Shown piece by piece: positions 1 to 32,184 of a DNA stretch of 32,184 bases. The notes under the pieces were generated by a model, which was not told where the DNA came from, searched no databases, and worked only from the letters and a program-made list of their open reading frames with translations. The first letter of the stretch is position 1. Each line of letters starts with the position of its first letter. Where the stretch lies: contig NZ_BBJP01000015.1 of NCBI RefSeq assembly GCF_000739595.1, positions 1 to 32,184 of the forward strand, in the 5' to 3' direction. The DNA is from Halorubrum halophilum (GTDB lineage: Archaea > Halobacteriota > Halobacteria > Halobacteriales > Haloferacaceae). Position numbers and translations under genes: made by a program.

Positions 1-1
1 C

Positions 2-979
2 CGACCGCCCGGCTACCGCAAACACGGAGACTCCCACCCGCGTTCAACCGTGTCGTTCAAAGCGGCTGGCTTCAAGCACGACGCACAGTTCACCCGCGTT
101 CGCCTCTCGAAAGGCCGAAACCTCAAAGAACACCGGTCAGACTTCATCCTGTGCGACTACCAGACTCGCCCTGATGTTGACCTGACCGAGTGGGACATTC
201 AACAGGTTCGTGCGGTATACAAGCGTGACGAGTGGCGGTTACAATTCGTCTGTCGAACCACCATTGACCCGGAACCACCGGGCGACGAGGTGGCCGGTGT
301 TGACCTCGGGATCTGTAACTTCGCCGCTGTCTCCTTTGGTGGCGAGTCGGTGTTGTATCCCGGTGGCGCACTCAAAGAGGACGAATACTATCTCACGAAG
401 AAGCGTGCCGAGACGGACGATTCGGCTTCACGCGAAGCGAAGCGTCTTGACCGAAAACGCACCGCTCGCCGGACACACTTCTTGCACACACTCTCGAAAG
501 CGATTGTAGAGGAGTGTGTCGAACGAGAGGTTGGCACGCTTGTCGTTGGCGACCTCGGTGGCATTCGAGAGGACGACGAGAACGGCGAAGCTCGGAACTG
601 GGGCGACCACGGGAACTTAGACTTGCACGGGTGGGCGTTCGATCGGTTCACGACGCTCCTCGACTACAAGGCGGAAGCCGAGGGCATCGACATGGAGTTG
701 GTGTCGGAACGCGATACATCGAAGTCGTGTTCAGCATGTGGTCACACGGATGACAACCAGCGTGTGGAGCGTGGACTGTACGTGTGCGAGGAGTGCGACA
801 CAGTTGCGAACGCGGACGTAAATGGTGCGGAGAACATTCGACAAAAGGTACTCCCGAGTCTCGCCACGGACGGCGGTGATAGGGATAACGGCTGGTTGGC
901 ACAGCCAGGGGTTCGCCTGTTCGACCGTAGCGAGGGCAGTTTCGCCCCGCGAGAACAGGTCGTGAACCGCGAACCGTAA
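2..979 (+). CDS. tnpB: TnpB, IS605/IS1341-type RNA-guided nuclease (5' end outside window)
   Basis: The reading frame is open from base 2, so the gene begins before the window; the first in-window start-like codon (GTG at 50) is internal. TnpB proteins encoded by IS200/IS605-type elements are guide-RNA-directed DNA nucleases. Numbering from the GTG: RuvC-I motif GVDLGI with Asp85; RuvC-II region LVVGDLGGIRED at about 164-175; zinc ribbon CSAC (227-230) and CEEC (246-249); RuvC-III motif NADVNGAENI with Asp256. The usual RuvC-II glutamate (as in vvEdL) is glycine here (Gly167), with an acidic cluster (Glu174, Asp175, Asp176) shortly downstream. No tnpA is visible in the window. The right-end hairpin follows directly. 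Family assignment is firm; whether the nuclease is active cannot be decided. Confidence 0.9.
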   Translation, partial: RPPGYRKHGDSHPRSTVSFKAAGFKHDAQFTRVRLSKGRNLKEHRSDFILCDYQTRPDVDLTEWDIQQVRAVYKRDEWRLQFVCRTTIDPEPPGDEVAGVDLGICNFAAVSFGGESVLYPGGALKEDEYYLTKKRAETDDSASREAKRLDRKRTARRTHFLHTLSKAIVEECVEREVGTLVVGDLGGIREDDENGEARNWGDHGNLDLHGWAFDRFTTLLDYKAEAEGIDMELVSERDTSKSCSACGHTDDNQRVERGLYVCEECDTVANADVNGAENIRQKVLPSLATDGGDRDNGWLAQPGVRLFDRSEGSFAPREQVVNREP

Positions 980-1011
980 TATCCCAACTCAGCGGTGCGG
1001 TGCCGTGGGAT

Positions 1012-1041
1012 TCCCGCGTCTTCAGGCGCGGGAGGATGTCA
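1012..1041 (+). other. Right-end hairpin of the tnpB element, probable 3' part of the guide (omega) RNA
   Basis: A perfect 7-bp stem (1012-1018 TCCCGCG with 1027-1033 CGCGGGA, 8-nt loop) lies 32 bases after the tnpB stop and is followed by GGATGTCAA. In IS605-type elements the right end is a subterminal hairpin, and the guide RNA is transcribed across the 3' end of tnpB into this end. The base where guide sequence would begin, near 1041, is inferred. Confidence 0.6.
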
Positions 1042-1067
1042 AATATTAGAAAATTATTTGTTTCGCT

Positions 1068-1442
1068 ATGTTGTCGTATGAAAACCGGGTCGTCGCCGGA
1101 GCGGGACTCGCGGCCGTACTCTGTCTCGGGGCAGTCACCTTCATCGAGTTACGCGTCGGTTTCCCCGGCGACTGGGCCTCCGTCGTCGCGTTCGTTCTGT
1201 TCATGCTGTTCGGATTCGCGATACCGCAGGTGTATCTGCTGCGAGCGGACCCTTCCGTCTCCCGCGTCTCCCGGATGGGCGTCATCACGCTTATGCTGAT
1301 CGTCCTCGCGAGCGTGTTTTCGACGGACGTTACCGGCGTAGAGCTAACGGTTATCTGGGGTATCGTGGGGGTCAGTGTCGCAGCAATTTTCGTCTACGAG
1401 GTACGCGACGGCTATCTTCAGTCACTCCGGAACGAAACCTGA
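1068..1442 (+). CDS. Small four-helix membrane protein, function unknown
   Basis: A 124-residue protein with four predicted membrane helices at about residues 7-27, 34-54, 70-87 and 92-112, short loops, and a charged tail. No catalytic or binding motif is seen and I do not recognise the family. The ATG at 1068 is preceded by AT-rich sequence (AAATATTAG near 1040-1050) that could serve as a TATA element at the usual distance for a leaderless transcript. The gene sits directly behind the right end of the tnpB element, so the element may have inserted into or near its promoter. Confidence 0.7.
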   Translation: MLSYENRVVAGAGLAAVLCLGAVTFIELRVGFPGDWASVVAFVLFMLFGFAIPQVYLLRADPSVSRVSRMGVITLMLIVLASVFSTDVTGVELTVIWGIVGVSVAAIFVYEVRDGYLQSLRNET

Positions 1443-1525
1443 CGCGAGCAAAACGCCCCGACCGCCCGTGCCGACCGTACTCAGCGTAGCGACCGAAACC
1501 CGTCACTAACAGCGGTTCAACGGAG

Positions 1526-1533
1526 CTAAAAAT
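1526..1533 (-). terminator. Possible oligo-T terminator of icd
   Basis: The + strand has AAAAA at 1528-1532, which reads as T5 on the minus strand 57 bases beyond the icd stop codon. Archaeal RNA polymerase can terminate on short U tracts. No strong hairpin precedes it, so the call is weak. Confidence 0.3.
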
Positions 1534-1589
1534 ACACAGAGTCGATGATTCGCCTCTGTCCCGAGATCGACGTTGCCGATCGACGAGTC

Positions 1590-2852
1590 TTACGCCAGCT
1601 CGTCGATCTGCTCGACGACGGCGTCGGCGAACTCGCTCGTCGCGAGCTTCTCGCCGCCCTCGATCTGCCGGTGGAGGTCGTAGGTGACCTTCTTGGAGGC
1701 GATCGTCTCCTCAACGGCCTCACGCACGAGGTCGGCGGCGTCGGACCAGCCGAGGTAGTCGAGCATCTCGCGGCCGGAGAGGATCATCGCGGTGGGGTTC
1801 ACCTTGTCCTCGCCGGCGTACTTGGGCGCGGAGCCGTGGACGGGCTCGGCGAGACAGCGGCCGTGACCGCGGTTGATGCCGGGCGCGATGCCGAGGCCGC
1901 CGATCTGCGCGCCGGCGGCGTCGGACATGTAGTCGCCGTTGAGGTTCATCGTCGCGATGACGGAGTACTCGTCCGTACGCGTAAGCAGCTGCTGGAGCAT
2001 GTTGTCCGCGATGCGGTCCTTGACGACGAGGGTTCCCTCGGGCTGTTCGCCGTCGTGCTCCTCCCAGAGCTGGTCCTCGGTGATGACGTCGTCGCCGTAC
2101 TCCTCCTCGGCGACCTCGTAGCCCCAGTCGCGGAACGCGCCCTCGGTGAACTTCATGATGTTCCCCTTGTGGACGAGCGTGACCGAGTCGCGGTCGTTGG
2201 CGAGCGCGTAGTCGACCGCCTCGCGGATGAGGCGCTTCGAGCCGAACTCGGAGATGGGCTTGACGCCGATGCCGACCGGGCCGTCGTGGATGACGTCGGC
2301 GACCTCCATGTCCTCTTCGAGGAAGTCGCGTACCTGCTCGGACTCGTCGGTGCCGGCCTCCCACTCGATGCCGGCGTACACGTCCTCGGTGTTCTCCCGG
2401 AAGGTGATCATGTCCATCTCCTCCGGGTTCTTGACGGGCGAGGGGACGCCGTCGATGTAGTAGGTGGGGCGGACGTTCGCGTAGAGGTCGAGCGTCTTTC
2501 GGAGCGCGACGTTCAGCGAGCGGAAGCCGGCGCCGACGGGGGTCGTCAGCGGGCCCTTGATCGCGACGCGGTGGTCGCGGATGGCCGAGACGGTGTCCTC
2601 GGGGAGGTTCTCGTCGTACTTCTCTCGGGCGCTGCCGCCGGCGTAGACGCGCATCCACGCGATGGAGCGGCCCGTCGCCTCCGCGGCCGCGTCCAGTACC
2701 TTCTGGGCGGCCGGCCCGACGTCGGTACCGATCCCGTCGCCGTGAATGATCGGGATGATCGGGTTCTCGGGAACGTTCAGCTCGCCGGTCTCCTCGTCGG
2801 CGAGCGTGATGGCCTCGCCGTCCTCGGGGACGTCGACCTTGTCGTAGCTCAT
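1590..2852 (-). CDS. icd: NADP-dependent isocitrate dehydrogenase
   Basis: Converts isocitrate to 2-oxoglutarate and CO2 in the citric acid cycle, in the cytoplasm. The 420-residue length fits the archaeal/bacterial homodimeric enzyme. Visible signatures: HGDGIG near 37-42; substrate-binding RSLNVALR at 111-118; FRENTEDVYAGIE at 151-163; and HGSAPKYAGEDKVNP near the C terminus. In the last, the Lys-Tyr of APKYAG matches the residues that confer NADP specificity in the E. coli enzyme. Transcribed alone on the minus strand; the 90-bp gap to the upstream glycosyltransferase gene has a weak TTTAC-type element about 27 nt from the ATG. Confidence 0.97.
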   Translation of the reverse strand: MSYDKVDVPEDGEAITLADEETGELNVPENPIIPIIHGDGIGTDVGPAAQKVLDAAAEATGRSIAWMRVYAGGSAREKYDENLPEDTVSAIRDHRVAIKGPLTTPVGAGFRSLNVALRKTLDLYANVRPTYYIDGVPSPVKNPEEMDMITFRENTEDVYAGIEWEAGTDESEQVRDFLEEDMEVADVIHDGPVGIGVKPISEFGSKRLIREAVDYALANDRDSVTLVHKGNIMKFTEGAFRDWGYEVAEEEYGDDVITEDQLWEEHDGEQPEGTLVVKDRIADNMLQQLLTRTDEYSVIATMNLNGDYMSDAAGAQIGGLGIAPGINRGHGRCLAEPVHGSAPKYAGEDKVNPTAMILSGREMLDYLGWSDAADLVREAVEETIASKKVTYDLHRQIEGGEKLATSEFADAVVEQIDELA

Positions 2853-2942
2853 GAACGTGCGTGCGTTGTCGGACCCGCGTAAAGTGCCTGCCGCTTTGCT
2901 TCTGAGCTCCGTATCCGCCGAAATCGACCGTTTCCGACGACT

Positions 2943-3908
2943 TCAGACGGGAAGCACTTCCACGTCGAACAGCGACCGCCACCGGTAGCGCCGGCCGCCC
3001 CACACGAATGTCCGGCGCGCCAGCGCGTACGCGAGGAGGAGCGGCGAGACGATCACCGCCGGACCCGCGAGCAGGAACGTCGCCCGACGGATCCCGAACC
3101 GGGCGTAGATACCCGCCGAGATCGCGGTGACGAGCGTCACGCCGATCACCGGCGCGAACAGACACAGCGCGGCGAACGCGACCGCGAAGGCGACGTTGAA
3201 CGCGGCCCCGAGAGGCGCGTGGAACCGCACGATACGGAAGAACCGGACGAACCGCTCCAGCGATCCCCGGATCGACCCGCCGGCGGGGACGGTCCGGGTC
3301 CGGTCCGCGGCGGTCACGTCGACGTGTTCCGAGAGGGTCCCGTCGTCGCTGACGGTCCGGCGGAGGTCCGCGAGGAACGCGTCCCGCCCGTCTCGGAGGT
3401 CGTCACGCTCGAAGACGACCGCGCCGCCCCAAGCGATCCCGCCCGCGGACACCGCGGCGGTCCCGCCGAGCGCATACGCGGGCTCGAGCAGGCGGGCGAG
3501 GGGATCCTTCCCGACGAAGACGGGAATCTCAGTCGTGGGTCCCTGTCGCTCGTAGTCGGCGTTGAGCGTTGCCAGCCAGTGGTCCGGGTGCGCGAAGTCG
3601 TCGTCGGTCCAGACGATCCGGTCGTGCGCGGCCGCCTCCATCCCCACGGCGATGGCGTTCGCCTTTCCGGAGCAGCCCTCGGGCTCACCAGCGAGGACGA
3701 TCCGGACGCCGTCCGGCGTCGTCCCCCGGCGATCGGCGACCGGGTCGTCGGCGGTGTCACAGATCACGAGCAGCTCGTCGCGCTCGCCGAGTTGTCCGGC
3801 CACCTCGTCGCAGGCGTCGGCCCAGCGCACGGTGGGGAGGAGAACGGAGTTCGGCGGGCGGTCCTGATCCGTGCTGGTCACGTCGCCCGCTTCGCGCGCG
3901 GACCCCAT
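2943..3908 (-). CDS. Membrane glycosyltransferase, family 2 / ceramide-glucosyltransferase-like
   Basis: A 321-residue GT-A type enzyme with a membrane-anchored C terminus. The N-terminal half carries a nucleotide-sugar fold start (VLLPTVRW), the SGKANAIAVGM segment, and the DxD-type metal motif in VWTDDDF at about 97-103. The C-terminal third has two to three membrane helices and ends in a basic, aromatic tail (WGGRRYRW). The layout resembles GT2/GT21 enzymes that add sugars to lipids, but no clean Q(R)xxRW motif is seen; RFVRFFRIVRFH lies where it would be expected. It starts 64 bases after the HTTM gene on the same strand and may be co-transcribed. The acceptor is unknown. A GTG at about 3882 is an alternative start. 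Confidence 0.8.
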   Translation of the reverse strand: MGSAREAGDVTSTDQDRPPNSVLLPTVRWADACDEVAGQLGERDELLVICDTADDPVADRRGTTPDGVRIVLAGEPEGCSGKANAIAVGMEAAAHDRIVWTDDDFAHPDHWLATLNADYERQGPTTEIPVFVGKDPLARLLEPAYALGGTAAVSAGGIAWGGAVVFERDDLRDGRDAFLADLRRTVSDDGTLSEHVDVTAADRTRTVPAGGSIRGSLERFVRFFRIVRFHAPLGAAFNVAFAVAFAALCLFAPVIGVTLVTAISAGIYARFGIRRATFLLAGPAVIVSPLLLAYALARRTFVWGGRRYRWRSLFDVEVLPV

Positions 3909-3972
3909 AAGTGGTCAGTCGGAGCCTACTCGCTCGCGTTCGCCGACGCTCACCGACAATCGTACCCCGTAC

Positions 3973-5523
3973 TCACCGACACTCGCGCGTGCCGATCTCA
4001 CGGACCCAGACCTCGTCGCTCCCGGACACGTCGACCCCGACCGACGAGACCGTCACCGATTCCGTCTCCCCGCCGGAGAGTTCCGCCGCCCGGTCACAGA
4101 GGTGCACGAGCGTCGCGTCGACGCGAGCGGTGTCGTCGACCGACAGCCGGGAGAAGTGCTTCCGCCAGCGGGCGGTGGGGTAGCTCCGGGCGTCGGACGG
4201 GGGGCGGTCGGCCGCGACCGAGTCGCCGTGCAGCGCGTCGATCCGGTCACCGCCGGCGGTCGTCGCCGTCGCGAGCACGAGCGAGTCGGTCGACGGCGGC
4301 TCCGGCGCGAACATGTCCCAGTCGGTCTGGGCCGGGTCGGACACTGCCACGACGGGGTCGGGCGCAGCGACGACTCCGAGCCCCATCGCGTTCCACGCGA
4401 GCAGCGAGACGAGGAGAAGGGTGGCGACGGCGGCGAGGGCGCGGCCGCGGGTCGCCCGGCCGAGACCGAGATCGGAGAGCGGGTCGGTGGCGACCGATCC
4501 GCCACCCGGCGGCTCGGGGATCCCCTCCGCCGCCGACCGAAATCGCCCGATCGCCGGCGCGGCCAGCGACTCGATCCGATCCCAGACGAACGGTGGGAAG
4601 AAGGGGATCAGCGCGGTCGCCGACACGACCGAGAAGACGCCGATCTGGAGCGTGAGCGCCATCGAGAGGTGGGCGACGACGAGGACGCCGGCGAGCGCCG
4701 CCCGGACCCGTCGGGCGCTCGCGACGAGCAGCGGCGAGGCGACGAGCAGCGCGACCCAGCCGTAGGTCGCGGCCGCGAGCAGCGCCGGGCTCTCGGGCAT
4801 CAGTCCCCCGAACGGGCCGTGGAGGTACGTGAGCCGGAAGACGGTCCCGACCGCCTCGCCCGCGGGCCACGCCTCCCCGCGGAGCTTCACGACCGCGTTC
4901 GAGACGTAGACCGCGAGAACGACGGTCAACAGGAGGGCTGAGGCGGGGCCGGCGAACCGGGAGTTTTCGCGCGGTGGTCGTTCTCCCTCGCCCAGCGCGA
5001 CCCGCCGCCGAACCGCGTCCGCCGACCAGCGCGCGCCGAGCGGGCACAGCAGCCCGGCCCCGAGCAGCTGCCAGAGCAGCGTGTCGCCGGCGTTGAGCAC
5101 GAACGGATTCCGCGCCTGCAGCGACGCGAGCAGGACCAGCGAGACCGCAGCCGCGAGCCGGGTCCGGTAGCCGACCGCGAGCGCGACCGCGGCGAGCCCG
5201 GCGACGAGGAACAGCAGGGCGACGGCCCACGCCTCGCCGGAAAGCGCGTGGAGCGAGAGCCGGGTTCCGAGGGAGTACGACTCCGGGACCGTCGACCGGG
5301 GGAGTACCCCTGAATCGGTGTAGAACGCCGTTAGATTCCGGGCGCGCAGCGCGAGGTCGACGAGGAGGACGACGCCGAGCGCGACTCGGAACGCAGCGAG
5401 CGCGCGCGTATCGATCCCGATCCGGGACCGGAGCGCGGCGCGGGGCCGGTCGGGGACCGCGGATCCGGTGTCGTCAGTCCCGGAGCCGGAGTCGTCGACG
5501 GCGGCGTCTCGGCGTTCGACCAC
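3973..5523 (-). CDS. HTTM-domain (vitamin K-dependent carboxylase-like) membrane protein
   Basis: A 516-residue polytopic protein. Signatures of the HTTM / gamma-carboxylase-like membrane family are DTRALAAFRVALG at the first helix, FYTDSGVLPRS in the first external loop, and ARNPFVLNAGDTLLWQLL in the middle. About ten hydrophobic helices are followed by a C-terminal extracytoplasmic domain beginning around DWDMFAPEPP. Only the membrane domain is recognised; most prokaryotic HTTM proteins have no known reaction. The frame stays open upstream to 6168, but that part only shadows the divergent asparaginase gene. The GTG at 5523 was chosen because translation before it is low-complexity arginine-rich sequence and an ACCTTTCC element lies about 28 nt upstream. 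The glycosyltransferase follows on the same strand. Confidence 0.82.
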   Translation of the reverse strand: MVERRDAAVDDSGSGTDDTGSAVPDRPRAALRSRIGIDTRALAAFRVALGVVLLVDLALRARNLTAFYTDSGVLPRSTVPESYSLGTRLSLHALSGEAWAVALLFLVAGLAAVALAVGYRTRLAAAVSLVLLASLQARNPFVLNAGDTLLWQLLGAGLLCPLGARWSADAVRRRVALGEGERPPRENSRFAGPASALLLTVVLAVYVSNAVVKLRGEAWPAGEAVGTVFRLTYLHGPFGGLMPESPALLAAATYGWVALLVASPLLVASARRVRAALAGVLVVAHLSMALTLQIGVFSVVSATALIPFFPPFVWDRIESLAAPAIGRFRSAAEGIPEPPGGGSVATDPLSDLGLGRATRGRALAAVATLLLVSLLAWNAMGLGVVAAPDPVVAVSDPAQTDWDMFAPEPPSTDSLVLATATTAGGDRIDALHGDSVAADRPPSDARSYPTARWRKHFSRLSVDDTARVDATLVHLCDRAAELSGGETESVTVSSVGVDVSGSDEVWVREIGTRECR

Positions 5524-5610
5524 GATGGTGACGACTCCCCGAGGAGCGTGGAAAGGTCTTGCGGCGGCGAGAGGGGAGATAGGAGTGGCCGACACCACCT
5601 CTTTCCGGGC

Positions 5611-5618
5611 GCTTATCC
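5611..5618 (+). promoter_or_regulatory. TATA-like element of the asparaginase gene
   Basis: GCTTATCC is centred about 27 nt before the ATG at 5641, which implies a leaderless mRNA and supports that start over the longer open frame. Confidence 0.6.
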
Positions 5619-5640
5619 GGACGCCGCGAGACCCCCGCGT

Positions 5641-6534
5641 ATGCGCGTCATCGCTCACGGCGGCGCCGGGGGACGCCCGGACGAGCCGGCACCCAGACAG
5701 GCGACGCTCGACGAGGCGACCCGCCGCGGCGTCGACGCCGACACACCTCTCGACGCGGTCGAGACGGCGCTCGGCGTCCTCGAATCGGACCCGCGGTTCA
5801 ACGCCGGCGTCGGCGGCGCGGTCCAGTCCGACGGCGTCGTCCGCACGGACGCGGGCGTGATGACTTCCGACCGGGAGATCGGCGCGGCCTGCTCGATGTC
5901 CGGCGTCGAGCGCGCGGCGAGCGTCGCCCGCGTCGTCCACTCGGAGACGCCGCACGTCTTCGTCTCCGGCGAGCACGCGGTCGACCTCGCGAGCGAGTTC
6001 GGGATCGAGACGGACGTCGACCTGCTCACCGACGAGACGCGCGAGGGGTACGAAGAGGAGGACCCGCCGCGGGGAGGGCCACGCGAGCACCTCGACTGGC
6101 TCGCGACGCGGTTCGGATCGGGCGACGATCAGGCGGGAGAGCGGTCGAAAGATGAGGCGCCCGACCACGACACGGTCGGCACGGTTGCCACCGACGGCGA
6201 GACGTTCGCGGCGGCGACCTCCACGGGCGGCCGGTCGTTCGCGCTCGCGGGGCGCGTCGGCGACGTGCCGCAGGTCGGATCGGGCTTCTTCTGTACCGCG
6301 GCCGGCGGCGCGAGCGCGACGGGCGCCGGCGAGGACATCGCACGCGTGACGCTCTCGCGGCGGGCGGTGGGGTATCTCGACGACGGACTCGGGGCGCAGG
6401 CAGCGGCCGAGCGAGCGATCGACGAGTTCGAGGACATTACCGGATCGGGGGCGGGCGTCATCGTCCTCGGGGAGGACGAAGCCGGGAGCGCGTTCAACAC
6501 GGACGGAATGCAGACGAGCATCGGTTATAAGTAG
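5641..6534 (+). CDS. Isoaspartyl peptidase / type 2 L-asparaginase (Ntn hydrolase)
   Basis: A 297-residue member of the asparaginase-2 family, which self-cleaves to expose an N-terminal threonine and hydrolyses beta-aspartyl dipeptides and asparagine. Visible features: HGGAG near the start (residues 6-10); FNAGVGGAVQSDG; and the autocleavage site DTVGTVATD, where the threonine of GTVA becomes the nucleophile. Downstream are the glycine-rich GAGEDIARVTLSR and the closing FNTDGM. The ATG at 5641 places HGGAG at the expected distance and fits the TATA box; the frame opening earlier at 5548 is not used. Divergent from the HTTM gene with a shared 117-bp promoter region. Confidence 0.93.
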   Translation: MRVIAHGGAGGRPDEPAPRQATLDEATRRGVDADTPLDAVETALGVLESDPRFNAGVGGAVQSDGVVRTDAGVMTSDREIGAACSMSGVERAASVARVVHSETPHVFVSGEHAVDLASEFGIETDVDLLTDETREGYEEEDPPRGGPREHLDWLATRFGSGDDQAGERSKDEAPDHDTVGTVATDGETFAAATSTGGRSFALAGRVGDVPQVGSGFFCTAAGGASATGAGEDIARVTLSRRAVGYLDDGLGAQAAAERAIDEFEDITGSGAGVIVLGEDEAGSAFNTDGMQTSIGYK

Positions 6535-6556
6535 TCGATGATTTGCCAGTCGATCG

Positions 6557-6932
6557 CTTATAAACAGTCAATACCGCGGTGACCACTTCCAAAGCCCCAG
6601 TCGCGACGGCTCGCGCGACTCGCTGCGCTCCTCGCTCAGTCGCAATCGCTCCTTCGCTGCGGTGCTTGCGTCGTCGTGCTTCGCCCTCGCGACTGCCCCT
6701 TTGAGTCCCCATCCCGCACTGCCCACCACCGCAGCCTCACACCTCCCCAGCCTCGTCGGTCGCCCTCCGCGTTGCTCCGGGCGACCGACTCCCTCGCACC
6801 GTCGTCGCCGGCGGCTCCGCCGCCGGCTGCCAGAGGGACCGAAGGTCCCTCGCGGCTCGCGGCCCTACGGGCCGCTCGCCGGGGCGCGCCACCCGAAAAG
6901 ATCGGTTGAGTGTCGTCGATAACTTATAAACA
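6557..6932 (+). repeat. Dispersed hairpin-rich non-coding element, copy 1
   Basis: This fills most of the gene-free stretch 6535-7010. It is bounded by CTTATAAACA at 6557-6566 and 6923-6932. Blocks match the inverse complement of 31402-31834: 6588-6617, 6681-6710, 6731-6759 and 6823-6851. Four hairpins lie in the right half: 6755-6765/6779-6789 (11 bp), 6807-6815/6819-6827 (9 bp), 6833-6840/6844-6851 (8 bp) and 6859-6865/6869-6875 (7 bp). Open frames across it are arginine/serine-rich shadows and not genes. Confidence 0.85.
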
Positions 6933-6978
6933 ACCCCGTTACCCCCACCTCCGTCCGCCTCATCGCCCGCGGAGGCGA

Positions 6979-6988
6979 GGATACAAAT
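6979..6988 (+). promoter_or_regulatory. TATA-like element of the cofD operon
   Basis: GGATACAAAT is centred about 27 nt before the cofD ATG, consistent with a leaderless operon transcript. It lies outside the upstream repeat. Confidence 0.55.
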
Positions 6989-7010
6989 CCGCCCGCCGCG
7001 TTGCCCGCGT

Positions 7011-8051
7011 ATGGTCACGTTCCTCGCCGGCGGCACGGGGACGCCGAAGCTCCTCGACGGGGCGACCCGCGTGTGGGACCCCGCGGAGGTCTCGGTCGTC
7101 GCCAACACTGGCGACGACATCGAGCTCGGCGGCCACCTCGTCTGCCCCGACGTCGACACCGTGCTGTTCGCGGGCGGCGGCGTCCTCGACCGCGAGACGT
7201 GGTGGGGGATCGCGGACGACACGGCGGCGACCCACGAGGAACTCCGCCGGCTCGCGGAGGCGGCCGGACTCGAAACGGGTCCCCGATACCTCGACGACGA
7301 GGCGCAGACGGCGGGGCGCGGGATCGCCCGCTGGCGGCGTTTTTCAGGTGTTGGCGAGTTCATGGAGATCGGCGACCGCGACCGCGCGGTCCACGTCACG
7401 CGCACGAGCCTGCTCGACGAGGGGAAGTCGCTCACCGAGGCGATCCGGACCCTCGCGGACGCATTCGACCTCGACGTCGACCTCCTCCCGATGTCCGACG
7501 ATCCGGTCGCGACGCTGATCCACACCGAGGCGGGCGAGACGATCCACTTCCAGGAGTACTGGGTCGCGCGCCGCGCGGATCCCGCCGTCGCCGACGTGGA
7601 GTTCCGGGGCGCCGCGGACGCGGAGCCGACCGCCGCCGTCCGCGAGGCGCTCGACGATCCCGTGGTGATCGGTCCCTCCAACCCCGTGACGAGCATCGGG
7701 CCGATGCTCGCGGTTCCCGGCGTCGAGGCGGCGCTGGAGGCGACCCCCGTGGTCGCGGTCTCGCCGTTCGTCGGCGACGAGGTCTTCTCCGGGCCCGCCG
7801 CCGAGCTGATGCGGGGCGTCGGCCGCGACCCCTCGACCGCCGGCGTCGCCGACGCGTACCCGTTCGCGGACGCGTTCGTCCTCGACGACGACGACCCGAC
7901 CGAACTCCCCGAGCAGCACGTCGAGCGCACCGACACTCGCATCGACGACGCGGACGACGCCGAGCGCGTCGCTCGGGCGTGCGAGCGCGCGCTGGCGGCG
8001 GTGGCGAACGGAGAGGCCGAAACGGAAGCTGACGCGGAGGTGGCGGAGTGA
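7011..8051 (+). CDS. cofD: 2-phospho-L-lactate transferase (coenzyme F420 biosynthesis)
   Basis: CofD transfers the phospholactyl (or phosphoenolpyruvyl) group from the activated LPPG/EPPG intermediate to Fo, giving F420-0 (or its dehydro form). The 346-residue length is slightly above the usual 310-330 because of an acidic C-terminal tail. Motifs: [14 protein letters not shown] at 4-17; [20 protein letters not shown] at about 36-55; the DVLPMSDD-equivalent [15 protein letters not shown]; and [13 protein letters not shown], the conserved C-terminal substrate loop. First gene of a four-gene operon; its TGA overlaps the next GTG by four bases. Confidence 0.96.
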
Positions 8052-8884
8052 CCGCAAACAGCGACGCTCTCTCACCCCCGTTCCTCGTCGCGGCCAGCCT
8101 CAGCGGCGCGGCCGACGCCGACTGGGCGCGGGCCGCGGCCCCGTACGTCGACGCCGCGGTTCTCGGTGGGATCGCGCTCGACCGGGCCAGTCGGGCCGCC
8201 GCGCGCGACCTCGTCGCCCGCGACCGTTCGGAGTTCCTCCCCGAAGATCCGTTCGCGTGGATCGACCGCCAGCTCGGCCGACTCTCTGACGCCCCCCTCC
8301 GCCCCGGCGTCAACGTCCGGAGCGCGACCGTCGACCCCGTCCGCGAGGCGGCAAGGGTCTGCGCCGAACACGGCGCGGTCTGCGAGGTGAACGCGCACTG
8401 CCGGCAGCCCGAGCTACGCGCGGTCGGCTGCGGCGAGTCGCTCCTCCGGGACACAGACCGGCTCGCCGACTACGTGGCTGCCGCCGCCGAGACCGGGGCG
8501 ACGACGAGCGTGAAAGTTCGGACCGAGGTCCCCGGCGTCGACCTCGCCGCCGTCGCGGACGCGGTCGCGGCCGCGGGCGCCGACTGGCTGCATGTCGACG
8601 CGATGGACTCGGAGGAAGTCGTCGACGAACTGACGGCCGGACGGGGGAGCGAGACGGGCGAGCCCCACCGCCCCCGAGATGACCTCACCGTGATCGCCAA
8701 CAACGGCGTGCGTGGCCGGGAGACCGTCGCGGAGTACGCCGCGTACGGCGCGGACGCCGTGAGCGTCGGCCGGCCGAGCGAGCGCCCGGCCGCCCTCTCG
8801 CGGATCGCCGACGCGGTGGCGGCGTGGCGAGACGGGGAGCTGCTCGGGGAGGGCTCGGCGACCCCGCCGGAGGCGCCGCCGTGA
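8048..8884 (+). CDS. NifR3-related archaeal TIM-barrel protein (dihydrouridine-synthase-like)
   Basis: A 278-residue TIM-barrel protein of the archaeal NifR3-related group, distantly related to tRNA-dihydrouridine synthases. Diagnostic segments are [21 protein letters not shown] (a CRQPE signature shared with methanogen homologues), [12 protein letters not shown], and the flavin-phosphate-type strand VIANNGVRG followed by [11 protein letters not shown]. It is shorter than real Dus enzymes and lacks an obvious tRNA-binding helical domain, so tRNA modification is doubtful. The start is GTG in a GTGA overlap with the cofD stop, pointing to translational coupling. Its tight link to cofD suggests a role in F420 or another cofactor; that is inference. 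Confidence 0.8.
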
Positions 8885-9822
8885 GACGGGACCCCGTCGA
8901 CGACGCGACGCTCGCGCTCCTGCTGGAGGTGGCCGGGACCCCGAAGCCCGGCAACGTCGACCGGCACCGTGATCTCGACGACCTCCTGTTCGAGGCGTTC
9001 CTCGGCGGGGCGGTCGGCGCCCGCGAGGGGCTCGAACTGGCCGCTAACGGAGAGACGACGATTGGCCGCGCCTTCGAGCGCGGCGTCGCGGGGATGGCAG
9101 CGCGTGCGGGAACGAACACCCAGTTCGGCTGTCTCCTCCTCCTCGTCCCGCTGGTGCGAGCGACGGTCGCGGGAGAGGGGACCGACGGCGGTCTCGCCCC
9201 CGCGGCCGTCGACCGAGTCACCCGAGAGGCGACCGTCGACGACGCGGTCGCGTTCTACCGCGCGTTCGAGCACGTCGACGTCGCGGTCGCGGACCCGCCC
9301 GCGGACGCCGCCGACCTCGACGTGCGACGCGGGAGCGACGCGGCCCCCGCGCTCCGGGAGCGGGGCGCGACCCTACGGGACGTGATGGCCCTGTCGGCCC
9401 GGCCCGACGACCCCGCAGATCCGGATCGCGTCCCCGACCGCAACGCACAGGAGTGGGTCGAGGGGTTCCCGCGGACGTTCCGCGCGGCCGAGTGGATCCG
9501 GAGCGACGAGGGGCACCTGGCCGACCGCGCGGCCCGAGCGTTTCTGGGGTTGCTCGCGGCCGAGCCCGACACGCTGGTCGCCGCGAACCACGGTCCGGAG
9601 ACGGCCCGCGAGGTCAGCGAGCGTGCGGCCGCGATCTTGGGGGGAGATAGACCGATTTCCGGGGGTATCGACGCCGATGCGGTCCACACCGCCGACCTCG
9701 ACGCCGCGGAGGAGCTGGCGGACGCGTTCGTCGAAGAGGGGATCAACCCCGGAACGACCGCCGACCTCACCTGTGCGGCGCTGTACGTCGCGCTCCGACG
9801 CGGGGCGGGGGTGGCGCCGTGA
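8881..9822 (+). CDS. CitG-like triphosphoribosyl-dephospho-CoA synthase family protein
   Basis: A 313-residue member of the CitG/MdcB family. Family motifs are TPKPGNVDRHRD at about residues 18-29, TNTQFGCLLLLVPL, and the C-terminal NPGTTADLTCAALYVAL. In bacteria this family makes the prosthetic-group precursor of citrate lyase, but nothing here resembles citrate or malonate lyase genes, and archaeal members are of unproven function. The GTG at 8881 overlaps the preceding TGA by four bases; the earlier frame from 8824 is upstream read-through. Related CitG-like and DUF447 genes are known near tetrahydromethanopterin-linked C1 genes in methylotrophs, so a pterin-, furan- or F420-type cofactor role is a reasonable inference. 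Confidence 0.85.
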   Translation: MRRDPVDDATLALLLEVAGTPKPGNVDRHRDLDDLLFEAFLGGAVGAREGLELAANGETTIGRAFERGVAGMAARAGTNTQFGCLLLLVPLVRATVAGEGTDGGLAPAAVDRVTREATVDDAVAFYRAFEHVDVAVADPPADAADLDVRRGSDAAPALRERGATLRDVMALSARPDDPADPDRVPDRNAQEWVEGFPRTFRAAEWIRSDEGHLADRAARAFLGLLAAEPDTLVAANHGPETAREVSERAAAILGGDRPISGGIDADAVHTADLDAAEELADAFVEEGINPGTTADLTCAALYVALRRGAGVAP

Positions 9823-10490
9823 CTGGGGCCGACCGCGACGACCCCGACACGGCCTCCGCCACCGACGACTGGCCGGTCGCGCTCCGCGGCGTCACCGAAT
9901 CGGTCGTGACGACGCTCGGGCCGAACGACCGCTGGAACGTCGCGGCGCTCGGGCTCCACGCCCCGGACGACCCGAGCGATCCCGTCACCGCGCGGACCTA
10001 CGGGCGCACTCGGACGTGGCGGAACTTCACGGAGCGGGGCAGCGGGGTCGTCCAGTTCACGACCGATCCCCGGACGTTCGTCGACGCCGCGCTGACGGTC
10101 CGCGAGTTCGACGACCCGGTGCTCCCGACCGCCGACGCGTGGGTCGAGGTGACGGTCGAGGAGAGCGAGAGCGAGGTCGAGGGCGACACGACGATCCGGA
10201 CGTGGGCGCTCGATCCGGCCGAGCACGCGATCGTACAGGAGCGCGTGCCGACGATCAATCGCGGGTTTAGTGCGGTCGTCGATGCCACCGTAGCCGCCTC
10301 GCGGCTGGACGTGTCGGGGTTCGAGACGGCCGAACTCCTCGACCGGCTTCGGTACTTCGCGGACGTGGTCGAGCAGTGCGGCGGCCCGGCCGAACGCGAG
10401 GCGTTCGCGCGGATCGACGAGGCGACCGGGTGGCGGGAACGGGCGGAGAGCGGAGAGGCACGAGGCGACGGAGCCGACGAAGGGACGTGA
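9819..10490 (+). CDS. DUF447-family flavin-binding-like protein
   Basis: A 223-residue protein matching the archaeal DUF447 pattern: TESVVTTLGPNDRWNVAALGLH near the start, RTYGRTRTWRNFTERGSGVVQFT in the middle, and INRGFSAVVDATVAASRL toward the C terminus. The fold of this family is a split-barrel flavoreductase type; its reaction is not established. It ends in an acidic, low-complexity tail. The GTG start lies in the third successive GTGA overlap, so it is the last gene of the cofD operon. DUF447 and CitG-like genes are neighbours in other archaea and methylotrophs, which supports a common pathway. Confidence 0.85.
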   Translation: MTGADRDDPDTASATDDWPVALRGVTESVVTTLGPNDRWNVAALGLHAPDDPSDPVTARTYGRTRTWRNFTERGSGVVQFTTDPRTFVDAALTVREFDDPVLPTADAWVEVTVEESESEVEGDTTIRTWALDPAEHAIVQERVPTINRGFSAVVDATVAASRLDVSGFETAELLDRLRYFADVVEQCGGPAEREAFARIDEATGWRERAESGEARGDGADEGT

Positions 10491-10539
10491 GACGGAGAGG
10501 TGCGGACGCGCCTGCGGCCCGCTCGCGGCGTAACGAACC

Positions 10540-10547
10540 CTTTTAGT
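10540..10547 (+). promoter_or_regulatory. TATA-like element of rps17e
   Basis: CTTTTAGT is centred about 27 nt before the S17e ATG. Confidence 0.5.
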
Positions 10548-10570
10548 TCGGGCCGGCGGTATCGCTCGGT

Positions 10571-10765
10571 ATGGCCATCAAACCCAAGTACATCAAGCAG
10601 CTCGGGAAGGTCCTGCTTGAGCGGTACCCCGACTCGTTCAACACGGACTTCGAGACGAACAAGGAGAGCGTCACCGCGCTGACGACCGTCGAATCGAAGG
10701 GCGTCCGCAACCGGATCGCCGGCTACGTCACCCAGAAGAAGGCGCAAGCGGCCCAGAAGGCGTAA
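10571..10765 (+). CDS. rps17e: 30S ribosomal protein S17e
   Basis: A 64-residue protein with the S17e core: the [20 protein letters not shown] segment at about 9-28, followed by [11 protein letters not shown] at 47-57. It binds the small ribosomal subunit and occurs only in archaea and eukaryotes. Length matches archaeal homologues. Single gene with its own promoter; 80 bases separate it from the DUF447 stop. Confidence 0.97.
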
Positions 10766-10870
10766 GCGAGTTCGAGTTTCTGTCGGTTCGTTTTCCCCCG
10801 TCGAGCCGCGGCTCTCGCCTCATCGATCGCTCCCGAGGTTTATCCCGAAAGCCGCGGCCACCTCGTCGCG

Positions 10871-12106
10871 ATGGACGCGCTGGTCAGACCCGTCGTCGAT
10901 CCGGGGTTCGCGGCGGCGGCGCTGGCGTTCCTGTGCGGGGGCGTCGCGCTCGGGACCGCGAGCGGGCTCGTCCCCGGACTTCACGCCAACAACTTCGCGC
11001 TGCTTCTGGCCGGACTCGCTCCCTCGGTGTCGGCCGACCCGCTGCTCGTCGGCGTCGCGATGCTCGGCGCGGGCGTGGTCCACTCGTTCCTCGACATCGT
11101 CCCCGCGCTCGCGCTCGGCGTCCCCGACGCGGCCACGGCGGTCGCGGCGCTGCCGGGACACCGGCTCGTGGTCGCGGGACGCGGTCGGGAAGCGGTCCGG
11201 CTCTCCGCGGTCGGATCGGGACTGGCGGTCGCGCTCGCGGTCCCGCTCGCAGTACCGATAACGTGGGTCATGATTCGCGGCTACCCCGTCGTCAGAGAGC
11301 ACCTATCGCTGCTTCTGGGCGTCGTCGTCGCCTTCCTCGTGCTCACCGAGTCGTCGAGGCGGGCCGCGCTCGGGGGGCTCGTCGCCTGCCTCGCGAGCGC
11401 CGCGCTCGGCCTCGCGACGCTGGACGCGAATCCGTCGGCGCCGCTCGACGCGGGCGGCGTCCTCGCGCCGCTTTTCGCCGGGCTGTTCGGCGCCCCGGTG
11501 CTCGTCGACGCGATGGGCGACGGGGGCGTGCCGCCGCAGGCCGACGCCCGGATAGCGATGAGCCGTCGAGGACTCGGCGTCAGCGCGGGCGGTGGGTCGC
11601 TGGCGGGCGCGGTCGTCGGCTACGTGCCGGGCGTCTCCGCGGCGATCGCGGCGGTCGCGGCGCTGCCGGCGGTCCCGCGCGACGAGTCGGACCGCGGGTT
11701 CGTCGTCGCCACGAGCGGCGCGAACACGGCGAACACGATCTTCGCGCTGTTCGCGCTCGTCGCGCTCGGAACGCCCCGGACGGGAGTGACCGTCGCGATC
11801 GACCGCGCCGAGGTCCCGTTCGCGCTCCCGATCTTACTCGTCGCGGCCGCGACCGCTGCGGCGTGCGGGTTCGCGCTCGTGCTGCTGGTCGGCGACGCGT
11901 ACCTCCGCGTCGTCGGAAACGCGGACTACACGCGACTGTCGGTCGGCGTATTGGGGCTGCTCGCGGGGATCTCGTACGCCTTTGCCGGGGTGTTCGGGAT
12001 CGGCGTCTTCGTCGTCGCCGGGGCGTTAGGGCTCGTTCCGCCGCGGGTCGGCGCACGGCGGGTCCACCTGATGGGGGTACTGATCGGGCCGCTCATCGTC
12101 GGGTGA
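10871..12106 (+). CDS. TctA-like integral membrane permease (tripartite tricarboxylate transporter family)
   Basis: A 411-residue protein with about ten hydrophobic helices. It has two homologous halves, each with the TctA-type glycine/proline motif: [14 protein letters not shown] at 28-41 and [15 protein letters not shown] near 250. Bacterial TctA works with a small membrane subunit TctB and a periplasmic binder TctC; neither is encoded nearby, as is usual for the archaeal branch, so substrate and mechanism are unknown. GGTTTATCCC at 10837-10846, centred about 29 nt before the ATG, is a plausible TATA box. The long second frame over this gene is a GC-rich shadow, apart from its last 59 codons, which are the separate zinc protein gene. 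Confidence 0.83.
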
Positions 12107-12158
12107 ACCACGGTACCGCGTCGCAACCGGTCGTACGGTCGCGAAGGCAAAGAACAAC

Positions 12159-12167
12159 GGTTAAAAG
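12159..12167 (+). promoter_or_regulatory. TATA-like element of the zinc mu-protein / aEF-1beta operon
   Basis: GGTTAAAAG is centred about 27 nt before the ATG at 12190, which fits a leaderless start and fixes that ATG. Confidence 0.6.
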
Positions 12168-12189
12168 TCGCGCGGTGGTGGTTCACTGT

Positions 12190-12369
12190 ATGAGCGAGAG
12201 TGAAACGCAGGGCACCCGGCAGTGTGTCTCCTGTGGTATTCAGGTGGCCGGGATGAACGCCGCGCGGTTCTCCTGCCCCGACTGCGGCGAGACGATCCAC
12301 CGGTGCGCCAAGTGCCGGAAGCAGAGCAACCTCTACGAGTGTCCCGACTGCGGCTTCCGAGGGCCCTAA
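12190..12369 (+). CDS. HVO_2753-type zinc finger mu-protein
   Basis: A 59-residue protein with four CxxC knuckles at Cys 12/15, 29/32, 39/42 and 51/54, enough for two zinc sites, and CPDCG repeated twice. Length, knuckle spacing and the position directly ahead of aEF-1beta match Haloferax volcanii HVO_2753, a zinc mini-protein reported to affect biofilm and swarming; the family is often annotated as a zinc-ribbon RNA-binding protein. The stop is two bases before the next ATG, so the pair is one transcript. A translation-linked role is inferred from this link. Confidence 0.92.
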
Positions 12370-12371
12370 CA

Positions 12372-12638
12372 ATGGGAGACGTCGCCGCCAAGATCAAGGT
12401 CATGCCGAACAGCCCCGACGTGGACCTCGACGACCTGCAGGACCGACTGGAGGAGTCGCTCCCGCAGGGCGCGAAGATCCGCGGGTTCCAGCGCGACGAC
12501 GTCGCGTTCGGGCTCGTCGCCCTCCTTCCCACCGTCATCGTCCCCGACGGCGCGGGCGGTACCGAGGCCGTCGAAGAGGCGTTCAACGACGTCGACGGCG
12601 TCGAGTCGGTCGCCGTCGAGAACGTCGGTCGCCTCTAA
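12372..12638 (+). CDS. ef1b: Translation elongation factor aEF-1beta
   Basis: An 88-residue guanine nucleotide exchange factor for aEF-1alpha. It opens with [19 protein letters not shown], the strand-helix start of the ferredoxin-like fold, and continues with [21 protein letters not shown] and the closing [16 protein letters not shown]. Length is exactly that of archaeal homologues. Translated from the same mRNA as the zinc protein in front, with which it is paired in other haloarchaea. Confidence 0.96.
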
Positions 12639-12740
12639 GCGGCTTCGGTCTCGTCGTCGACGACGCGAAACGGCTTTTCCGCGTCTTACAGCCAACCATT
12701 CTTCGGCCGGAGAGAGCCGGCTGAACCGTCTAATTACTCG

Positions 12741-13121
12741 TTACGGGACGTGCTCGGAGATCCACGCCGCGAGGTCGTCGCCGGGAACGAATCCCTCCGC
12801 GCGGCGCGCGACCGGCTCGCCGTCGACGAACAGCACGAACAGCGGGACACTCCGCACGTCGAACCGCTCGACGAGCGGCGGATCGTCGCGGGGATTCACG
12901 AGCGCGGCCGCGATGTCGAGCTCGCGGGCGACGTTGCCGAGGACGGGCTCCATGCTCGCGCAGAGGCCGCAGCCGTCCGTGTAGAACTCGACGAGGGCGG
13001 CGTTCGCGTCGGCGACGAACGCGTCGAGCGCGTCTGCGTCCTCGAGAGATACCGGTCGTCGGACGTCCGCGGAGGCGCCGTCAGCGGACTCGGAGTTCTC
13101 TGATCCGGTCTTGGGTTTCAT
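12741..13121 (-). CDS. Thioredoxin-family protein (CGLC)
   Basis: A 126-residue cytoplasmic thioredoxin fold with the active site YTDGCGLC (Cys51, Cys54) and the cis-proline segment RSVPLFVLF. The active site is CGLC rather than the common CGPC, which alters the expected redox potential. A serine/acid-rich extension of about 20 residues precedes the fold. The ATG at 13121 was chosen over a GTG at 13127 because the TATA box at 13143-13150 places the transcript start at about 13120. The partner is not evident; the helicase-nuclease operon upstream on the same strand is 48 bases away but has a promoter between. Confidence 0.88.
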   Translation of the reverse strand: MKPKTGSENSESADGASADVRRPVSLEDADALDAFVADANAALVEFYTDGCGLCASMEPVLGNVARELDIAAALVNPRDDPPLVERFDVRSVPLFVLFVDGEPVARRAEGFVPGDDLAAWISEHVP

Positions 13122-13142
13122 GCACACTATTGTCGTCGAACA

Positions 13143-13150
13143 CTTATAAA
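13143..13150 (-). promoter_or_regulatory. TATA box of the thioredoxin gene
   Basis: TTTATAAG on the minus strand is centred about 26 nt before the ATG at 13121. It is the clearest TATA box in the window. Confidence 0.65.
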
Positions 13151-13175
13151 CATCGCGCCAGGACCGGGAGGGACT

Positions 13176-16100
13176 TCACTTTTCGAGAAGCCGCCGCAGC
13201 CGTCGGTGGACGATGTCGGCCGGCCACGAGGCCGTCGTCGTCTCGCGTGCGACGCCGAACGTCTCGACGGTCCGGCGGACCGGCGCGTCGGACGCGCCGC
13301 GCTGCTCCGCGAGGAACGCGTACGCGGCTATCTGCAGCTCGTACCGCCGTCGCGTCTCGGGAGTCGGCTCGGCCAAGGCGATCTTCACGTCGGTCACGAA
13401 TCGCTCCCCGTCCGGATACTCGGCGACGAAGTCCGCCCGCCCGTGGATCTCGACCTCGAGATCGCCGACCTCGGCCAGCCCGTCCAGCGGGCGTTCGACG
13501 CCGATCTCGGTCGCCGGATCCGCGATCCGACCCCACAGGTCCGAGTCGAGGAAGTCGTCGAGGACAGTCTCGAAGAACGCGAACATCCCGTCGCGCTCGG
13601 CCTCGTCGACGGGTTTCGAAAGCGCATTCACGGCGTCGTCGAAGGCGGCGCGTACGTCCGGTCCCGTCGTCCGGATCGCCCGTTCGTCAACGCCGCGAAC
13701 GACCAGCTCCGTGAGCGCGTCGTGGAGACACGTCCCCACCTCCTCGGGACCGAGCCGGTCGAATCGCAGCGGGAGATTCCCGGAGACCTCGTTCGTCGCC
13801 GTGTGTAACGGCTCGCCCAACAGGTGGGCGAGCGCGTATCGATCCGCGTCCTCCGTCAGCGGGTACATCGTGCTGGGGCTCAGGAACCGGGGGACCCACG
13901 AGTTGAGCCGGTCGCGCCGTGTCGGAGAGGCGGCGACGCGATCGCTTCCGGTTCGAGGCGTCGGGGCGTCGCGTCCGGCGAACAGATCCACGTCGTTGAC
14001 GCCGATCTCGATCGGGTCTCGATTCGGGTCTCGGTTCGAGCCCGCGTCGAGCCGCAACTCGTAGGAGTCGGTGCCGTCGCGTGAGAACGCCAGCCCGTCG
14101 CGGACCGCGTCAAGCCACCGGTCCCGACACTGATCCCCTCCGGCGTCCGAGCGAGGCAGGGGGACGACGAGGTGGTCCCGGGCCCGCGTCAGCGCCACGT
14201 ACAGCAGGCGCCACGCCTCGGCGCGCTCGTTTTCGGCCACGCGGCGGAGACGATCGGGACCGACGAGCGTGTTCGGGTCCACGGAGTCGGGCGGGGAGCC
14301 GGGCGCGGAATCGTCCGGAGAGCCCCGCCAGCGAGCCGTCGCCCAGCGGAGCCCGGCGTCGCGGCCCCACCCGTCTCCGGCGCCGTACAGCCCGCCGTCG
14401 AACGGGGGGACGGTGACGTCTTCGGGCACCTCCGTGTTCGTCGGCGGGGCGAGCCCCGCGATCTCCCCCTGCGCGACGAACCGACGAGCGTGGGGGCCGC
14501 GCGACCAGATATCGAATCCGGGGTCGGCGACGACGACCACGTCGTCCTGATCCCCTTTGGCGCGGTGAACCGTGCGGAACTCGACGTCGTAGGCGGCGCC
14601 GGCCGCGCTCGGCTGCGTCGGGCCGGCACCGGGGTCCTCACGGAACGGCTCCGCGAGGTCGATCAGCTCCGAGGGGGAGTAGTGACCGTCTCCCTCCCAT
14701 TCGGAGAGCGTCTCGACGAGCGCGTCGAGGTTGGCGACTCGCTGGTCCGGATCGGTGTCGTCGACGCACCCGTTCGGGTCGGCCCGCAGCGCGAGCGCCT
14801 CGATCACGTCCTCGACGTAGACGCTCGCCGGAGTCCGGCCGAAAGCGTCCCTCCGGTCGCGGAGCCGGACGACCCCTCGGAGGACCCGTCGCTGCGCTTC
14901 CGTGAGGGTATCCGGGTCGTCGTTGAGCACCCGGTCGAGATCCCACGAGTGCGCCTCGAACGGGGACGGGTCGGAGGAGGCCGCATCGAACGCGTCCCGC
15001 AGCGGGGACTCGGTGAGGAGGTCAGCGGTACGTTCCGGTGATCCCGGCGCGATCAGCCACTCGCAGACGGCGAGGACCGTCTCGACGGCGGGGGAATCGA
15101 ACAGCGCGTCGGTCGCGGTGCGGACGCGAAGTCCCTCGGCGGCGAACGCCGCCTCGTACTCGGGCATCCGCGTCCCGCGGCGGAACAGCACCGTGACGCC
15201 GAGCGGGTCGCCGTCTGCGTCGCGGAAGGTCCCGTCCGCGAGCCCCCGCGAGACGAGCGTCGCGAGCACGTTCGCCTCGCCGCCCTCTCCGTCGGGATTC
15301 GCCCACGTCGCGGATCCGGGGCGGCCGACGCCGGCGAACGCCGAGACGTGGACGGCGGGACCGTCGTCGTCTTCGTCGTTCTCGCCGCCGGTGACGCCCT
15401 CGCGGGCCGCGTCCAATCGCGGGTACGATGCGTCGAGGTCTCCCAGATCCCCGCGGGCCGGATCGTCGAACACCCGCTCGGCGATCGCGTTGATCCCCGC
15501 GGCGACGTCGGGCACGCACCGGTAGGTGGTGGTCGCCGTTCGGTTCTCGTGAGTGTCCCAGTCCACGCCGAGATACGTCCCCTCGGTCGTCGCGGCGGCG
15601 AACCACCGCGGGTCGGCGTGTCGCCACAGATAGATGCCCTGTAGCACGTCGCCGCAGGCGAAGACGCGCGACTCGATCGTCACGACGTGCGAGAGCGCGG
15701 CGTGCTGGACGGCAGACACGTCCTGCGCCTCGTCGATGACCAGACTCCGGATCCGTGACCGGTACGTTCGGCGGATCCGGTCGCAGTGCGAGTCGTCGAC
15801 CGAGCGGAGCGGCTCCGGCAGGTCCGGTCGCTCGCTCGATCCGTCGAAGTACGCGTCCACGAGGTACGCGACGTCGGTGTGCGAGACCGCGCCGTACTCG
15901 CGGACGGCGTCTCGGTATCGGGCGCGGTACGCCGAGAGAACGGCACAGAAGTCGTCGATCCGCGTCTCCCACGCGTCGTACAGTTCGCGGTCGGCGTCGA
16001 GCAGGCGCGCTCGGTCCGACCCGGTCACCGCCTCGCGGACGCGGTCGGCGGCGCCGCCGTCGGGTTCGCGGTCATCGATTTCCTCGCCCTCGACGAACCG

Positions 16101-16829
16101 CTCGACCGACCGCGCGATGGCGTCGAACGAGTCGGGTTTCCCGTCCGGATATACCGAGTCGCGCGTCTTCGTGAGCTCCGACCGGAACGCCTCGGTCGAG
16201 AGGCGTCGATCGCGGCAGTACGTCAGCGCGTCCGCCAGCATCTCGTCGACGCCGTCGTCGTACTCGCCGTCGGGGTACGCGGCCTCGAGGTCGCGGAGCC
16301 GACGGGCGAGCTCCGAGTCGCCGCGGAGCGACTCGTAGCAGTCGCGGTGGACCCGTTTCAGGAGCGCGTCGTTCCCGACCGACGGCGTCTCGTCGAAGCC
16401 GACGTCGCCCGCGAACTCTCGGAAGATCCCGCGCAAGAACCCGTCGATGGTACCCGCGTAGGGCGCCTGTCGCACGCGCTGCTGGAGGTACCGAAGCTCC
16501 GCCTCGGAGACATCGGCCGCGACGGGGACGAGGCCGCCCTCGACGATCGCCCGCAACCGGTCGCAGATCGCCGGGACGATCTCGGCCGCCTCGTCGCGGT
16601 TGAACGAGACGACCGCGACGTGCTGCTCCGGGGTCGGGTCCCCGGCCGCGTATCGGCGGAGGACGTCCTCGGCGGCGATGTGGTGGGCGACGACCGACTT
16701 GCCGGCGCCCGGGACGCAGTCGAGGGTGAACAGCCCGGCGTCGGCCGCGAAGTACGCGTCCCTGATCGCCCGCTGTGCGCCTCGTAGCCTGAGGGGGTCG
16801 GCGTCGCCGTCGGCGCCGTCGTCAGTCAT
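13176..16829 (-). CDS. AddA/RecB-like SF1 helicase fused to a PD-(D/E)XK nuclease
   Basis: A 1217-residue protein with all UvrD-type helicase motifs in order: Walker A VPGAGKS (39-45), DEAQD (motif II), VFACGDVLQGIYLWR (III), TTTYRC (IV), FRTVHRAKGDQDDVVVV (V) and RLLYVALTRARDHLVV (VI). The last 200 residues form a RecB/Cas4-type nuclease: GTCLHDAL, GRADFV, VTDVKIAL (the DxK motif) and LQIAAYAF (Q-Y motif). This is the A-subunit layout of AddAB/RecBCD enzymes that unwind and resect double-strand ends. The ATG at 16829 begins the recognisable protein; the longer frame shadows the upstream gene. Its start overlaps the preceding stop by 8 bases. Last gene of a three-gene operon. Confidence 0.92.
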   Translation of the reverse strand: MTDDGADGDADPLRLRGAQRAIRDAYFAADAGLFTLDCVPGAGKSVVAHHIAAEDVLRRYAAGDPTPEQHVAVVSFNRDEAAEIVPAICDRLRAIVEGGLVPVAADVSEAELRYLQQRVRQAPYAGTIDGFLRGIFREFAGDVGFDETPSVGNDALLKRVHRDCYESLRGDSELARRLRDLEAAYPDGEYDDGVDEMLADALTYCRDRRLSTEAFRSELTKTRDSVYPDGKPDSFDAIARSVERFVEGEEIDDREPDGGAADRVREAVTGSDRARLLDADRELYDAWETRIDDFCAVLSAYRARYRDAVREYGAVSHTDVAYLVDAYFDGSSERPDLPEPLRSVDDSHCDRIRRTYRSRIRSLVIDEAQDVSAVQHAALSHVVTIESRVFACGDVLQGIYLWRHADPRWFAAATTEGTYLGVDWDTHENRTATTTYRCVPDVAAGINAIAERVFDDPARGDLGDLDASYPRLDAAREGVTGGENDEDDDGPAVHVSAFAGVGRPGSATWANPDGEGGEANVLATLVSRGLADGTFRDADGDPLGVTVLFRRGTRMPEYEAAFAAEGLRVRTATDALFDSPAVETVLAVCEWLIAPGSPERTADLLTESPLRDAFDAASSDPSPFEAHSWDLDRVLNDDPDTLTEAQRRVLRGVVRLRDRRDAFGRTPASVYVEDVIEALALRADPNGCVDDTDPDQRVANLDALVETLSEWEGDGHYSPSELIDLAEPFREDPGAGPTQPSAAGAAYDVEFRTVHRAKGDQDDVVVVADPGFDIWSRGPHARRFVAQGEIAGLAPPTNTEVPEDVTVPPFDGGLYGAGDGWGRDAGLRWATARWRGSPDDSAPGSPPDSVDPNTLVGPDRLRRVAENERAEAWRLLYVALTRARDHLVVPLPRSDAGGDQCRDRWLDAVRDGLAFSRDGTDSYELRLDAGSNRDPNRDPIEIGVNDVDLFAGRDAPTPRTGSDRVAASPTRRDRLNSWVPRFLSPSTMYPLTEDADRYALAHLLGEPLHTATNEVSGNLPLRFDRLGPEEVGTCLHDALTELVVRGVDERAIRTTGPDVRAAFDDAVNALSKPVDEAERDGMFAFFETVLDDFLDSDLWGRIADPATEIGVERPLDGLAEVGDLEVEIHGRADFVAEYPDGERFVTDVKIALAEPTPETRRRYELQIAAYAFLAEQRGASDAPVRRTVETFGVARETTTASWPADIVHRRLRRLLEK

Positions 16830-18099
16830 CGTCTCCCTCCGGTCTCTCATCCCTCTCCGCGGACTCTCCACCGACGATCTCCCGCAGCGCCGGCGGAAGC
16901 TCCCGTTCCGTCCCGACCAACCGCCGCCGAGACGATTCGGATATCCGCCGCGTCTCGATGTGGTCGAGCAAGGGGGAGCGAGCCACGTCGTCGCCGGCGG
17001 GGGTCCGCGTGTGTCGGGTGACGACGACGCATCGCTCCGCCACACGGAGCGTGTCCACGAACTGGTCGCGGTCGCGGCCGCCGACCCACGCCGGCTGCGG
17101 CGCGAGCGCTTCGGACGATCCCTCTCCCCGGAGGACCGCCTCCTGGAACTCCGGCGGCAACACGGACTGAGACGGGTTCGGCCACTCCTCGGCGGTCAGC
17201 CCGACGGCGATCACGTACGGTACCTCGAGCGTCCAGACGTCGTTCGCCTCGAAGACGTCGAGCGCGCGGGCGTTCGAGTGCTCCCGACGACCCGGGCGCT
17301 GCGTGGCGATCACGCCGGCGAGGTCGGCGACATCGCTCCACGAGCGCTCCAGCGTCCCTTCTTCGAGGCGGTCCGCGAACTTGTGCCGTAGCTGCCGGAC
17401 GAGGGTGCGAACCCGCACGACTGCACGCGCGTCGGTCTCGGTGTCGAGCAGCGCCGGCGAGTCAGCGGCCTTCGTCTCCGGGAGCCCACGGTCGGCGTAC
17501 CCCTCGACGGTCTCGCCGAGGAGCGCGGCGACCGACGCCGGCTCCGGCGCCGGCGCGGCGTCGAGCCACTCGAGGAACCGCCGGAACCGGTCGTCGACGC
17601 CGTCGGTCGATTCGATCACCTCGATCCACTCGGGGACCGATCGGGAGGCGGCCGGGAGGGCCTCGCGGGCTCGGTGTACCGCCCCGGGCTCGATGGGCCA
17701 CTCCGTCGACTGCGGATCAGCGCCGTGGGAAGTCGCCGGCGACCACCGGAGTTCGAGCGGCCGCAGCAGCGTCTCGCGGTCCGCGGCCTCTCCGGCCAGC
17801 GCCTCACACACCGACTCGACGAGGGCGTACGGGCGGGTTCGGGTGACGCGGAGCTGCGTCCAGAACACGGGTGCGATCCCGTACTGGAGCGCCGCCCGGA
17901 ACAGCGGCTCCTCGTACGGGTCGAGGTCGCGGACCGCGACGGCGAGGTCTCGGACCGGAACACCTGCCTCTCGGAGCGCGGCCGCGACCGCCATCGCGCC
18001 GCGCGCCTCGTCTCGGCGCGTCGGGGACGCGATCTCGATCACCGGGGCGTCGGGCGCGTCGATCGGCGCCGCGAGCGCGAGCCGGTCGGAACCGGTCAT
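16822..18099 (-). CDS. AddB/RecC-like protein, C-terminal part of a split subunit
   Basis: A 425-residue protein resembling the second helicase-like half of AddB/RecC. Evidence is the RRDEARGAMAVAAALREAG helix followed by VRDLAVAVRDLDPYEE, GIAPVFW, a long helical insert, and a late EVPYVIAVGLTAEEWPNP strand-loop (AddB: viGl..g.fP), then RSPLLDHIE. It has no Walker A and no nuclease motif. The ATG at 18099 overlaps the preceding TGA as ATGA, and its own TGA overlaps the helicase ATG, so the three genes are tightly coupled. Function inferred: non-catalytic or end-processing partner of the helicase-nuclease. Similarity was judged by eye only. Confidence 0.68.
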   Translation of the reverse strand: MTGSDRLALAAPIDAPDAPVIEIASPTRRDEARGAMAVAAALREAGVPVRDLAVAVRDLDPYEEPLFRAALQYGIAPVFWTQLRVTRTRPYALVESVCEALAGEAADRETLLRPLELRWSPATSHGADPQSTEWPIEPGAVHRAREALPAASRSVPEWIEVIESTDGVDDRFRRFLEWLDAAPAPEPASVAALLGETVEGYADRGLPETKAADSPALLDTETDARAVVRVRTLVRQLRHKFADRLEEGTLERSWSDVADLAGVIATQRPGRREHSNARALDVFEANDVWTLEVPYVIAVGLTAEEWPNPSQSVLPPEFQEAVLRGEGSSEALAPQPAWVGGRDRDQFVDTLRVAERCVVVTRHTRTPAGDDVARSPLLDHIETRRISESSRRRLVGTERELPPALREIVGGESAERDERPEGDDD

Positions 18100-18914
18100 T
18101 CGAACGCCTCCGTTCCGGGGTCGGCGACGGCGAGGAGGTCGGGGATCCGGCGCCGAAGGAACTCCCCGCTTCCCTCTCGAAAGTGGACGTGGACCTCGAC
18201 GGGCGTGGCGGCCAGCAGCGCGTTGACGAGATCGGTGTGCGGCGCCGACAGACTGGAGAGCCCGAGGAGCGTGAGCCGTTCGATATTCGGGTACGTATCC
18301 GCCCACACCGACCCGTCCGTCGCCGTGATCGACCGCGTCGCGCGGCGCACCAGCGCCGTCTCGGAGACGGCCTTCGCGGTCTGGTTCCGCAGTTCGCGTT
18401 CGATCCCGAATCCGGCGTCAAGGAGCGCCGCTGCCTCGTGGTCGATCGGAGCGTCGATCCCGCCGGCCGTCTCGGTCCAGGCCGCGATCCGCTCCGGGTG
18501 GAAGTTCGTGATCGCCTCCACTTCGGTTCGGATCTGCTCGATGTGCCGCGGATCGCGCGACGCGGTGCCCGTCGGAAGGGGGAGGTTCGTCGAGTCGTCA
18601 GCCGCTGCAGCGTCGAGGACCGACCGGATCAGCGAGAGGCGATCGACGCGGTCCACGGCCGCAGTCGATCGCTCCGCGGCCTCCAACACGCGGACGCAGA
18701 TCCCGACCGGGTCCTCGAAGCGGAAGGCGTCCTTCGGCAGTCGGGCCTCTCGGAGCCTGCGCTGGACGTTGCGTTGATGGAGTTCGACCGGGGAGACGAC
18801 GAGTTCGTTCGGGCGCGAGCGGGTGCGAGCCCGCTCGAACAGCCGCCTTTCGTCGCCGACGTGAAGCGTCAGCCGATCCGGGATCCCGTCGTCGTGTGTG
18901 CGCGTTCCTTCCAT
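18096..18914 (-). CDS. AddB/RecC-like protein, N-terminal part of a split subunit
   Basis: A 272-residue protein. The start LTLHVGDERRLFERA, the LVVSPVELHQRNVQRRL segment and VDRLSLIRSVL resemble the N-terminal helicase-like domain of AddB. The late RLTLLGLSSLSAPHTDLVNA matches the AddB 'vyldGf.dl...e..lv..l' motif. The usual P-loop of active AddA-type motors is absent. The frame is open back to 19031 (GTG), but the extra 39 residues are alanine/threonine-rich and no TATA box distinguishes the starts, so the ATG at 18914 is a choice with some doubt. First gene of the helicase-nuclease operon, divergent from phoU. Confidence 0.65.
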   Translation of the reverse strand: MEGTRTHDDGIPDRLTLHVGDERRLFERARTRSRPNELVVSPVELHQRNVQRRLREARLPKDAFRFEDPVGICVRVLEAAERSTAAVDRVDRLSLIRSVLDAAAADDSTNLPLPTGTASRDPRHIEQIRTEVEAITNFHPERIAAWTETAGGIDAPIDHEAAALLDAGFGIERELRNQTAKAVSETALVRRATRSITATDGSVWADTYPNIERLTLLGLSSLSAPHTDLVNALLAATPVEVHVHFREGSGEFLRRRIPDLLAVADPGTEAFE

Positions 18915-19109
18915 TGCTTGGAGTCGACCGCTCGTCAGCCCGGACGCTACGGCGTCCACCGCCGAACCGTTGTCGGTCGCTGCCGCCGACACAGTGAGAA
19001 GCGATCGCTTGGTGGAAAGCAGCGACCGCACCGATGACTCAATCGCTGGCGATTCGGTCGGTTTCGGCGGGGAGTTGGGGCGGTGCGTCGCCGTTCGATC
19101 GGCGACGTG

Positions 19110-19117
19110 TTTTTATA
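19110..19117 (+). promoter_or_regulatory. TATA box of phoU
   Basis: TTTTTATA lies about 32 nt before the phoU ATG, giving a transcript with a leader of only a few bases. Confidence 0.55.
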
Positions 19118-19145
19118 CGTCCGGTGAGCGTGATACGCCAACACG

Positions 19146-19820
19146 ATGCCACGCGAACAGTACCAAACGAAACTGGAGGGGCTCCGCGACGACGTGCTCT
19201 ACATGAGCGAGCTCGTCGCCGAGCGGCTCCGCATGGGTCTCGACGCCTTAGAGCGACAGGACGCCGAACTGGGCGAGGAGGTCATCACCGGCGACGCCGA
19301 GATCAACGACCTGTACCTCGAACTGGAGGGGAAGTGTACGGACCTCATCGCGCTTCAGCAGCCGGTGGCGGGCGATCTGCGGTTCATCGCGGCCTCGTTC
19401 AAGATCATCACCGATCTCGAACGGATCGCCGACCTCGCGACGAATCTCGGCGAGTACGCCAAGCAGGCCGACCGGGAGGTGTTCCCCGACGTCGACGTCC
19501 AGCGCATCGGCGACGACACGCTGGCGATGCTCGACGACGCGATGGCCGCCTACGCCGAGTCGGACGCCGAGCGGTGTTTCGCGGTCGCCGAAGCCGACGA
19601 CGATGTCGACGCCGCCTGCGAGGCCGCAAGCGAACTCGTCGTGCGCGACCTGATCGAGCGCGACGAGCTCCGCGAGGAGGCGGACGTGGAGGGGACGATG
19701 CGGAACGTCTCGCGGCTCCTGCTCACGATCCGCGACCTCGAACGCGTCGGCGACCACGCGGTCAACATCGCCGCGCGCTCGCTGTACATGATCGAGAACG
19801 ACGACGAGCTGCTGTACTAA
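19146..19820 (+). CDS. phoU: PhoU-type phosphate signalling protein
   Basis: A 224-residue all-helical cytoplasmic protein with two PhoU repeats. The metal-binding E/DxxxD motifs are in ASFKIITDLERIADLATN (first repeat) and TIRDLERVGDHAVNIAARS (second). PhoU proteins restrain phosphate uptake through Pst transporters or permeases. Here there is no pst or phosphate permease gene nearby, so its partner must be elsewhere. The thioesterase gene starts five bases after its stop. Confidence 0.94.
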   Translation: MPREQYQTKLEGLRDDVLYMSELVAERLRMGLDALERQDAELGEEVITGDAEINDLYLELEGKCTDLIALQQPVAGDLRFIAASFKIITDLERIADLATNLGEYAKQADREVFPDVDVQRIGDDTLAMLDDAMAAYAESDAERCFAVAEADDDVDAACEAASELVVRDLIERDELREEADVEGTMRNVSRLLLTIRDLERVGDHAVNIAARSLYMIENDDELLY

Positions 19821-19825
19821 TCGTC

Positions 19826-20224
19826 GTGAACACCTACACCACCGAGATCGACGTTCGCTTTCGCGACATCGACGCGATGGGCCACGTCAACAACGCCGTC
19901 TACGCGACGTACCTCGAGCAGGCGCGGACCACGTACTTCCGCGACGTGCTCGACGCCGACATCTCCGCGCTGGCGACGGTGTTGGCGTCGCTGTCGATCG
20001 ACTTCCGGCGCCCGGTCGAGCTGACGGACGGGACCGTCACCGTCGAGATCGAGATCGACAAGCTCGGCACTACCAGCGTGACGATGACTCACGATATCCG
20101 TACCGGCGGCGAGGTCGTCGCCGAGGCGGAGGCGACGCTCGTGAGCCTCGATCCGGACTCCGGGAAGCCCGCGCCGATCTCGGACGAGCACCGGTCGGCC
20201 ATCGAGTCGTACCACGGGATCTGA
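19826..20224 (+). CDS. Hotdog-fold acyl-CoA thioesterase (4HBT/YbgC-like)
   Basis: A 132-residue thioesterase. The DIDAMGHVNNAVYATYLEQAR segment holds the conserved aspartate and the GHVNN turn of the 4-hydroxybenzoyl-CoA thioesterase family. The GTG at 19826, five bases after the phoU stop, gives the normal length; the frame upstream lies within phoU and is a shadow. Likely hydrolyses an acyl-CoA in the cytoplasm; substrate unknown. Its pairing with phoU is probably by transcription only. Confidence 0.9.
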   Translation: MNTYTTEIDVRFRDIDAMGHVNNAVYATYLEQARTTYFRDVLDADISALATVLASLSIDFRRPVELTDGTVTVEIEIDKLGTTSVTMTHDIRTGGEVVAEAEATLVSLDPDSGKPAPISDEHRSAIESYHGI

Positions 20225-20328
20225 CCGGCGGGGATCTGTCTGTCTACCCCGTCGCCCGACCCTCGCCGCTCACTGCCCCCAACCCGCGACACCCTACCTT
20301 CTTGCCGCCGCGCGCCGATCCGTCGAGT

Positions 20329-20568
20329 ATGGCGATTCAGCTCTACGCCCTCGACGGGTGTCCCTACTGCGAGAAGGCGTCCGACGCGCTCGACGAGGCC
20401 GGCGTCGCGTACGAGACCGAGTGGGTCGACGCGCTCCACTCCGACCGCGACGAGGTGAAGCGGATCAGCGGCCAGCGCGGCGTCCCCGTCCTGATCGACG
20501 AGGAGCGCGGCGTAACGATGTCGGAGAGCGCAAACATCGTGGAGTACGTCGAGCGGAGCCTCGCATGA
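20329..20568 (+). CDS. Glutaredoxin-like protein (CPYC)
   Basis: A 79-residue thioredoxin-fold protein with active site DGCPYCEKA (Cys11, Cys14), the cis-proline RGVPVLID, and a C-terminal SANIVEYVE helix like the N-terminal domain of glutathione S-transferases. Haloarchaea use gamma-glutamylcysteine rather than glutathione, so the natural thiol is probably that. The ATG at 20329 gives the usual short N terminus. Its TGA overlaps the next ATG (ATGA), coupling it to the cobalamin adenosyltransferase. Confidence 0.9.
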   Translation: MAIQLYALDGCPYCEKASDALDEAGVAYETEWVDALHSDRDEVKRISGQRGVPVLIDEERGVTMSESANIVEYVERSLA

Positions 20569-21098
20569 CCATCTACACCGGCCGCGGCGACGAGGGCGAC
20601 ACCGACCTCCGAGACATGAGCCGGGTGTCGAAGGCGAGCCCCCGGATCGAGGGATACGGGACGGTCGACGAGGCGAACGCGCTGATCGGGACGGTGCGCC
20701 CGACCGGCCACGACGACCTCGACGACCTCCTTGAGACGGTGCAGAACCATCTCCACGTCGTGCAGGCGGACCTGGCGAACCCGGATCCCGACCCCGACGA
20801 CCCCGCGATCGAAGATCGACACGTCGAGACGCTCGAAGACCACATCGATGCGCTCGACGAGGAGCTGGAGCCGCTGCGCTCGTTCGTCCTCCCCGGTGGC
20901 GGCGAGTCGGGCGCCCGGCTCCACCACGCCCGCACGGTGACCCGGCGGGCGGAGCGGCGGGTCGTCGAACTGGCGCGGTCGGAGCCGATCAACGAGACGG
21001 TCGTCACCTACCTCAACCGGCTCTCCGACCTGCTGTTCACGCTCGGCCGCGTCGCGAACGCGCGCGACGGCGAACCCGAGGAGTCGCCCTCGTACTGA
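20565..21098 (+). CDS. PduO-type ATP:cob(I)alamin adenosyltransferase
   Basis: A 177-residue enzyme that attaches the adenosyl group to cobalamin. It shows the N-terminal ATP-binding stretch YTGRGDEGDTDL, then GTVDEANALIG, and the C-terminal FVLPGGGESGARLHHART and RRAERRVVEL helices. The first motif has GRGDEGDTDL where bacterial enzymes mostly have TGDxGTTxL, a substitution pattern typical of haloarchaeal homologues as far as I recall. ATGA overlap with the glutaredoxin-like gene suggests that a thiol reductant and the adenosyltransferase are made together. Confidence 0.93.
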   Translation: MTIYTGRGDEGDTDLRDMSRVSKASPRIEGYGTVDEANALIGTVRPTGHDDLDDLLETVQNHLHVVQADLANPDPDPDDPAIEDRHVETLEDHIDALDEELEPLRSFVLPGGGESGARLHHARTVTRRAERRVVELARSEPINETVVTYLNRLSDLLFTLGRVANARDGEPEESPSY

Positions 21099-21242
21099 GA
21101 GCCCTCTTCTCGCTTCTCACTTCTTCACCGCTGTCACCGAGATTTCGTCGTCCTTTCCGTGCGTAGCCGCGGGAATCCAGCGCTCCGGACCCGACGACGA
21201 CGGCGGGATGGGGGCAATCTGTCCCCGGCGCACAGCCACAAA

Positions 21243-21250
21243 GGATATAT
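21243..21250 (+). promoter_or_regulatory. TATA box of the 92-residue acidic protein gene
   Basis: GGATATAT is centred about 27 nt before the ATG at 21274. Confidence 0.6.
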
Positions 21251-21273
21251 CCGTCGCATCCCAAAGGACAGAT

Positions 21274-21552
21274 ATGAGCAAACACTTCGAAGACGCACGG
21301 TACTACCTCGGTCGCGCGACGGAACACGCGAAGGCGGGCGTGAAAGAGGAGTTAGAGCCGGTCGAGGCCCGAGTGAAAGACCTCGTCGGCATCGAGGAGG
21401 AAGAGCCGGAGGCCTCGCGGCTCGACCGGCTGCAGGCCGACCTGAAGAAGCTGGAAGAGCGCGCGGAGGGCGAGGCCCGCGAGGCGGTGGCGTCGGCGCG
21501 CAAGCGCGTCGCCGAGTACCGCGGTCACGACGCCGCCGCGAAGGCGGAGTAG
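21274..21552 (+). CDS. Small acidic coiled-coil protein (DUF7553-like)
   Basis: A 92-residue, highly charged, helical protein. HFEDARYYLGRATEHAKAGV near the start and the later heptad-like LQADLKKLEERAEGEAREAV fit a small family seen in haloarchaea that I believe is DUF7553. Function unknown. The ATG at 21274 is set by the strong TATA box and the conserved opening; an earlier ATG at 21208 lies before that box. Single gene, convergent with the next one. Confidence 0.78.
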   Translation: MSKHFEDARYYLGRATEHAKAGVKEELEPVEARVKDLVGIEEEEPEASRLDRLQADLKKLEERAEGEAREAVASARKRVAEYRGHDAAAKAE

Positions 21553-21593
21553 GCGTCGGTCGCGGTCGGCCGCAGTCGGCCGAAGTCACCTGA

Positions 21594-22136
21594 TCACCCG
21601 CCTGTCTCGTCTGATACTGACACTTTCTCGAACTCCCCGCTCTCCAGAGCGAATCGCTCGGCTGCGGGCACCACGGCGTACTCGATGCCCTCGCGCTCGA
21701 ACAGCGCCCGCGCTCGTTCGATCCCCGCCTCGGCGTCGACGTCGGTCGCGCGGTAGTGCCGGATCGGGTGGCGGATCCACGAGGGCTCCCAGTGCGCGTA
21801 CACGTCGGTCGTCTCGCGGTCCGGGCCGACGAACAACGCGAGGTGGAGCTGTCGGTCGCTCGCGAGCGCCCCCTCGGGATACCGGACCCAGCTCGCGACC
21901 GACGTTTCCGGGGGCGTCGCGTAGTCGCGGAACTTGAGCGACGAGACGAGGTTCCGGACGAACCCGAGTCGGTGGAGCCGCGCCTCGGCGATCGGGTAGG
22001 GCTCTCGGAGCGTGAACGCGTACTGGTCGCGGGGTGTCTCCCGCTCCGCGTAGAGCCCGATCGCCGACAGCGGGAGATGGAACAGGCTCGCCGCGTGCTG
22101 GCGGAGACGTTCGAGGAACCGGAGCTCGTGGGTCAT
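21594..22136 (-). CDS. Conserved haloarchaeal protein of unknown function
   Basis: A 180-residue soluble protein rich in aromatic and charged residues (YAHWEPSWIRHPIRHYRATD in the middle). No known domain, signal or membrane helix is seen. Codon usage and acidity match the neighbouring core genes, so it is probably native. The start ATG is 84 bases from the tRNA-Val on the other strand. A haloarchaea-specific role is likely but cannot be named. Confidence 0.75.
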   Translation of the reverse strand: MTHELRFLERLRQHAASLFHLPLSAIGLYAERETPRDQYAFTLREPYPIAEARLHRLGFVRNLVSSLKFRDYATPPETSVASWVRYPEGALASDRQLHLALFVGPDRETTDVYAHWEPSWIRHPIRHYRATDVDAEAGIERARALFEREGIEYAVVPAAERFALESGEFEKVSVSDETGG

Positions 22137-22220
22137 GGCGGGCCGATTCGGGTGCTCGGCGAAAGAATCTTCGCCGTAAGGTAACTCTTAAGGCCAGCGG
22201 TCGGATACGTCGAGGCGAGC

Positions 22221-22295
22221 GGGTTGGTGGTCTAGCCAGGTTATGACGGCTCCTTCACACGGAGCAGGTCGGCGGTTCGAATCCGCCCCAACCCA
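22221..22295 (+). tRNA. tRNA-Val (CAC)
   Basis: A full cloverleaf: acceptor GGGTTGG (22221-22227) with CCAACCC (22288-22294) and discriminator A22295; anticodon stem GCTCC/GGAGC (22249-22253/22261-22265) with loop TTCACAC, anticodon CAC at 22256-22258; T arm GGCGG/CCGCC around TTCGAAT (22271-22287). No intron. CCA is not encoded. ACTCTTAA at 22183-22190 is a plausible TATA box about 33 nt before the mature 5' end. Confidence 0.95.
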
Positions 22296-22419
22296 CTTCT
22301 GATTCCTCGCAACGACGAGCGATAGCGAGGAGTCCGTGGAATCGAAGTGGGTCAGGCGGATTCGAAGCAGGGAACGACGCGAGCGCCAGCGAGCGGAGTG
22401 ACTGAGGTTCGAATCCGCC
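22291..22419 (+). repeat. Inverted and direct partial copies of the tRNA-Val 3' end
   Basis: Bases 22338-22366 are a near-complete inverse complement of 22276-22306, which spans the T-arm 3' half, acceptor 3' strand and the first 11 bases beyond the tRNA; they can fold back as a long hairpin. Bases 22406-22419 repeat the T-arm segment GGTTCGAATCCGCC (22274-22287) directly. Nothing coding is seen. Such copies are typical of, but do not prove, past integration at a tRNA. Confidence 0.7.
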
Positions 22420-22489
22420 GGCTCTGTTGAAATCCTCTTCTGCAGATATTTTCCCGTCTGAAAGCCGGTCGCTGAGTAGTGCGTACTTG

Positions 22490-22882
22490 TCACTCCCAGC
22501 CGCTGATCTCACCCGAATACAGTAGATGTATGAGAACATATACAAATATTGACAACATAGATCCACCCGCATAACTGATTACGATTTCAATTGGTACGCT
22601 GACCCGGCCTGCAATGACCCAAACAACGACGGCAAAGGAAAGAATGGACAGAACTCTGCCGAGAAATTCGATTTCCCGGAACCACGATCCGACCCGTTCC
22701 CCGATCGGTGAATTGGCAATGGGCCCCATCAATACTAAACCGATAACGAACCCGAAAAGTAACCACCCCCATTTCACCTGCGGGTACCCTACGTTGATCG
22801 GCACCCAGACCAGAGCTAGAAGACTAATGAGAACATCTGTCCATGTCGGTGGATCTTCAGGGAACCATCTTCGCAGAACCAT
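22490..22882 (-). CDS. Four-helix membrane protein, function unknown (accessory region)
   Basis: A 130-residue protein with hydrophobic helices at about residues 18-34, 41-57, 75-95 and 100-125, and no recognisable family motif. Codon choice is clearly more AT-rich than in flanking genes, pointing to acquired DNA. The ATG at 22882 was chosen over a GTG at 22894 because an ACTATGATC element lies about 27 nt upstream. The IS5-like element sits 45 bases upstream, so that short promoter may survive the insertion. Confidence 0.6.
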   Translation of the reverse strand: MVLRRWFPEDPPTWTDVLISLLALVWVPINVGYPQVKWGWLLFGFVIGLVLMGPIANSPIGERVGSWFREIEFLGRVLSILSFAVVVWVIAGRVSVPIEIVISYAGGSMLSIFVYVLIHLLYSGEISGWE

Positions 22883-22919
22883 TATCTTTTGCACGTAGAA
22901 ACAGGATCATAGTCCTTCT

Positions 22920-22927
22920 GGTCGGAT
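22920..22927. repeat. Target-site duplication, left
   Basis: GGTCGGAT directly abuts the left inverted repeat of the IS and is identical to 23868-23875. Confidence 0.9.
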
Positions 22928-23867
22928 GGCTGTGTTGAATCACCATACAGCAGCGGGGTAGGCCACTAAATCAAAGGAGTTGAAGCGGGAAGATTCGGTT
23001 GCCTATGACACAAATCTCCCGCTTCATCGGGGAAGTTGTGCCGGTTGCTCAAAGAGTTACTGGCGATGGAGGCGAATCCGCCGCCCCGGAAGGCGGCGGC
23101 GGATTCGCCGACTATGCACTCGTTTCCCTCCATTGTCTGCGAATTTACCTCGACACGTCCTACCGGATGACGATCGACTTACTCAAAGAGATGCCACAAA
23201 TAACCGGGGAGATCGGCCTCAGCGCGGCCGATCTCCCCGCGCCGTCCACGTTGTGTAAGGCGTTCGACCGGATCAATATGAGCGTGTGTCGAGTGCTGCT
23301 GCGCCAGTCGGCGCAGCTGTACGATCTCTCTGAACACGCCGCGATCGACGCCACGTTCTACGACCGCTCACCAGCCAGCCGCCACTACTGCCAGCGAATC
23401 AGCTACCGCGTTCAGAAACTGAAAGTCACGAAACTCGTCGATACAGCGTCTCAAGCCGTCCTTGACGTTCACTGCTCAACGAATCGAAAAGGAAGCGACG
23501 CAGACCTTGCTGAGAAGATCGCCCGCCGGAACGCGGGCGATCTGCGGTCTCTTGCCGCCGATAAAGGCTATGACAAGCAATCGCTTCGTGAAGGATTACG
23601 CGACCTCGGGATCAGACCGCTGATCAAGCATCGTATCTTCGCACCGTACGACCACGCACACAACGCCAGAATCGACGATAACCGCTACAATCAGCGCTCT
23701 ATGACTGAAACTGTGAACTCGGCTGTGAAGCGCTCGCTCGGCTTCGCCGTGCGAGCGCGCTCGTGGTTCCGTGAGTTCCGCGAGATCGCGCTGATGTGTG
23801 TCGTCTATAACATCAAGCGCTTCGTCAAACAGTGAATCTCTACGCCTTACAGCGATTCAACACAGCC
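22928..23867 (+). mobile_element. Complete IS5-family (ISH-type) insertion sequence, 940 bp
   Basis: Bounded by a perfect 14-bp terminal inverted repeat, GGCTGTGTTGAATC at 22928-22941 and its complement at 23854-23867, with further partial matching inward. Flanked by identical 8-bp duplications. It carries one uninterrupted transposase gene. The size, 8-bp duplication and DDE arrangement fit the ISH1-like branch of the IS5 family; the exact name was not determined. Perfect ends and an intact gene indicate a recent, probably active copy. Confidence 0.93.
23005..23835 (+). CDS. IS5-family DDE transposase
   Basis: A 276-residue transposase. The catalytic triad is visible as IDATFYD (Asp115), LAADKGYD (Asp186) and SMTETVNSAVKR (Glu235), with the Y(2)R(3)E(6)K-like tail. 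The N-terminal part has a helical DNA-binding region. The ATG at 23005 is preferred; a TTG lies two codons earlier. The coding sequence contains four long hairpins (see findings). It cuts and pastes the element in which it lies. Confidence 0.93.
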   Translation: MTQISRFIGEVVPVAQRVTGDGGESAAPEGGGGFADYALVSLHCLRIYLDTSYRMTIDLLKEMPQITGEIGLSAADLPAPSTLCKAFDRINMSVCRVLLRQSAQLYDLSEHAAIDATFYDRSPASRHYCQRISYRVQKLKVTKLVDTASQAVLDVHCSTNRKGSDADLAEKIARRNAGDLRSLAADKGYDKQSLREGLRDLGIRPLIKHRIFAPYDHAHNARIDDNRYNQRSMTETVNSAVKRSLGFAVRARSWFREFREIALMCVVYNIKRFVKQ

Positions 23868-23875
23868 GGTCGGAT
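23868..23875. repeat. Target-site duplication, right
   Basis: GGTCGGAT, identical to 22920-22927, directly follows the right inverted repeat of the IS. Confidence 0.9.
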
Positions 23876-23899
23876 TGATATAGGGATTCCCTGTACTGA

Positions 23900-24154
23900 C
23901 CGAAGCCGGGTCAGATTATATCACCGAACCGATTCATCAGGAAGGCCAATGATTATGATTTTCGCAGGAAGGCCGCCGAGTTTCTCAGAGGACATGAGAT
24001 CGAACGAGATTGGAAAAAATACCGAGGTCTTGTTCCACCTCGATGCATTCAAACTCGAAGCTCAGTTCTGAAGCCGCCTCAGAAGTGGTATGTACCTACT
24101 CATCGCCAGTCGCCGTATCCGATCCGGCACCCGATGAACCAACACAAGACGTAA
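23900..24154 (+). pseudogene. Gene remnant downstream of the IS
   Basis: The stretch 23876-24178 holds no intact gene. A frame open from 23900 to a TAA at 24152-24154 encodes a protein-like segment (FRRKAAEFLRGHEIERDWKK, then LKPPQKWYVPTHRQ) but has no start codon until its last few residues. A second frame over 23896-23956 reads LTEAGSDYITEP, like the end of a winged-helix protein. Together these look like decayed genes. AT content is higher than in core genes. The parent family is not recognised. Confidence 0.4.
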
Positions 24155-24178
24155 TCCGGTGGCCCCGAGTGAGGGCGC

Positions 24179-24742
24179 ATGGACGACACGCCGCTACACG
24201 AACGGATGGAGGCCTACGAGACCGTGGCGAGCGAGGCGGCGAAGGCGGGCAGGAAGCGCGACGAGACGGCGGCGGAGATCGGGAAACGACTGGCGGCGAC
24301 GGTAACCGACGCCGTCGAGCGGGAGGGGGCGAACGTCGAGGCGACGGGGCGGTCCGCCGACGGACACCGGTATCGGTTCACGGCGCGGCTCGACCGGGCG
24401 GCGCTCGTCGCCGCGCTGACGGAGACGCTCCCCGACGGGTTCGTCGTCTCGCACGTCAACACCGACGGGACGCTCTCCGTGGAGTGGACCGGCGACGACC
24501 GGACCCCGTCGAAGCGCGAGCACGGCGCGATCCTGAAGGCCGTCATCGCCGAGGAGCTGGTGGTGGACGGCGACGGGCTCATCGAGTCGGTGCCGACGCG
24601 CGATCGGGTGCTCGCGCGGGCGGTCGAACTCGGCGTCGACGAGGACGACGCAGCCTCGCGGCTGAGTCGGCTGGCGACGCTGGAGGTCGTGGACCTCGAC
24701 GACGGGTACGTCTACCCGGACGACAACTTCTCGCGGTACTGA
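24179..24742 (+). CDS. Conserved haloarchaeal protein of unknown function
   Basis: A 187-residue acidic soluble protein. The N-terminal third is helical and charged (residues 1-45), the middle resembles an alpha/beta domain (FTARLDRAALVAALTETLPD), and the C-terminal third has a winged-helix-like pattern: REHGAILKAVIAEELV, then DAASRLSRLATLEVVDLDDG. Similar split-helix patterns occur in haloarchaeal regulators, but no specific family is named with confidence. High GC and acidity mark the return to core DNA after the accessory patch. Convergent with the SDR gene, nine bases apart. Confidence 0.7.
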   Translation: MDDTPLHERMEAYETVASEAAKAGRKRDETAAEIGKRLAATVTDAVEREGANVEATGRSADGHRYRFTARLDRAALVAALTETLPDGFVVSHVNTDGTLSVEWTGDDRTPSKREHGAILKAVIAEELVVDGDGLIESVPTRDRVLARAVELGVDEDDAASRLSRLATLEVVDLDDGYVYPDDNFSRY

Positions 24743-24751
24743 ACGCGCTCT

Positions 24752-25603
24752 TCACGCCTCCCGTTCGAACTCCGGATCGAACAGCCGCGCCGACATCGGC
24801 GTCGGGTCGCCGTCGGTGAGGTTGTACGCCGAGAAGTCGGTGACGCCAGCCTCGCGGAGCAGGTCCTCGTCGTAGAAGCTGTTGCCCGTGCACTCGGACG
24901 GGTCACGCGCGAGGATTTCGAGCACCGCGTCGGAGACGACCTCCGGCGTGCGCCAGTCGTCTTCGGTCCCGAGCCCGAAGTAGCGGGTCGCACGGGTGTC
25001 GATGGTCGTCACCGGCCAGAACGTGTTACAGCCGACGGCGTCGCCCGCCAGCTCCTCGGCCAGCGAGAGCGTGATGAACGACATCCCGAGCTTCGACCAC
25101 GCGTACGGCGCCTTCCCCGGCGAGCGGTCGGTCGTGACCGGCGGCGAGTTCGACAGCAGCCACGCCCCGTCCTGCTCCGCGAGGTGGTCGGCGAACGCGT
25201 GCGCGACGAGGTGGGTCCCGCGGACGTTCACGTCGGTCAGCAGGTCGAACCGGTTGGCCGGCAGGTCGGCGATATTGGCGAGCTGGATGGCGCTCGCGTT
25301 GTTGATGACGATGTCCACCTCGCCGAAGTGGTCGATCGCCTCCTCGACGACCGCCTCGACGCGGGCCTCGTCGCGGAGGTCGAGTTCGAGCGCGAGCGCC
25401 TCGGCCCCGCGGTCGCGCACCTCGCGGGCCGTCTGCTCGATCGATCCCTCGAGGTCGGAGTCGTCGTCGTCGGTCGTCTTGCCCGTCGAGACAATGTTAC
25501 AGCCGCGGTCGGCGAGCGCGAGCGCGAGCCGCTTACCGATGCCGCGGGTCGTTCCGGTGATGAACGCCGTCGAGTCCGAGAGGTCGGGGTCCGCAAGTGC
25601 CAT
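24752..25603 (-). CDS. Short-chain dehydrogenase/reductase (HSDL2-like)
   Basis: A 283-residue NAD(P)-dependent oxidoreductase of the classical SDR fold. Cofactor loop TGTTRGIG at 16-23, NNAS at 101-104, and the catalytic Tyr167 and Lys171 in YAWSK; the serine is in LLSNSPP (151-153). The C-terminal extension with WPVTTIDTRATRY and CTGNSFYDEDLL resembles the hydroxysteroid-dehydrogenase-like-2 / AtuB group, whose members act on lipids or terpenoids. Substrate not determinable. Single gene on the minus strand. Confidence 0.9.
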   Translation of the reverse strand: MALADPDLSDSTAFITGTTRGIGKRLALALADRGCNIVSTGKTTDDDDSDLEGSIEQTAREVRDRGAEALALELDLRDEARVEAVVEEAIDHFGEVDIVINNASAIQLANIADLPANRFDLLTDVNVRGTHLVAHAFADHLAEQDGAWLLSNSPPVTTDRSPGKAPYAWSKLGMSFITLSLAEELAGDAVGCNTFWPVTTIDTRATRYFGLGTEDDWRTPEVVSDAVLEILARDPSECTGNSFYDEDLLREAGVTDFSAYNLTDGDPTPMSARLFDPEFEREA

Positions 25604-25676
25604 GCCCGCAGTTCGGCCGGCGGAGAGATAATTCTCGGTGTCCGGGTCGTCGTTCGAGCGCGTTCCGTCGCGAGAT

Positions 25677-25943
25677 CTACGCCGTCGAGACCCGCCACGT
25701 CGTCGCGCCGGTGTACGACCACTTCTCGATCTCGAGGTCCTGCAGGGAGTCCTGGAGCTGCACGATCAGCGCGCCGATCTCCTTCGGCGAGAGCCCCACG
25801 TCGTCGGCGATGAACTTCGCCTTGAAGTACGTCTCGCCGTCGGCCGCCTCCTCCCGGAGGAACGCGGCGAGTCGGTCGGCCTTGGAGGCGGTCGATTCGT
25901 CGGACTGCTCGGTCGTCTGCGAGGGAGATTGGGTAGTACTCAT
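25677..25943 (-). CDS. DUF7123-family small protein
   Basis: An 88-residue protein with a serine/threonine-rich disordered start (about residues 1-20) followed by a compact domain, KADRLAAFLREEA then FKAKFIADDVGLSPKEIGAL and a closing KWSYTGATTWRV. The helix-turn-helix-like middle suggests a winged-helix fold. It is common in haloarchaea (DUF7123) and of unknown function. The ATG overlaps the stop of the upstream membrane protein gene (ATGA), making a two-gene operon; the longer frame is a shadow of that gene. Confidence 0.85.
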   Translation of the reverse strand: MSTTQSPSQTTEQSDESTASKADRLAAFLREEAADGETYFKAKFIADDVGLSPKEIGALIVQLQDSLQDLEIEKWSYTGATTWRVSTA

Positions 25944-26212
25944 GCGTGGGAGGGGGTGTCGTCGGCGGAGGCGTTGTGCTCGTGACCGATCAGGACGCAG
26001 GCCATGTGGACGGCGACCAGCGCGAGCGCGCTCCACGTCTCGAAGCCCATCGCGCCGTACGCGGCGGGGACGTACGCGAGGGGGAGGACGACCGCCGCCC
26101 AGAACGCCGCGCCGCGAACGGCCACGATCGCTTTGTTCCGGCAGGCGGTCGACACGCTGGACCCGATCTGAATCGGCGCCCGGATCGATGAGGGGGACGT
26201 TTGGCTTGACAT
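25940..26212 (-). CDS. Small membrane protein co-transcribed with the DUF7123 gene
   Basis: A 90-residue protein with two predicted membrane helices (about residues 32-50 and 57-75) joined by a short loop, and a His/acid-rich tail (GHEHNASADD). No family recognised. The ATG at 26212 is the first methionine after the TATA box at 26252-26259; a GTG at 26221 is possible. It precedes the DUF7123 gene with a 4-base overlap, so the two products are probably made in concert. Confidence 0.75.
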   Translation of the reverse strand: MSSQTSPSSIRAPIQIGSSVSTACRNKAIVAVRGAAFWAAVVLPLAYVPAAYGAMGFETWSALALVAVHMACVLIGHEHNASADDTPSHA

Positions 26213-26251
26213 GGGGAACACCGTCTTCGCTCGACGCGTGGAGCGCCGGTA

Positions 26252-26259
26252 GCATATAA
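26252..26259 (-). promoter_or_regulatory. TATA box of the membrane protein / DUF7123 operon
   Basis: TTATATGC on the minus strand places the transcript start near 26228, leaving a leader of 7-16 nt. Confidence 0.55.
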
Positions 26260-26496
26260 GGGGAAGAGCGTTGCCGCGTCTTCAGCCGGATTAACGATTT
26301 CTCCGGTGAGTTTCACACCGTTCACCGATTTCACTGACTGTTCAAAACTCGTTCAGAGATAGTTAGAATATTTATGACTGTCTCTAATCCATTACTATCT
26401 GATTTCGCTAGCAGGCGAGCAAACGGGGCAGCTCCCGCCACACCCCGTCTCCGAGACCCGTTCATCGCGAGCGACCTGTCGCGCGCGATCAGATTC
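26260..26496. other. Intergenic stretch without a recognised gene
   Basis: An AT-richer spacer (most marked at 26330-26400) between the small operon and the macro-domain remnant. It contains short inverted matches such as AGAGA/TCTCT around 26357-26388. Open frames running through it are shadows of the remnant. Confidence 0.6.
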
Positions 26497-26734
26497 TTAC
26501 TCGTCGGCCGAGCGGATCCGGTCCGCGATCCCCGCGGCGGTCCTATACTCGGCGTCCGAGTACCGATGACGCGGACGTGCGAGAGCGTCGTCGATTCGTA
26601 CGCGTCGATCGCCTCGCAGACGCACCGAGCACACCGGCGACGCCGCTCCCCATCTGCAGGCCGGTCCCGGCGGCGTTCACGAGCGCGTCCGCGCGCTGTG
26701 CGGCGGTATCGCCCCGATCGACGGTGAACTCCAT
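26497..26734 (-). pseudogene. Decayed macro-domain (ADP-ribose-binding) gene
   Basis: The ATG at 26734 starts MEFTVDRGDTAAQRADALVN and AAGTGLQMGSGVAGVL, the unmistakable N terminus of a macro domain. The frame then shifts near 26615-26635 to a piece matching the C-terminal part (CEAIDAYESTTLSHVRVIG), and again near 26560 to YSDAEYRTAAGIADRIRSADE and a TAA at 26497-26499. The 238 bases compare with about 500 for an intact gene, so the middle is deleted and there are at least two frame changes. A TATA-like GTTATTTTC still lies about 27 nt upstream of the ATG. Confidence 0.82.
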
Positions 26735-26816
26735 GGATCGATCGCAGACGGCCGAGAAAATAACGTTCACCCAGCGCTGCGATCACTCGCGGACGGCCCG
26801 ACTGCGAGTCGCCTCG

Positions 26817-27596
26817 CTACTCGTCGTCTTTGGCCGCCTTCTCGACCTTTTCGTCGACGGTCTTCTCGACGGTTTCCTCGACTTTCTCGTCGACCTTTTG
26901 ATCGACCTTTTCGTCGACGGTCTTCTCAACCGTCTCTTCGACCGTTTTTTCGACCGTCTCTTCGACGGTCTTCTCGACGGTTTCCTCGACTTTCTCGCCC
27001 ACCGTCTTCTCGACGGTCTCGCCCACCGTCTCCTCGACTTTCCCCGTCACTTCCTCGCTGACGGTGTCACTGACGTCGTCGGCGACCCCGCTTACCTCTT
27101 TGTTGACGGTGTCACCGACGGTCTTTTCGACCGTCTCCTCGACCTTGTCACCGACAGTTTCCTCGACCGTCTTCTCGACCTCCTTACTGACCGTGTCGCC
27201 GACCGTCTTCTCGACCTCCTTGTTGACGGTCTCGCCCACGCTCTTCTCGACCTCCTTGTTGACGGTTTCACCGACGCTCTTCTCCACCTCCTTGCCGACC
27301 TGATCGGCGACCTCGCGGGTCATCCAGTCCGGGTCGAACCGGGCCATCTTCCAGACGACGTGGACGACGTAGGAGGCGAACACACCGATCCCGAACGCGA
27401 CGCCGATGTCGGTCCCGTTGAGCGTCGCGATGAGCACGATCGATAAGGCGATCAGCGCGCCGTAGGCGATGTCGGTGAGCGCGTCGACGCGGGCCGGGCT
27501 CACCATCGCCGATCCGCCTCCGCGACCGCGACGCATTCGGGATTCGCTCCGCCCCTGCTGACTGCCCGTCGGCTCCACGTGGTGGTCATCATACAC
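26817..27596 (-). CDS. Membrane-anchored protein with strict four-residue valine repeat
   Basis: A 259-residue protein. After an N-terminal basic stretch come two membrane helices, about residues 37-53 and 58-78 ([29 protein letters not shown]). The remainder, from about residue 91, is a charged repeat: valine at every fourth position (units such as [16 protein letters not shown]), about 40 valines, with a single three-residue step (KEVSGV) midway. At the DNA level this is a 12-bp tandem repeat over about 480 bp. It should form a long acidic helix or fibre on one side of the membrane. The GTG at 27596 fits a GTTTTAGC element at 27616-27623; ATGs at 27536 and 27506 are alternatives. Function unknown. 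Confidence 0.8.
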
Positions 27597-27615
27597 ACTC
27601 TTTCCTCGCTGGCGG

Positions 27616-27688
27616 GCTAAAACTCCCGCTTCGCGACGGCGGCGGTCGCGCGACCGGCTCCCGCGGCGCGCGGAGCGCGGTTCTTTTG
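27616..27688. promoter_or_regulatory. Divergent promoter region between the valine-repeat gene and trm1
   Basis: Two outward TATA-like elements: GTTTTAGC on the minus strand (27616-27623) and TTCTTTTG on the plus strand (27681-27688). Each is centred about 27 nt from its start codon, implying two leaderless transcripts. Confidence 0.5.
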
Positions 27689-27711
27689 TGGCGGATGGCC
27701 GAACGCGGGGT

Positions 27712-28842
27712 ATGGACATCGAGGAGGGCGGTCTCACCGTCTCCGTTCCGGAGGCCCGCGACGGGGCCAGCGAGGGCACCGGCGGCGGGGTCTTCTTCAA
27801 TCCCACGCAGGAACTGAACCGCGACATCACCGTCGCGGTGCTGCGCGCGTACCGCGACCGGGAGCCACGAGCGGCGTCGTACCTCGACGCGATGGCGGCC
27901 TCGGGGATCCGGGGTGTCCGTGCCGCCGCCGAGGGGTACGACGTCACCTGCGCCGACGTGGACCCCGACGCGGTCGACCTCGCGGGCGAGAACCTCGCCG
28001 CCAACGATCTGGACGGCGAGACCGCCCACCGCGACGTCAACGCCCTGCTGTACGACGACGGCCCGTTCGATGTCGTCGATCTGGACCCGTACGGGACGCC
28101 GATTCCCTTCGCGGACGCCGCGCTGGCGAACGCGCGCAACCTCGTCTGCGTCACCGCGACCGATACCGCGCCGCTGTGTGGCGCCCACCTGAACAGCGGG
28201 ATCCGCAAGTACGGCGCGGTCCCGCGCAACACCGATTATCACCCCGAGATGGGGCTCCGGACGCTCATCTCCGCGCTGGTCCGGACCGCCGCGCGCTACG
28301 ACAAGGCGGCCCGACCGATCGTCTCGCACGTCTCGCGCCACTACGCGCGGACCTACCTCGAACTGGAGTCGGGCGCGCAAGTGGCCGACGGCTGCATCGA
28401 CGAACTCGGCTACGTCGACAACTGCGAGGACTGCCTCTGGCGCGAGCCGACCCGCGGGCTGATCGCGAACCCCGTCGACGCTTGTCCCGCCTGCGGGAGC
28501 GACCGCGTGCTCACCGCCGGCCCGCTCTGGCTCGGCGCGGTCGCGGACGCGGAGTTCACGCGGGCGGTCCGCGAGCGCGTCACCGACGACATGGGCGAGG
28601 CGAAGCGCGCCCGGAAGCTCCTCGGAACCGTCGCGAGAGAGCTCGACACCCCCACGCACTACGACCAGCACCGCCTGTACAAGGAGTGGGGCGAGCCCGC
28701 CATCGGGATGGACGACTTCGTCGAGCGCCTGCGCGGGGCCGGCTACGAGGCGAGCCGCGCGCACTACCGCGGTACGGCGGTCAAGAGCACGGCCTCGATC
28801 CCCGAGATGCGAGCGGCGGTCCTCGGCGAGGACGGGGCCTGA
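27712..28842 (+). CDS. trm1: tRNA (guanine26-N2)-dimethyltransferase Trm1
   Basis: A 376-residue S-adenosylmethionine-dependent enzyme that dimethylates G26 of tRNAs. Features: FFNP at 28-31, SGIRGVR at 64-70, the catalytic DLDPYG at 123-128, and [10 protein letters not shown] zinc ribbon follows, CEDC plus CPAC spaced about 20 residues apart, and then the C-terminal [18 protein letters not shown]. Length is typical of archaeal Trm1. The ATG at 27712 has a TATA-like box at the right distance; an earlier ATG at 27694 is not supported. Confidence 0.96.
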
Positions 28843-28901
28843 CGCCTCCGCTTCGGCTCCCTTCTCCTCGCCTCACCGATCCGAATCCGCTCGCATCCGC
28901 C

Positions 28902-28909
28902 CCGTTTTT
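28902..28909 (+). promoter_or_regulatory. TATA-like element of the YihY-fusion gene
   Basis: CGTTTTTT lies about 30 nt before the GTG at 28936 and argues against the earlier TTG at 28909. Confidence 0.45.
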
Positions 28910-28935
28910 TGTCGCCGTCGTCCGAATCCGCGAGC

Positions 28936-30285
28936 GTGTCCCGCCACTCGACCACCGTGCTCGGCACCGCCCGCCGCGTCGTCGACGTCGCGCTGGACCG
29001 GCAGGTGACGTTTCTCGCCGCCGCCATCGCCTACTACGCGTTCGTCTCGCTGATCCCCGCGCTCCTCCTGCTCGTGGTCGTCGCGACCGCCGTCTTCGGC
29101 GAAGCGATCGCCACCGAGCTGGTGGCGGCGGCCGGTGGGTTCCTCACTCCCGCCGGGGAGGAGGCCGTCGTCGGGGCAATCTCCTCCGCCGGCGGCCGGA
29201 CCGGCGCGAGCGTGCTCGGGCTGGCGGTGTTGCTCTGGTCGACGCTGAAGGTGTTCCGCGGGCTCGACACGGCCTTCGTCGAGCTGTACGGCGGCGAGGG
29301 GTCGCCGGACTTCCTCAAGCAGGTCACCGACGCCGCGTCGGTCGTCCTCGGCGTCGGCATCGGCATCGGCGTGATGGTCGCCGTCGGCGCGTTCGTCGCG
29401 GCCGCGGACGCGGTCCCGCTCGTGGAGGCCGCGAGCGTCCTCGCGCTGCCCGCCTTCCTCGCCGTCGTCTTCCTCCCGATGTACTACCTCCTGCCGCAGC
29501 CCGCGATCGGGGTCCGAGAGGCGCTCCCCGGAGCCGTCTTCGCCGCCGTCGGCTGGACGCTGCTGCAGGCCGGGTTTCAGGTGTACGCCGCGAGCGCCGG
29601 ACAGTACCAGGTGTACGGCGTGATCGGCGGAATCCTCCTGCTCGTCACGTGGCTGTACCTCGCCGCCGTCGTGGTCGTTGTCGGCGGCGTCGTCAACGTC
29701 GTGCTCGCGGGACGGGGCGGCGGGATCGCCGCGCCCGGCGACCGCGGCGACAGCGATGACCGCGGCGGCCGCGGCGACCACAGCGACCACGCCGCCCGCG
29801 ACGACCACGAGACGGACCGGCAGTTACAACACGACCGCGACCGACTCACGGGTATGAACGGTGAGTCGGACGGCGCGGGCGACGCCGGCGACGACGAACG
29901 CCCGGCGGGGGCGCCGGACGTGGCGGCGCTAGAGGAAGAGGTGAGCCGGCTGCGGGCGGAGTTCGACGCGTTCGAGGACGACGTCGAGCGACGCACCGTC
30001 GACAAGCCGGCCGTCGAGTCGGAGCTGAAGCGGTACGTCCGATCGCGGATGCGGCGCGGCCACGCCCGCGGCTGGGGGCCGTACCTAGTGCTGTTGTACG
30101 GCACGGTGCTGATTCTCGGCGCGTTCTCCTTCCTCGACGGGCTCTACGCCATCGCCGCGATGCTCATCCTCGGACTGTCGACGCTGGGGCTGTACACGCT
30201 CTTCATCGTCGTCGGCATCGGCCTCAACCTGCTCGAAACGCCCGGGAAGGCGATCGATTACGCCCGCGACCGAGGCGGGGACTAA
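28936..30285 (+). CDS. YihY/BrkB-family membrane protein with C-terminal coiled-coil membrane domain
   Basis: A 449-residue protein. The first 260 residues have the six helices of the YihY/BrkB family (often mis-called ribonuclease BN), with LAAAIAYYAFVSLIPALLLL and the LLPQPAIGVREALPGAVFAA loop. A linker of about 30 residues rich in Asp, His and Arg follows. Next come a coiled coil (about residues 332-356, DVAALEEEVSRLRAEFDAF) and two or three more membrane helices (GPYLVLLYGTVLILGAFSFL onward). The fusion is seen in other haloarchaea as far as I recall. Substrate and role unknown. An internal ATG at 29854 would give the C-terminal half alone. Confidence 0.85.
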   Translation: MSRHSTTVLGTARRVVDVALDRQVTFLAAAIAYYAFVSLIPALLLLVVVATAVFGEAIATELVAAAGGFLTPAGEEAVVGAISSAGGRTGASVLGLAVLLWSTLKVFRGLDTAFVELYGGEGSPDFLKQVTDAASVVLGVGIGIGVMVAVGAFVAAADAVPLVEAASVLALPAFLAVVFLPMYYLLPQPAIGVREALPGAVFAAVGWTLLQAGFQVYAASAGQYQVYGVIGGILLLVTWLYLAAVVVVVGGVVNVVLAGRGGGIAAPGDRGDSDDRGGRGDHSDHAARDDHETDRQLQHDRDRLTGMNGESDGAGDAGDDERPAGAPDVAALEEEVSRLRAEFDAFEDDVERRTVDKPAVESELKRYVRSRMRRGHARGWGPYLVLLYGTVLILGAFSFLDGLYAIAAMLILGLSTLGLYTLFIVVGIGLNLLETPGKAIDYARDRGGD

Positions 30286-30300
30286 TCGAGTGATGGACGC

Positions 30301-31287
30301 GTGACTGCACTCGTCGCCGCGGAGCGTGGCATCGGCGAGACCGCTCTCGTCGACGCGCTCCCCGAGTTCGTCGTCGTCGTTTTCGCGGCCGTCACCCACC
30401 TCGCCGACCCGTGGTTCCTGTTCGGGCTGCTCGCGGTCGGCTACTGGTTCGCGAGCGACCGGTTCGCGGCCGCGCCGCGACGCGCCGGGGCGACGGCGAT
30501 CGCGGCCGTCACCTGCGCGTACGCCGCCACGGCGCTCGGGAAGGCGTGGTTCGCGGTCCCCCGCCCGCCCGGCGCGGTCGGTCCCGCAGACGTGCCGACG
30601 TGGCTCCCCGGCCTGCTGTCGGCGTGGTACGAGGCGCAGGTGCTCTCCGACGGCTTCGGCTTCCCGAGCGGCCACGCCACCGGGGGTGCGGCGGCGTACC
30701 TCGCGCTGGCGCTCGTGTACGACCGGGCGGGGACCGCACGGAAGCGGCTCGCCGCCGCCGTCGCGGTCGCGGTCGCGGTCGCCGCGTCGCGAGTCGTCAT
30801 CGAGGTCCACTACCTCGTCGACGTGCTCGCGGGGCTGGCCGTCGGGAGCGGCGTCGTGATCGGCGCGCTGTGGCTCGCTGGCGACCCCCGGATCCGGCGG
30901 AGCGGAAGGAGATACGACTCCCGCGGCGCCACCGCCGCGCTCGATCCCACGCTACCGTTCCTGCTGGCGGCGGTCGTCTCGACCGGTGCACTGGCCGTCG
31001 CCGTCGCGGGCGGGCACACCGGCGAGGTGGTCGAGGCGGGGATCGGGATCGCCACCGGCGCCGGCGGCGCGATCGGCTGGCGATTCGTCGACGGCGACGA
31101 GCCCGCGGTCCCCGTCCGAATCGCGGTCCCCGCGCTCGCCGTCACCGGCGCGCTCTGGGTGGGCGCGTACGCCCTCGCGGGGACGCTCGCGGTCACGCTG
31201 GCCGCGACGACCGCCGCCGTGGTCGCCGTCGTCGCGCTCCCCGCGCTGCCGGAGCGGATCGAGGGGTTGTCGGGAACTCGAGACTGA
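30301..31287 (+). CDS. PAP2-superfamily membrane phosphatase
   Basis: A 328-residue polytopic protein carrying the three PAP2 motifs: KAWFAVPRP (81-89), FPSGHATGG (121-129) and SRVVIEVHYLVD (163-174), the last two with the catalytic histidines. The N-terminal 200 residues are the phosphatase; the C-terminal 120 are extra hydrophobic helices not needed in the family. Such enzymes dephosphorylate lipid or polyprenyl pyrophosphates at the membrane surface. GTG start 15 bases after the YihY-fusion stop, so probably one operon. Confidence 0.92.
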   Translation: MTALVAAERGIGETALVDALPEFVVVVFAAVTHLADPWFLFGLLAVGYWFASDRFAAAPRRAGATAIAAVTCAYAATALGKAWFAVPRPPGAVGPADVPTWLPGLLSAWYEAQVLSDGFGFPSGHATGGAAAYLALALVYDRAGTARKRLAAAVAVAVAVAASRVVIEVHYLVDVLAGLAVGSGVVIGALWLAGDPRIRRSGRRYDSRGATAALDPTLPFLLAAVVSTGALAVAVAGGHTGEVVEAGIGIATGAGGAIGWRFVDGDEPAVPVRIAVPALAVTGALWVGAYALAGTLAVTLAATTAAVVAVVALPALPERIEGLSGTRD

Positions 31288-31401
31288 GCGGGTTTCGCCG
31301 GGTGACCGCCGTGGACACCTCTTGATCGATAGCGGGAGTAGGTACTGCAGATCGGTGGTGCAAGAGCGTATTTAAAAAGACATGAGCGACTGCGACGATC
31401 G

Positions 31402-31834
31402 CTTATAAAATAACGAGGCGGTGGCGCGTGCCTGCGAGGCCGCTTCGCGGCCGAGCAGAGAGGGACCGAAGGTCCCTCTGGCAGCCGGCGCGGAGCGCCG
31501 GCGACAGCACCGCGCGAGGGAGTCGGCCGGCGCTTATAAGCGCCGGCCGACGAGGCTGGGGAGGCGTGAGGCTGCGATCCCGTGAGCGACCGAAGGGAGC
31601 GAGCGGGAGCACGGAAGTCGCAGCGCCGAGCGCAGCGAGGCGACCGTCTTCCGGCGGTGCGGTTGCGGCGCGGGTGGGACTCAAAGGGGCAGCCGCGAGG
31701 GCGAAGACGGGCGACGCAAGGACCGCAAGGAGGGAGCGAAAGCGACCGGCTGAGAACCGCAGCGAGCCCATCGAGCCGTCGCGGCTGGGGCTTTGAAGGT
31801 GTTCACCGCAGAGGAATCGATCGCGTATAAACAG
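31402..31834 (-). repeat. Dispersed hairpin-rich non-coding element, copy 2 (inverted)
   Basis: Occupies most of the gene-free stretch 31288-32044. It starts at CTTATAAAAT and ends at GTATAAACAG. Blocks 31771-31798, 31676-31705, 31547-31575 and 31459-31487 are inverse complements of copy 1. Hairpins: a perfect 30-bp palindrome at 31522-31551 with TTATAA at its centre; 31484-31491/31495-31502 (8 bp); 31459-31467/31471-31479 (9 bp); 31438-31443/31447-31452 (6 bp). It carries about 80 bases absent from copy 1. Open frames on both strands here are low-complexity and overlap each other; they are not genes. Confidence 0.85.
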
Positions 31835-31870
31835 CCGACAGCAACACCACTCGTTTACTTATAAACAACC

Positions 31871-32044
31871 ATCCGATCGATCTGCAGTACATACTCCCGC
31901 AATCGATCGTTCGTCGAGTTCACGCGCTCGTCGGAGCCAGACCTCCAACACTCGAAAAATACGTGGAAAGCGAAACCGGACGAGGCGAGAAGGCAGAAAG
32001 GTAGTTGGATAGCGTGACCAGGATTCACCGGTTAGTGATGCCTC
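31871..32044. other. Spacer with nothing recognised
   Basis: Mixed-composition sequence between the second CTTATAAACA motif (31858-31867) and the transposase remnant. No open frame, hairpin or promoter stands out. Confidence 0.6.
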
Positions 32045-32176
32045 TCATCCTGATCTGAGTTCTTGCCCACCGAGGATGGACTGGAGCTGTTCAGGTGGAT
32101 CAAGTCCTCGCCGTTTCCACGTCGCTAACATGGTTGTGATCGTCTCGTGAATCTGGACCCCTTCGGTTTCATTTGT
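32045..32176 (-). pseudogene. 3' remnant of an IS66-like transposase
   Basis: On the minus strand, before a TGA at 32045-32047, the frame reads GVQIHETITTMLATWKRRGL then DPPEQLQSILGG, which resembles the C-terminal end of haloarchaeal IS66-type transposases. In-frame TAA and TGA lie just upstream (32177-32182), so within the window it is a fragment of about 43 codons. No start or terminal repeat is seen; the rest may lie beyond the window in another frame. Confidence 0.55.
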
Positions 32177-32184
32177 TCATTATT

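What the first reader, a model, noticed from the sequence alone, without database searches (positions are those of the whole stretch)
13176..18914. AddAB/RecBC-like helicase-nuclease operon in an archaeon, with the B subunit split into two genes
Seen: three overlapping minus-strand genes (4-base and 8-base overlaps). The last is a complete SF1 helicase with a C-terminal PD-(D/E)XK nuclease. The first two look like the N-terminal and C-terminal halves of AddB/RecC, without P-loop or nuclease. Known: AddAB and RecBCD are bacterial end-resection machines, whereas archaea mainly use Mre11-Rad50 with HerA-NurA. Inference: a haloarchaeal three-protein resection or defence enzyme with one nuclease and an inactive partner, about 700 residues in two chains versus about 1150 in bacterial AddB.
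Basis: partly seen in the sequence, partly recalled or inferred. Interest (0 to 1): 0.78.

Follow-up and report, generated by a model that had tools for sequence, protein, structure and literature searches.

The report
Archaeal AddAB-like nuclease, split B subunit
Three adjacent genes of a salt-loving archaeon encode a DNA-unwinding and DNA-cutting machine related to the bacterial break-processing enzymes AddAB and RecBCD, in which the partner subunit has lost its own cutting domain and been divided into two proteins, a form we found only in haloarchaea and found no description of.

Summary
Window 13176-18914 (-) holds three overlapping genes: BN (272 aa), BC (425 aa) and A (1217 aa). A has all SF1 helicase motifs checked and a RecB-type PD-(D/E)XK nuclease. 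BN and BC match no curated family, but together they are one AddB-like protein. In 19 relatives they are fused into one ORF. The fused model (pLDDT 91) matches Bacillus AddB residues 2-718 best of all PDB chains (Z 21). A model of BC itself aligns with AddB ~289-718. Profile comparisons bridge BN and BC to full-length haloarchaeal B proteins that hit AddB by sequence.
Correction: BN and BC are not halves of whole AddB. They are the 1A/1B and 2A/2B parts of its inactive-helicase region; the C-terminal nuclease/Fe-S third is gone. Haloarchaea show a graded series: AddAB with two intact nucleases (mostly plasmid-borne), AddB with a dead nuclease, nuclease-less single-chain B, split B.
All three genes co-occur in 62/391 haloarchaeal genomes, are under purifying selection (dN/dS 0.20-0.42), and were found only in Halobacteria. 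Function is inferred: ATP-driven DNA-end unwinding with one nuclease, RecBC-like. Strand polarity of cutting is the decisive test between recombinational resection and destructive defence.

The parts
18096..18914 (-). BN, 272 aa: equivalent of domains 1A/1B of the inactive-helicase region of AddB (first gene of the operon)
   Evidence: fused with BC in relatives; hhalign to fused B E 2e-60, to full-length haloarchaeal B positions 7-269 E 7e-16
16822..18099 (-). BC, 425 aa: equivalent of domains 2A/2B of the inactive-helicase region of AddB
   Evidence: hhalign to full-length B positions 309-696 E 2e-29; AF2 model aligns with AddB about 289-718, Z 17.3-17.6
13176..16829 (-). A, 1217 aa: AddA/RecB-like SF1 helicase with C-terminal PD-(D/E)XK nuclease
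   Evidence: Pfam UvrD-helicase 4e-12, PDDEXK_1 2e-9; TIGR02785 addA 2e-14 as best NCBIfam hit but far below its cut-off
18096..18099 (-). ATGA stop/start overlap of BN and BC; corresponds to the low-confidence inter-domain linker of the fused relatives
16695..16715 (-). Walker A (VPGAGKS) of A
   Evidence: alignment across 59 A proteins
15717..15737 (-). Walker B / motif II (IDEAQDV) of A
13383..13451 (-). nuclease active-site region of A (HGRAD ... TDVK), D and D-x-K conserved
18528..18539 (-). invariant E126/R129 of BN; same spacing and similar position as AddB E129/R132 (latch salt bridge and Chi-proximal phosphate contact); equivalence inferred
   Evidence: 26/26 split rows E and R; AddB residues from PMC4824097

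Best explanation
The operon encodes a three-chain helicase-nuclease derived from AddAB. Shown by computation: A is an AddA-like motor with one nuclease; BN plus BC rebuild the inactive-helicase (scanner) part of AddB; the AddB nuclease domain is absent. Inferred: BN and BC pair across the former inter-domain linker, bind A, and hold and split DNA ends while A translocates 3'-5' and its single nuclease cuts the unwound DNA. This is an architecture that works like RecBC (one nuclease on the motor subunit, a nuclease-less partner) but appears to have arisen from AddAB. The most likely role is processing or degrading linear DNA ends as an accessory, horizontally mobile system, on top of the cell's own end-processing machinery. 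Whether it favours recombination or destruction is open.
For: BN, BC and A co-occur in all 62 genomes with strong hits. BN+BC are fused in 19 loci read. The fused-B profile matches full-length haloarchaeal B at probability 100, E 3e-46, over positions 7-712 of 1147. BN and BC each match the same profile on their own. That full-length profile hits PDB AddB 3u44_B (2e-11) and RecC (1e-3) by sequence. The fused model's top matches are the five AddB chains, Z 20.2-21.3, 590-610 residues, model 12-680 = AddB 2-718. The model of the window's own BC aligns with AddB ~289-718 at Z about 17.5, tied with UvrD-type helicases. A keeps the helicase and nuclease residues. dN/dS is 0.20-0.42 for all three genes.
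Against: No biochemistry, expression or complex data. A scores far below curated AddA cut-offs (52 vs 708 bits). BN was not folded alone, and the N-terminal fold rests on a fused relative. No co-fold of the three chains was possible. In B. subtilis the AddB nuclease makes the 5'-strand cuts needed for a 3' overhang (PMC4824097), and that nuclease is missing here. Two genomes have A separated from BN-BC by other genes (L126; G392).
Confidence: 0.72

Rival explanations
1. The enzyme is mainly a destroyer of linear foreign DNA (defence or plasmid competition), not a recombinational resector: with only the AddA-type nuclease, which in Bacillus cuts the 3'-ended strand, it would not leave the 3' tail that RadA needs.
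For: AddB nuclease domain absent; strand assignment in B. subtilis AddAB (PMC4824097); patchy occurrence, 62/391 genomes of the class sample and 8 of 39 nearest relatives; plasmid copies; integrase next to A in three relatives; intact-nuclease relatives lie beside DUF499 and, in one, methyltransferase genes.
Against: Neighbours of the split and fused operons are not consistently defence genes. RecB shows that one nuclease can cut both strands (established knowledge). In the window's clade the operon is stably kept at one chromosomal site.
Confidence: 0.4
2. It is a recombination module of a mobile element (serving integration or spread), with regulators and an integrase as the rest of the cassette.
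For: A conserved upstream set (wHTH, DUF7344, zinc-ribbon protein, sometimes HNH) and a downstream phage-type integrase in several relatives.
Against: The window copy and its seven syntenic relatives lack these genes next to the operon; no match in phage or viral collections.
Confidence: 0.12
3. A works alone as a UvrD-nuclease fusion and BN/BC are relics or unrelated passengers.
For: UvrD-Cas4-like fusions are described as stand-alone genes in mesophilic archaea (PMC5704561).
Against: 62/62 co-occurrence, purifying selection on BN and BC, and the AddB fold.
Confidence: 0.05
4. The split is a sequencing error or a pseudogenising frameshift of a single B gene.
For: BN and BC are read in different frames and are one gene in relatives.
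Against: 27 split loci from many genera, 26 with exactly the same 4-bp stop/start overlap; dN/dS well below 1.
Confidence: 0.02

Closest known systems
AddAB (RexAB), Bacillus
   Same: A resembles AddA (helicase plus C-terminal nuclease); BN+BC match AddB 2-718 in fold; gene order B then A
   Different: B has no C-terminal nuclease and no four-cysteine Fe-S site, and is made as two chains; A is far from the curated AddA family
RecBC(D), E. coli
   Same: a single nuclease, on the motor subunit, with an inactive-helicase partner; RecC is among the fold matches (Z about 15)
   Different: RecC keeps a dead nuclease-like domain and is one chain (established knowledge); no RecD-like gene beside the operon
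Haloarchaeal AddAB relatives with intact or dead B nuclease (L113-L125, L221-L225)
   Same: same gene pair and homologous subunits; direct profile link to the window's B
   Different: B is about 1050-1214 aa in one chain and includes the nuclease-type C-terminal domain
AdnAB, mycobacteria
   Same: two-subunit helicase-nuclease with related folds
   Different: its subunits carry motor and nuclease domains (established knowledge); BN/BC have neither

Membership tests
AddAB | AddA: complete SF1A helicase motifs | tested here: met
AddAB | AddA: C-terminal RecB-type PD-(D/E)XK nuclease | tested here: met
AddAB | AddA above the curated NCBIfam cut-off (TIGR02785) | tested here: not met
   52.4 vs 707.65 bits
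AddAB | AddB N-terminal inactive-helicase (1A/1B/2A/2B) fold | tested here: met
AddAB | AddB C-terminal nuclease domain (second nuclease) | tested here: not met
   BN+BC map only to AddB 2-718 and to positions 7-712 of full-length B; no nuclease family hit
AddAB | AddB four-cysteine Fe-S staple | tested here: not met
   BN has one Cys and BC two (sequences); four invariant Cys are present in the intact haloarchaeal AddB set
AddAB | single-chain AddB | tested here: not met
   two ORFs
AddAB | Chi recognition attenuating the nuclease | not testable with these tools
   needs purified enzyme
RecBCD | one nuclease, on the RecB-type motor subunit; nuclease-inactive partner | tested here: met
RecBCD | RecC retains a nuclease-like C-terminal domain | tested here: not met
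   B region ends at the equivalent of AddB 718
RecBCD | RecD second motor in the operon | tested here: not met
   the genes on either side are a thioredoxin-like gene and phoU; the rest of the genome was not searched for RecD
Gabija (GajB) | GajA OLD-type nuclease partner beside the helicase | tested here: not met
   weak GajB hits of A fall on the shared UvrD core; the partner genes are BN/BC and hit no PADLOC model

The most novel reading that the evidence does not exclude
A DNA-end scanner in which the two RecA-like halves of the AddB/RecC 'inactive helicase' are separate proteins, so that the latch contact known within AddB would become a contact between two chains. Haloarchaea would then have evolved a RecBC-like single-nuclease enzyme from AddAB by stepwise loss, possibly reading a short archaeal sequence signal.
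Probability: 0.35. Interest if true: 0.8.

Novelty: new variant of a known kind. Interest (0 to 1): 0.62.

Why it matters
AddAB and RecBCD are described as bacterial end-processing machines, and the papers searched here describe no such enzyme in haloarchaea. The haloarchaeal series from two nucleases, to a dead nuclease, to none, to a split subunit is a natural deletion experiment on AddB. It shows which part of the partner subunit is retained (the scanner) and which is dispensable (its nuclease), and it gives a clear strand-polarity prediction. Haloarchaea lend themselves to genetics, so the role of a further end-processing enzyme in archaea could be tested directly.

Tried and rejected
Pfam, NCBIfam and PADLOC gave no family for BN or BC. 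A profile of the fused B searched against PDB sequences found only designed helical repeats, a chance match on one helical stretch. PDB sequence search with P0002 alone gave nothing useful. Viral and phage collections held no relative. A Rad50-type family (SbcC_Walker_B) search of the own genome was negative and not pursued, since haloarchaeal Rad50 may simply lie outside that model. Integration at tRNA genes was looked for; no consistent tRNA lies beside the operon. Pooled PADLOC/Pfam scans of 123 neighbours showed no consistent defence partner. The number of splits could not be settled: the A tree needs at least two fused/split changes, and re-fusion is as cheap as repeated splitting. A residue-by-residue superposition on AddB was not possible, so the latch equivalence is by position and spacing only.

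Full report
Observation. I call them BN (18914-18096, 272 aa), BC (18099-16822, 425 aa) and A (16829-13176, 1217 aa). BN and BC share the four bases ATGA; BC and A share eight bases. The window is contig C89 of a 3.68 Mb genome; the closest named relatives of this operon are Halorubrum.

The A subunit. A matches UvrD-helicase (4e-12) and PDDEXK_1 (2e-9) in Pfam. Its best NCBIfam hit is AddA, TIGR02785 (2e-14, 52 bits against a cut-off of 708). In an alignment of 59 A proteins the P-loop, DEAQD, GDxxQxIYxWR, YR, TxHxxKG and YVAxTRA motifs are kept with few changes, and so are the nuclease residues (G-x-x-x-H, D, D-x-K, Q-x-x-x-Y).

The B subunits are one AddB-like protein in two pieces. Neither BN nor BC hits a curated family. 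In a sample of 391 Halobacteria genomes, 62 have strong matches to all three proteins and none has a complete strong match to only one or two (G104 holds a BC fragment with stops). In 19 loci read in detail BN and BC are continuous in one ORF, mostly 670-770 aa, next to A. In 27 others they are split, and 26 of these have exactly the 4-bp overlap; in one (L128) the start is ambiguous. The junction falls in a variable linker between two folded domains.

Link to AddB. A second haloarchaeal group has a full-length B (1114-1214 aa) beside A. A profile of 11 of these plus two intact-nuclease relatives (A2) hits Bacillus AddB in the PDB (3u44_B, 2e-11) and RecC (0.001), and single members hit TIGR02773 addB. 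Profile-profile comparison of fused B with A2 gives probability 100, E 3e-46, covering positions 7-712 of 1147. BN alone matches positions 7-269 (7e-16) and BC alone 309-696 (2e-29).

Folds. An AlphaFold2 model of a fused relative (L104, 45-row alignment including P0001 and P0002) has pLDDT 91.4 and pTM 0.86. Its five best PDB matches by Z are all AddB chains (Z 20.2-21.3, 590-610 residues, rmsd 4.8-5.4), aligning model 12-680 with AddB 2-718. The window's own BC (pLDDT 81.5) aligns with AddB about 289-718 at Z 17.3-17.6, tied with the second halves of UvrD-type helicases, as an inactive SF1 domain should be. BN was not folded alone; its assignment rests on the fused model and the profiles.

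What is missing. Nothing in BN or BC corresponds to AddB beyond residue 718, the nuclease and Fe-S domain. The haloarchaeal set shows the steps. B proteins with an intact D-Y-K-T motif and four cysteines occur on haloarchaeal plasmids (44 records matched; five read), with two more in the genome sample (L124, L125). A second group keeps cysteines but has lost the D-x-K motif in B. The fused group ends at the scanner region. The window's group is split. The tree of A proteins is consistent with this order, with dead-nuclease B as one supported clade and fused/split forms together in another. That rooting is on a long branch, and splitting versus re-fusion cannot be counted securely.

Distribution and context. 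A scan of 84,980 genomes with the fused-B profile found 55 loci, all haloarchaeal; the pattern scan can miss distant forms. Fifteen plasmid records carry BC relatives, annotated as hypothetical proteins. In seven syntenic relatives the operon lies, as here, beside a thioredoxin-like gene of a conserved chromosomal block; several genomes without the operon keep that block up to the same gene. In a further group it is preceded by small regulator genes and, in three cases, followed by a gene of phage-integrase type or its same-sized counterpart. No relatives were found in phage or viral collections. dN/dS between the window and seven relatives is 0.23-0.42 for BN, 0.25-0.42 for BC and 0.20-0.32 for A, so all three are maintained.

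Mechanism. Shown: architecture, homology, conservation of catalytic residues in A, absence of the B nuclease. Inferred: BN and BC assemble as the AddB-type scanner, dock on A and split the duplex while A's motor pulls. In B. subtilis AddAB the AddA nuclease cuts the 3'-ended strand and the AddB nuclease the 5'-ended strand, the latter giving the recombinogenic 3' overhang (PMC4824097). An enzyme with only the A nuclease must therefore either let that nuclease reach both strands, as RecB does (established knowledge), or act mainly by destruction. In AddB the latch holds domain 1B (E129) to domain 2A (R629), with R132 contacting DNA next to Chi. BN has an invariant E126/R129 pair with the same spacing (26/26 split rows; 14/18 fused rows), while the position I take for R629 is R in 16/18 fused rows but Q or R in most split ones. 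The equivalence is by position and spacing only. If right, the latch would become a contact between two chains.

Known or new. The AddB/RecC fold and the helicase-nuclease type are known. Among the papers searched I found no description of AddAB in haloarchaea or of a nuclease-less or split B; subscription literature is mostly not covered. Because AddAB's second nuclease was tested and not met, I file this as an AddAB-derived, RecBC-like variant rather than as AddAB.

Noticed in passing
L139, L140, L141, L143, L148, L149, L151 (upstream of BN): Conserved co-oriented small genes before the operon: a winged-helix/MarR-like protein (about 100 aa), a DUF7344 regulator (about 124 aa) and a zinc-ribbon protein (about 175 aa), present in various combinations; in some an HNH-type protein too, and in L140 and L141 (probably L143) a phage-type integrase right after A. 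Looks like a mobile cassette.
   Followed up: partly
L221:1-8198, L222:1-11938: Plasmid-borne haloarchaeal AddAB with an intact B nuclease lies next to DUF499 genes and, in L222, a gene annotated alkaline phosphatase and a DNA methyltransferase, an arrangement reminiscent of phage-defence clusters.
   Followed up: no
G000:C103:43650-44606 and 96 of 97 Halobacteria genomes: Pfam NurA (PF09376) matches nearly all haloarchaea searched, and also the Haloferax volcanii control genome, although a review (PMC7776575) states that HerA and NurA are absent there.
   Followed up: partly
L126 (G237) and G392 contig C2: Here A is separated from BN-BC by about 7 and 15 kb of other genes; G237 also carries two A copies with identical search scores on one contig.
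   Followed up: no
window 12744-13127 (-): A thioredoxin-like gene lies directly downstream of A in the same orientation in this and seven relatives; it is a chromosomal gene also present in genomes without the operon.
   Followed up: yes
window 13130-19037 (+): Long open plus-strand frames opposite the operon (up to 388 aa); probably a by-product of high G+C codon usage rather than genes.
   Followed up: no
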